Shown in pieces: positions 1 to 64,000 of a DNA stretch of 64,000 nucleotides (position 1 is its first letter; every line of letters begins with the position of its first letter). The stretch is from Xylona heveae TC161 (Eukaryota > Ascomycota > Xylonomycetes > Xylonales > Xylonaceae), in contig NW_017264195.1 of the NCBI RefSeq assembly GCF_001619985.1, positions 2,170,001-2,234,000 of the forward strand, read 5' to 3'. The notes beneath the pieces are model-generated. The model saw nothing but the letters and a program-made list of their open reading frames with translations, did not search any database and was not told the DNA's origin. The translations under genes were made by a program, and so were the position numbers.

Positions 1-1070
1 CCATGGCAATCAATAAAAATGTTACTGGACAACGCAATCAAGTTGACTTTCTTGTACAGCGAAATAACCCCTTGTTCGATTGTGTTGTCAAGTGCAATGC
101 GTGCCCTTTTTTTCGTCTGACTTATGGTATCGCTTATATTCTGTTTTTGCTTTCTAATTCTTCCAATGTGTTGTCTGTCAGTTTTGCCATGTTGGGCATC
201 TCCAACCCAGCAAATGTCTTTGAATACCTACTCTCAAGGCGAGTGCCTATTGCTCATGCATGGTAAACTTTTTTTAGTTGATTGAGACATGTGCTCTTAC
301 TTGCTTCATACTCCACAGAGCATTGTTGATATTTCCTCTTGCAATGATGACTGTGGCAATCTGAAATACCAAGTGAACTACTTCTGCGGCGTTTTAGATT
401 GTGCGATGGAAGTCTCCACAGACGGGGACGTGAAAGCAAACAGCAATTCTACATCTATCATTGACTGCTCCATCACCTTCTATTGTTTACGTGCTTTTGC
501 TTTCGTCAGTCCTCACCAACATTTAGAAAATCTCACGGAGCTTTGAGGCTTGCTTTCATAGCATTGGTCTTTACATGGCTCATCATAATGTCAAACCTCA
601 CTGATTCGCTAGTCTTCTGGCCGAGGTTCTACTCGAGATCATGTGCCTGCAAAATACCGTTTGTGATGTTATCATGATGTCCATTATATGCCGTAGATTA
701 CTTTTCTTCTGGGGAGCCAACACTTGCTCAATTGTAAATATAGTAATGTGATGAGCACCTGAATACTATGATGCAGTGAACACCTTGGTTGAAGTTGAAC
801 TGGAGAAAGGCCTTGAGGAAACAGTTATCTCAATCACATAGGAGCTTGACCGAGCCTCGTAGACTACCCCCGTATCAGAATCAAGCACTTCAGATCCTTA
901 TTCCTTTCTCCTATTGAGGGTGCACAGATATCCAGCTTAGCCATATCGAAGCCGGCATGCCGGAAATATGCCAGAGACGTAATGACAGCTCCTGATTCGC
1001 TAGCCCCGGCCATACCCTTTTCCTTCACTGACAGCCAAACATAAATAGGAAGTCAATCAGTACCTTTCCA
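1..1070. other. Stretch with no supported gene
   Basis: Reading frames on both strands are short and broken by stops. None carries a motif I recognise, and I could not join them across splice sites into a plausible protein. The frame at 3-266 (+) encodes a hydrophobic peptide but has no visible partner exon. The stretch may hold the end of a gene cut by the window edge, or decayed sequence. Confidence 0.4.
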
Positions 1071-1077
1071 ACCAGAA

Positions 1078-1332
1078 GGGACGGTGGCAGAGTGGTTAAT
1101 AGCTCTCTGTCATACTCTAAACGTCCTGGAATTTCCCGAGGTGAGTTCGAGTCGGGGTGTAGCCACAATCGCAGAAGGATTTATTTCCAACTGCCTGAGG
1201 GGCGCCCCTAGATGAGGCCGCGGAAGGAAAGGGGTAGAGATGTAGGATGCCATAACCGCTCTTCGAATGAGAAGACGGGGCATCCGAACTCTTTTGTCGC
1301 TCAGGCTTTTTTTTTTTTTTTTTTTTTTTTTT
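1078..1332 (+). mobile_element. Candidate tRNA-derived SINE ending in poly(T)
   Basis: An RNA polymerase III A box (TGGCAGAGTGG, 1085-1095) is followed about 60 bp later by a B box core (GTTCGAGTC, 1145-1153). This is the spacing of a tRNA with a long variable arm, such as Ser or Leu. The acceptor and T stems do not pair properly, so it is not a working tRNA gene. An unrelated body of about 150 bp follows and ends in 26 consecutive T (1307-1332), then a 10-base gap of N. Tail, tRNA-like head and length of about 250 bp fit a SINE. The target-site duplication cannot be seen because the 3' side is in the gap. A decayed tRNA pseudogene beside a T tract is the alternative. Confidence 0.5.
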
Positions 1333-1342
1333 NNNNNNNNNN
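1333..1342. other. Assembly gap (10 N)
   Basis: Ten undetermined bases directly follow a 26-T homopolymer, so the gap probably marks a failure to assemble through the tract. Its true length is unknown. Confidence 0.95.
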
Positions 1343-1760
1343 AAGCTCACCTTATCCACACGTTCCTGAAATGGCTATGGCACCAGGAGGCTAGGAGTTA
1401 TGGCGTCAAAGTTCATGCCTGCTAAGCTGACGAAACAACCTCGCGCGCTCAGACGCTTGGATGCTGGATGCTGGAAGAACACGTACGACGTTATCCATGG
1501 GTTTTGGAAGGCACAGCGCGGGGCTATTTTGAGGAATCTAAATATGAGGGATATGGCGTGCATGGCGAACTGCGAGGCGCTGAGTTCTCAGCTTGTAACG
1601 ATTGCTGCGACTCGGAAATTTTTGGGAATCTAGATAATGGACGAGGGCACATGGAGATCGGAACGGGACGCGAGTTTCGGATTGGAAATTGGCAAATTTA
1701 AGTCAATCGAAAAGTAACATGGGTAGTTTGTCTATAGAAAAATCTATTCCTGTTATGCAG

Positions 1761-2838
1761 TCAGAGCTTGGTCTCGCGATTGGTATTCTTCTTCCTTGCA
1801 GCCATGTTCCTTTCCGCGCCCAATATCAGACAAACGTGATGGCTCAAGGCTACTATATCCCCTGTTTCATCGAGGATAACAATCTCGACATCATACCTCC
1901 CATTCTGTATCTGCTTTGCCTGCACTCTTGCAAAGAGCCACTCGACTCCCTCTTCGGGGAGAGGCTTCTTGATATCCAAATTGAGTAATACTGTAGGATA
2001 CCAGAGCCGCCTCGAAGGGCTCAGCAACTCGTCAGGATCAGTGCCAGAAGATAACGATGGCAAGATCCCTTTTGCTTGATCATTTGCCTGCTTCGTCTCC
2101 GTTTCTCTCGCACGATAAGACTCAATAACCTGTGGCCACGCATCACAGACGTAGCCCACGCTCGCATTAGTAAATTTCTCACCATTTCGGAAACAGATCC
2201 ATTCATCAGATAAGCTCTTCATTTTCTGTCCCCAGCGCGGCAGAAACATGCGGATCTGCGTAAGCGCCTTGCGGAATTCGGCATACGGTAAATCTCGAAG
2301 TTCTTCCCAGTTGGCATCCTGCCCTGCGCGTAGCTTTGATAGATCTACTCGGTCAGGAGCCGGATGAAGAGCCCAGTGTGTAGGCAGGGAAGGGCCCGTT
2401 TCCAGCGCGAAATTGGAATTGGTCGCGTATGCAACGACTTCTTCTCGGTCGTCTTGCGCCATTGTTATGTGGATCGTAGAGGTGCGGCTACCGAGCTTGA
2501 CATCTTTGACGGTAAACCTCGCGGGCCCTACGTGAGTCCTCCGGAGAAATTCCAGGTGAAATGTGATTGTGTGCGGCTGGTTCTGCGAGGCAAGCGTGCC
2601 GTGAAAATGCGCCTGGGCAACATTGAGAAAAAGTGCCGTCACGAAGCCTCCATGTGGCACTGTAGGTTGTAATTATAAGTTAGCCAGCGTATAGCGCAGA
2701 GCGGCGCAGTTGGAGTAGGAAAGAGAAAGGCAATGCATTTTTCTCACCGGAACCAATACACCATTCGTTATAGAGCTGAGCTGCATATGTGTGCGAATCG
2801 ACCGGTGTCACTGCTGTAGCTTCCCGGAATGAAGACAT
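1761..2838 (-). CDS. TesB-like hot-dog acyl-CoA thioesterase family protein
   Basis: Two exons: 2838-2748 and 2659-1761, giving 329 residues. The first exon supplies about 30 residues and the junction restores an N-terminal VPHGGFVTALFL block, typical of the first hot-dog fold of TesB-like thioesterases (acyl-CoA thioesterase-like family). The central part has the expected ITFHLEFLRRTHVG strand pair, and a second hot-dog half follows (LLNLDIKKPLPEEGVEWLF, then YDVEIVILDETGDIVALSHH). The predicted reaction is hydrolysis of an acyl-CoA or similar thioester; the substrate cannot be told from sequence. The intron is 88 nt (GTGAG...CTACAG). No clear peroxisomal targeting tripeptide is present at the C terminus (ends ETKL). 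The family call is good, the physiological role unknown. Confidence 0.8.
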
Positions 2839-3473
2839 GACGAGGGGTGATATAAGAACGAATGCCCCACGATCAACGCTCGTTAAAAGGGGAGCAGATC
2901 AATTGAAGCTGCAGCACTGTTATCTGTAGCTGCTGGAGCATCCTGCTCATCATATAAATTTCAAAGTTGATAGGTAAGGTATAAAACTGGGGGTGGGTTA
3001 GCTGACCCCAGTGTACCTGGCCCACGCATACAAGCCCAAGGGTCCTCGGTCCGCCGGTCGTTGAACCTCGGCTCTTTGAGATCACTCACCAGCTCCGAGT
3101 CTCGAGAATTACCTAGGCTACTGGTCCCCCAGTCCAACCTCAAAGAGCATAACGAATTAAAGGTATGACGAGTATATATCATTCAATAAGTATGCTTCTG
3201 GATTGTTATTTTTTGAGAAATGAAGGCTGAATGACTGCAAAATACCAATCCTATGGTTTAATGAATTTTTCGTCCATTTTATTTGGCCGGGAAAAGGGTT
3301 AAGTAAATAGAAAATATTCGAAGCAGAGAAAAAATGACGAAATAAAAACACAACAACAGAATTAAATTCACAAGCATAGACTAATTACAAGTAAATGAAT
3401 AAGAGTAAAAAAAAAAAACGTCGACTAAGAAGGATCCCAGAATATCAAAATTAAAAAAAAATATTCAGGGAAG
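2839..3473. other. Intergenic stretch: thioesterase promoter side
   Basis: No gene is seen. It contains an inverted pair, GCTCTTTGAG near 3071-3080 and CTCAAAGAGC near 3139-3148, which could form a stem across about 60 bases. A/T-rich sequence leads into the 3' end of the 5S gene. Confidence 0.5.
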
Positions 3474-3480
3474 AAAAAAA
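3474..3480 (-). terminator. Pol III terminator of 5S rRNA
   Basis: A run of seven T on the minus strand immediately follows the mature 3' end of the 5S gene, the expected RNA polymerase III stop signal. Confidence 0.9.
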
Positions 3481-3599
3481 ACATGCAACAGCGGGGATTC
3501 GCTGGTCGTCACCGACCCAACTACTAGTCCGCCGATCTGAGGCTTATGTATGGCAGAGCGGACGGGATGCCCAGTTCTCCTCAGTCTATGGTCGCATGT
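3481..3599 (-). rRNA. 5S ribosomal RNA
   Basis: On the minus strand, 119 nt begin ACATGCGACCATAGACTG and end GCTGTTGCATGT. This is the fungal 5S length, and the 5' and 3' termini pair to form helix I. Internal hallmarks are CATCCCGTCCGCTCTGCCAT, the internal-promoter region AGTAGTTGGGTCGGTGACGA, and CCAGCGAATCCC. A T7 terminator follows directly. It stands alone between protein genes and outside any rDNA array, as is usual for dispersed 5S genes of filamentous ascomycetes. The intact termini and terminator suggest a functional copy rather than a pseudogene. Confidence 0.95.
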
Positions 3600-5027
3600 A
3601 CTAGAGATACAAAAATCATGGTAAATATACCATGTTAAGAATTCACATCTGCCCACTCTTGCGCTCCCCCTAGATCTCTGCAGTTAGAGTGATGATGAGA
3701 CACGAGCCGGTCCGACCACTATAGTCTGCTATGGCAGGGATCATCAACTGCGCCAGGCGCTAGTCACGACAGTTATCCCCAAGGGCCTCATCCACTGGCG
3801 ACTTCGTAATCTCCGGACGAGAAACCCCTCCAATGCAAGAGGTGCTAGGGAAATAATTCTAATTGGGAAGAGTCGAGAGTATCGACTCATTCGAACCCGC
3901 ATTTGAGACAAAGAAACGAAATTTGACAGTGCCATCCATTACTTATTGCTGCTGCCTTTGCGTCACTCTCTTCTAGTCTTAGGTACATAAGGTAGTAGTC
4001 TCTATAACAAGCTCATTCTAGCTACATCACACTCTAATCTTCCATGCTGAGCTGCCGGGTCCTCTTTTTTCTCTATTTTAGACAAAAAATTATTCTCTAT
4101 AACTACGTCGGGTACTGTAAGTAAAAGGAGACTAATAATAAAGTGGTGACTCTAGTACTGTGTAGAGGGATGCGCGTGAGCATTGGGCAGGTGCCAGGGA
4201 CAAGGTCAGAGTGGGAATATCCATGCAGGGCACGGGAAATGATACACGTTGGTTCAAGTTCTTCGAGACAACTAAATGGTGTGGGCGGTGTATCTAGCCA
4301 GGTGTCCCTCCTTACTACGGTAGAAACATAACTGGAAGCGACTTAGTGACTTTGGGATGACAGACAGCCAAAGAGCCCTTTCCCCACGTCTTGTGCCTTT
4401 GCGCCCCCAAAGAAATCTGGCTGCCTGCAAAACTACACCCTATTATGTGCACTGTTGTGGACTGTCCACATGCTTGAACCCTCTACTCCGTAATTCAGCA
4501 ACCCGCATCCTTTCCCGTCATACATACCTTCAGGTTCACCGTTGAAAATCCTTTTCATCCTCTTGAGCCTCTTTATTCGACCGTTTTGTAAATCATTCAT
4601 ATAATTTTAATATTGTGCCATCTTCTTCCAAAGGCATTATTCACTCCTTAATACAGCCTTTATCGCCAGACTTTAGCCTCACTGGGCCCCCTCTTTAGGA
4701 GAACTGCACGCCCTCCGATCCTTTTCGCCGACAGCTCTTGTCAACAATCCAATAGTCCTTGATTTTGTGCAAGTCGAAAACGCACGCAACTTCACGGCTC
4801 GCATTATAACTACAACATCTACATATTTCCCTCCACCTTTGGCCAGCACGAATCTCACAACAAGGGTCACGGAGCACTGCAACTGTGCCCATTTCCAGGG
4901 TAACAAGAAGAAAACAAAGGCGCCCTCGCGCGACAAGAACACAGCCAAATTGGATTGCACTCTTTGTCTTTCCCACCCGCGCCGTGTCTAAAGCTTGGGC
5001 AATCGCCGAGCGCTCGCGATCGAGGGA
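3600..5027. other. Intergenic stretch with no supported gene
   Basis: Only short unsupported frames occur here. The last ~350 bp before 5028 are the presumed promoter and 5' leader of the ArfGAP gene. A B-box-like GGTTCGAATGAG on the minus strand near 3885-3895 has no matching A box or paired arms. Confidence 0.5.
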
Positions 5028-8000
5028 ATGGGAATTGTTACCAGCAGACCCGAGGATGGCGGGGCGCTCTACTTACGGGATCAGTCGAGATGTACGTCTG
5101 AGAAAGAAGTACTATACGAGTACTTTACCTCCTTTCTTCCCTGTCATACCTTGACTAATGATTTCTTTGCACTTTCTAGTCTCCCTGACCAGTCTTACCG
5201 TCACCAACTCAAGAAAGCGGGTCTTGTTGAGCGTCACCCCGAATAACTTTCCGGCCACGAGAGTCAATGCTCAGAGAGAAGGGACCGATGAAAGTGTCAT
5301 AGACTTTGTCCAAGTAGGTGAAATCCCAAGTAGCGGACTCTCGAAGACACAAAACCGCTAATATTCCGCGCTCTGCCCCTAGGACCCTGATCCGGTCAAC
5401 CAAAACGCTCCACCCAATTTTCTCCTTCGCCTCAGTAATGAAGATGAGTTATACTTCAACTTCAGCTTTGCGATTAGGCAGTCATGGCCGGGTCAACAAC
5501 CCAATTTGGCTGCTCCCGGGCCTGTCGCTATGGGGGAGGCTGGTGCTGATACGACGATTAATGGCCTCACCTATGTCTTTGCTTCGAACACCAAAGATCT
5601 CGAGACTTTAGTTACACGCGAGTTCCACGCCGATCCAAATTTGCATAAAAACTCCAACGTTCAACTCGTTGGCGACTTTTCCACCAAAGGCAGCCCTTAC
5701 ATTCATTCGAATTGGTCCTGGAAATGGCGACCCCCCAAAGCGGCAGAAGATCGAGGAGGTGGTTGGCGCAATAGCTGCAGCGTATGCGCTCATAATTCTG
5801 CTTATCCCAGTTGGTTGCTAAGATGTGAGATCTAGTTTGTCGAATACGACCAGCGAGCCCATCGCCTAGATACATTGGCTACTTTTTCATTTTGGGTGCA
5901 AAGTAGGTCAAGATGGCATCATGAAGAAAGCAAAACTCTAATACCTAGGCAGATACGCAGCGGCTGTTGACAAGCCCTCAGTCACCTTTCGGCAGCTTTG
6001 AACTCACGGTTCCGCCCCCGAAACTCAGAGTACCCTCCTCTCAATCGATCCAATCTAGATTAAGTGACTCGGATACCCAACCCGAGTACCGCGAACCCGC
6101 CTCTCCGATTGTCGAATTCGCACCTGAAACGGGCTTGGGCCTAACCCAAACCATTACCAATAGCACCATCAAAGTGGACATTTCATGCCCCAAGCCGGGG
6201 GAGGATATGAGCGCCGTGGAGGATGGCCCTCTATTCCGCGCTACGATGAAGGCTTTGGAGCAAAAGACGGGAAACATGCGTTCCAAGATGAAGAAGGTGC
6301 TGCGTAAAGCCGAAGGCGTACAGGCAGCCCAGGACCAATGCAATGCAGCCACGGAGGCGTTCATGGGCGCATTAAGGGACGCTTCCACCTCGAATGCGCA
6401 CGCGGTGCAACCAGCGCTTGAGCATTATTTCGAGAAGATTGCGCGAGAAATACTCTCCTATGAACAACAGAATACCACCAACCTTCAAAAGATGATTATC
6501 GAGCCGCTGACGAAGCTCTATAATCTTGACATTAAGCAGGCGGAAGCCAAGAAGAAGGATTTTGATGAAGAGAGTCGTGATTACTACGCCTTTCTCGGTC
6601 GTTATCTGGGACAACGTCAAGATTCACTCAAGGAGAAGAAGCGAGCTGAGAGTGATACAAAGTACCAGAGCAAGCGACGCAATTTCGAATTGAAGCGTTT
6701 TGATTACTCTTCCTTCATGCAAGATTTACATGGTGGGCGGAAGGAGCAGGAAGTGTTATCGCATCTTACCCGCTACGCCGATGCGCAGGCCAAGTCCTAT
6801 CTCGCAACGGCCAAAACGGTCGAGGACATGATTCCCCAACTCGAAGCATTAAACTACGAGGTCAAAGAGACCGACAAGGAGTATCAGCTCTTGCGGACGG
6901 AAAGAGAGGAAAAGAGAAGGACGATAGAGAAGAGTACAAAAGCTTACTTGGAGCCCGAATATAGCTCTGCTCCTTCCGGCGGAGCAGGTGCCACCAATGG
7001 CCATTCTGGTGAGGCTGATTTAGGGCGTATGGACAGTAGCGGCTCCACCATGAAACATGCGGCGGCTGTATCAACGGTTAGCCCCACCATTGGGGGCGCC
7101 GGAGCTATACCGCCCGTGGCAGCCGGTGCGAGCAAATTTAAGGGCATACGTGACCTTGAAGAGAAGGATTATAGTACCGCACTGAGCATCGAGAGATCTG
7201 CCGGCCAGGAACGAAAGGAAGGTCTTCTTTGGGCACTTAGCCGGCCCGGTAGTCACGCAGACCCCAAGGGCCTGAACAAACAGGCGTGGCACAAGTGAGC
7301 ACAACTTACTCTCGTAACCTTTTTCGGGGGCGATTACTAATGATATACAGATTTTGGATTGTCCTGGACCAAGGCAAGGTTTCCGAGTACAGTAACTGGA
7401 AGCAGAAGTTGGACCTGCACATGGATCCTATCGATCTTCGAATGGCATCAGTGAGGGAGGCTCGCAACGCCGAGAGGAGATTTTGCTTTGAAATCATTAC
7501 ACCCCAATTCAAGCGGGTCTATCAGGCTACTTCAGAGGAGGATATGACGAATTGGATAGTGGCGATCAATAACGCCCTACAAAGTGCCGTCGAAGGCAGA
7601 GGTGTTACCTCGGATGTTCCTGCTGTCACTGGCACCTCAACGGGGCCTCGGAGGGATATCGGCTCAATCCTGAAGGGCAAGAGTTCTTCATCGGTGGGCC
7701 ATGGGCAACATCACAACAGCACTAATAGCGTATACCGAAGGACAACGGTTGGTGCTCGACCAACGTACGGCCGGACGGCAAGTAATAATTTTGAAGAAAA
7801 TCCTTCGAAACTTCTGCAGCTTCTACGCGATGCAGACCAAGGGAATTGCTGGTGTGCAGACTGTGGTTCCGGCTTGAAATCAGAATGGGTTTCGATCAAC
7901 CTTGGAATCATTCTCTGCATTGAATGTAGCGGCATTCATCGTTCATTGGGCACTCACATTACCAAAGTACGCTCGTTGACCCTCGATACAACGTCATTTA

Positions 8001-8680
8001 CAACGGACATTGTCGAGTTACTTTTACTCATTGGGAACCGGGTCAGTAACATGGTCTGGGAGGCGAAACTGGATCATTCTCTGAAGCCATCTCCCCATGC
8101 TACTCGCGAGCAGCGACTCAGGTTCATCACAGCCAAATACGCTGAAAGGGCCTATGTGACGCCGCTGTCCCTGTCGTTGTCCCGCTTCTCCACGGCAGAG
8201 GATACATTGTTGGCGTCTGTGAAGAAGAACGATATTCAGGGGGTCTTGTATGCACTCGCTCTTCGAGCCAACCCAAATGCTACAGATCGGTCCCGCAGTA
8301 CTCCCGCGATTTTCCTCGCTCTTGCCGCGGCTGACCCTGCCCCCCCTGGCACCCCATCACTCGGCGGTTCTCCCAGTCACCCTCCACCTCCTCCGAAGAA
8401 TATACCTTTTCCTGTTGCTGAGCTGCTTGTTCAGAATGGCGCCGTCATTCCCACCAAGCCCCCTGCATTCCCGCTTAGCGCATCAGCCCGTCTTTACCTA
8501 GAGCAAAAGTCTGGCCGGCCCGCCGCAAGCTCTGGAGGTGACACACTCGGTGATCTGCCTACCATAGGTGGAAATGATGGAAGCTCTTTTCAGGACAAGA
8601 CCCGCGAAAGGGAGGCACGGCTCCAAAAGAGAGTTAGTGCGGGTGGAAGACTAGCCCGAGCAGGATATTCTATGGATTAA
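5028..8680 (+). CDS. BAR-PH-ArfGAP domain protein (Csx2-like Arf GTPase activator)
   Basis: Six exons: 5028-5091, 5180-5313, 5383-5781, 5836-5902, 5953-7294 and 7351-8680, giving 1111 residues. The N terminus starts MGIVTSRPEDGGALYLRD, a block kept in fungal Csx2 homologues. A coiled BAR-type region (about 317-540) should bind curved membrane. A PH domain (about 644-770) spans the last intron. The ArfGAP zinc finger follows at about 835-880: CADC, 16 residues, then CIEC, with the arginine finger in SGIHRSLGTH. The C-terminal part has weak ankyrin-like and proline-rich sequence. The protein stimulates GTP hydrolysis on Arf GTPases in vesicle traffic and polarity. All five introns are short (50-88 nt). 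The splice junctions restore conserved blocks such as FVEYDQRAHRLDTLATFSFW. Confidence 0.92.
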
Positions 8681-9495
8681 TGACTGGGGGTTCCGCCAGG
8701 ACGGGGACGGAAGGGATAATGAGCAAAACGAGTACCCGGTTGCAAGTATGAAAATAACGAAGACGCGTTTACGAGTTATGCATTTGGGTTTGGCAACAAC
8801 GGTGTTTCAAAGGTCGGCAAGCTATCAATTCCACGGGAGTTTTAGAGTCTGTCATATCACTTTCTGGGTCCTGATCTAGTCGTAGGATCGCATTTCCGTT
8901 GGAACTTGTACGACATATGATGTATCATTTGGCTGTTTGCGTGCATTGGTCGGCATTGCATGTTTCTTCTCTTTTCTTTTTCTTTTAACCCCTCACATTT
9001 GTGTCCTCGTCACTGTCTAGCCTGATCTCGAGCTTTGGCTAGTGATCTGCGGTATTGATAGAGTACCATGATGCAATTAGCGCTCTGCATGGAGCTAAAC
9101 TTGAGTTGCAGGTTAATTGCTTGGATTGTCCAGTTCCTTTAGTAGTTGTTTCAGGCGCCAATAGGCGGCCACCTAATTACTATGTAATAGTAATCAATGC
9201 TACAAGTCAATACAAGTGGAAATGTCTCAGAACCGTGAAAATATCTCAAACCATGTCCCCTAAACTGTAGCGTATTCGTCAGCGATGGCGATGGTCGGCA
9301 GGGGCAGGGGGGGTAAACGTTATCGAAACATTGCCTATCCTTATCGAGAGCCTTGGCATTCTATGGCGTCAAAACAAACGTAGCAAACTGCTAGAGCAAC
9401 CATCTTCAATCATTTGACAGTCGTGTAATAATACTGATGATTCTGGACCTCTTTATACCCTAGGGCTTCAGAATAGTTTATGACAAGGAAGCTGC
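8681..9495. other. Intergenic: ArfGAP 3' region and HAD promoter
   Basis: No gene is seen. A TATA-like CTTTATACCC lies at about 9450, some 45 bp before the HAD start codon. Confidence 0.5.
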
Positions 9496-11253
9496 ATGTT
9501 TCAGCAATCTGCAGGTCAGAAGCTGGTTCTGGTTCCATTACATTTCGGCGTGAATCACAGAGCAGCCATTGCAGCTACAACGTCAACAAAGCTCAAGTAT
9601 CGAATTGCTTCAGTACCATCTTTGTCAGTGCGACCACTCTTTGAGCATCTCAAACGCCCTAGTATCACACAGTGCCGCAGAAGATTGTTCTCTTACTTTC
9701 CGTCGAATCGCACACCACCCAGATCCTTCTCGTCACTTAATCCCGACTCCTCAACCTACAGTTCTTCCCAGAGGACACTCGTTTTTAAACCAAGGCTGGG
9801 TCTCCAGGACCGTGGACCTGTTCCAGCCTCATTGTTCCCATCAGTGTACAGGACAATGGCTACAGGCCATGGCAACGACCCCTCGTCACACATGACATGC
9901 CTCTTTCTCGACTGGGATGGAACACTCGCTACAACAGACACGCTCGCCCGCATTGCGCGAATTGGATACGACCATCAGGGGCAAAAGTACGACGCAAAAC
10001 AACCCGAAGATGAAGACGAGTTTCTGGGCATCTATCCACCTGGATACGAGACCAGTTCATCTTCATCCTCAAATCCTCTCCAGACCAAAGGTGTGCCCGG
10101 TCCAACTGCACCGACAATAGCCGCAGAACCCACATCCTCTGCCCCTGGCAGACCTTCATGGCCCGCAATATCAAACGCCTATATGGCCGACCTCAACCAC
10201 TTTACAAAACGAGAAAACAGGAAGAAAAGGGAAAGGAAACCGAACAGCTCTGCGGAACTATCCGACACATCCCTGGCTGAGATTCTCTCTTTCCAACAAC
10301 GCACACGCGAAATCGAAGAGCGCAGCACACGGCGCTTAGAAAAATGGGGCATTTGGAAGGGCATCACAGACTACGAAATCGACGCCGCAGCAAAAGACGC
10401 AATCGACTCTGGTGAAATCGCGTTACGCAATGGTTGGGAGGACGCGATTCGACAGGCGGTTGAGCCCAGTTCTTCCTCCGCTTCGGGAGGTCAAAATAAC
10501 GGTACATCTCATCAGGGAAAAGCCGCCATTGTCAGCGTAGGCTGGAGCATACGATTTATCCGGCAATGTCTAGCCCAAGGAGAGAAACATGATAAGCAAA
10601 AGTCCAGCGGCGTTACAGCGTCGATGGATATTGCTGCGAACGAAATCGACGGCGCAACTGGCCACATGAGTCGCTATTTTGACGAGGTTAAAAGCCCCAA
10701 CCCCCGTCGAAACCTTGCAAGAAGCGGCGGGATATGGACGGGGGAAGATAAATGGCGCATTGTCAGGGAGTTTGTACGTACTGCTGCAGCAGCAGATGCG
10801 CAGGGGACCGATACGGATTCGAATAATATCGACTCTCGTACCCAGAGCAGTAGCAGCAGCAACAACAGCGGCGGCGGCAAAAAAGGAGGAAGGAAAATCA
10901 AGTCAATATACGTCGGCGATTCCACAGGCGATCTGGAATGCCTTGTTGGGTGCGACGTCGGGATATGTGTCCGGGACGTTGAAGGCCAAGACGAATCGAA
11001 AATTCTACGTAGCAGCCAACGTAGCCTCGCAGAGACCTGTGACCGGTTAGGCATTCACGTTAAATGGGTAGGACACTGGCGGAAGGACGGCAATGGAGGT
11101 GCTCCCAGTGGAGATGGTAATGGCACCGGCGGCGGCGGTGACGACGTTGATGATATTATACCCGAGCTCGAGGCGAAGATGCTCGCAAAGGGAAAAATAC
11201 TCTGGTGGGCGCGCGATTTCAATGAGATTGTACAGAGCGGCATACTCGACTGA
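9496..11253 (+). CDS. HAD-superfamily phosphatase-like protein, probably mitochondrial
   Basis: A single exon of 585 residues. HAD motif I is FLDWDGTLATTD, with the nucleophile Asp at about 139 and the second Asp at 141. Motif IV is YVGDSTGDLECLVGCDVGI at about 470-490. Between them lies a Ser-rich, low-complexity cap region, with more Ser/Asn/Gly runs before motif IV. The enzyme probably removes phosphate from a small molecule; the substrate is unknown. The first ~120 residues are rich in Arg, Ser and Thr with few acids (for example CRRRLFSYF, then RSFSS), which looks like a mitochondrial presequence. A downstream Met at 9856 (residue 121) is an alternative start directly before the catalytic domain. 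A TATA-like box just upstream favours the longer form. Confidence 0.75.
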   Translation: MFQQSAGQKLVLVPLHFGVNHRAAIAATTSTKLKYRIASVPSLSVRPLFEHLKRPSITQCRRRLFSYFPSNRTPPRSFSSLNPDSSTYSSSQRTLVFKPRLGLQDRGPVPASLFPSVYRTMATGHGNDPSSHMTCLFLDWDGTLATTDTLARIARIGYDHQGQKYDAKQPEDEDEFLGIYPPGYETSSSSSSNPLQTKGVPGPTAPTIAAEPTSSAPGRPSWPAISNAYMADLNHFTKRENRKKRERKPNSSAELSDTSLAEILSFQQRTREIEERSTRRLEKWGIWKGITDYEIDAAAKDAIDSGEIALRNGWEDAIRQAVEPSSSSASGGQNNGTSHQGKAAIVSVGWSIRFIRQCLAQGEKHDKQKSSGVTASMDIAANEIDGATGHMSRYFDEVKSPNPRRNLARSGGIWTGEDKWRIVREFVRTAAAADAQGTDTDSNNIDSRTQSSSSSNNSGGGKKGGRKIKSIYVGDSTGDLECLVGCDVGICVRDVEGQDESKILRSSQRSLAETCDRLGIHVKWVGHWRKDGNGGAPSGDGNGTGGGGDDVDDIIPELEAKMLAKGKILWWARDFNEIVQSGILD

Positions 11254-11657
11254 GATACGACAGTATCGGACTGGGATTTGATGCCATGTATATAAGTTAT
11301 ACGTGTATGTATATACGTTTATGGGTGGATGAATGGATGGATGGATGTACATATTTTAAAGAATCATAGGAAAATGAGAGGTCCATCACAAGATCAAGCT
11401 GATAGCAGAATCAGAGTATACTTATTTATTGGTCATTTCCTCCGTGTTGGCTAGAGCTAATAAAAAGATTAGTCGTGCGATTTTGTAGCCCCATGGTCGG
11501 AACCATCACATGAAAGAAAGGAACTCGAAAAAAAAAGCCAAGAAAAAGGAGCGATATGCTCCTTTCGTTCGCAACTTGCACACTTCCTATATACATGAAG
11601 CGTTCAAGGCGAGAGTAGAATGGACCTTTTCAATTCAGCGATTCGATGCAACTTGTT
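11254..11657. other. Convergent intergenic region
   Basis: 3' ends of the HAD gene (+) and the M20 peptidase gene (-) face each other. The only feature is a short (ATGG)n microsatellite at 11332-11347. Confidence 0.6.
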
Positions 11658-13123
11658 TTAGACGTTGATGCTTCCATCTGGAATATACTCGACCGCAGTA
11701 GCATCACTCGCCCTGGCATTTTTCAGGGCTTCGCGTACAAGGGTCTTGTAATCTTTGACGGCGCGCTCGAGGTCCCCGATGCGCAAGTGCTCGTGGTCAG
11801 AGTGAGCAACGAAGATGGAGCCAGGGCCGTAGAGATAGCGTTTGTGGTTTCCGAGCAAGTAGGGAACATCAGTGCCTGGAGAGGCGTTAGCTGAAAGAAA
11901 AGGGAAAGAAAATAAGGGGGGAGAGATTCTTACCATAATTGACAGTAAGAGTATCAAATCCTGTATTCGGAAAAATAAAGTTAGCAAAGTGTAAGACGAA
12001 TGGATAAGCTGAGATGAACCGAGAAAAATAGATAGATAAATAGATAGATGGATGAGGGGAAAGAAAAGGGGGAATAAGTGAACAGGAGCGTTAATTTACC
12101 ATCGATATCAGTGTCACAGTTGACGGGAGCGTATCCCTGGCTCTCAAACCGGACATTTAAATCTTTGCCGCCGGCCTCGTGGACGGTCTTGAGAACCAGG
12201 CTGCGCATCTCTTCTGCGTTGCCAGCAGCGATGCGGATGGCGACATTGGCCTCGGCATGGTCGGGAACAACATTGGCGGCAACGCCTCCTGCGATGCGAC
12301 CAATATTGATCGTGCTATTGCCGAACTTCTCGGAGCTAGGCATCTCCAGAACATTCAGGGCAGCAAGCGCAGGAATGATCAACGAGTTCGCATTGATGCT
12401 GAGCTCGGGATAGCCGCTGTGGCCGGACTTGCCCTTGGCGGTCAAGGTGAAGCCGCACATGCCCTTGTGGCCTGCAACGAGCTTGTGCTCTGTGGGCTCG
12501 CCGAAGATGACGGCGTCCCAGGAGAGGCCGAGCTCATTGGCGTGCCGCATGCCGTCGCCTCCCTTTTCCTCGCCGACCACGAACAAAAGTCCTACGTCGC
12601 CATCTCCAACTTCCTTGGACGCGAGTAGATCTTTGACGGCGGTGATTTGGGCTGCAACGCTGGCCTTGTCGTCGACGCTGCCACGGCCCCAGATCTCGTC
12701 TTCTCCGCGTGTCTCGTAGGGATAGTTGCCCGGCACGGTGTCATAGTGGCTTGAGACGAGGACTTTGGTCTTGCGCGTCTTGCCCGGGTATGCGAGGACG
12801 TTGAAGCGCTCTTTGCGGAAAGTTGAAATCACGTCTTCTCCATCCTGGGCCTCAAGGTTATCTGCCGGAGTGACTTGCTGGATTTCGACGGTAAAGTTGT
12901 GCTTTGAGAGGTATCCAATGAGGAATTGGCCCGCGTCGAACTCGTTCCCTGTGACGGATTCGATCTTGACGAGATCGCGGTGCAGTGAGAGAAGAGGAGA
13001 CGCGTTGATGCGGTCTTCGAGACTGTTTTTCTGCCCAATTGGGAGCTGCTCGGTGAGCTGAGGTTTGGGAAGAATACTGCAGCTCGCAGTCGCAGCTAGT
13101 GCGAGTAGCAGTTGGAGCTTCAT
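11658..13123 (-). CDS. Secreted M20-family metallopeptidase (carboxypeptidase-like)
   Basis: Three exons: 13123-12100, 11960-11934 (a 27-nt microexon) and 11875-11658, giving 422 residues. A signal peptide is clear ([15 protein letters not shown]). The M20 zinc ligands and catalytic residues are visible: SSHYDTVP (His126, Asp128), [10 protein letters not shown] (Asp151), FVVGEEKGG (catalytic Glu185 and Glu186), FGEPTEHK (Glu209), and a C-terminal HSDHEHL histidine. The dimerisation region [12 protein letters not shown] is present. The predicted role is extracellular or vacuolar release of C-terminal residues or hydrolysis of N-acyl amino acids. The microexon restores [10 protein letters not shown] before TDVPYLLG, which supports the model. 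Introns are 139 and 58 nt. Confidence 0.9.
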
Positions 13124-13799
13124 GATTGTTTATCTGACGGTCCGGGAGGCGATATCCCCAGCTATCGTACAGCTCCGACAAAGTATGTCGAAATTCAAGC
13201 TGAGAGATGGGGTCCCCGCCATCATTATGGTACCTAGAATGGTCTGATAGCCGGAAAGTGCGAGGGGTGGAGCTTGTTTGTGTTCCCATCCAAGGGTTCG
13301 TCGGTCGCCTCGGGCCGTGACACATTTGACCCGATCGCCGACTCATTTTAGCTACTGATCGGTTTGTTAAAGCAGATAAGGCACGTGCTTTTGCATATTT
13401 GTAGTCAAGATCATCTGCAGTCAAATAGATTTGCCTCCTCGAATACAGTTGAAATACAACAGCTTCACCACTGCAGCATGTTCAAATTAAAATGAGGAGA
13501 TTGTTATGAATAAAGATATACGCCGGTGCTCGACGGCACGGCCAGTTGAATGCCCTCCATTCCTAAAGTGCGCAATGCTTATGCTCTTACTGCAACAATT
13601 ATTGTACAAAAGATGCGGTGTTCAATGAGATTCCCACCTGCGTTTTGATAAAAACGTGAAAAAAAAAAGCTATATATAATACTGCAACCGTTTCTTCTCC
13701 CTTACTCTTCAGGCGGTTACCAACCCCCAGCTCGGGGGCGGGGTATAGAATTATGCAACACGGCTAAAGAGCCAGTATAGAGAAAGTAATGATAAAGCC
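13124..13799. other. Intergenic: M20 peptidase promoter and mannosidase 3' region
   Basis: No gene is seen. The sequence is A/T-rich, with a TATATATAAT tract near 13671 and an ACGTGC motif near 13383. Confidence 0.5.
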
Positions 13800-16166
<2,367 letters not shown>

Positions 16167-16740
16167 TCCCGACCATCCAACATTGCGGCAAGATATCGAA
16201 ACAAGGGCTTAACCAAAGAAGGGAAAAATTTATAAAAACGGACGCGCGCAGACCTTAGTGGAACGTAAGGAGGCTTTCTTTTTGCCCCTAGGATTTGTTG
16301 ACTTGAAAGGCGGTGGAATACGATTCGCGGCCGGGGGGACACCATGCGGGTACCCGCAGTCGATATGGAGGCTTTCGCTTACGCGTTCTGGGGAAGACAG
16401 AGTGGATCCCCACGACTGAGGGAACCAGTGAACAACTCGCTCCTTCCGTTTGCCCCGGCTTGGCCCTTGTTCCCCCTGAGCATTACTGCAGGTGCCACTG
16501 CCTACGACGTACACTACTGTAACGGAGATTCCGAAACGGATAATCTTCGTGGTTGAAACCCATTTAGCCTGACCAGAGCTCGTCTCTCGAGAGAGAATTG
16601 AGATGGGAATATCTCCCACCCGATGCCTGAATTACCTGACACTTGCTATGACTAACAGTTAAATACAACGCCCAGATGATCATGCCCGCTCCTTGTAGAT
16701 TCTGTTCGGATTCCAAACACCATGAATGACCCTAGAAAGT
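16167..16740. other. Intergenic: mannosidase promoter and RPT4 3' region
   Basis: No gene is seen. Small frames here carry no recognisable domain. Confidence 0.5.
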
Positions 16741-18128
16741 CTACAGTTTCTGGTACTCGAGCTTGCCTTCGAGCTTCTTCGACTCGGCCACCTTGCGGAC
16801 AGCGCGGTTAAAGTCATCTTGATTTACAGCGTCTCTGTAGTCCTTGATGGCGAACAATCCTCTGTGATGCAATGTCAGCAACTTGATATCGATCAAGGGT
16901 ACAAGTTATAACATACGCTTCAGTGACAACGTTCCGTAAATCGGCACCGTTAAGCTGATCGCTCATCTTCACCACGCTCTCGAAATCAATTTCCCCTTCC
17001 GTAACCACGCTGGCAGCGTGGATCTTGAGAATTTCCAATCTCCCAACTTCGTTAGGTAGCGGCACCTCGATCTTTCTGTCCAATCGACCCGCACGGAGTA
17101 ATGCCGGGTCCAATGTGTCGGGCCGGTTAGTTGCCATGATAATCTTCGTTTGACCCAAATAATCGAATCCGTCGAGCTGATTGAGAAGCTCCATCAGCGT
17201 TCGTTGGATTTCTCGATCGGCCGAAGTTCCCTCGGAAAATCTTCGTCCACCAATGGCGTCGATTTCATCCATGAAGATGACGCAAGGTTCATGTTCCTTA
17301 GCATAGCCAAACATTTCCCGAATCAAACGAGCGGATTCGCCAATGTATTTATCGACAATTGCGGAAGAAACGACTGGAGAATGGAATTAGCTGGGTGCAA
17401 AATACCTTGTGAAATCTGCACTCTACCCTTGAGGAAATTTGTTTCTAAGCTGCTCGCTACAGCTCGGGCCAAGAGAGTCTTTCCTGTTCCCGGGGGACCA
17501 TAGAGCAGAACACCTTTTGGAGGTTTGATTCCAACACGTTGGAAGAGCTCCGGGTTCTTCAACGGCAACTCAATAACCTCTCGTAGTTCGCGGATCTGAT
17601 CGTTGAGTCCACCAATACCAGCAAAGTTAACCTGCCCGGGATCCTCGAGAGACATATTATAGACCAGCGGATCCACCTCTCGAGGGAGCATGCGCATAAT
17701 GGTGAGCGTCGTCATGTCCAGGGCAACACGAGTGCCTTGTTTCAGCTTGGCCTTATCCACCTTTGATCTGCAACCGACGACATAACGCGGACCGGAAGAC
17801 GCTTTGACGATGACTGGGAAGTCGATAAGTTAGTTCATGGGTATAAGGAATTACAGTGATCAGTGCAATATATAAAGGAGATCATGCATTAGGATAGAAA
17901 GCGCCACTCACATCTCTCCTCATCGAGCTGCTTCAACACCTCGCCAATGATCTGGCCGACGCTCTGCAGCGCTTTGATGTTGTCTTCTGTCGTATCGAAA
18001 TCCTTTTGCAAGCCTTTAATCTCCAGTCTGAGAGCTTTCAGCTTTGCTTCCCATTCTCTGCACTCCAAAAGCTTGTTCTTGTACTGCTCCAGCGCCTGAT
18101 CGCGCTCGGGGTCCACCGTTCCATCCAT
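16741..18128 (-). CDS. RPT4: 26S proteasome regulatory ATPase Rpt4
   Basis: Four exons: 18128-17912, 17813-17427, 17373-16917 and 16861-16741, giving 393 residues, the usual Rpt4 length. An N-terminal coiled coil (about 1-65) is followed by the OB domain ([20 protein letters not shown]) and the AAA module. The AAA module has Walker A GPPGTGKT, Walker B IIFMDEID-like ([12 protein letters not shown]), an arginine-finger region in [13 protein letters not shown], and sensor sequence [10 protein letters not shown]. The C terminus ends LEYQKL. The block [19 protein letters not shown] is characteristic of Rpt4/PSMC6. It forms part of the hexameric ring that unfolds substrates into the 20S core. The gene is divergent from enolase across about 1.3 kb. 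Confidence 0.96.
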
Positions 18129-19138
18129 ACTGATCGGACAGGAGGTAGATAATGTATACGGATGAAGAAATTGATAGCCGACCGAAATTGCAGCTTAAGT
18201 TTCACCTAAGCAGCTACAGTTTGGGTTGATTAGAAGGGCTAAGGAATAAGATTGTGGTAGCAGAGCTCCTCGGCGGATATCTAGATGGGCTTTCAAAGTC
18301 CCGATGTTCATCATTTGGCAGGCAGCTCGCTCTCGTCACCGTCGTAGAACTTACGTAATACAGGTTGTACGGCAGTTCATTCACTTAAGTTACCTAATTA
18401 AGTTGTGGCTGAAAGCTTTGCTTAGATAATAAATCTTGCCATGCGGGAGTGATGAAGTCTACTATGATCAGTAGCAAGGAAGCGGTAGATCCAGGAACAA
18501 CGTAGGGTCGAGGAGTCAGCGGAGAGTGAGCTATCGGATACTAGTGAGTCGATCAAGCTTGCCAATGCTCCTGTATCCGTTTCCGCGGCAGCCTGAGGTG
18601 ATTTTGCTTGTTGGCCTGAGGCAAGAATCAGTTGAGATGGCATTATTAGTCAACGTTCCCTCTGAGATTTTTTAAAACCACCAATAAGCATTCGATTTGG
18701 AAACACCCCCATTAGCATTGCTGCGGCTCCCTATCATCACATCGTAGACAATACCTTGGTGGAGAATTTATTTTTCCGTGAGATAATTTATCTCGCGGTA
18801 GCAGAAGTCTGTAAACGGCAAATAGGCAAGTCACATGATATTGCATTAACGCGCATTGTCCAGACTGTCCCAAAGGGCAAAGATCGGACCTTCCCAGGGG
18901 GCCCAAACGTGTGAGTATTGTTGCGTCCAGCCCACTTGTGGTCCAAACAAGTCACCCCACCAAGCCTAAGCCCACCCCACCAGGCAAATTGACGTTCGAA
19001 CGAGCTGGAAGTCTCCTCACTTTGACCACCGCTTTCGACTACTTAAGTCCCTCCAATTCCCACCCACCGTCTTCTCTCTTCAGCTTCATCCTATACCCAA
19101 TACAAATCATATACCTTTCTTCATCCGTCATTCCTAAA
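18129..19138. promoter_or_regulatory. Divergent promoter region of RPT4 and enolase
   Basis: The region separates the two start sites. A palindromic bZIP-type site TTACGTAA is at 18351-18358, about 220 bp upstream of RPT4. A frame at 18643-18422 (-) encodes 73 residues but has no recognisable feature. Pyrimidine-rich sequence precedes the likely enolase transcription start around 19075-19138. Confidence 0.5.
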
Positions 19139-19425
19139 GTAAGTTTCGAAGGACGTCCTTTCTGTGAGCACTGAGCTTGTGCTCAATTGACTGCCCCTCA
19201 TTGCCCCTCTTTTTCCTTGCTCATCGCTTTACCGATCCCTTACCCCATCTTCATCTTGGCACGAATAGCTTTTTCCTTGGCCGTGTGACATTGGTCCGAT
19301 TGGAAGCTCTCGAGTTGGTTTCTGAAAAACTACTCGCAAACGAAATTCTTGTTCGAAGAGCACAATTGGCCATATCCTCTATTCTCTCTTTGTGCAGAGT
19401 GGAAGAGCTTACAAAACTCTCTTAG
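19139..19425 (+). other. Probable 5' UTR intron of enolase
   Basis: GTAAGT at 19139 and a pyrimidine-rich acceptor ending CTCTCTTAG at 19425 bracket 287 nt just before the enolase ATG at 19435. Leader introns are common in highly expressed fungal genes. This is inferred from splice signals only. Confidence 0.55.
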
Positions 19426-19428
19426 TAA

Positions 19429-20862
<1,434 letters not shown>

Positions 20863-21712
20863 ATTATGAGCAGGATATTTTTCTAAATCGGTGGTCATGT
20901 CGTCACGACTAATGACGCAGCGTGGAAGGATGTGCTTTTATGATCACCCCCTTAGAGGTCTAGCACAGGACGAAAAGTGCCTTTGCAGCTGCGGTATTTT
21001 TTCCTTTTTCTTATAATTTACGATAACATTTTAAGCATCAATGAAATGACTACAAGTTCAAATACATAATCAATGGAGTAATCCTTTCCTGTGAGAATGA
21101 GCCCAAATTGTGATGAAAACATGCGGAACTCCCAGGCTCACTTTTGCCGTAGTTACGGTGAAAGTGGGGTGGATACATGTGCGAAGCGCACTAGGTATAA
21201 TTGGACAATGTCCTGGTGAGCATGAAGTGCTCATTCTAGGTAAAATTTGGATTGCAGTGATTTGACGCACCATTTCTTTCCTGTCGCCAAGAAATATCAG
21301 CTGGTAATATTTCAGGCGCCCATTCGGGCACCGACGAGGGGTTCAGGTTGTTCAGCGGCGGGCCCCGAATAACTCCTGGGCGGGATGATCTGATCCGGTA
21401 ACGGGGGAGCAATCACCCATTGAAGCAGAAGAGGTGGCCTTGGGCGGACTTTACCCTGAACAGAGCGACTAAAAGTAACAGCGCGGCTTGCAATTGGTAG
21501 GTCGCTCGGACGGACTTAGCAAGCAAAAAGTTTAGCGAATCAGTTTGATATTTTTGATCGGCGGAACAACACCCCACCACAATTCGTGACAGTCTGGTTC
21601 AACTCACATCCCACACCCATCGGTTACCTCGATCACAATCGCAGATATCGACCGGGAAGCGAGAGCACCTCTTTCATATCTCCGCAAGAATCCACGCATC
21701 CTTACGACCAAA
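20863..21712. other. Intergenic: enolase 3' region and eIF3j promoter
   Basis: No gene is seen. The last ~170 bp before 21713 hold pyrimidine-rich leader sequence. Confidence 0.5.
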
Positions 21713-22737
21713 ATGGCTGGCAACTGGGGTGAGTAAGCACCTTAACCCGGGTCACTGCGCCTGTCACAAAACAAAGGGAACAATACCCACTGACTCGAGA
21801 TTTCCCCATGCAGACGACGAGGAGAGCAGCAGCGGTCCTAACTCCCCGCCTGCGGTGGTCCCGCGACGAAGCAAGTGGGATGATGAGGAAGACGAGGGTG
21901 ACGTATGTGAAATTCGTTTGTTCGGACTACAAGAAGAACAGACGCTCATAGAAATCTGAATTTAGGTCCTAGACTCCTGGGATGCTGCTGAGGATTCGGA
22001 TGCCGAGGCTGAAAAGGCAAAGAAGGCTGAAGAGGCCAAGGCCAAGGCGGCTGCCGAAGCAGCTGCGAACAAAAAGTCCAAGTCTCAACGGATCGCCGAA
22101 AGATCGGAGGAACACCGGAGACAAAAGGAAGAAGCAGAGGAATCGGAAAGTGAAGAGGATGAGGCCGAGAGGCGTGCGAGATTAAGGCGTACTGAGCAGG
22201 ACGCGGATTTGCAGCACGCCGAAGATCTTTTTGGTGATCTGGGCATCAACAAGAAACGATCTGCTCCGAAGCCCGTGGTTGCCCACGATCCCAGTGATCC
22301 TACCAACACCCTCGATCTCTCATCGCTACCAATCTTCAAGCCTAATACGAAGGATGAATTTGCCAAATTGCGCGAAGTTCTGGTGCCTGTCCTCACTGCA
22401 AACTCCAAGAAGTTACAGTATAGTCTGTTTATGCAAGAGTTTGCTCGGCAGCTTGTCCAAGATTTGCCTAGTGAACAAATCAAGAAGGTAGCTTCGGGCC
22501 TGACCACTCTATCTAATGAGAAGATGAAGGCCGAAAAGGCTGCCGAGAAGGGTGGCAAGAAGAGCAAGGCCGCCAAGACCAAGACTACTCTCAATGCTTC
22601 TCGGGATACGGGCTCCAGGGCTGATACTACAAGTTATGATGATGACGCCTTTGATGAGTAAGTCCTACTAAGACATGTTTATATATAAATCCGCTTGTAT
22701 GCTGACGGAATATTCTTCTAGTGACGATTTCATGTGA
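21713..22737 (+). CDS. HCR1: Eukaryotic translation initiation factor 3 subunit j
   Basis: Four exons: 21713-21728 (16 nt), 21814-21902, 21966-22657 and 22722-22737 (16 nt), giving 270 residues. The protein begins MAGNWDDEESSSG and has the acidic KWDDEEDEGDVLDSWD block typical of eIF3j. A Lys/Glu/Ala-rich helical region follows, then the DPTNTLDLSSLPIFKPNTKDEF motif region, and it ends DDDAFDDDDFM. The factor binds the 40S decoding centre and helps assemble or recycle initiation complexes; the yeast counterpart is Hcr1. Both terminal exons are 16-nt microexons and contribute only the first and last few residues, so automatic gene calling could miss them. Introns are 85, 63 and 64 nt. Confidence 0.92.
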
Positions 22738-23699
22738 AGTGTCGGTATTCCACTTTGCATTCTTTGTGTTCTGGAAAAGCCAAGCAAGGAAATGTTGTGC
22801 CTAATAACTTGTCATCGTGCCTTAACACAACGCCACAAACAAATTAAAAGGCGCAAACACTGGTCGATCCATTCAGGTCCAAGTCGAACCGGCAAGTCTT
22901 GCTGTCTACCACGTCCTGGGGGGTCACAGGTCCCAGGCCCTCGTGGTCCCGCTTGCTCGCCTTCATTGACAAGACGCCGCAGTCGCACTGGAAGAGATGT
23001 GCAAGCTTAGCTAGCTAATTCCACTGAGCAATTAACCTTCCTTGTCTCTTTGGCGTATGTACTATGGAGCAAGTGCCTTTCTTCCCTGGACTTGTCTTCG
23101 GGCCTTTTTTCCCAGGTAATAAGTGTTATGTAGCATCAGTGTCGGCATCAGCACCAGTCAACATTTTCATTGTGAATTAGAGCATTTTGATTTCTGGCTA
23201 AATTAAAATTATGGAATATAATCCCTAAGTGATCTCCGTACTATTTAGATTGCAATGCTTTTTCGTGGCCTCTGAACATTCCAAAATTAAGAGTATAGGA
23301 TTGCGAGCTGCTAATATAATGAGATATGCATTTGAATTCCCTGAACTGGAAGCTATGGTCCATATGGTTGAAGTTCTGTCCCTGACGTCGGGCAGATTGG
23401 CTGGGGTACTTGCCAGTCTTGACTCCCAGTTTCGTTAAGAGACAATTGCGTTAGTCTCTGGACACCTCGGTTGGTAACTTAGCTGTAACTCTGACTTCAA
23501 CTTGAGAATTATTACGTGCACGTGGTGAATATTTCGAACACTGGCCTGAGATATATTTCACTTGGAACTCGGATTGTGCGCAATTTGAGCAACATCCATT
23601 ACAACGCAGCTGAGATTGACAGCTGAGATTCTGATCACTATTGTTACTTCTTCAACTCTCCAGGTACAATCTCAGCACTTGGAGTACAGTGCACAAACG
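22738..23699. other. Intergenic with no supported gene
   Basis: Short frames only, without recognisable motifs. It holds the 3' region of eIF3j and the promoter of the SRR1-domain gene. Confidence 0.5.
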
Positions 23700-24778
23700 A
23701 TGCCTCATTCATCTCGGAAAAAAGTGGTCAAGCCGACATATCAAAAGCGCGTTCAGCTAGATGATGCCGATGGCTGGACCCATATGACTACTTCTCGACG
23801 ATCTCAGCATCATGGAACTGACAAGCCCCATGGCACGGTCCAGCACCGGGATAAATTTGTTCCCGCTGAAGTACCAGTGGGCTTCAGGCTTGGATTTTTA
23901 GAAAAGGAGTACGCCAGATATAATGATATTTGGACGGGCTCTGAATGCTGGAAACGACTGCGAGACATTTTTCTCTCGCCATCTGGCAAGCCTTTTGAAG
24001 GAGACGAACATGACGATCAACAGAAGCAAACCAAACAAGGCGAAGGAAACAGCCAAGATGCGGAACTGATTGCAAATAATTTGGCAGAGCTTTCACTTAA
24101 TAGTGAGGCTGAAAGACCAGTTCAACCCTCTGATAGGATCACGAGCTGTGTCTGTCTGGGTCTAGGCAGTCTCGTGGATCCAGTGTCTCGGAAGACTTCA
24201 CTCTATCAATTAGTTGCCTTGCAATCAATTTTAGAGATTTTGCGTTCGTCTCACTTTCCCATGAGAAAAGTCTACAAAAGTAAGGTACAATATTTAAGCT
24301 AAAGTGGCTAACAATTTTCGCATTTTTAGGTACAAGATATGCCATAACAAAAGTCTATGCGCAAGATCCAGTGTTCAATCACATGGATATTGAGTTTCTG
24401 AAGAATTCATGTAATATAACCGTCCTTCCGGACCCGGAAGCTTTTGCGAAAATTGATTCAAGCACCTTTTTGTATGCTCCTCATTGTGAGCGCACTTTTC
24501 TCTTGCCCGGCTTGAAAGGAAAGAAGCCAGCGTTGTCTATATCCAATACGATGGAAACGCTGGTCAATGGGTATGTTGGGATTTCGTCTTTCAACTTTGA
24601 CCTGCAGAGTTTCTAATGAATAAAATTTAGGCCAATAAGCACGTCTCTCGCGGACGAGGAAATCGATATTGCCAAGGCTTTTCTCGAGGGACAATCTGCG
24701 ACGAGGTTTCCAGACTTTGAACCGCAACCCGGCACTTTCAATGACATGAGCGTCTATTTGCAGACGGAAGCGGATTAG
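23700..24778 (+). CDS. SRR1-like domain protein
   Basis: Three exons: 23700-24279, 24330-24570 and 24631-24778, giving 322 residues. The N-terminal ~120 residues are polar (MPHSSRKKVVKPTYQKR). The SRR1-like domain starts at CVCLGLGSLVDPVSRKTSLYQL and continues with YAQDPVFNHMDIEFL, ITVLPDPEAFAKID, STFLYAPHCERTFL and SISNTMETLV. These are the family's conserved glycine-rich, DP-x-F and PHC blocks. Members are linked to circadian regulation in plants and animals and to haem regulation in yeast. The biochemical activity is unsettled, so no function is assigned. It converges on the next gene with a 184-bp gap. Confidence 0.82.
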
Positions 24779-24962
24779 CCAAGGGGCTGAAGAGCCAGAG
24801 CAGCTCTAAGCTTTCTGATCTGCGCGTTGTTCTCTGCGCATCGGCGGATAGGCCATGCCATCTCCAGGCCGGGCGGTATCCGCGTTTTACATCGCAAGCA
24901 GCGAATTCACACATGAGACGTGGAACATCCCAAACGAGTGTGCTTTCAATTCCGGTCTGCGT

Positions 24963-26529
24963 TTACTCGTCCTCATCATCGATAACATCGCTGCCAGATG
25001 TTTGCATAGTCAGGCCTTCTTCCGCTTTGAGAATGACGACCCATAAGACTTTTTGGGCCATCTTATGCTCTTTCTTCTCGAGCTTGCTCATCCCTTTATT
25101 TATATCCTTCATATTCTTGCCAACCTTGCTTTCCTTGTCCTGCAACGCCTTTGACATGTCCTTGTCGAGCTTTGCCATCTCCTTGTCGTAATCTTCTTTG
25201 AGCTCGGCCCTCTTCTTCTCAGCTTTATACCCGTCACCGGCGTATTTTGCAAGTTTTTCCTGATATTTTCGCTCTTCTTTGTCCCTTTCTCGCTCTACCT
25301 TGGCAATTTCTTCATCACCATCGCGGGCTTCTTCATCCAACTTTGCCACCTTTTTCGCTTGTTCCTCAGACTTTTTGGACCGGTCTTTCTCCAGCTTCCT
25401 ATTCTGCTTGGCTTCCAGCTTCCGCGCATGTGCTGCGCCGATTTTCTTCAGGACGTTATCTGGCATTACAACCTGTGGCACATCAAAGCTCAGCGGCATG
25501 ACACGATCTCCTAGCGCGAGGATTCGACGTATACGTGGATCACTAGCCGGCATCGCTTGCTGCTGAGCCTGAGCCTGATCGAGATTATCCAATGGCGGCA
25601 ATTGAAGCCTCTCCTCCGCCTCCGGCAGCCCAATGGCCAGCATCATCTTTTTCGTATTCATAATCGTAGCGTGCAACCCGCGCGGTCCAAAGAACCTGTA
25701 ATTCGACGCCCGCATATACGCCCTGGTCCGCGCATACGAGACGCCAGCGCTCGCCAGACCAGAGGCCACCCCGATACTGCCCGAGAGGATCTGCGCGCTG
25801 TGGAGAGGAACCATGCCTATGGCACTGCCAATGAGATTTGTGGCTTGGAAAATCGGACTGCCCAGAAAAGCTTCGTTAAGACCGTCAAGAAAAACGAGGA
25901 ATTCCAGCTGTGTTATGCCCTGAGCTGCAAGTTCCGGTGCATGGCACCGAGCAAATGGGCTAGAGAAGGCGCCGCCAAATGCCTTTGTAATTTCTGAATC
26001 AAGAGTGTTTGTTAGTTGAAGCTACAGACTTGTCATGGAGGCACTACTTACGTGGCACGACGCAGGGTCTGACGGAAGCGCGGTGTTGAGCACCAAATCC
26101 TGGGCTTGGAAAGTTGCTGCAACTAGGCTCTTGGGATCCTTTCTCGGGAGGAAATTGGTTATAGGGAGCCGGAGGAGCAGCAACAGGAGCGGGAGCAGGA
26201 CATGTACCAGATGTTTGATACCCCGCCGTTGGCCGGGATGGCAGTGCATGTCCGTATTCGTGTTCCTGTCTCTGCCATTGCCATTGCCGATTCTCTGTGT
26301 CGTGATAATACTCACTATAGTATCGTGGTTCTTCCTCCGAGTATGCACTCCCCGCGGGGCCAGCCTGTCCGGATGTGCACACGCTCGAATACGCCGGCGG
26401 GGGCCCGTCCATGTCATACTCTCGATGCGGCGGCATATACTGCATAAGCTGGTGCTGCTGCGTAGACTCTGGTTCTGGTGCGATAGATGCGTTTGCGTCG
26501 TGTAGTCCCATTGGTGTATATTTGTCCAT
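24963..26529 (-). CDS. Conserved fungal protein with membrane-associated helix and C-terminal coiled coil
   Basis: Two exons: 26529-26052 and 25993-24963, giving 502 residues. The N-terminal ~160 residues are proline- and tyrosine-rich and disordered (PPPAYSSVC). A conserved-looking block follows: FGGAFSSPFARCHAPELAA, then LEFLVFLDGLNEAFLG. Next is a hydrophobic segment, ATNLIGSAIGMVPLHSAQIL, ending near SGLASAGVSYAR. The C-terminal half is a Lys/Glu coiled coil (about 330-460), and the end is acidic (VIDDEDE). I recognise this as a widespread filamentous-fungal type but know no assigned function. Joining the exons is required for the FARCHAPEL block. The intron is 58 nt. Confidence 0.75.
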
Positions 26530-26563
26530 GATATTGTTGTGTGTTTATATGTTGAGGCTCTTT

Positions 26564-26584
26564 TATATATATATATATATATAT
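26564..26584. repeat. (TA)n microsatellite
   Basis: Twenty-one bases of alternating T and A, about 35 bp upstream of the coiled-coil gene start. It could act as its TATA region. Confidence 0.9.
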
Positions 26585-27222
26585 GCGGTGTATATTTATA
26601 TGTTGAGTTTTGTTTATATACGCAATGTGTGTATATATGTGGAGAATGTCTTTTATACGCGGTGTGTGTGCGTTTATTTGTAGAGAGACGTTTTGTCACT
26701 TTAAACCCGGTCTGGGCAGTCTTATATATATCCATTTTCTCTACACATACCATTGCACCCCCGCGCATCTTATATACCCTTAACCTTGGACTTTTATCTG
26801 TATATCTGTCTCACGTAAGGTGCTATATCTTATTCCGCCAGACGAGAAGACGGACGCTATCGTTTACGTTTACGTAGGAGGGGTTCCGCGGTCCAAGGCC
26901 CAAAAGCCAAAAGCCAAAAGCCAGGATCTCAGCCTCTCTTTGTGTTGCGATAGTGGTAAAACGTAACGTTAGTTAGGGCACATCTCTTTCCTAAACGGGA
27001 GTATTCTACGAGCTTGAGCTTGGGCTTGAGCTATAATCTTACGGCCTGTGAACCAGTGTTTATTTCCCTTAGGTATCCTCGGTAGGCAAGGTAGGGTGAC
27101 GACCTACCTTGGATATTGCGCATTAACAAGAGGTGGAGCGAGGAGGATACACAGCGCAGGATCGTCGGATGGTGGGATTGTCGGGGCTAAACTACTTTAA
27201 GACCCATTTCGCGACCAGGACC

Positions 27223-27262
27223 GGGGACCAGGGGACCAGGGGACATGACCAGGGGAGGCCGT
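27223..27262. repeat. Short GGGGACCA tandem repeat
   Basis: Imperfect copies of GGGGACCA and related ACCAGGGG units follow each other in an intergenic region. Confidence 0.7.
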
Positions 27263-28141
27263 TTGACGCCGTTGACACGTGCTGACGGTCACGTTCACGT
27301 TCTCCACTCGTTCCCCGCCGTCAGGCTCAGGCTGTCCGAGGGTCCCACAGAAGAAAAAACAATGAAAAAATAGATACAATAAAGTCAAATCAAAGAAAAG
27401 TAAAATAATATAAAAAAAGTTAAGATCAAGATATATAAAAAAAGGAGGTGGACCAAGATAAAAAAAAAGGACTGATCATTAGAATATATACTTATATTAA
27501 CATTATATACCAATACTCATTGCCGAGTTAAATTACGGTGGCAATGGATTAAGTGCGCCGATCTTGGCGTGTGTAAGGAGGGAATAGAATAGAATAGAAT
27601 AGAAAACGAATAGAAGATGAAAAGGAAAAGAAAACGGAAACGGGAACGAGACGGATAGAATAAAAAGAAAGAAAGAAGAAGGAAAAGTAAAAACAAAAAC
27701 CAAAACCAAAACAAAAAATAAAGAGGATAAAAGGATAAAAGAGAACAAACGCCGACCTTTTATATAAACGCCTGGATCATTACCTTGATAGCCTATAAAT
27801 TCATCCCTAAATGCGTCCGAGAGAAATGAGTGCGTTCGAATGGATGATTGCGAAGAAGAAGTAGAAGAAGTAGAAGAAGAAAAAGGAGATGAAAGTAATG
27901 AAAGTCATCTCTTAAAGTAAACCATGACGCTTGCCAATGACTTGAAAAACGAAGCGAAAGGAGAAAAAGTCAGAACGCTGTATACAATGACTTAAACGAA
28001 GAAAAGGTCAGAAGCTGTAGATGTAAATGATATGCAATATAGTGCAATAGAAGGGTTAAATAAATAAGCAGACCCGGAGAAGTCTAAACGGCAACCCAAT
28101 ATAACCATTCATAGAGTCCAAATGTATTTCAAAAAAGGCTC

Positions 28142-31100
28142 TCATTGCGCAGACACAGGAAGCTCAACGAAAACCGGCACGTCGCTGAGATCAATCCCGT
28201 AGCCCGTGGCCCAGTACATGCTCTTGCGCGAGGCGCTTGTGCGAAGGCCGCGAGTGCCGGCGCTACCGCCAATGCCACGGCCAGGTTCGTAGCCGTAGTG
28301 TAAGCCGCCTTCATATCGGCCCAGGACGTGCTCCCCTGGCCCGGACCGAGTGCTTGCTTCTATCATTGAATGCGGTCGGTCGCCGACATTGATAAGCCCT
28401 CTAGCCTGCACGCGTTGCTGGCCGGGTGTTTGGGATCTTGGAATGACCGCAGGAGCGGCAGGAGCAGCAGCAGGAGTAGCAGGAGTAGCAGGAGCAACAG
28501 TGACAGCAGAAGAAGAAGAAGAAGCAGCAGAACCGGTACGACCATGATAGCTTCTCCGGTTCAACGCAGGACTAGCGCGCCGTAAAGGCGCTGCGGCTTT
28601 GTCCTGCGGTGTGGGATTTGCAACAACCTTCTGTGCGGGCCGTGCAGGATTCAATGAGGTTGCCGAGGGATTTGAAACGGTTGGAATTCCAGCATACATG
28701 CTGGTAGGCCTCTTGACGGAACGGCGTGCTGCCGGGGGCATCAAATGTAAGGTGCTTGTTGTGCTTGTCGTGCTCGGCTCAACCATGCTCTTAGGCCTAG
28801 GCAGCTTTGGCCGTGCAGAAGTCATAGGGGGTACAGAATCCTCAGAGGGTACCGATAATTCTGGAACTGTTGGAATCCCAGCATACATGCTATTCGGCCT
28901 GGACAATTTTGGCCGTGCAGAATTCGCAGAGGGTGCCGGCGACTTTGAAACGGTGGGAATTCCAGCATACATGCTGGTAGGCCGCTTGATGGAACGGAGT
29001 GCCGCCGGAGGCATCAGATGCAAGGTGCTTGTTGAGCTCGTTGGGCTTGGCTCAGCAGACATGCTCACGGGTAATGGTGCGTGTGCAGCTTTCGGCAGAG
29101 CTGATGCCGCTGGCAGAGCTGGCACCGGCGGAGCATCTGCAGCAGCACTGACAGGTGGGAAAACAGCAGCGGCCATGCTCACGGGCCTAGGCACTGGAGC
29201 GCTGCTGACGGGGGAAGGAGAGCTCCAGCTGTCAGCATCACCGTGGATGCTCCGGGGTCTTGAAAAGCTTTTACTTCTCGCAACATTGGCCTTCCCTTGT
29301 GACACTGCAGCCGCTGCCTCTTGGGTCATACCATTGACTCGCTTTTGGCGGGGCATAGCAGTGCTAATTCGGAATGGGGTCAAGGCCGATTGTGCCCGAT
29401 TAGCATCGGTGAGGCGCGGTCTCGGCATAGGACCAGACATGGCAATGTCATAGGGAGAATGACCAAGAGAGCGAGCCACCGTTCCAAAATCAGAGATCCC
29501 AGTGACAGGGTCCTGCTGAGGATTCTTTTTCCGGGACTTTGGCTCGGAGACCTGGCCGTCTGTCGACTTTTGTCTGCGGTGGAAACTGAACAGGCTCTTT
29601 GACTTTTTGAGCCCAGGGCGCTTTGCATCGCTGGACGGCGAAGGGAAAGTAAGCGGGTCAGCGACAGGCGCAAGATTGATGAAATTTTCCTTTGATCCAG
29701 AATAGTCCAGGCTTGGGAACGTGTGTGGAAGATGGTTCGATGTCGGGTACCGCTTCAGCCTTTCTTTATGCTTCAGCGCAAGATCCGACGGCACAGGCGG
29801 GATGTGAAGACTTTCAGCAGGGGTAGGCAAGACATCGCTAGTCGGAATGATGTCTTGGGCTTTGAGCAGCGGTGGCACATTTTGCACTTGCTGCTGGCTG
29901 TAGTTTTCCTCCGATACCTCTCGTGCCATATGAGCGGCTGCTGCTGCCACGATTCGGCCTTGTGCTTCGCGGGATACGATAGCTTGGCCTGGTCTTTCAC
30001 TTGGTGCAGCGTCGACAGCTGAATCGTGTCCGAAAGTAGGTGAAACGTCAACGGGGGGAGATGGCGGTGCTCGTGACGGCGCTTTCATGACCGTGAGCAT
30101 TTCATTGGAAGGAGATGCTGTTTTGGCCTCACGCTCCATTGACAGAAGCGACAGTTGTGACCCATATCCACTGTCAGTGCGATTCGGCACATCCACCAGT
30201 CGCCTACCTCGCACAATAGCATGCGGGGCATCAGCCTGGTTGAGTGGTGCCGCGGACGAAGGCCGCGACCCATTCATTACATCCTCGAGCGCTTGCAATG
30301 CGTCAGCACGGAAAAGCGATTGCTCTTCCGCGCTCTTGCCGTTCTGCTTGCCAGCTGATCGACTCTCTGCCGTAGGGGCTGAAGGTCGACCCTGAGGCGT
30401 GGCACATGACTGCTGATTCTCCAAGGACGACAATCGCTCAATGAGCCGTTTTGATGCAACCTTGGAATTGTCAATGCCGCCAGAAGGCGATCCGGTAACA
30501 GCCTTCAATGGACTTTCAAAGTGAGGAGCATGGTTATCGCGTTGATCTCCTTTGACCTCAGTGGACACAAATCTGCGTGGAGTTTGGCTGCCAGAGTCGG
30601 GTGATGCAGCACCATTCGTGACGAATAGAGTCCTCGGGCGCAAGCCACCCAGATGAGAATACTCAGTGCCACAAGGCGTGTCTTTACCAGAGGCGGAAAA
30701 GACAATTGGTTCGGCAAGGTCGAGTGCGTTGATAGAAGCCTGGGTTGAAGATTGGATCGGCGTTTTGGATTTCATTGACAGAGGAAGCTCTGGAACGGGG
30801 GGCTGCTTCCGCAATATATCATCGATACAGTCGCGTGTGGCAATTCCAGGAGTTCGAAGAGAATTGCGCCGGCTTGGCGACATCGAAGCGCTCCTTCTCC
30901 TCTCGTCCTCTGACAGCATAGTCGTAAGCTCATCGTCTGACGGCTTAGTTCTCATCTCCCTGAACAGGCGAGTAGACTCATCAATACCCTCTGGAAGTGG
31001 CAGCTTGTAAGAGTAAGGAAAATCACCAATGCTTCCTCTCAATAACGCGGTGGATGTCCTAGCTTGGACGATGCGGGGAGGCATTGAATTGCGTCGCGCA

Positions 31101-31438
31101 ATAAGACTTAATTCAGAAATTTGTGCACTCTCTAGTGGATCGTTCATGATCTCCACAGGGCTGATGCAGACAGAGTCCTCGTCTCCACAGGGAGCGATAC
31201 TTTGCCGACGCGACTGAAGCATTTCACTTTCGTTGCTGGGCTCATCTCTGGTCCCTTGGTGTGTAATACCCAGTTCCTCATCCTTCTCATCCAAGGCTCG
31301 TTCTGGCGTGGAGCGCACAGAGGATACGGGGGAGGGCTTCGCCGAGGGCGCGAGAATATTGTTCGGCGAGCTGTTTGTCCTTGGCTTGGAGAGCTTGTTC
31401 TGCGGCTTTCCAGCGGGAGAAGACTGTGCATTTCCCAT
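28142..31438 (-). CDS. Long disordered protein with N-myristoylation signal
   Basis: A single exon of 1098 residues starting at MGNAQSSPAGK. Gly2 and a small residue at position 6 match an N-myristoylation signal, so I prefer this start over an in-frame Met 14 codons upstream (31480). The next block, LSKPRTNSS, recurs in fungal proteins of this type. Apart from that, the sequence is Ser/Pro/Ala-rich and predicted to be disordered. Residues 640-700 are basic (KRPGLKKSKSLFSFHRRQKS) and could bind acidic membrane lipids. The C-terminal third holds three copies of SMYAGIPTV, two of them inside a longer duplicated unit with TSTLHLMPPA. It ends with a Gly/Arg-rich section. It may be a plasma-membrane-anchored scaffold; that is inference. 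Confidence 0.72.
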   Translation of the reverse strand: MGNAQSSPAGKPQNKLSKPRTNSSPNNILAPSAKPSPVSSVRSTPERALDEKDEELGITHQGTRDEPSNESEMLQSRRQSIAPCGDEDSVCISPVEIMNDPLESAQISELSLIARRNSMPPRIVQARTSTALLRGSIGDFPYSYKLPLPEGIDESTRLFREMRTKPSDDELTTMLSEDERRRSASMSPSRRNSLRTPGIATRDCIDDILRKQPPVPELPLSMKSKTPIQSSTQASINALDLAEPIVFSASGKDTPCGTEYSHLGGLRPRTLFVTNGAASPDSGSQTPRRFVSTEVKGDQRDNHAPHFESPLKAVTGSPSGGIDNSKVASKRLIERLSSLENQQSCATPQGRPSAPTAESRSAGKQNGKSAEEQSLFRADALQALEDVMNGSRPSSAAPLNQADAPHAIVRGRRLVDVPNRTDSGYGSQLSLLSMEREAKTASPSNEMLTVMKAPSRAPPSPPVDVSPTFGHDSAVDAAPSERPGQAIVSREAQGRIVAAAAAHMAREVSEENYSQQQVQNVPPLLKAQDIIPTSDVLPTPAESLHIPPVPSDLALKHKERLKRYPTSNHLPHTFPSLDYSGSKENFINLAPVADPLTFPSPSSDAKRPGLKKSKSLFSFHRRQKSTDGQVSEPKSRKKNPQQDPVTGISDFGTVARSLGHSPYDIAMSGPMPRPRLTDANRAQSALTPFRISTAMPRQKRVNGMTQEAAAAVSQGKANVARSKSFSRPRSIHGDADSWSSPSPVSSAPVPRPVSMAAAVFPPVSAAADAPPVPALPAASALPKAAHAPLPVSMSAEPSPTSSTSTLHLMPPAALRSIKRPTSMYAGIPTVSKSPAPSANSARPKLSRPNSMYAGIPTVPELSVPSEDSVPPMTSARPKLPRPKSMVEPSTTSTTSTLHLMPPAARRSVKRPTSMYAGIPTVSNPSATSLNPARPAQKVVANPTPQDKAAAPLRRASPALNRRSYHGRTGSAASSSSSAVTVAPATPATPAAAPAAPAVIPRSQTPGQQRVQARGLINVGDRPHSMIEASTRSGPGEHVLGRYEGGLHYGYEPGRGIGGSAGTRGLRTSASRKSMYWATGYGIDLSDVPVFVELPVSAQ
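28681..29065 (-). repeat. Internal duplicated coding repeats (SMYAGIPTV units)
   Basis: Three units around 28681-28712, 28868-28900 and 28956-28990 each encode SMYAGIPTV. The outer two extend over about 100 bp and also encode TSTLHLMPPAA and the link to KRPTSMYAG. Near identity at DNA level points to a recent in-frame duplication. Confidence 0.85.
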
Positions 31439-33034
31439 CTTGAGGGCAGCAAGTCCACAGTAAAAATGCAGTTGCAGCAAATGAAAAAGCTTTCAAAGAA
31501 CGCTCGAGGCAAGACTGGCGCACACTAACTCGCAACGTTTCTGTTGACTTTGCACATTTGCTGTTAACATCAGAAGCAACGACACTGCAAACACGATTGA
31601 TGCATCTTCAAGACATCCATATACATTTGGGAAAACACTGCAAGGGAGGTGGTGCTCTCACAAGTCAAATCGGGATTTCAGTTCAATGCATAGCCACCAA
31701 AAGAAAATATTAAAAATAAAAAAAAAAATTGGGTAATACGGTATTAAGAAAACCAGCAAAACAAAACGTCTCAACACATGGACTGTAGGTGGTGGGAGGG
31801 GCACTTTTGCCCAGAAGACAGGTGAAACTGGATCACGACCTCGAGAGAGCTGCAGTGCTTGACAGATAAGTTATATGAATGAGAGCCAACAATTTACGGA
31901 GGATGCCTTGGCTGCTCCCTGACAGGCCCGCAGTGGAGAGGCTGGGGCATTGCAATAGTACTAGGGGGGAAAGGAAACAGTGGAGCAGACAGGGAAGAGG
32001 AAGGACACTGGTTGGGCCATAATCCCAAAATCGCAAGAGTCAAGCTGCGGGTATCGATAGCAGCAGCACGACGGACACCGGCCCGACTGATAGAATGCTT
32101 GGGGTGGCAAACGAGGAGGACAAAAAGCCAGGAAATCTCAATACTCCGATACTGTAAACAACATGAGGGAGGGGGAACGAGGAAGAAGTGCATGGGAGGA
32201 AGAGTTTCGTCTAGGACGCTACTTGGCATCAACACAATGAATGCTACCAGGTACCCCTGCTAGAGTAACCGCACCAGCTCCAGTAGTATATTCTTCTCTT
32301 CCGGCCAATCATGATGGACAGATGAAGATGAAAAAGTTGGATGATTGTCCTCGTTGGATGGCTGGGGGGCGCATAACTTAGCCGCAGCTGGTTGACAGAA
32401 AAGGCGGTGGCGGGCAGTTGGCATCCGCCAATCAGGCCATATCATCGCGCGGGCGCCACGAGAGATCTAAAACAGTCCAATCCATGCGCTATCCCAACCC
32501 AGGGGCCCCGCTTAACTATCCTAAATTAGGTGTGGCGCAGTATCCATCAAACAAAAAAAGCAGGGAACTTCATATCAGACCTCTCTGATCTGAACCGAAA
32601 TGAGACGAGAGTGTGATCGCCATCATTCTGTCAGGTCAGGAAATCAAAGTACCATGGTCAAAGTATGCACGGTGAAAGCGTACGTGGTTATATATCTTTG
32701 ACCATTCCACTATTGCCCCCCCCCACTTGAATCTCTCTGAAAGGGGCCCGAACGTACCACGGTTCAACTATCGTAGTACCTGAAGTTGTGTCCTATACAA
32801 CTACCTGCCCCCAACACGTGATGGAGCACGACTTGATACCACTCTGACAAGCAAGTCCTAATTAGGGATAGAGCCACGACATGGCCGTATCTTCTGGTCG
32901 GAGATATTGCCGGCAAGCTTCATGATGGTCGTCCTTAGCCTCCACCATCGGCAACAGTGTCTGAGCTAGCGATCATGCATCCCTTCATTTTCACCTATTG
33001 ATTGTCTTAGACTTTTCTTCCCCGAGAGACTGAA
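31439..33034. other. Divergent intergenic region (myristoylated-protein gene and ATG10)
   Basis: No gene is supported over 1.6 kb. Small frames on both strands lack motifs. There is an A-rich run at about 31706-31730 and a C9 run at about 32718-32726. Confidence 0.5.
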
Positions 33035-33997
33035 ATGATAATGCAATGCACGTCCTTCCCTTTCCTCTCTCCACGAGACTTTGACATTGCCTGTGAAGAA
33101 TTTGCCAAACGAACAAATGTATCAACCCCTGCCAAGGGTGATTGGACGGATATAAGTCTCAAGCATGAGGTGAGCCTTTCGTCGGCTTTTCGCCTTTGAT
33201 GTGTTTCGGAAGAGAAGAAGTCATAGAGCTGTCCCGACTGGTATAAGCCGCATTATGGCAGACATACCCCTGCACGTTATCCATCTATGCCAATCCATTT
33301 GTTAAAATGTCTTCATGTAGGCTGGACACACCTACCTAGCTATAGCAACTCGATGTGGCCACGTCGACAGCCAAGCTGCTGAGCTGGGCAATTTGAGCAA
33401 CGACGAACCTATCGAGAGTTTTGATGAAATAGAGGAAATACATGACGACCACGATGAGGTATCGTCGTAACAATATATGCATTACACGAAGCACTTCTTT
33501 GGAATAACACTCCTCTACAGGAGGCTTTAAGACGAACGTGTACTGGGGAGCATGGCATTTCTGCCGAGTACAACATACTATTCTCTCCGACTTATCAAGT
33601 CCCGGTCTTGTACTTTTTCATCCGCAATCTCCCCAGTGGCCGCCGCCCGGATATTGATACCGTCTATCAATGCCTCGTACCAAAGGAAATGCAGAGCCAA
33701 CTTCGCCCCATAGGCGTGCTAGGAGGTATATCCATGGGAGTGAGTGAAAGCTTATATTCCAGAAATGAAGCGTGCACGTCCATCAACTGACTTCTCTGTC
33801 CGCAAAAGAATCACCCGATTACCGACATTCCAGCCTTTTTTATCCACCCCTGCAACACTGCGGAGGCTATGAAAGCCTTGGGGGATGAAAGACAGGTAAT
33901 GCTTGATGAATATATTCAACTTTGGATAGGCGTAATAGGACCAGCTGTGGGATTGTATGTGCCGCTTAAACTGGCAAAAGCGGAATCTCAGCCCTGA
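33035..33997 (+). CDS. ATG10: Autophagy E2-like enzyme Atg10
   Basis: Four exons: 33035-33169, 33321-33458, 33521-33739 and 33809-33997, giving 226 residues. Exon 3 encodes NILFSPTYQVPVLYFFIRN, and its end reads IGVLGGISMG. Exon 4 continues NHPITDIPAFFIHPCNTAEAM. The HPCNT block (Cys179) is the catalytic-cysteine signature of Atg10, and the following WIGVIGPAVGLYVP matches the family's C-terminal helix. The enzyme joins Atg12 to Atg5 during autophagosome formation in the cytosol. An in-frame stop lies 27 bp upstream of the ATG. Every junction keeps phase 0, and introns are 151, 62 and 69 nt. It is easy to miss because no exon exceeds 219 nt. Confidence 0.9.
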
Positions 33998-34182
33998 CTT
34001 TATGAGTAAAACGTTAGATTAATAGAGCATCAAGATGGCTGGAACAGGCCTGCTATCCTAGTCTGTATTGTACAATCCCCATTTTGGATCCAACAATCGA
34101 TAGAAAAAGAGTATATCTCGCGCCAAACGCCATGACCCTAGATAAATGCTTTTTGATGCCATATCTGCCGGAAATATAAAGA

Positions 34183-34940
34183 TCACTCCTCGTCCGATGA
34201 TGCCTCCATGGGCACGTCGCCTTCGTCATCTTCCTCGTCCATGGGAGCTTCCTCCTCATCGCTCTCCTCATCTCTTCTTCGTTTAACACCCTGAGCAGGA
34301 CTCTTTTCTCCATCCAGCTGAGTGCCGTTTGGTTGGGGAGCGGCAGCGGCAGCGGCAGCAGCAGCAGCAGTATTAGGAGGAGGTGCGATCGCCGAGGGCG
34401 GAGCGTTGAAAATAGATTGCTGCAACGCGGTGGTTGAGGTGGCACTGGCCCCTGCAGCAACTTCGGGCATCTTGAATGTGCCGTCCAATTTGGCGATTGT
34501 ATCAGACTTTCCTTTGGCGTAATCGATTCTCTGCGTGCGCGCATCTCCCATTAGTTCGCTGAGAAGACAATGCCCCGGGGTTGCAGCAGCTCGGACTCAC
34601 CATATCTTTTCCATAAAAGTTAAAACCCTGCAGCGCTCTCATGGCCTGTGTACTGGCTTGAATGTCACGGAATACAATGTGCGCTTGACCACGCATTTTC
34701 ATCGTCTTGAGCGCGACCACGTCTAAGACAGGGCCGTATGTGGAGAATAGCGTGTAGAGCGAAAGTCGCAAATCGTCTTTCTGAAGCTTATCCGGAAGAT
34801 TCGTACAGTAAAGCCTGGTGACTATCAGAAAAACTGTCATCACACAAAAGATTGGATAGGAAACTATACGTTTGGTTGGGGGGGTTGCTTGACTTGGAGC
34901 CCGGAGGCTTTGCGTTTGCTGGCGCTACTTTGGTCGCCAT
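34183..34940 (-). CDS. U2B''/U1A-type RRM snRNP protein
   Basis: Three exons: 34940-34870, 34814-34601 and 34530-34183, giving 210 residues. One RRM follows a short N-terminal tail: RNP2 LYCTNLPDKL, RNP1 region MRGQAHIVFRD, and the family hallmark RIDYAKGKSDTIAKLDGTF. That hallmark assigns it to the U1A/U2B'' group, which binds a snRNA stem-loop in the spliceosome. In place of the second RRM of animal U1A and U2B'' there is an alanine-rich linker and an acidic tail (DEESDEEEAPMDEEDDEGD). U2B'' is more likely than U1A from length, but sequence alone does not decide. The gene is head-to-head with ARPC1, with 362 bp between the start codons. Confidence 0.88.
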
Positions 34941-35302
34941 TGCGTTCGAATCTCCGCACACTCGAGAAGAGTGTAAGAGCAAAAGCAATGTCAATAGAAC
35001 TCTTGCCGGGCTAGTATTGTGATTGATCAAACAAAGTTGTGGGGACTGCGAATATATGCAGTATATCGCAATTGATAGCTCTTGTAACTTTAACGGAATA
35101 TCGTGAACTCGCACGGCGCACAGGACAAGCTTAGTCATCCACCGACGTCTCCGACTCCCCGAGGGTTCGTCGTCATGCTCCCCCGAGACCCCTCGAACCC
35201 AAACACCAGCTCCTTTCCAATTCCTTTTGAATCCATAGATTCAGAGCGATAGTAGAGAGCTACTCCTATCGCTAAATATCAAATCACTTGAAAGAAAGCA
35301 CA
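34941..35302. promoter_or_regulatory. Shared promoter of the U2B''-type gene and ARPC1
   Basis: Only 362 bp separate the two divergent start codons, so core promoters and leaders of both genes must lie here. No clear TATA box or named site was seen. Confidence 0.6.
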
Positions 35303-36822
35303 ATGGCCGCACCAGAAGTTCATCATCTTTTCCACAGCCCGATCGCGGACCACTCCTTCTCCGCCGATCGAGAGCTCCTCGCCGTTGCTCGGGAGAACAA
35401 CGTGGAGCTATACTCCCACACTGGCAACCGATTTGCGCTCAAAGATGAGCTCAAAGGACACGAGAAGGTCGTGACAAGCGTGGACATTGCTCCCCAGACC
35501 GGCAAAATTGTGACTTGCTCTCAGGGTACGTAAACACCCCTGATACCCAATGATTGCGCCACGTTTTATTCTTCTTAGATGTCAGTAACTAATTCCATAT
35601 AGACCGCAATGCCTACGTATGGGAGCCGTCTCCCACAGGCTGGAGGCCCACGCTGGTTCTTCTGCGTATCAACCGTGCAGCGACCTTTGTGCGCTGGGCG
35701 CCATCTGAGCGCAAGTTTGCCGTTGGATCCGGCGCTCGCGTGATTGCAGTGTGTTACTTTGAGGAAGAGAATGACTGGTGGGTCTCCAAGCACTTGAAGA
35801 AGCCCATCAGGAGCACCATCACAAGTATAGCCTGGCACCCCAACTCCGTCCTGTTGGCCGCGGGCTCGACGGACGCGCACGCCAGGGTCTTTTCGGGCTT
35901 CATCAAAGGTGTCGACTCTCGTCCCGAACCCAGCGTGTGGGGTGAACGACTCCCTTTCAACACTGTGTGTGGAGAGTTCTTGAACGGCTCCGCAGGGTGG
36001 GTTCATGGCTGTGCTTTCTCCCCGAGCGGTGACGCTTTGGCATTCGCCGCGCATGACAGCAGCGTCACCGTTGTGTACCCGAGCGGGCCCGAACAGCCTC
36101 CCAAGGCTGTTGTCAGCGTCACTACGCAACTTCTTCCCTTTATGAGCTTGATCTGGAATGGTGAAAGCGAAATCATTGCTGCAGGATATGTAAGTAATAG
36201 CCTGTTCAAGGGCTTCTCCCCTCCTTGACGAAGTAACCCCTACGTTGATTATCATTGTTGATCCCATTATATACATGCCTTATCATTCACATTCATTGAC
36301 TAGCAACGCCTGGCTAATTTTTCTTTCATATAGGACTGCGAAGCATACCGTCTTCGCGGCGACGAGAATGGATGGCAACTCGTTGGCTCACTGGAAAATA
36401 AGTCTCGGCCTGGCCTTGCTGACCGGGGAGAGGAATCTGCCTTGAACATGTTCAAGCAGCTCGACCTCAAGGGCAAAGCCAAGAACGATACCCAGCTCAA
36501 GACTGTGCACCAGAATTCCATCAATACTATTCGATCGTACGAGGAGGATGCTAGCGGTCATGTCAAGCGCTTTAGCAGTAAGTTTTTTTTTTATTTTATT
36601 TTATTTTTTTATCTATTTATTTATTCATTTTGCTTTCTTCCTCTCTTTTTCTTCTCTCCTTCCCTTCTCTCCTTTCCTTCTCTCCTTTACTTCTCGCCCT
36701 TCCATTTCCCCCCCTCCACATGTCTACCAAAGATACCAATCCTATTTGATTCCCATCAACTAACATGCCATCCTTTTCCAGCAAGCGGCGTCGACGGAAG
36801 AGTCGTCATCTGGAACGTTTGA
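35303..36822 (+). CDS. ARC40: Arp2/3 complex subunit 1 (ARPC1/Arc40)
   Basis: Four exons: 35303-35525, 35603-36189, 36334-36577 and 36782-36822, giving 364 residues. It is a WD40 beta-propeller protein. Family blocks are present: [72 protein letters not shown] with the following RSTITSIAWHPNS, and the closing TSGVDGRVVIWNV. The subunit belongs to the actin-branching Arp2/3 complex used at endocytic patches and tips. The last exon is only 41 nt and follows a 204-nt intron that is very T-rich. Without that exon the last propeller blade is incomplete. Confidence 0.95.
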
Positions 36823-37708
36823 ATCCCTGCTATTCTTAGATTCTTCATTCCTCGTGTTCTTGTCAGATAGGTTATTCAATTCAATTCTGCATTTCTAGAA
36901 TGAATACTCGACATACTTACAATACAATAAAAATAAAAAATATCTACATAGATAAATGTTACCACGATGTTATATTGATACACCTGTGCTCGTCTCTTGT
37001 TAATTTGTCGTCATCTTTACCATTATCATCGTCGTCATCGCCGTCATTGTTATATAACGTCACAATCAAGGGGCGAAAACCCAAAATCGAAAACATCAAA
37101 AGAAAAAAGGTAAAATTCAAACTGAATAAAAATAAATATGTGTATAGGGGTCATGATATAGGTACAAGTACAATTAAAATATAACCCGTATATATACAGA
37201 TCATCCAATAGAAAAATCCACAATCCCTCCCCCTCAAAAAAAGAAAAAGTAGGCTAATTCATCAAAATGTTCGTTACAAATCGCTTTTGTGTTTGAGGGG
37301 GAAAAAGAAAAATAAAAGAGCCGAGGCCAACAAAATGCCTTTTCGAGAAGCTCATTGAAGTAATAATGTTACAATTTCGAGAAAATAACGGAATAACGGG
37401 TAAGGGAGTCAATCTTTTAGAAAACACACCAAGGGAGGTATTAGAAAAAAAGCAAAATTGTTCCTGTTCCAATTCGCTTGTGCGGGGCGTTAAAAAGGAA
37501 GAAAAAAAAGAGTTGTCTACATGCTGTAAGATTGATGGTAACTCCAAGAAAGAAGAAGAAATAACAATAATAAAATCCTTTGTAAATGGGACACCAAAGA
37601 AGAGAGAAATATTCGGGATATCTCAAAATCACTCCAGAAAGAAAAAGGGACAAAACAATACTCCTGGTCATAAGGTTGTGCGGCTCAAAAGGATGCTCAA
37701 AATGAATA
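36823..37708. other. Convergent intergenic region
   Basis: A/T-rich 3' regions of ARPC1 (+) and the HMG-box gene (-). No gene or structured element is seen. Confidence 0.55.
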
Positions 37709-40039
37709 TTATGACGCACTCTCTGACGTATCCGCTCTGGACAAAGGTTGACGTAGCAGTGCGTCGGTCGGTGAGGCCCGCCGATAATCTCGCCCACTTT
37801 CAGGTGCGCCTGGTTCAGCAGGCAGCGGTAATGGTGGGGGTGGGGGTGGCGGGGGAAGTTGTTGTTGTTGTTGTTGCTGGTGCTGAGGCGGCTGCGGCTG
37901 TTGTGGTGCTGGACGTCCGCCATATAGCCGAGCTGCGCTTTGATAATCCTCAAAGGACATGCTGTGGTCCTGCCGAAGCTGAGGGCCGGTGGAAGCTGCG
38001 ATTGCGACAATGACTCCATTAGTATGAAAGCCTTTTTTCTTTTTCATATTTAATAAAAAAAAAGTCCAATATGGGATCGGAATACAAAAAAACTCTATGT
38101 GCGCAAAATGTTTGCAGTTTTCATGTACATACCCAACGGAGGTAAAGTCGTGGATTCTTCGGATGGTGGCGTGTGTTGATATGGGCCATATGGCGCTACA
38201 GGAGATTGCTGAGCGGAAGACGGATGCGCCATTGATGGAGATTGATCCAAATGGCCTTGTGACAGGCTAGCGGCTAATGAAGGCAGGGATCGTTGAGAGT
38301 TGGTTTCGTCAATGCGCGATAGCGGAGGAAGCATCGTTCTCGACGGCATGGATGAAGTACTGCCTGCAGAGATTCCAGAGGACATTGAAGAAATGGATGA
38401 GAGAGAAGTATCCTCGCCTTTCAGAGAAGGCAGAGGCTGCGATGGATGATGAAGAGTCCTTCTGGACGGTATATTTGAAATCCAAGGGTAGGATGGTCCA
38501 GAGTCTGTGCTCACCGAAGGTCCGCTGCTTCCGGATTGTTGATCTGGTTGCTCTTCACCCGAAACACTTCGGCCTGGCTCAATTCTGATTGGTTCCGACT
38601 GAAGCTCTTCCGAACCACTCGCAGGAATTTGGCCTCCACCAAGGCCCAAGTGACGCTGGGCGCTTTTGACGTTCCATGGCGCCTGCCCCGATGCCATTGA
38701 GCCTGTAGAGCTGGGTGACGCGTGGCCACTGGCCGTGAGAGATCCACCGGGGATTAAAGATGGTGATCCCCGATGGCTAGGAGGCGAAGTGGCCGGATTC
38801 ACTCCCTCTATTTCAGATATGCGAGGCGCGATAGGGACTCGACTCCAGTGGTAGCCTTGTGGACCGCCGGGGCTCTGCCCGGCATTACTACTGTTCGTGC
38901 TTTGTTCCGGATGTAGTCTCGGACGTTTGCCCTCTTTGACATTGATCAGCTCCAACCATTACACATGCAAAAGGAGCACAGAGGCCCAGATGCCATCGAA
39001 GCACAAGTTTGAGTTGGGGGTGGGGAGGGGAAGACGAGGAACAACAAACTCATGTGCACTCTCTTACCTCCTTGCTGTCCGCCATACTTGGCTTTGAACT
39101 CTGCAAGATACTGCAGGTAATCTTGGTAGCCTTGCGTTTTCTTATACTCTGCCATCTCTGCAAGATGCTGCTCCTTGGCAGCGTTCGCTTGCCGCTCATA
39201 TGGTTCCTTTTCTTTTGCTGATAGCTCCTGCCATTTTTCGCCGACGAGCTTCGCAATTTCGGTAAAGGATAATTCATGGTCCTTGAGGTCGTCTCGGATT
39301 TCTGATACAGGTGCCATGTCAGTTACTGCCATTCCCCTTTGTCTTTTTTCCAAAAAGCGAGGAGACCTACTGTTAGAAAATATCACATATGCGGAAGGAG
39401 GTCGCGCAGGAGCATTCTCATCCGGCTAAAAACTAATGTCAGTTTTGTCCGAGAAAGGAGAAAAAGCCGTGCTAAGGGAGTCGCCGAGAGAGAAAAAGAA
39501 AGAAAAGAGGAGATAGCGTACCTTTGGGTGCCTTCGATACTTTCTTTTGCCACTAGGCCCAAGTTCCCCTCTTCCGCCGGGCTTTGCAATCGACGCTGGC
39601 TTCTCCTCTGGCTCATTACTTCTTGACTCGTCAAAATAAGGAGTTCGAGACGGCGACGCTAATGATCTATCTGGAGAATGGCCTCTCGCATCTGCAATGG
39701 CGCGTTGCAGCTTCTGCATTTGCCCCGTCGTGTTAGCACACGATCAATCAAACACTCGTGAAAGGGAAACATAAAGGAACAGAATAGAAAATGGGGACAA
39801 GATGAAAAGCTTACCCTTCGGTGACCTAATTTGACATTCAAAGCCTCTCTGCATTTGTGTTAGCAGGTTTAGCCAGTTGCGTTGTCTCTTATGGTTGGAG
39901 AAACCCGACAAGAATTGACTTACAAGTCAGACTCGGTGATGTCAAGTAAAGTCTCCCAAGTATCAAAGCCCTCAGCAAGAAAGGAGTCCAGATACTGAGA
40001 AAGCCCCAGTCGTGCTAATATCGGCTTCACCTCAGTCAT
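37709..40039 (-). CDS. SAM-domain and HMG-box protein (putative DNA-binding regulator)
   Basis: Seven exons: 40039-39924, 39848-39815, 39713-39522, 39425-39371, 39301-39068, 38933-38133 and 37995-37709, giving 572 residues. A SAM domain opens the protein (LARLGLSQYLDSFLAEGFDTWETLLDITESDL, about 8-45). The HMG box is at about 115-190: PDENAPARPPSAYVIFSN, then LSFTEIAKLVGEKWQELSAKEKEPYERQA. Basic GKRKYRRHPK precedes it. The rest is Ser/Pro-rich and disordered, with Q7 and P8 tracts near the C terminus. It is probably a nuclear chromatin or transcription factor with SAM-mediated oligomers. I do not assign a symbol. Small exons (34 and 55 nt) inside the SAM-HMG region are needed to rebuild both domains. 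Confidence 0.88.
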
Positions 40040-43000
40040 GGACTAAGATATGGAGGAGCGCCAATCTAACATTAGTTTTAAGAATGAAGAGAGGCGTACG
40101 GCCACGCCAAAGAGGGGAGAAAAGATGGATAGGTGGTTGAAAAGCCCGAATTCTCAGAGCGTCAAGAAGAGTATCCTAAACACTGTAAAGAATATTCAAT
40201 TCTGGTTGGGTTTAGTCCGGCCCAAGACCACGTCGCAGAGCGGTGCTGAGATGCGCTAGAATTCTATCCACCTTCTCCCTTGCTGGGCTTCTAAGTGCAG
40301 AGTTAACGTTTTTGATTGTTGGTTCCAAGCCCGAGTTGAGCGGCACGTTCGGCCCCGTGAGATCCCGACGACTTGCACGCAACAGGATGTCCTTCCAGCA
40401 CCCAAGTTCGTCACGGCGGAGCGGCCATGGAAGAGTAGAGGCCGTGCAGAGTCTTGCAGCTCACTGTGACGAAAGACACCACCAGTGGAGAGGACTAACT
40501 ACCTTGTGACGACAAGAGCGCTTAGCACCAAAAGGAAGGCTAGACAGTGGATTAGTTGCGTCCGGGCGAAATGGTCAATGCGTCAGTATAATGACTCTTG
40601 TTTTGAATTTCAAAGAAAGCAGAGTGGTGTTTGATCGAAGGTGCCGTCAAGAGGTCGGAAGGATGCAACGCGCTGCAGGGGTGAAGAGAAGGAAGAATTC
40701 TTCGATAGCGCGAATATATCAAAGGGTATGGGAGAAGTCCAATTTGCCAGCACGAAAACGCTATAGCAGGTGCACTTGGAGTGCGACAAGCAGAATTAGG
40801 ATACTGCCGGGACAAAAAACCAGTAGTCAGGGGTATTTGGTCAGGCGAGAAGGAATCAGTGGATGAACCTGATTTGAATCTGTCGAGCGTCGAGTTGACG
40901 GGCGAAAACGAGGTGGATTGTGTGGTCAAGGGTGGATTGATCGGTGATGATGCTGGGCGGAAGGGGAGCACAGACGTCAGGCGTTTCGTCTACTCTACGT
41001 TTTCCGATTCAGAAAGGGCCCTGGGGGGAGACGAGCTTCGTTGCCCCCGTTAGGCCTTTTCTCCCTTGGGCAAAGTCCATTAGCTCGGGATGACGCTGCC
41101 TCTTGGGGGGGGGAGGGGGGAAAACAAATTGGTCTCGCCGAAAGCTTAGAGAAGTGCCGATTTGAACCAAACCAGCCCTAACAGCTTACGAGTTGGAGGT
41201 TGTGGGGCATCATCATCATTTTGATTTCTTCCCGATGCGAACCACAATAAGAAATGAACTGACCAACTTACAGTATGTTCAAATGGTGGTTTCAGCGCAA
41301 ACCTTGTTACAGAAGAGATGCCTATTCCCCTCTTTCTGTCTCTCTTCTCTCTCTCTCTCCCTCCCCTAATTGCATGAAACAAGTGGAAAGCTACGCACTG
41401 TGACTTGCAGAATGGGAATCGTAAGAGATGGAACAGTGGTGCCTGATGCGGATGCGGTAACGACAGGTAATGGGTCGATGATATGATGGTGACGTTCGTA
41501 GGTAGCTTTGTTCGCCCTTTTTCTCTGCGCATGAGAACGATAATACGGCCGAACAAGTGAGAGTAACTTACTCTTGCCCTAGAAACTTGCTTGGACTATC
41601 TCCTGGGGCGGCAAAGCGGTTCTGCTCATTAAGGGGAATTGATCGTCAGAGATCTCGATGATCGCAGAAAAACTTTAGGGCTTCTGCTAATACTGATTTC
41701 AAGTTACGAATAGTAGGCCGGGGGGCGTGCAAAAGGTACCGGCGCTGGCTCCGGTGAGGTCCGCACTAGCGATGCCGTTCGGACGAGTCCGCGGGTAGCC
41801 TGAAAGTACCGATACCTACAGCGAGAGATATCATCAAGTACCTTACCTTAGGTAAGGTAACCTTTTGATTATCAGTCTCGCGGGTTAAATCTCACATTTA
41901 CGTCAAAAGGTAATAATGACAACTTCAAGTGATGTAGTGTGTTGTCAACTCCACAAGTACGACAGAAATCCCATGTGCACAATCGATGGGAATCTATCTG
42001 AAGATCTTCGACAACTAAAAGATCTGCATGAATCATTGATATTCCAATTGCCGATATAATGGATCCAGCATTTATGATCGCATTTCGGAAATTCCCCTAA
42101 CAAAAAGCGATATCCGACCTATGTGTAGGTTTTGCCTGAATCGATGACGCCCTGGGTACAAACGGCGTCTATGGTCGACCGTAGTAATTGACGGTCAAGT
42201 TTTTTTGGTATGATTTCTTGTGTCGTCATTGGCTTCTCATCGCGGCACCCCCGATAAATCCCCCGTTCCATGTGGTCATTGACACCCGCTAGTCCTCTAC
42301 AAAGTAACAGGCTGTTTTTGGATGACCCCACCAATTCGTAGACTGGGGGCAAAATATTTACTGCACACTGAGTCAGGTGTGGCGACGGCAACCATAGCCC
42401 AAACTGCTTCTGCACTGCACTGGCGAAGCAACTGCGGACCTTTTGACTGATCGGATTTTCTGATGCAGTTGGACTGGAGAAAAAACACCTTAGCGAGTCG
42501 ATGCCATCTATTTACACGCTTCCTCATTTACCAGCTTGCTTTGCCATTGGTTCCTCACCCCTGCGACTCAGAGCGGACCTGAGTCCGCTCTGAAAAGGAC
42601 CCAGTGCTGCATGCAAGGGAGACGAAAAGTACCATGCGAGTACCTCTACCTCGCTAGTGGGGATGGAGAAAGTACTCAAAATCGAACAGCGAGGAGCAGG
42701 CTACCTAACCTTAGCTACCTGGATCCCTGGGTCCTCGGGTGCAGATACCCTGCCAGAAACGAAACGCTGCGACAACCTACTGCGGAGTTGTGACGAGAAA
42801 CGAATTGGAATTGCCGTTCGGGCGCCTTAAGGTGCGGTCGCATGTAACTTTGTAGATATCAACAGGGCGAGTCACCTATTTAGGTAGATAAGATCTTCTG
42901 AAACAACTCAAAGGTCAGTGCAGATGTGAAATTTGAAAGCGTTCTCTGAAGAAGAAAATCACGAATCCAAGTACGTAAAAATGGACGGATTGTAAAAATT

Positions 43001-43353
43001 TTTTAGTAGCGCCTAAGGATCTCAAGCTACCTCAATTCGAAATACACGCTGGTTTTAAAAAGGAAAACGGACAGCAGATAAAACGCTATCCGTGAAATAT
43101 CTCCACCACACATCTTTTTGCTAGAAAAGAAATAACTTGACTTCCTTAACTCCCTAAGTGCGTCGCCAACGCCTGCGTTGAGGGTAGGATATGCAATCTT
43201 TGCTTGAAGCGAACTGTAAGCATGTAATATAACGAGATAAAGAAAGCGTGATGTAAGATATTCAAAGTTCTGTGTGAAAGGCGCTCTGATATCTAGCGAA
43301 AATGCAAGCTCCGGATGATGATGACGATGATGGACGCCTAGGGCATTGGATAT
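40040..43353. other. Long intergenic region (HMG-box promoter, RAD16 3' side)
   Basis: No protein gene is supported over 3.3 kb. Features seen: a CT-rich tract near 41327-41368, a GC-rich segment with small hairpins near 41715-41810, and a perfect 9-bp inverted repeat around ACCTTACC-TTA-GGTAAGGT (41839-41859). A long leader for the HMG-box gene or a noncoding transcript would fit, but nothing in the sequence proves one. Confidence 0.5.
41839..41859. repeat. Short inverted repeat TACCTTACC-TTA-GGTAAGGTA
   Basis: A 9-bp perfect stem with a 3-base spacer. The same ACCTTACC/GGTAAGGT-like motif recurs at other noncoding places in the window (near 27087, 42701 and 58001). Confidence 0.75.
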
Positions 43354-46300
43354 TTACGTTCCCCGGAAGAGGAATTGCATATCCTCAGGAGTTAGTTTTT
43401 CCAACGCAACATCATCATTGTTTATGGTGCCGTTAATCATGGCGGCTTTCTTCTCTTGCAGCATGACCATACGAGACTCCACCGAGTCCTCGATGCAAAG
43501 TCGAGTAATGACACATGGTCGTTTTTGGCCGATTCTATGGCAACGGTCGGCGCTTTGCCATTCTGCTGCTGGGTTCCACCATCTTGTCTTGTGCGTTAGA
43601 CGTAGTTGATAAAAAAAAGCCAAAGTGGATAGAACTCACGGATCGACAATGAAAACACGAGATGCTTCAGTCAAGTTAAGCGCCACTCCTCCGGCTTTAA
43701 GAGACACAAGGAATACCTCAACATCGGTATTCTTCATGAAATATTCGATTGATCTCTGCCGTTGGGTTGGACTCATACTTCCGTCAAGCATGACTGTATT
43801 GAATCCTGCTCGTCTAAGTCGCCATTCTACCAACTGAAGCATCGACGTAAATTGAGAGAATACTATCGATTTATGCGTCTGCTTCTTGCTGCGAAGCTTG
43901 TAAAGGTCATAAACAAGCATTTCAATCTTCGTCGAGGAAGTCCAGTCTTCCATTTTGATACGGTTGATGATAGAGTTTTTCTTGATGTTCTCCTCATCTT
44001 GTTCAATATCGGGCTACACTACATTAGAAATCCTGAAATCAAGCAATGCAATGCACAGACTTACTTGGTCAAAGTCAATAGATAATGGCTTGATGAATGG
44101 TCAGCCCAGTCAAAGAAGAGAGATATTGACCCAAGTGACTTACAATATGACATCGCGGGCAATCGGGCTCGGCCCCAACAGTCCCTTCAAAAGATCTGAC
44201 GTAATCCTTCGCACAGCGGCGGCAAAACTCATGATGGCAACGTGAGCGAATGGCTTCTTCTGCAGGCTCGTCGCAGATGCTGCAGACAAGAACGTTTTGA
44301 CCACCTTCAGCGTGTTTCCTGAGAATCAAATCTGGATGGTTCGCCACTTGGCGCATCTGCATGATCAGACCGAAGATATTGGCATCTTGGTAATACTGTC
44401 AGCACCGTCATAAGAAAGACAATATATCCGTCCAAGATTACTTACAGTTGTTTAGCATGACACCACGAGACACGTAAGTGTCGAACTGGCGGGTACTGTT
44501 TGTCATGATGCTAGTAGAGAAGTCCCTTTCAATATCCCCGAAGAACTCATTATGAATCACAACTTCCTTTGGCGGCAACTCCCTAGTCAATCAAATTTAG
44601 CAATGCCGTAATTTACGTTTGCAAGCACGATAGCAGCGACGGTTGACTTACATGGAAGCAGTGTGATCTCGTTTCACCCGTCTCAACATTATCCTATCCG
44701 TGATGAGACGTAGCTTATTGAAAGCCTGTCGTCTTAGAGCCTGATTCTCCCCTTGAGTAATAGGCCCTAAGATCTCTTGGTTGAAGACTGAAACGTGGTC
44801 GAAACCTCTATGACGGCAATGAGTGCACTTTTTATCCGGTGTCAAAGACCAATGCAATTCTTTGCAGCTGCAAGACTTGCAGAAATAGCACGCAAAGGGT
44901 TTGACCTCTAGGAAACGCAGAAGCGAAAAGAACTCTCCGATACGATTTTGCACTGGAGTTCCCGAAAGACACCATTTATAGTCGCCTTTCAAGGCAAAAC
45001 AGGCTCTGGCCACACTCGTGGTCCGAGTCTTTTAAGTGTCAATTAGCATTTTGTATTCATGTATTGGTCCCACACCAGTGAAAAAGCCACTCACTTTGAT
45101 ATTGTGCGCCTCATCAAGGATCAAACGATGATAGTGTATCGAATGAATGACGCTGAGCGAAGTATTAGCTATTTGTACAAGTATCACTTGGTAAGTCTGA
45201 ATACCTGTCCTCTTTGACTAATCCGTTTCCACGAGCCCAGCCTTTGATCTCTTTCCGATGGATTGACTCAAGGCCGGAGTCTAATCGTTGTTAGCGCCAC
45301 CAGACTGTAGGATTCACGGGCAGGACGTACATGAAATCATAATAACATCGAATTTCTTTGTACAAAGTTAGTCACATCCAGATTTTACAGCTCCGAATAA
45401 CTTACCAAGAGTTCCTTTCGAGTGAGGTGCTTTATCTTTGGATTGGTGTTGTGATAAACAAGGATCTTTAATTTTCCGTCGGTATACTCATTGACTTCAT
45501 TTTGCCACTTAAGGAAAGATTGTCAGCTTATTGAGCATAAAGGATCAAGCCGTCAAGGTACCAACCTGCATCAGAGCAACAGGGGGCACTACGACCAAAG
45601 TTGGCGTCTTTGCAGGATAATCAGACATGATAAGAGAGACAGCTTGAATAGTTTTGCCCATTCCCATCTCGTCTCCTAATAACCCTCCTTTCCACTGGGT
45701 CTTTTCCTGCTTTGTCATCCAATTCAGACCTTCAAGTTGAAAAGATTTCAAAGGTCGATTGATGGATTCTGGTTGCTTGGCGAGCGCTGCAGGAATTCTG
45801 GGAGTATTGCTGAGGTCGTCCCACATAGTTATGATCTCGGGATGAGCAGTCTCCAGCTTTAGTCGCTCTCTTTCGGCTCTTGTCATGGGGCGCCGTCCCC
45901 TTCGCGACGGTGCCGCACGGCGACGCGCGGGTGACGGATTCGATAACTCGGAGTCATCATTGGCCTGTCGAAGTGCTAGGTTTCTAGCAAGTTTAAAATC
46001 ATCTTCGGACGCAGTTTCCTCGTCTTCGAATTCGGATTCTTGCAGCGAGAGCAAATCGGAATCGGGTTCACTCAACGCAGATTCCTCACTGTCGAGAATC
46101 TCTGAGTCCTTTGCAACCCTGGGACGTTTTATATCTCTGTTGTTTGAGGAGCGTAGGGTGGAAAGTCTCTTAGGGACTTTGCGCTGTGATCCGCTACTTG
46201 GATGTGCCTTAATTCTCCGCTTCGTGGCAATGGTTGCCGCGGACGGAAAATCTGACTCCTGAAAGTCCTCGTCATCCTCATCATCATCATCTTCTTCTTC

Positions 46301-47043
46301 ACCATATTCGTCATCATCGTCGTTCTCCGAATCCTCAATCTCAATGTAAGCCGACTGGCCAGCGCCTGAATATTCTTCGTTCTGCAGTTTTCGAGCAAGA
46401 ATCTCATCTTGCGTTATGCTCGTATCATCGACCTCGTCTTCTTCATCGGTCAGTTCGGACCAAGCCCTCTTTCCTTTCTGACGGCCCAAAGAAAAGTTAC
46501 TATCTCGAAGTTGCCGAGCACGATCTGCAGCATTCACACGGGACGTCTGGGTAATTATCTTTGCTTTGCTCGATTGCAGTGGTTCTCGGGGGGTCATGGT
46601 CGTACTCGTGGCTGGGGTTTCATATTCGCTATTTGGCTCTTCTGCGTCTGTTGCCCGAATCGATGATGATGAGGTTGGGCTCCCTGTCTGCAAAGAAAGA
46701 CCATTGCTAAGTGCATCCGTCGAAAATCGACGTTTACGAGGAATATTGACAGATTTGAGGAACTTTGGTGTGGCGCTGCGTAGAGTAGAAATCCCGTCGC
46801 TATTGATCTCCATGTCTGCATCAGAGAACCCAGAAGGAGGACCATCAGCTTGGCCCAGGGACGAAGCTGACGGCATGGAGGCCTTTCTAATTCTGGCTGC
46901 TGTGAAGTTTGTTAACGAGAAGGGTCTACGAAGAGATGAAGCGTTCCACGATAGAGTGACGACGCAAGAATGGATTCACAGAACTTACAGGATCGCCGTA
47001 TGGGCATACTTTCTTCCATTGGCAGCGGTTTCATTCTGACCAT
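43354..47043 (-). CDS. RAD16: DNA repair SNF2 ATPase with RING finger, Rad16
   Basis: Twelve exons: 47043-46989, 46899-45566, 45507-45406, 45355-45331, 45280-45205, 45152-45095, 45028-44652, 44582-44446, 44385-44144, 44088-44065, 44013-43640 and 43582-43354, giving 1010 residues. An acidic, disordered N-terminal third is followed by the SNF2 core: Walker [10 protein letters not shown] (about 427), DEAH box [10 protein letters not shown], and [15 protein letters not shown]3HC4 RING finger sits between the lobes ([20 protein letters not shown]). The second lobe has [12 protein letters not shown] and [14 protein letters not shown] further Cys-rich patch lies before the RING ([10 protein letters not shown]). 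With Rad7 it forms the ubiquitin-ligase/translocase complex for repair of silent DNA. The first exon is inferred from GTAAGTT and TTCACAG signals; otherwise translation would start at 46876. Confidence 0.94.
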
Positions 47044-47976
47044 AACAGCGGCGAATTCAGGTTCCTATCTTGATCTGAATTGGGTCTGAACTGCCTTCAG
47101 CAATAATCGCAGCCGGAGGACGTAAAACGTCTTTCAATTGACAATCGGGCGGCGAAGGACAGAAGGGCCGTCACTTTCCAAGAAGACGCCGGGGAATCTT
47201 CGATAACCGAAGCTTTCGCCCCGGTCAAGCGGGCGCTTGAATTAACTAGGCACCAATGAGCTAAAATCTCTGGAGCGCTCGGCAAGGGGAACCAGGAGAA
47301 GTTAATGATGACTTTGCGACAGTGAATGGATGAACAGATATGGCAAAGGGCAGAAAAAAGATTTTGGACAAGTGGATTATTCGTGGCAGGAAGTTTTACA
47401 ATCCCTAATATTCTTGATAAAGAACCCAGCTACTGTTAACTAGTCTCACAATTTTCTATGGCAGTCGTTCCTGCATCTATGACATAGATAAATTTGTGTT
47501 CGTAGGGCCATTATGACAAGCTCCTTTAAAATGCATAGCTGTTCACCTTTTAACATATGAAGGTAGAACCAATTCTTTCTGTTTCTTTTACCCGTCACTG
47601 GCGTCTGCACAGATGAAATATTGAGATTGGAACCCTTTCTTTGGTCCTTCTCTTATCGCCACTGGCGCGTAGGGCACGCGATGACAGACTCGCGCTAGAG
47701 AAATGCATTAGAGCGATTATAGCTTAGCCGAGGCGCCCTCTTTGCCCCCCTGCAGCTAACCGAATATGAACCCCCATTACTTCATCTGGTTCTAGACTCG
47801 GTATCGATAGGCAGCAACTAGGCCTCAATAATTCACCTGATCTCAGTTGCTGAATAGATCGTCAATTTTATTATCTGTCTCATCAAAACACCCGGGAGAA
47901 TTTCTGCTATCCAATATTGCAGTCATCACACATTTCTCACAATTCTATGGGCATCGAATAGCCAAAGCCGGTCATC
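47044..47976. promoter_or_regulatory. Divergent RAD16-RAD7 promoter region
   Basis: 933 bp separate the two start codons. The region has no other gene and must carry the promoters of both repair genes. I saw no perfect MCB-type ACGCGT site. Confidence 0.7.
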
Positions 47977-50120
47977 ATGTAAGCTCGTTTTGTTCAGGCT
48001 CGTCATTTTCTGACAAGATCCTCTAATTCTCTGATCGTAGGTCTAATCGACGGGCAACAAATAACCGCATCCGCGGGCCGTGAGTGGTTTATCTTAGAAT
48101 TCTTGGCCTCCAATAGCTTACAAGTGATGATGATTGTAGTCAGTCTGCTCTTACGGATTTTTTGGCAGTATGTATCACAATCCAATGCAATCCCGAATAT
48201 TTCGTCTTACTAGATTGGCCTATGATCTTATACTGATTTCCATTCTTCTAGTCCAACAACATCTCCGCTGCTCAGATTCGAACCGATTACGAGAGACGTC
48301 GCAGGGAGGCACAATCTCGGATCAACTCTGAGAGACCTGCAGAAGATTCGGCAGCAGAAGTTGAAACGCAGCAAACAGCGACGTCCACGGAGAATTCTGA
48401 ACAGAGAAAGAAGCGTAAAAGGCAAGAAGAAAATGCTATAGCCAAGATCAAAAAAAACAAGAACAAGAACAACAAAAATAAACGCCGCCAGCGCTTCGCT
48501 GTGGACTCAGAGAGCGATGAAGAAGACGCTACATGGGATTTGTACGCCAAGTCAAAACCATTGCCAGGGCAACTGGAAAATTGCGAAATTTGCAATAAAC
48601 GCTTCACTGTTACGGCTTACAGCAAGACAGGTCCCGATGGAGGGCTACTCTGTGCTAAGTGTTCTAGAGAATTAGAAGCAGAGGAGAAGAAGGACAAACC
48701 CAAGAAAAAATCTGGCGCTCGTGAAAGGCGAAGACAAGTACAGAGCAGACTTCTTGATGGCATTGTTTCGCTCGGAGCGAAAAATTTGCAAGAACTTTGC
48801 GTGGAGGTAAGTTTTTCTTGCTGAATCAATTGAAGACTCTTGAACCAGACACCTTTTCTGATATGTTTCATAGAAAGTCGCAGATAATATCAACGACGTC
48901 GACGAATTTGGAGATCTCCCTCAAACCCTACTAGACAGACTGAGCCAAATACTGTCAAAGAAACGCGTCATAACATCGCGCACCTTGGACTTGTTCCTGC
49001 GGCCGGATTTAGATAAAGTAGCAATTTACGACGCTGGCAGTGAGTCTTTCCAGAATTAAAGCCATTCGGGGTCACCCATTACTGACGATATAAAGAACTC
49101 GAATCCCATGACTTTGTCAAGATCTTTGCTGTAATTCCAAACCTACGACATCTTCTCCTCCTCCACGCAGGGCAGTTTAAGGATGAAGTGATGGAATATA
49201 TGCTCGAACGGCAGGTGCCAATCAAGAGCCTTCAGCTTGAGGCAGCCAATCTCATCTCGAACCGCATGTGGCACGAGCTGTTTCGACGAGCAGGAGGATC
49301 TCTTGAAGCTCTTAAACTAGCCTGGCTTGATTCCTCTTTCAATGACGAATGCGTTCAAGTCTTGGCTGACAACTGTCCTAATCTCAAACGACTCAAGCTG
49401 AGAAAATGCTTCCACCTTGATGAGAACGCATTGGTCTCGATTGGAAAGCTATCAAACCTTGAGCACCTCTCTCTGCAGTTCTCAGGTCAGGTTGAGGGAC
49501 AGCTTGTGACTGATCTAGTCAATTCAGTCGGGCAGAAATTGTTCACACTATCGTTGACAAAATTTGAAAACGCCGACGATGCAGTACTTGCCGCCATCCA
49601 TGCTAGTTGTCGACATCTTCGAAAGTTCCGCTTCTCCGAAAATGACCTCTGCACTGATGCTGCGTATGAGCAACTCTTCACTGATTGGGTCAATCCGGGC
49701 TTGGTGTTTGCGGACTTCTCTAGCACTCGCGATCTGGACTACTCCAACCCCGATGGACCAGATGAGCCAGTTGGACTAGCTTCCAAAGGATTCGCCGCCC
49801 TCATGAAGCATTCCGGCAGCAGCCTCGAACGCTTAGATATTTCCTCTTGCCGTCATATCGCGCATTCGACCTTTTGCGAAGTCTTTGACGGTATCAAGAT
49901 CTACCCTAATTTGCGCGAACTGAACCTTTCATTCATCCCTCGCGTAGACACTCTAGTTGTTGCAGCAATATTCAAGAGCTGTCCTCAGCTGCAGAAGGTC
50001 GTTGCCTTCTCCTGCTTTGGAATCAGGGACGTCATTGTACCGCCCAATGTTGCCTTGATTGGCATTCCCAATGCGCAGGAGAATATCATGATTAATGCCG
50101 ATGCACTGGCCTACTACTAA
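47977..50120 (+). CDS. RAD7: DNA repair protein Rad7 (leucine-rich repeats)
   Basis: Six exons: 47977-47978, 48041-48079, 48140-48167, 48252-48806, 48874-49039 and 49096-50120, giving 604 residues. The start is the fungal Rad7 pattern MSNRRATNNRIRGPQSALTD, continuing FLASNNISAAQIRTDYERR. A basic Lys/Asn-rich linker and a four-cysteine zinc site follow (CEICNKRF, then CAKC). Next come LLDGIVSLGAKNLQELCVEKVADN, AGKLESHDFVKIFAVIPNLR and a string of leucine-rich repeats (CPNLKRLKLRKCFHLDENAL). It partners Rad16 in global-genome nucleotide excision repair. The start codon is split: AT is in exon 1 and G in exon 2. Exons 2 and 3 are only 39 and 28 nt, and both restore conserved residues. Confidence 0.9.
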
Positions 50121-53100
50121 AAAGACGCACGTCAGCCTGGAGCTATTACGCTACTTGCGCATTGCGGCAAACCAAAAGTGCGCGTTTACTGCTCTTTGCT
50201 CATGTTGCTGTCAGCTTGGCGTTTGTTGAGAATGGTACGTACTGGATTTAATGGTGGATTTGCGAGGAGTTGCGATCTACATTTCATGTGATGCTGTCTC
50301 TCCACATTTGGATTGCGCGGCGCTTTCAAAGTGCACTGGATGGGGTCCATGGTGGGTTGGCGTTACCTTGGAGCAAGCAGGCTTGTACCTTAGTTAGCCT
50401 ACGGAGCACTTATAGCTACCTTATTCTATCAATTGTGTCCTTGATCGGACGCTTTAGCGAACAATGTACTCCCGTACAACCGATCGATTTACTTTCATAT
50501 GCGTAGTCGTCACCCATTCATTCCTGTCTGTAAAAGCGAAATCGCGTAAGGTAGAGCGATTGAAGAATTTCACCACCTGTGCTTAGCTGCTGTTTTTGCG
50601 AGGGCATCAGAGATGCTAAGAGATGTCGCTCGCCGCCACTCGAACGGATTCAATGGGCAAAGGTACAAAGTAAACAAATAATATGGAGTAAGAGGTTGTT
50701 GGAATTAGCCGGATCTCCCTCCCTCTAGTGCGGATCAGTTTTGGGGTTGAGTTAACTTAGTCATGGTTCTGCCTGGCCTAAGAGAAGGAATGACGTGATA
50801 TTTGTCACTCATCAGGACGCCCATCTCAGGGGGTTTTGATGGGTGAATCAACCATTAGATCCATTTAATGCTAGCGATGTGGTTATTACATCCGAATTAA
50901 GCCCGACAGGACACCATGCAAAGTGATGAATAACTATTTTCTTCTCTTCTCCCCCTTGTTCGTTGGACAGCAAAAGGTTTCCAAGGAGATTGGAGAAAGC
51001 GCGCCATTAAATATAATGGTAATATGAGACCATAATATACCTCCGAATTTAGGCATCTGCAGCCGAACAATCTCGAAAAGAATGCAACTAGGCTGGTCCC
51101 GCCTTCTACTCGTTGTACTCCATGAGAAACGGATCGGTCGAAGGAACCTTCTACCTAGTCTTCCAGAGGCGGTTGATCGCAGCGCACTTGTGAGACTCTG
51201 GATTTTTGCACGTGCTCTCACAAAGGAGTGGGACTTGTGGATGGCTTTGTACCTTGACCTAGAAAATCATCAGATCCCTTGTCTTTATTACCTAAGGTCA
51301 TTTGCATTGTTGTTCATTGTTTGTACTGTGGAGATTGTTCTCCCTCTTTTGCAGCCAAGCTTTTGCCCAGCCGGTACCCAATTATTGGCAAAAGATTCAA
51401 CAAATCGATGTACATAGACCTACTAAACAGGTAGAGACGTCGCTACCTGGGCTTTTGGTTGGATTTGCTATTCGCGACCTTATGTCTGTCAGACTTTGGC
51501 TCCGGTTCCCCGATGGCGCCTTGGGCCAGGAACCAAACGAAACTGTTTTGGGCCAACCATCGAAGCTTGTGGCCGAATCCCCTGGTGAACAAACTGCAGC
51601 GTCGAAATTCCCATGGAACCGCAACCAGCCACTCAATATTTTTACTTTTCTCCTCCCCCACAAGCCCCAATTGCCGACCTCTGCGGGCCGCTGCGGTGGC
51701 TTTTCTTTTGCTTTCCTTCTGTGCTTACTTGTAAGCTTGCCTCAGTTTTCCCTCGTCTGATTTCTTTTTTGTGGCTGGGGTGGCAAGTCGCCATTATTTA
51801 CGTTTGTGTCGATATTTTTGCTGGGCGAAAGAATCGGTGAGCAGGAGCGGAGAACCCCAGCGAAGAAGCGGCAACATGGAAATGGTGCCGCGATGCTCGA
51901 GGCCGCGTGCGCCGGGATAGCGCTTGTGCGATGCTTGCTGTAGTGCAACATGTTATCGATAGTCGGTGCAGAACCACAAGAGCAAGGCTGTCAAGTGTGA
52001 AAAGTCATCTTTAATGATGACGATGAAAAGAGTGACGACGAGGTCGAACAATGATGGCGACAAACACATGGCAGGGTATCCAATGCATAACTTTAGGTAG
52101 AGTACTCTGTACGAAGTATAGTATGGTAATCAAACAGAGATGCGGCTTTACAGTTCTTGTGCCTTTTGTTACTCAACCTGCCATGTGCAGGATCTTCCCT
52201 TACCCCGGGGTTTGTCCTACGCGTCCAGGACGGATAATGTCCCGATGGAAAAGGAAAAGCCAAAGGATGATCGAACCAGACCATGATGATGATTCTTCAA
52301 AAGGCGAGGCAAGGTCCAGCGCTGATCCTGCCAACCCAGCCATTGAAGGGCCTTTTTCTGGTCCGATCGGTTCGAGTCCCCTGGCGGAGCCGCCGTTAGT
52401 TCCATGCTATTACATCTGTACGAGTAGAGTAGTATCCTCCGTCCGTAGTGGGGACCACTCCTGCTGGGAAAACTAGCCTTACTAGACGAGTAATAAATGC
52501 CCAAACTGTGCATCAAAATACGAGCCCATGGGAACGTCTTTTTCTCAAGACTTTCTTAACACGAAGCCGGCTAGCGCCCCCGCTGAGCGCTGATGTTTCC
52601 GTTCAACGGACCAAACAACGTTCATTCTCGGGCCCTCGGTCGTCTCTAAGCAGAACCACCAAAACTGACCGAAACGAAACATTCCTGGGCCACAACCACC
52701 CCCCCCGAAACGTTGCTGGGTTTCCCATCCAAGCAGTCCTGTCTTTCCTGGCTGGCTGACTGAACGACTGGATAGGACTGATTTGCTTTCCTTTCCTCTC
52801 GTCAACGACCTACCTACCTACCTACCTACCTACCTACCTAGGACTGCTGGCCGCTTGGTCACCACCACTTGCCGACTTCCATTTTTCACCCATTTCCACT
52901 TCTTTCCCACTCTCACACACGCCTTCTCTGTGTACGTGCGGCCCATTGTGATCTTGGGGACCTTTGCCGCCTTTCTTTGCAGATGTGCCGGTAAGCGTGT
53001 CCAGAATTTACAGCCTTCTTCCTGTCTCGGTGGCGCTCGGAATGTTGTGTGGTGTTTGCGTGCGTTGTGAGTCGCTATAATTGGCACGGGCGCGGATCTG

Positions 53101-53710
53101 TCAACAACCACCAATTCTTTCGCCCACGAGCGACGAGACAAGAGGGAACATACAACTCTCTCAACGGCATCCAGAATAATGAGGAGTGCCTAACTGGAGT
53201 GGCATGTGAAGACTCTAAGGGTTTCTTTCGGACCAGAAAAGGGTGGTCGTTGTGAGAGTACAGTACTGGATTCTCATGATCACTCACTCGACCTCGTCAC
53301 TCGATCCTCCAACGCCCTCGCCTTCAGCGCCCGCAAAATACAGCAGATGTGCCGCCTGAGAGACTCGTACAAAGTCATTGAAACGATTGTATATACTAAT
53401 CTGCGGACTGTATCTAGGGAATCTTGCACACCCGTGCTCTAATGGTCGTCCAACTCGGCCACGCTCGTTTTTCCTGGCCACCCCTATTTTAGCTTCAGAG
53501 CTGCGGAATTTACAACGACACTCGCTCTGATTCAAACTTGCTTTGCTTCTCTTGCCGCCTCGTTGGTTAGACATAACGCAAACTTTCCGTCATTCTTTTG
53601 GGGGTATTTCCCCCCTCTCTTCGTCCAGGACCGTACGCGGTTCTTTGCACTCGCTCGGCGTTCGCCCGCTCCCGGCCGTACATTGACCGGGGCTTTTTGT
53701 TGAATTCTTT
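50121..53710. other. Long intergenic region upstream of the 53.7-kb gene
   Basis: No supported gene over 3.6 kb. Frames up to 152 residues occur (for example 51302-51760, +) but lack motifs, conserved-looking structure or splice partners. There is an eight-unit CCTA microsatellite at 52809-52840. The distal part is pyrimidine-rich and probably includes the promoter and leader of the next gene. Confidence 0.5.
52809..52840. repeat. (CCTA)8 microsatellite
   Basis: Eight perfect CCTA units in noncoding DNA. Confidence 0.95.
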
Positions 53711-56700
53711 ATGCCGATCAAATTTCCAAAGGGATTCACCCGTCGGAAATCGTCGGGAAATCCCCTTGAGGGAACGGACAATCATTCGGAACCATTTCGC
53801 GTGCTGCAGCGCAATCGTGGAGGGAGCAAGTCCTTTGACGAGACCGTTAAAATATCAGAGCTTGCCGGGGGCGGACCATACGGCTCTAGAGGTGGTCCTG
53901 GTCAATTGAGCAAACCTGGTTCTAGCAATCGGTACGGGTAATTCGCAAAACTAGTGGAAGCATTCCAGATGTTGACTTGACACAGGGGAAGTGGGACAAC
54001 TAGCAATTCGACCTCGACTGGAGGTTATCATGATACTTCGTCAGCATCCGCTCGTTTCAGTTCTTCATCTACTCTGCCGTCCTTGACCGACGCCAAGAAT
54101 TCCGACGAATTTGCCTCGTCCAAGGAACCCCAGAATCAGCATCAAGTTCCTATCCCCCCGATTCCGGACTCGCGGCCCACTTTCTCGTTACGTGCTGCTG
54201 GCCGAACATTTTCTTTTGGCGCCAAATCGCCAAAGTCTGTCAAATCACAGCCTGCTCATCCTTCTCATCCTCCCCCTCCCCCTCCCACTTCCTCCCACTC
54301 CGTACCCTCACCTTCTTACCAATCCGAGCCCAAGCGAAGGGAAGCGCCACGTGCTGCTATTGCCTCTCAGAAGATGGCTAGTCACGTCCATTCAGCCGCG
54401 GCCCCAAGGCTGGATACCGATATTGGACTAGGCGGTTCGAACTTTGGAGGTGCTGAATTCGGCAATATGTTTGAGAACTTTGGAAAGCAGGATCCTCGAG
54501 GACCTGCTTCGCAACCCCGGGATTTTGGCCGACCGGTGAGACAAAGCCCGGTGAGTAAGAAGGCCGAATATTCCCCCCCCCCTGTAAGTCAACAGCTAAT
54601 CTAATGCTTGGCTCCTTAGGAACTGCTCTCGCTTTCGTCGCCAAAGATGCCGCCTAAGCCTCATGAGGGACCCCAGACCCGCAGCAGTACTCTGCCTCCC
54701 AACTACGATTACTCCCCCGAAAAGAGAAATTCGCGATATTCTTGGGATAGCAATGCGTCGCAAGAGGGGCTCATGTCTTCTACAACGCCGCCTCCGCTGC
54801 GAACTTATCAGACTGATGAGCGAGCCATGTCCACGCCAAGGCATCAGGACGTTCGACCGCTAATTCCACCAAGTACAACATCACTCCCAACGATTGTACA
54901 ATCTCCGGCAGACTCTTCGCCAGATTACACAGACGCAGGCTCTCGCAATAACGCGATGAGGAGAAGCAGTGCCTTTATGGCACGTTCTCGATCTGTTCCG
55001 TTGGAAGATGAAGATGCCAAATTAGTAATGAAATCAGTAGCCGAAAACAGAGCCCCGAATCGCAGACCAGATGGCGTGCGGACAATTGTTGGCCTCCCTT
55101 CCGAGCACAATGCCCAGGAACGAGAGATGAATTCTCTACAAGCACCGTCATTCCAGTCATTCTCGGCAAAGAACGCGTCCGTTCCTTCCATCGTTCAAAG
55201 CAGCAATAGACATAGCTCTGCCATGACTGATGATGAGTTTGATGTCATTGACACATCTGGCGCGTGGCAAGCAGCGTCGACGGAAACAACTCCGAAGGCG
55301 AGAAATATGGAGTTGGTTCAGCAAAACGCCGCTGCAGCGCCCGGCAATCCTACGAAACCCGCAAGCACCCAGACTTCTTCTAATGCTAGACCTGAGGCAG
55401 CGTCTGTGAAAAAGGTCATGACGCCTGCACAATTCGAACAATACCGTCGCGAACGTGAGCTGTCGAGGACCAAGAGTAACGCTTCCGATAGCGGAAAATC
55501 ATCAGCGAGCGATGAAGGCTATGAGGATGTCGACGAATCGGAAAGAAATCGTTTGTTGGCTAAACAGCGACGAAAGCAGGAAGCTCACCTTGCAGTTTAC
55601 CGCCAACAGATGATGAAAATCACTGGCGAGGATGCTATGGATGAGGTCTCACTCAACTCCCCGAGGCCGGCATTGGCGCGGGCCACTGGCAGTATGCCTA
55701 CTCTGCCCGTCAGTGCGTCTTCCGCCAGCCTAGCGATGGACAGATTAGGCCCGAATGGAAGGAACAGCGACGACGACGAAGATGAGGATGTGCCCTTGGG
55801 TATCCTCGCTGCGCATGGATTCCCGAGCAAAAACCGTCCTCCCTCACGCTTGCATGGTTCATCGTCGATGACCAATCTTCGAGCTTCTGCCCAACCTGGA
55901 GCTTACCCGCCGCCTCCCGGTTCTGCAATGGGAGATCCAGCAGCAAATGGTGCCCGCGGCGGCAATCTTCCCGTCTTTGCCAGAAACTTACCCGTCGACC
56001 CTTACCTTGGGGCAAGCTTGGTGGCTCCTACGAATCGTCAATCCCTGGCCTTTAGTCAGAATGGTCCCCCTTCAATCCATGCCGGCGGTGCGCCACCAAA
56101 CGTGCCCGCGGGAGGCCTTGTAGGTGTGATTGCTGAAGAAGAGCGTTCCCGAGCCCTGAGGCGTGCTAGTCCAAGTGCACATGCACTGTATGGCAGCGCT
56201 CCGAATGCGCCCGCAATGGCAAATGGGTTCCCACAAATGTACCCGCAGGGCTCTCCCATGGCCGGTTTGCCGCCTCCAGGCTTCCCTGGGATGAACATGG
56301 GCATGCCGATGATGCCAGGAACTCCTGGCACGCCACCTTTGCTATCGCCTAGCGACCAGGCACAGATGCAAATGTCACAGCAGATGACACAGATGATGCA
56401 GGTGCAAATGCAATGGATGCAGCAGATGATGCAAATGCAAAACATTAACAGTCCGAGTCCACCTGTTCCAAATGGAGCTGCCGGGGTCGGTGCTGGCGGG
56501 TTCTTGGCCCCACCTGGTGGTCCGATGCAGCGTCCCATATCAATGGGAAACCCAGGACGGCCCAATACCCCAGGCTCATTCTTGAATGAACAGCATCGGA
56601 ATACAATGTTTGATCCGGTCATGTCTCAATGGAACAATACTCCAAATGGCCCGAACCCTGGCTACGCGGCATCGGCAAAGGGTTCACTCCATGGTGGAAG

Positions 56701-57121
56701 ACAAGGCTACACACCCTCAATTGCACCTTCAGAGCGTAGCAACGTTGGTTTACCTTCTCGATATCGACCCGTTTCCGTGGCGCCGCCCGCAGCGAACAGT
56801 CAGGACAAGTCTCGAGCGTCTAGCTTCACTTCGGGTATGCTCAACGGCTTCAGTAACAGCAACAACACGCAGGGTCAAAACGGGCCTTCCTCTAAATCTA
56901 CAGTTCAAGCATCGATTCGTGTCATCCCACCTCCCAATGAGACGGCTCAGAACAGGTCTGCCATTGCTGACGAGGACGAGGACGAGGGATGGGCGCAAAT
57001 GAAGAAGCGACGCGAAGAGCAACGATCAGCACGAAAGAGCAAAAAGCCACCTAGCGCCCTTGACGGGATCTTTTATCCTGGCGAGTCACCAGTCGACATA
57101 AGCCCTACGACACCGCATTAG
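53711..57121 (+). CDS. Large disordered fungal protein, function unknown
   Basis: Three exons: 53711-53931, 53986-54550 and 54620-57121, giving 1095 residues. The start MPIKFPKGFTRRKSSGN and the junction RGSGTTSNSTSTGG look like conserved anchor blocks of a protein found in many filamentous fungi. The body is Ser/Pro-rich with polyproline (HPPPPPPTSS). A short charged helix follows (KVMTPAQFEQYRRERELSRT, then LLAKQRRKQEAHLAVYRQQM), and there is a Met/Gln-rich stretch near residue 830. The C terminus is acidic then basic (DEDEDEGWAQMKKRREEQ). I do not know its role. For the second intron I chose donor GTGAGT at 54551 (69 nt). A competing donor GTAAGT at 54584 would leave a 36-nt intron, and both keep frame. 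Confidence 0.75.
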
Positions 57122-58448
57122 CATTTCTTTGTCTTTCTTTGCACGACTTTTCCATTTCCATTTTGCATCTTTCTATCTTAAGCATCACCCTCCGTTGGAC
57201 ATACTCAACTTTTACGGAAAGCCACTTCTTAACCAAGTCATCAGCGCATTGGATAATACGGAAACGTTTTTTGCCATCTAGAATATGAATTTATCTGCGG
57301 TCACGGGAGATCCGCCAGGAAACAAAAAAGCAAAAAGAGAGCCAGCACGCCTTGGAGAGAACAAAAAAATCATCGCATGGAGTATCTAATATCTTGGTTT
57401 TTTTCTAATATCTCTCTTGTCATATTTCCTTTGTCTCTGGCCATTTCCCGTCTATCATATTTGAGCATCATATCCTTGTTTGCCCGAAGCCGATTTTCCT
57501 TACAATTTTTTCTTTCTTGTTATATGTCTCACGTCCTCTTGTCTAATATAAAAGGCAAATATGTTTGTCTTATTTCTCTTGTCTATTGAATTTTGAGGAA
57601 CGGAACAAGAATCATAGGCGGCAGACCTCTCTCTCTCTCTCTCTCTCTCTCTTTTCTTATTTTTTTTTTTTTTTTCTTTTTTCCATTTTTGTCGTTTTTT
57701 AGAAAAATTCTTTCCCTTTTTTCTTTTTCTTTTCATATCTGTGCATAATAACATTACCGGACTCGCCATTTTCTTTCTCTTGTTCTCTTTTTTATATAGG
57801 TAGAGAGATGTAATACTTGCAATCTAGCATACCATTCTATCCATCATCATCGTCACATCGTCGTAACATCGTCTTCACTATTGCTACCTTTCACGCACAT
57901 GTTCATTTTGGAAATATTTAGTGAAAATTGGGATATAAGTATTAATCTTGCTTTGGTGATTAAGGTAAATTAAAAGCTATAGTTACAGATACAGTACAAG
58001 CTAGGTAGGTAAGGTAGGTAAAACAAAGCTGACAACAACAGAAGTGCAGACAGATTTGATGATCAAAAGAACCCGCAACCTCAAAACTTCCACAACTCAA
58101 GGTTCAAAAAGTCAACTCCAATCCAAGCTAGATTTTGGTCCTATTCGCCGGTGACCCCCCTCTGCAATGCTAGAATGCAATGTTTGGTGCAATAATGAGT
58201 GTGACACTTTTCGGTTTTTTTGTTCGCCGTGGAAATGCAAAATTGCAAATTGCAAGTCGATGAAAAGAAGAAAGGAAGATGATAAGAGCGCGTTTCGGTC
58301 GTAAAAGGGAGCGAGGATCGCTGAATTATTCCCCAGGATGGAATGGATGAACGAATGATATGGAAAAGATATAATGGATGAATCAAAGGATCATGGAATT
58401 AATCAAGATTGTAGATTGCTTTCAAAAAGGTTTCCCGTCCAAAAGCGC
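57122..58448. other. Intergenic: convergent 3' regions with simple repeats
   Basis: T-rich sequence with a (CT)13 tract at 57627-57652 followed by long T runs. No gene is seen. Confidence 0.6.
57627..57652. repeat. (CT)13 microsatellite
   Basis: Thirteen CT units followed by T-rich sequence in the 3' intergenic region. Confidence 0.95.
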
Positions 58449-59213
58449 TTACTCAATAAAGATGCGACGCGAGGTAGGTTCGGGAGCCTTGGGGACGACG
58501 ATGCTGAGGATGCCATTCTTCAAGCTGGCCTTGACGGCGTCCTGGTTGACGCGCGAAGGGAAGCTGAAAGAGCGGTGGAACTGGCCGACCGAGCGCTCAG
58601 AGACCCAGTATTTGTATCTCTCGCCCTGGGGTTGTTCTTGCTTGGCAGCGGCAGTAGAGGAGGCCTGAGTGGTGGTGACATCGGTGGAGGAGTCCGGGGT
58701 GGGAGTGCCGGCTGCTCCTTCTTCGCCTTCTTCCTCTTCGACGCTGGGCTTGCGGTACTTGTTGTTGTTGCTGTCCTCGTGAGCGGCCTCGCCGGTGATG
58801 CGGCCGACGGGCTGTTCACCGCCCTCAATGGCACCAGCGGGTGGAGTGCCAGCGGAGTACTCGCGCTCGGTGCGACCCTTGATGACTAGAGTGGTGGGGT
58901 CGGTGAATTCGATGCTGATATCCTTTTGCTCGATGCCGGGGAGCTCGCCGTGGAGCTCGTAGGCATCTTTGACCTCGCGGACGTCGAAGCGCGGCTGGAA
59001 AGAGCGCAGGGTGCCAGAGCTCTTTGCGGCGCGGTGGACATCGTAGTCGTCCAGGAGCCGGAAGAGAGGGGCGAAGTCGCCACCGGGGAACTGAGAGAAG
59101 AAAGACATGTTTGGCGAAGTGTAGTGGATGTTGCGAGTAGAATTAAGAGCGGGCGTCTTGCACACTTTGAAGGCGAGTGGGAGGCGAGCAGTTGCTGCTT
59201 TGTATGCTTGCAT
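58449..59213 (-). CDS. Small heat shock protein (Hsp20/Hsp30 class)
   Basis: A single exon of 254 residues. The alpha-crystallin domain begins FQPRFDVREVKDAYELHGEL, with PGIEQKDISIEF and TLVIKGRTEREY. A charged insertion of about 80 residues (EEEEGEEGAAGTP and Ser/Thr runs) follows, as in fungal Hsp30. The domain then resumes with RSVGQFHRSFSFPSRVNQD and the ALKNGIL-type motif SLKNGILSIVVPK. The last motif is RRIFIE. It is a holdase chaperone. Two starts are possible: MSFFSQFPGGDF (59108), usual for cytosolic Hsp30, or the upstream Met at 59213. The upstream Met adds 35 basic residues without acids (ATARLPLAFKVCKTPA, then RNIHYTS). It is the first AUG after the TATA box, so I give the longer form. 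Confidence 0.9.
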   Translation of the reverse strand: MQAYKAATARLPLAFKVCKTPALNSTRNIHYTSPNMSFFSQFPGGDFAPLFRLLDDYDVHRAAKSSGTLRSFQPRFDVREVKDAYELHGELPGIEQKDISIEFTDPTTLVIKGRTEREYSAGTPPAGAIEGGEQPVGRITGEAAHEDSNNNKYRKPSVEEEEGEEGAAGTPTPDSSTDVTTTQASSTAAAKQEQPQGERYKYWVSERSVGQFHRSFSFPSRVNQDAVKASLKNGILSIVVPKAPEPTSRRIFIE

Positions 59214-59290
59214 ATAGCTTATTGTGTGGCTTTGAGGAGGAGTTGAGTTGTTGATGGAATGAGAATGTCTGGTCTGTCAGGTTGAAGCTC

Positions 59291-59332
59291 CGTATATATA
59301 CACAATTTTTTTTTTTGCTTGACATTCTGGAA
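59291..59332 (-). promoter_or_regulatory. Heat shock element and TATA box of the hsp20 gene
   Basis: TATATATAC on the minus strand (59292-59300) lies about 80 bp before the first ATG. About 25 bp further upstream is a head-to-head heat shock element, TTCTGGAA (59325-59332). Spacing and order fit a classical HSF-driven promoter. Confidence 0.7.
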
Positions 59333-59673
59333 GATGCTAGGCAAAAGGGTATGTGATAATGTCCTGGTGACGAGAATCTGCCCGGGCGGCCCGATAGCTT
59401 CTAGCATGCCCTGGAAGCTTGAGGTCGTTTCCCGTAACAATCTGGGGTATCGTGACTGCGGTAACGGGCGTCGAGCTAGTACCTTCTGGCACTTTCTACG
59501 AGCGCTGATTGGCCCGCTGAAGCCGACCCTTCCCAAACCGGAAACTTATCTTTCTCCCGAACTTTGACCGAAGACTCTGGAAAGAGCTCTGTGGCCTGGC
59601 TTCAAGGCGACAAAGAAACACAGCCAGTGTACGGTAGAAGGCAGCAATCATATCTTGGAGTTATGACGCGTCT

Positions 59674-60066
59674 TCAACGGCTGATATTTGTGATCCCCGG
59701 CGAGGCATACATTTCCAATTGTCGCTCGCCCTTGCGCAAGAGATATTCGATTGCGCCAAAATCCCTCTTGTCCATGGCTGTGTTACGTCGAAACTCGGAT
59801 CTATTGCAAGTCCATGTCAATCAATGAGCCGTCAGGAAAAAATCGCGGACAAATAAGCTTGAGGGTGCGATTGGGATGTCGACATACCTAGCGAAAGCTT
59901 TGAAGTTATCTCGACTCTCCTTTTACCATCCAAACCGTTAGCTTCCGATACTTGGCCTAAACAAAAAAGGAGCTCCAGCGAAACATACAATCGGCTTTTT
60001 TGCGGCTTCGCGGAGACATCGTCGATAGAGTGCGAGGACCTCCTTCTGTAGTCCGGACAATCTCAT
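59674..60066 (-). CDS. SDH6: Succinate dehydrogenase assembly factor 1 (LYR protein)
   Basis: Three small exons: 60066-59989, 59919-59888 and 59800-59674, giving 78 residues, the normal length for SDHAF1/Sdh6. The N terminus MRLSGLQKEVLALYRRCLRE contains the LYR tripeptide (13-15). The second exon gives ESRDNFKAFAR, and the third gives SEFRRNTAMDKRDFGAIEYL followed by LRKGERQLEMY. LYR, the F-x(n)-RRN block and the DF..IE..LRKG..Q motif define the SDHAF1 family. It protects or delivers the iron-sulfur subunit of complex II in the mitochondrial matrix. An in-frame Met 19 codons upstream exists, but the start at 60066 matches relatives. Introns are 69 and 87 nt, the first with branch point GCTAACG. 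Confidence 0.92.
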
Positions 60067-60643
60067 CTTGGTGTATTCACGGGTGAAGCTATTCCGCTTG
60101 GCAAGTAGGTGATAATGTCGCAATAGCAGCAGAAAATGTTGCTATATCGAGGAGATTCCTTTTGTTTAAGGTGACCGTTTCTGCATTACTGGAGACTATG
60201 GGCAGCTCTGGTTATCGCTGGGGTAAAGCTAATTTGTAGGGCCGAACGAGAGAGAGCTACTGTGAAAATGTATATCCGGTGATGTTATGTAGAAAAGTCA
60301 AATTTTCAAACTATAACGAAAAAGCTATCAAAAAGATACTTGCATGAGTTGAGCCAAGTATCTGAAGCTTACTGGCATGATTCTCATTTCTTGGTCGCCC
60401 AATTCTCGTTGCACATCACGTTAAGCTTCGGTGTAGTGGAGCTTGGCAACATCCAAGTACAGCTTTAGCTCAGTGCTACCGGCCCGGAGTCCAGATTGTG
60501 TGATACCTAGATAGCCAGGGACACAAATAATGTTGCGCTTATCCGTACGCCCTTCCATAGATTCCTAATTAGTCCTTTTTTCTTTCTTTTGTAGCTTATT
60601 ATTTTTATTAAATCCGCACTCATATTCCGGAAAGACTGACACA
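60067..60643. promoter_or_regulatory. Divergent promoter region: SDHAF1 and FAH-family gene
   Basis: 577 bp without other genes separate the two starts. No named regulatory site was identified. Confidence 0.5.
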
Positions 60644-61908
60644 ATGGTCCAGCGCCTCATTCGCTTTCTTGCCCGTGACGGCAAAGTCTACTACGGCGAT
60701 GCCATTCTGCCTTCGGGTGTAACCAATATTGCAAAGGCGAGACAAGCCAAGGTGATCAAGGGCGACATCTTTGGCAAGCATGATGTCACGGACCAGGTCG
60801 CTGTAAGTTTGGTTTATATCTTCTCCGTCTTGGCCTTGGCCCGCCTCGCCGCTGGAGAATGAAGCTCAATTGTATATGCTATGACCTTAGGACGTCAAGT
60901 CGCTCCTCGCTCCGTTAGCATGGGATGATGTGAAAACCGTCAGATGTCTCGGATTAAACTATGTGCAGCACGCCAAAGAGGTTGGTAGCCAGTCCTGAAA
61001 GAAGCTGCCGGTAGCCAATGCTGAGAAGAATATAACACTTCTTTAGACAGGCATGCCCATCCCCACATATCCAGTGCTTTTCGTAAGTAAACAACGACCC
61101 CCCAGGAGCCGATTTACTGTATCATATATACTCATATCAGTCCCTACAGTACAAGCCATTGACATCCCTGTCCGGTCCGTCGGACAACATACCCGTACCG
61201 CTGCACGTACAAAATGCCGAAGGCCTCGATTACGAATGCGAACTGGTGATTGTGATCGGAAAGCCGGCCAGAGAAGTGCCCGAGTCCGAAGCACTTGACT
61301 ATGTTTTCGGATATGCTGTCGGCAACGACGTTTCACATCGGGAATGGCAGTTCAAGCTTGGCGGCGGCCAATGGTCTCATGGAAAAGGATATGACGGCTG
61401 GGCGCCATTTGGGCCGGGCATTGCTTCTTCGAGCCTCATTAACGACCCGCAAGCGCTGCGGATAACCACCAAACTCAACGGCAAGACGGTACAAGACTCG
61501 TCGACAAAAGATCAAATCTTTAATGTAGCCAAGACCATTTCAACCTTGTCTAAAGGCACTACTTTATTGCCTGGCGATTTGATCTTTACCGGAACGTAAG
61601 TGCCTTTTTACCCTTTGTCCTTTTCTTCTTTTCCTCTTTATTTTTCCCTTTCCCTCTCCCTTATCCTTTATTTCATCTCTTTACTTTCACTTCCATGCTT
61701 TAATTATGTTTTTTTTGTCTGTATACGTACATTTGGGCACGAACAACACGGCTGACACCATTATCTCCTCATAAGACCACAAGGTGTTGGTATGGGCAGG
61801 AAACCTCCGGTTTGGCTCAAAGACGGCGACATTGTCGAGGTCAACCTTGAAGGTGTCGGAAGCTGCACCAACAAGGTCGAATTCGAGAAAACAAAGTCAA
61901 GGCTATAA
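60644..61908 (+). CDS. Fumarylacetoacetate hydrolase family protein
   Basis: Five exons: 60644-60802, 60891-60980, 61047-61082 (36 nt), 61150-61595 and 61776-61908, giving 287 residues. Key FAH-fold blocks are visible: CLGLNYVQHAKE, YPVLFYKPLTSLSGPSDNI, YECELVIVIGKPAREV with acidic metal ligands, GYAVGNDVSHREWQ, KGYDGWAPFGPGI, and TPQGVGMGRKPPVWLKDGD. The size is that of FAHD1/FAHD2-type enzymes rather than true fumarylacetoacetase. Likely reactions are C-C bond hydrolysis or decarboxylation of a 2-oxo acid such as oxaloacetate or an acylpyruvate; the exact substrate is open. No mitochondrial presequence is obvious. The donor of intron 2 is GTTGGT, weaker than its neighbours. Confidence 0.9.
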
Positions 61909-62543
61909 GTATCGATTTCCGTCCCTCATGGATGAGGCTGGTTTCACATGTTTACAGCTACCTTATTCTGGGTATCATATTCTCCTACTTTGCAATTTTG
62001 AGCAACCGGCCGCCTAAATTGCCGGGGCTGGTTTGCTGTCCTAAGCATATTCATATACTTATCTCTCGAGAAGCAATTTATTACAATTTGTTTAAAAAAT
62101 CATGTGGCCTATTAAACTGAAACTGCAAATGACGACAATTTGAATATCAAGAAACCGGTTACTGTTCTTAACACCTTGTCCGCAAATGCTTTGGCAGAGG
62201 GCCCTTGTTTTAGGAGCTTGAACGCCCAAATGGATGTTCCTTTTCTCAAACCCTATGCTACATGTCCAATCAACCAGAACATGGGGGCATTACGAGGCAG
62301 TCTACAATAGCCATGTCATGCAACTGTACTGAAATGATCTTCAATCTGAAAGGAAATGTAAATTGATATTTCATAAGGTGAAATGAAAATGAACAGCCGA
62401 TAGGAGAAAAATTTGAAGCATCATGCAATAGGAGTGAGCTCTGAAGAGCTCCGCCAAGGGAAAAAGCTTCCCTAGTTTAAGAATCTACCGTAACCGGCCC
62501 ATCAAATGTAAACAACTTTAATAGAATAAAAGAGACCAAGAAC
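61909..62543. other. Convergent intergenic region
   Basis: 3' regions of the FAH-family gene (+) and PRE4 (-). No gene is seen. Confidence 0.55.
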
Positions 62544-63621
62544 TTAGACTACCTGCGCACCATAGCCACGAATACGGTCAGCAAACGCCCAGCTCTGGTT
62601 CTCGAGCTTCTCATCCTCCTTGAGGTCAACACCTTCCTTTGTGATCACAGCTATCGAGTACTTGTCCAAACTGCGGGCGTCCCGGTAGAAGAGAACCTTC
62701 ATGCACTTCTTGATCGCCTCCACTGCCGTCTCTTGCGTCAAGTTCTCTGCTGCCTTTTCATCCGGCACGTACTCTCGCAGGACAGGCTGAGCCAAGTGGG
62801 CACCGAATCCAGTCGCAAGCGAAGGGGACGAGTATCTTGTTCCCAAAAGGTCGACATAAGCCAGGAACGGCTTCTCTTCGCCATCGAGACCGGCAACTAG
62901 GATCGCGTTCCACAGCGGATTGAAATCAGAACGGCGCTTATACATGACTTTGGTGAGATACGTGTGCAGGTTCTGCGCGTTGAGGCGGTGGCCCTCCGGA
63001 TAATAGTTCTCCTCAATGTCGAGCGAGTTAAGCAGGCGGTCGAGATACTGCATGTCCGAGACGTCGCCGCCGAAGCCGACGACCGTGGTGTCGTTGAAAG
63101 TTCGCAGACGCTTGACGTCGGTGAAGCGAGCGAGGGAGCCATATGATGCTGTTACGCAACGATAAGTTTGGATTAGCAAGTTGAGTCACTACGCTTTCCT
63201 TTGACGATGGATAGTGCAATCAAATTGTGGATGGATGTCTGATGTCGGCCCGAGAGCTCTCTGGGCTGTTCGCGATCTAGAGAAAGAAGACAGCGATAAA
63301 ACGTACCCAAGTTATCTGCGGCAATGACCACACCGTCCTTGAATTTGATTGCGAGTACTGATGTTCCTGTTACTATCGGCGACTGGGTGTGCTGCTTCGG
63401 TCCGGTCATCTGGAGGTATGAATGATTGTAGGCGCCGTAAACATCATCTCGGGGCTATTGTTTTCAAATATCCATCATTAGCTGCCTGTTTAATGCAATG
63501 TAAATGAGTTCGTCGGAGACAGGCTCCGGAATGCATCGCTGCGCTGTGAAGGGCGGCGGAGTCGTCACCGATGAAGGATTGCAGGACTTACACGGCCCCA
63601 GGCCTGAGGGAAGTGGTTCAT
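62544..63621 (-). CDS. PRE4: 20S proteasome subunit beta7 (PRE4)
   Basis: Three exons: 63621-63592, 63454-63307 and 63148-62544, giving 260 residues. The propeptide region [19 protein letters not shown] leads to [18 protein letters not shown] and [17 protein letters not shown]. The core has [47 protein letters not shown], and [15 protein letters not shown], ending RGYGAQVV. Beta7 is a non-catalytic subunit whose C-terminal arm holds the two half-proteasomes together. Processing probably occurs near T33, matching yeast Pre4. The tiny first exon (10 codons) is needed for the N terminus. Introns are 137 and 158 nt. Confidence 0.95.
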
Positions 63622-64000
63622 GATGTAGAGGAAATTGAGAGAATTATGGAAATAGCCGGAGGACTAAGAAAAAAATCGAATCGCAGTGAAAAGAAGATAA
63701 AAGGGGACGGGTTCGCGGAGAAATGGTTCTAAGAATCGCTGACGTTGGCTAAGCTCTCTTGCTGTTACCTAGAGCTTGAGGTTAAGCGTAAAGGGTAATA
63801 GGCGGTGCGCCGTAGACAAACGCAACAAGCGCGAATCACGTGGCAGACGTCAATAAGCAACAAAATGCGTAATTTATTCTTGGAGACAAAGGGAAATAGG
63901 TCCTTTTATTTGGTTTTGAAGAAATGGTGTTTTTATATATAAAAGAAATTATCGACTTTACAGAGGAAGATGCCCTGTTTTGTGCCCTAAAACGCCCCTT
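63622..64000. promoter_or_regulatory. PRE4 upstream region
   Basis: The promoter side of PRE4 runs to the window end. It contains an E-box CACGTG (63837-63842) followed closely by GACGTCA-like sequence. No yeast-type PACE element (GGTGGCAAA) was found. Confidence 0.45.

Follow-up and report, generated by a model that had tools for sequence, protein, structure and literature searches.

The divergent RAD16–RAD7 gene pair of Xylona heveae, a conserved neighbour pair of ascomycetes

In the genome of the ascomycete Xylona heveae TC161, the DNA repair genes RAD16 and RAD7 are adjacent, lie on opposite strands and have start codons less than 1 kb apart. The best overall explanation, to which we assign a probability of about 0.88, is that this locus is an ordinary ascomycete RAD16–RAD7 divergent pair made up of two intact head-to-head genes, for which we infer shared control and selection. 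The head-to-head linkage is already in print as a conserved neighbour pair and is ordinary in that sense. A preliminary description of the window, by which we mean the whole 64,000-nucleotide stretch of DNA that was analysed, had named the two genes and their divergent orientation from the letters alone. Both the identities and the orientation are borne out by rebuilt exon models, Pfam searches and a match of the RAD7 protein to a solved structure.

Results

The RAD16 coding region extends over 43354..47034 on the minus strand. Its spliced open frame encodes 1006 aa in 12 exons (47034–46989, 46896–45566, 45507–45406, 45355–45331, 45280–45205, 45152–45095, 45028–44652, 44582–44446, 44385–44144, 44088–44065, 44013–43640 and 43582–43354), and the exon-by-exon rebuild yielded one uninterrupted frame with 11 GT...AG introns and a stop at 43354. 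Short introns are a general feature of the genes in the window. Translation from another in-frame ATG, at 47043, would lengthen the protein by three residues, from the 1006 aa counted from 47034 to 1009 aa. On the opposite strand, a 185-aa stop-to-stop frame (46482–47039, plus strand) runs antisense to the 5' exons of RAD16.

Pfam assigns to the predicted RAD16 protein an SNF2-rel_dom domain (6.4e-59, residues 401–592), a zf-C3HC4 RING (7.2e-6, residues 752–796) and a Helicase_C domain (4.3e-23, residues 843–949). The RING thus precedes Helicase_C in an SNF2 ATPase, as required of Rad16. HIRAN is absent from the Pfam matches of this protein, and the control gene L006, another SNF2-type gene of the same genome, gives HIRAN with an E-value of 3.4e-21. 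The protein also carries a cysteine-rich insert of the form C..C.C...C..C, which we take to be typical of Rad16, and this insert was found in none of the four best-scoring other SNF2 loci when the ten longest frames of each were inspected. Its closest solved structure is that of a relative, RAD5 (6l8n, E 2.4e-65), and no Rad16 chain appears among the best 60 of its 87 structure matches. We use the name Rad16 for the predicted protein, and RAD16 for the minus-strand gene, because of the domains, the missing HIRAN, the cysteine-rich insert and the Rad7 neighbour taken together.

The genome comprises 24.3 Mb in 17 contigs. Elsewhere in it, the RAD16 protein matches other SNF2 genes, at 45% identity or less. 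The four SNF2-type loci mentioned above are 36–44% identical to RAD16 in their C-terminal part and are situated at C6:435800–439600 (L005), C1:2468000–2471900 (L006), C4:941500–945600 (L007) and C8:333500–337200 (L008). L006 combines SNF2 with HIRAN, and is therefore likely, from its predicted domains, to be the Rad5 of this genome. HIRAN has been described for Rad5; where the same source turns to the domains found in Rad16, its wording is ambiguous as to HIRAN (PMC11205155).

The RAD7 coding region occupies 47977..50120 on the plus strand and forms a spliced open frame of 604 aa in six exons (47977–47978, 48041–48079, 48140–48167, 48252–48806, 48874–49039 and 49096–50120), all five introns being GT...AG. 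The predicted protein contains the Rhp7 treble clef (Pfam zf_Tbcl_Rhp7, PF23550) with an E-value of 1.4e-19 and 69.7 bits against a cut-off of 27. Among solved structures, phmmer ranks 5zb2_A first, an entry titled "DNA repair protein RAD7" and presumably from yeast, with an E-value of 2.7e-15 over residues 218–586 of the protein and 40–399 of the chain. F-box LRR structures rank behind it, at 5.6e-9 and weaker. The preliminary description had raised the prospect of a better Rad7 elsewhere in this genome, and none was found: the sole genomic match to PF23550 is at this locus. The other three of the six own-genome matches of the RAD7 protein, obtained with a 605-aa version as the query, are weak, the best having an E-value of 3.7e-4. 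That 605-aa model contained a last intron without an AG end and was replaced by the 604-aa model; the Pfam and structure outcomes of the two are the same, with a slightly better RAD7 match for 604 aa. The predicted product, a treble-clef/LRR protein, clearly identifies the plus-strand gene as RAD7.

The RAD7 start codon appears to be split by an intron. In the gene model, intron 1 (47979..48040, plus strand, 62 nt) divides the codon as AT|G, with the donor GTAAGC and the acceptor TAG, and branch-like sites are present 31 nt (CTGAC) and 18 nt (CTAAT) from its 3' end. When the frame of exon 2 is read upstream without splicing, no ATG occurs before a TAA is reached at 48024, and the next Met after the start is residue 296. 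Since intron 1 splits the ATG, unspliced RNA would read ATG–TAA. A literature search on start codons split by introns returned nothing relevant, as judged by titles.

The gap between the two start codons comprises 933 bp (47044..47976) and is a candidate shared promoter region, which would include the 5' untranslated regions of both genes. The distance of 933 bp given in the preliminary description is exact for the RAD16 ATG at 47043, and becomes 942 bp from the ATG at 47034. The 942-bp version has a G+C content of 0.454, and the longest ATG-started ORF entirely within the gap is 37 aa. Rfam at gathering thresholds gave no match over 43000–51000. Scanning the gap with a sigma-70 promoter model, which does not apply to fungi, returned two sites against 1.6 expected. 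A shared promoter is plausible, and a pair of independent promoters placed back to back is equally possible.

Discussion

The arrangement seen in Xylona heveae corresponds to a published one. Davila Lopez et al. (2010) compared 64 eukaryotes for conserved gene pairs, and reported that fungal pairs are best conserved at spacings of 100–1000 nt, the divergent ones above all (PMC2871058). In Table 1 of that survey, the row "DNA repair protein RAD16 / DNA repair protein RAD7" lists 14 organisms and 14 pairs, marked Fp and Ft, with a GO similarity (GS2) of 0.91, and only two listed rows score higher, both at 1.00. The running text of the survey names Pezizomycotina only, and the table row adds Taphrinomycotina. 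The table caption is silent on orientation, and the section to which it belongs deals with divergently transcribed pairs. The published pair and that of Xylona heveae thus consist of the same two genes, and we know of no difference between them. In Fusarium graminearum, RAD16 and RAD7, so named by KEGG, are FGSG_05904 and FGSG_05905 (PMC10581207). These consecutive tags indicate that the genes adjoin there as in Xylona heveae; their orientation is unstated in the part of the source that lists them. The preliminary description had proposed looking for conserved linkage in Pezizomycotina, which therefore exists in print in the 14 species of the survey and in Fusarium; its further suggestion of a lineage trait was too narrow, given that the published row spans both Pezizomycotina and Taphrinomycotina. 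A literature search on Aspergillus and Neurospora yielded no further Pezizomycotina locus tags for the pair.

Lombaerts and colleagues are said to have reported in 1999 that rhp7 and rhp16 of Schizosaccharomyces pombe lie close together, are transcribed in opposite directions and are both induced by UV. The rhp16–rhp7 arrangement would resemble the present one in being nearby and oppositely transcribed. The linkage in Schizosaccharomyces pombe is unstated in the relevant passages of two other papers (PMC10454142 and PMC2596136). With Taphrinomycotina in the published row, it is probable that the pair dates back to the ancestor of Ascomycota and that budding yeast has lost it. In Saccharomyces cerevisiae, RAD7 and RAD16 are located on different chromosomes, although their products are partners of one GG-NER complex.

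The function of the two proteins suggests why the pair may have been retained. According to a 2024 paper, yeast Rad7 and Rad16 make up the complex that binds damage in global-genome nucleotide excision repair, and with Elc1–Cul3 they belong to a ubiquitin ligase that acts on Rad4 (PMC11205155). The gap of about 0.9 kb may hold the promoters of both genes and place them under shared damage-responsive control. Selection for a balanced, co-induced supply of two complex partners would then have kept the pair together since an early ascomycete ancestor, with a later loss of the link in the budding yeast lineage.

It is possible, at a probability that we would put somewhat short of even, that the two genes have simply stayed neighbours by descent and share no control. 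The pair would then be old, each gene would have its own promoter, and the order would have been kept since a break between divergent genes that lie so close carries a cost. Many conserved pairs in Table 1 of the survey for which both genes have GO terms show low GO similarity, for example 0.09 to 0.25, which is consistent with such passive retention, but the RAD16/RAD7 value is among the highest listed and argues against it (PMC2871058). Expression in Fusarium also speaks for shared control: one of 16 co-expression modules, Greenyellow, correlates positively with H2O2, and its 16 KEGG-annotated hub genes include RAD16 as well as RAD7 (PMC10581207). The same module includes many other repair genes, and shared membership therefore needs no shared promoter. 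The deletions of Fusarium RAD16 and RAD7 are not among the three mutants with raised H2O2 sensitivity in that study.

Co-induction in Cryptococcus lends the separate-promoter alternative further support. The tags of Cryptococcus neoformans RAD7 (CNAG_05198) and RAD16 (CNAG_02512) are non-consecutive (PMC6282196), as are those of Ustilago maydis rad7 (UMAG_00657) and rad16 (UMAG_03263) (PMC10532341); we read the genes as unlinked in both of these basidiomycetes. In a four-column table, Cryptococcus neoformans RAD7 has values of 1.27, 5.49, 7.27 and 0.95 and RAD16 values of 1.97, 4.84, 8.86 and 1.06, and the two genes thus rise in the same two of the four columns (PMC6282196). Both are also reported to be induced by H2O2 (PMC3557267) and by hydroxyurea (PMC8689522), and in Saccharomyces cerevisiae RAD7 and RAD16 are both reported to be up after MMS (PMC9317300). 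Co-induction without apparent linkage in Cryptococcus, together with that in Saccharomyces cerevisiae, indicates that linkage is unnecessary for co-induction. The contrary case is Ustilago maydis, with its non-consecutive tags, where rad7 rises without rad16 in one setting (PMC10532341).

The split start codon allows a further proposal, which we consider unlikely, namely that RAD7 output is gated by splicing. Removal of intron 1 would then set the level of Rad7 and hence the assembly of the complex. If this removal changes after DNA damage, the pair could be co-transcribed from the gap with Rad7 being set by splicing.

Misidentification of the genes is a very improbable alternative. In that case, the SNF2/RING gene would be either Rad5 or another paralog resembling Rad16, and the product of the LRR gene would be a different, F-box-like LRR protein. 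The RAD5 structure as best match, the missing Rad16 chain among the best 60 matches and the secondary matches of the LRR part to F-box LRR proteins would fit such an error, as would the statement of the 2024 paper that filamentous ascomycetes harbouring Rad16A and Rad16B yielded no homolog of the yeast Rad7 protein (PMC11205155). Against it stand the Rhp7 treble clef of the LRR protein and its best match, which is RAD7. In addition, HIRAN resides in L006 and not in the SNF2/RING protein beside RAD7, and the Rad16-type insert is present in the latter and in none of the frames inspected at the four other loci. Adjacency by chance, or as a trait of this lineage only, is scarcely credible: the non-consecutive basidiomycete tags would agree with it, but the pair recurs in the 14 species from two subphyla and in the consecutive Fusarium tags (PMC2871058, PMC10581207), and we estimate that, in a genome of some thousands of genes, two specified ones would be adjacent by luck on the order of one time in thousands.

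Taking the locus as the conserved RAD16–RAD7 pair, it bears on the published absence of Rad7. A clear Rad7 beside RAD16 speaks against the absence statement of the 2024 paper, if Xylona heveae has two Rad16 paralogs (PMC11205155). Its conclusion that Rad7 is dispensed with in the action of Rad16 may need correction, and the RAD16 locus itself offers a place to recheck it. In Fusarium, too, a KEGG-assigned RAD7 adjoins RAD16, to be set against the same absence statement (PMC10581207, PMC11205155). The present locus adds one more genome to those with the published conserved pair, and illustrates how adjacency can lead to a partner that is poorly conserved.

Elsewhere in the window, a 353-aa stop-to-stop frame at 19876–20937 on the minus strand runs antisense to a 315-aa frame at 19915–20862 on the plus strand, which by eye resembles enolase. 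This long antisense frame is probably an effect of codon bias.
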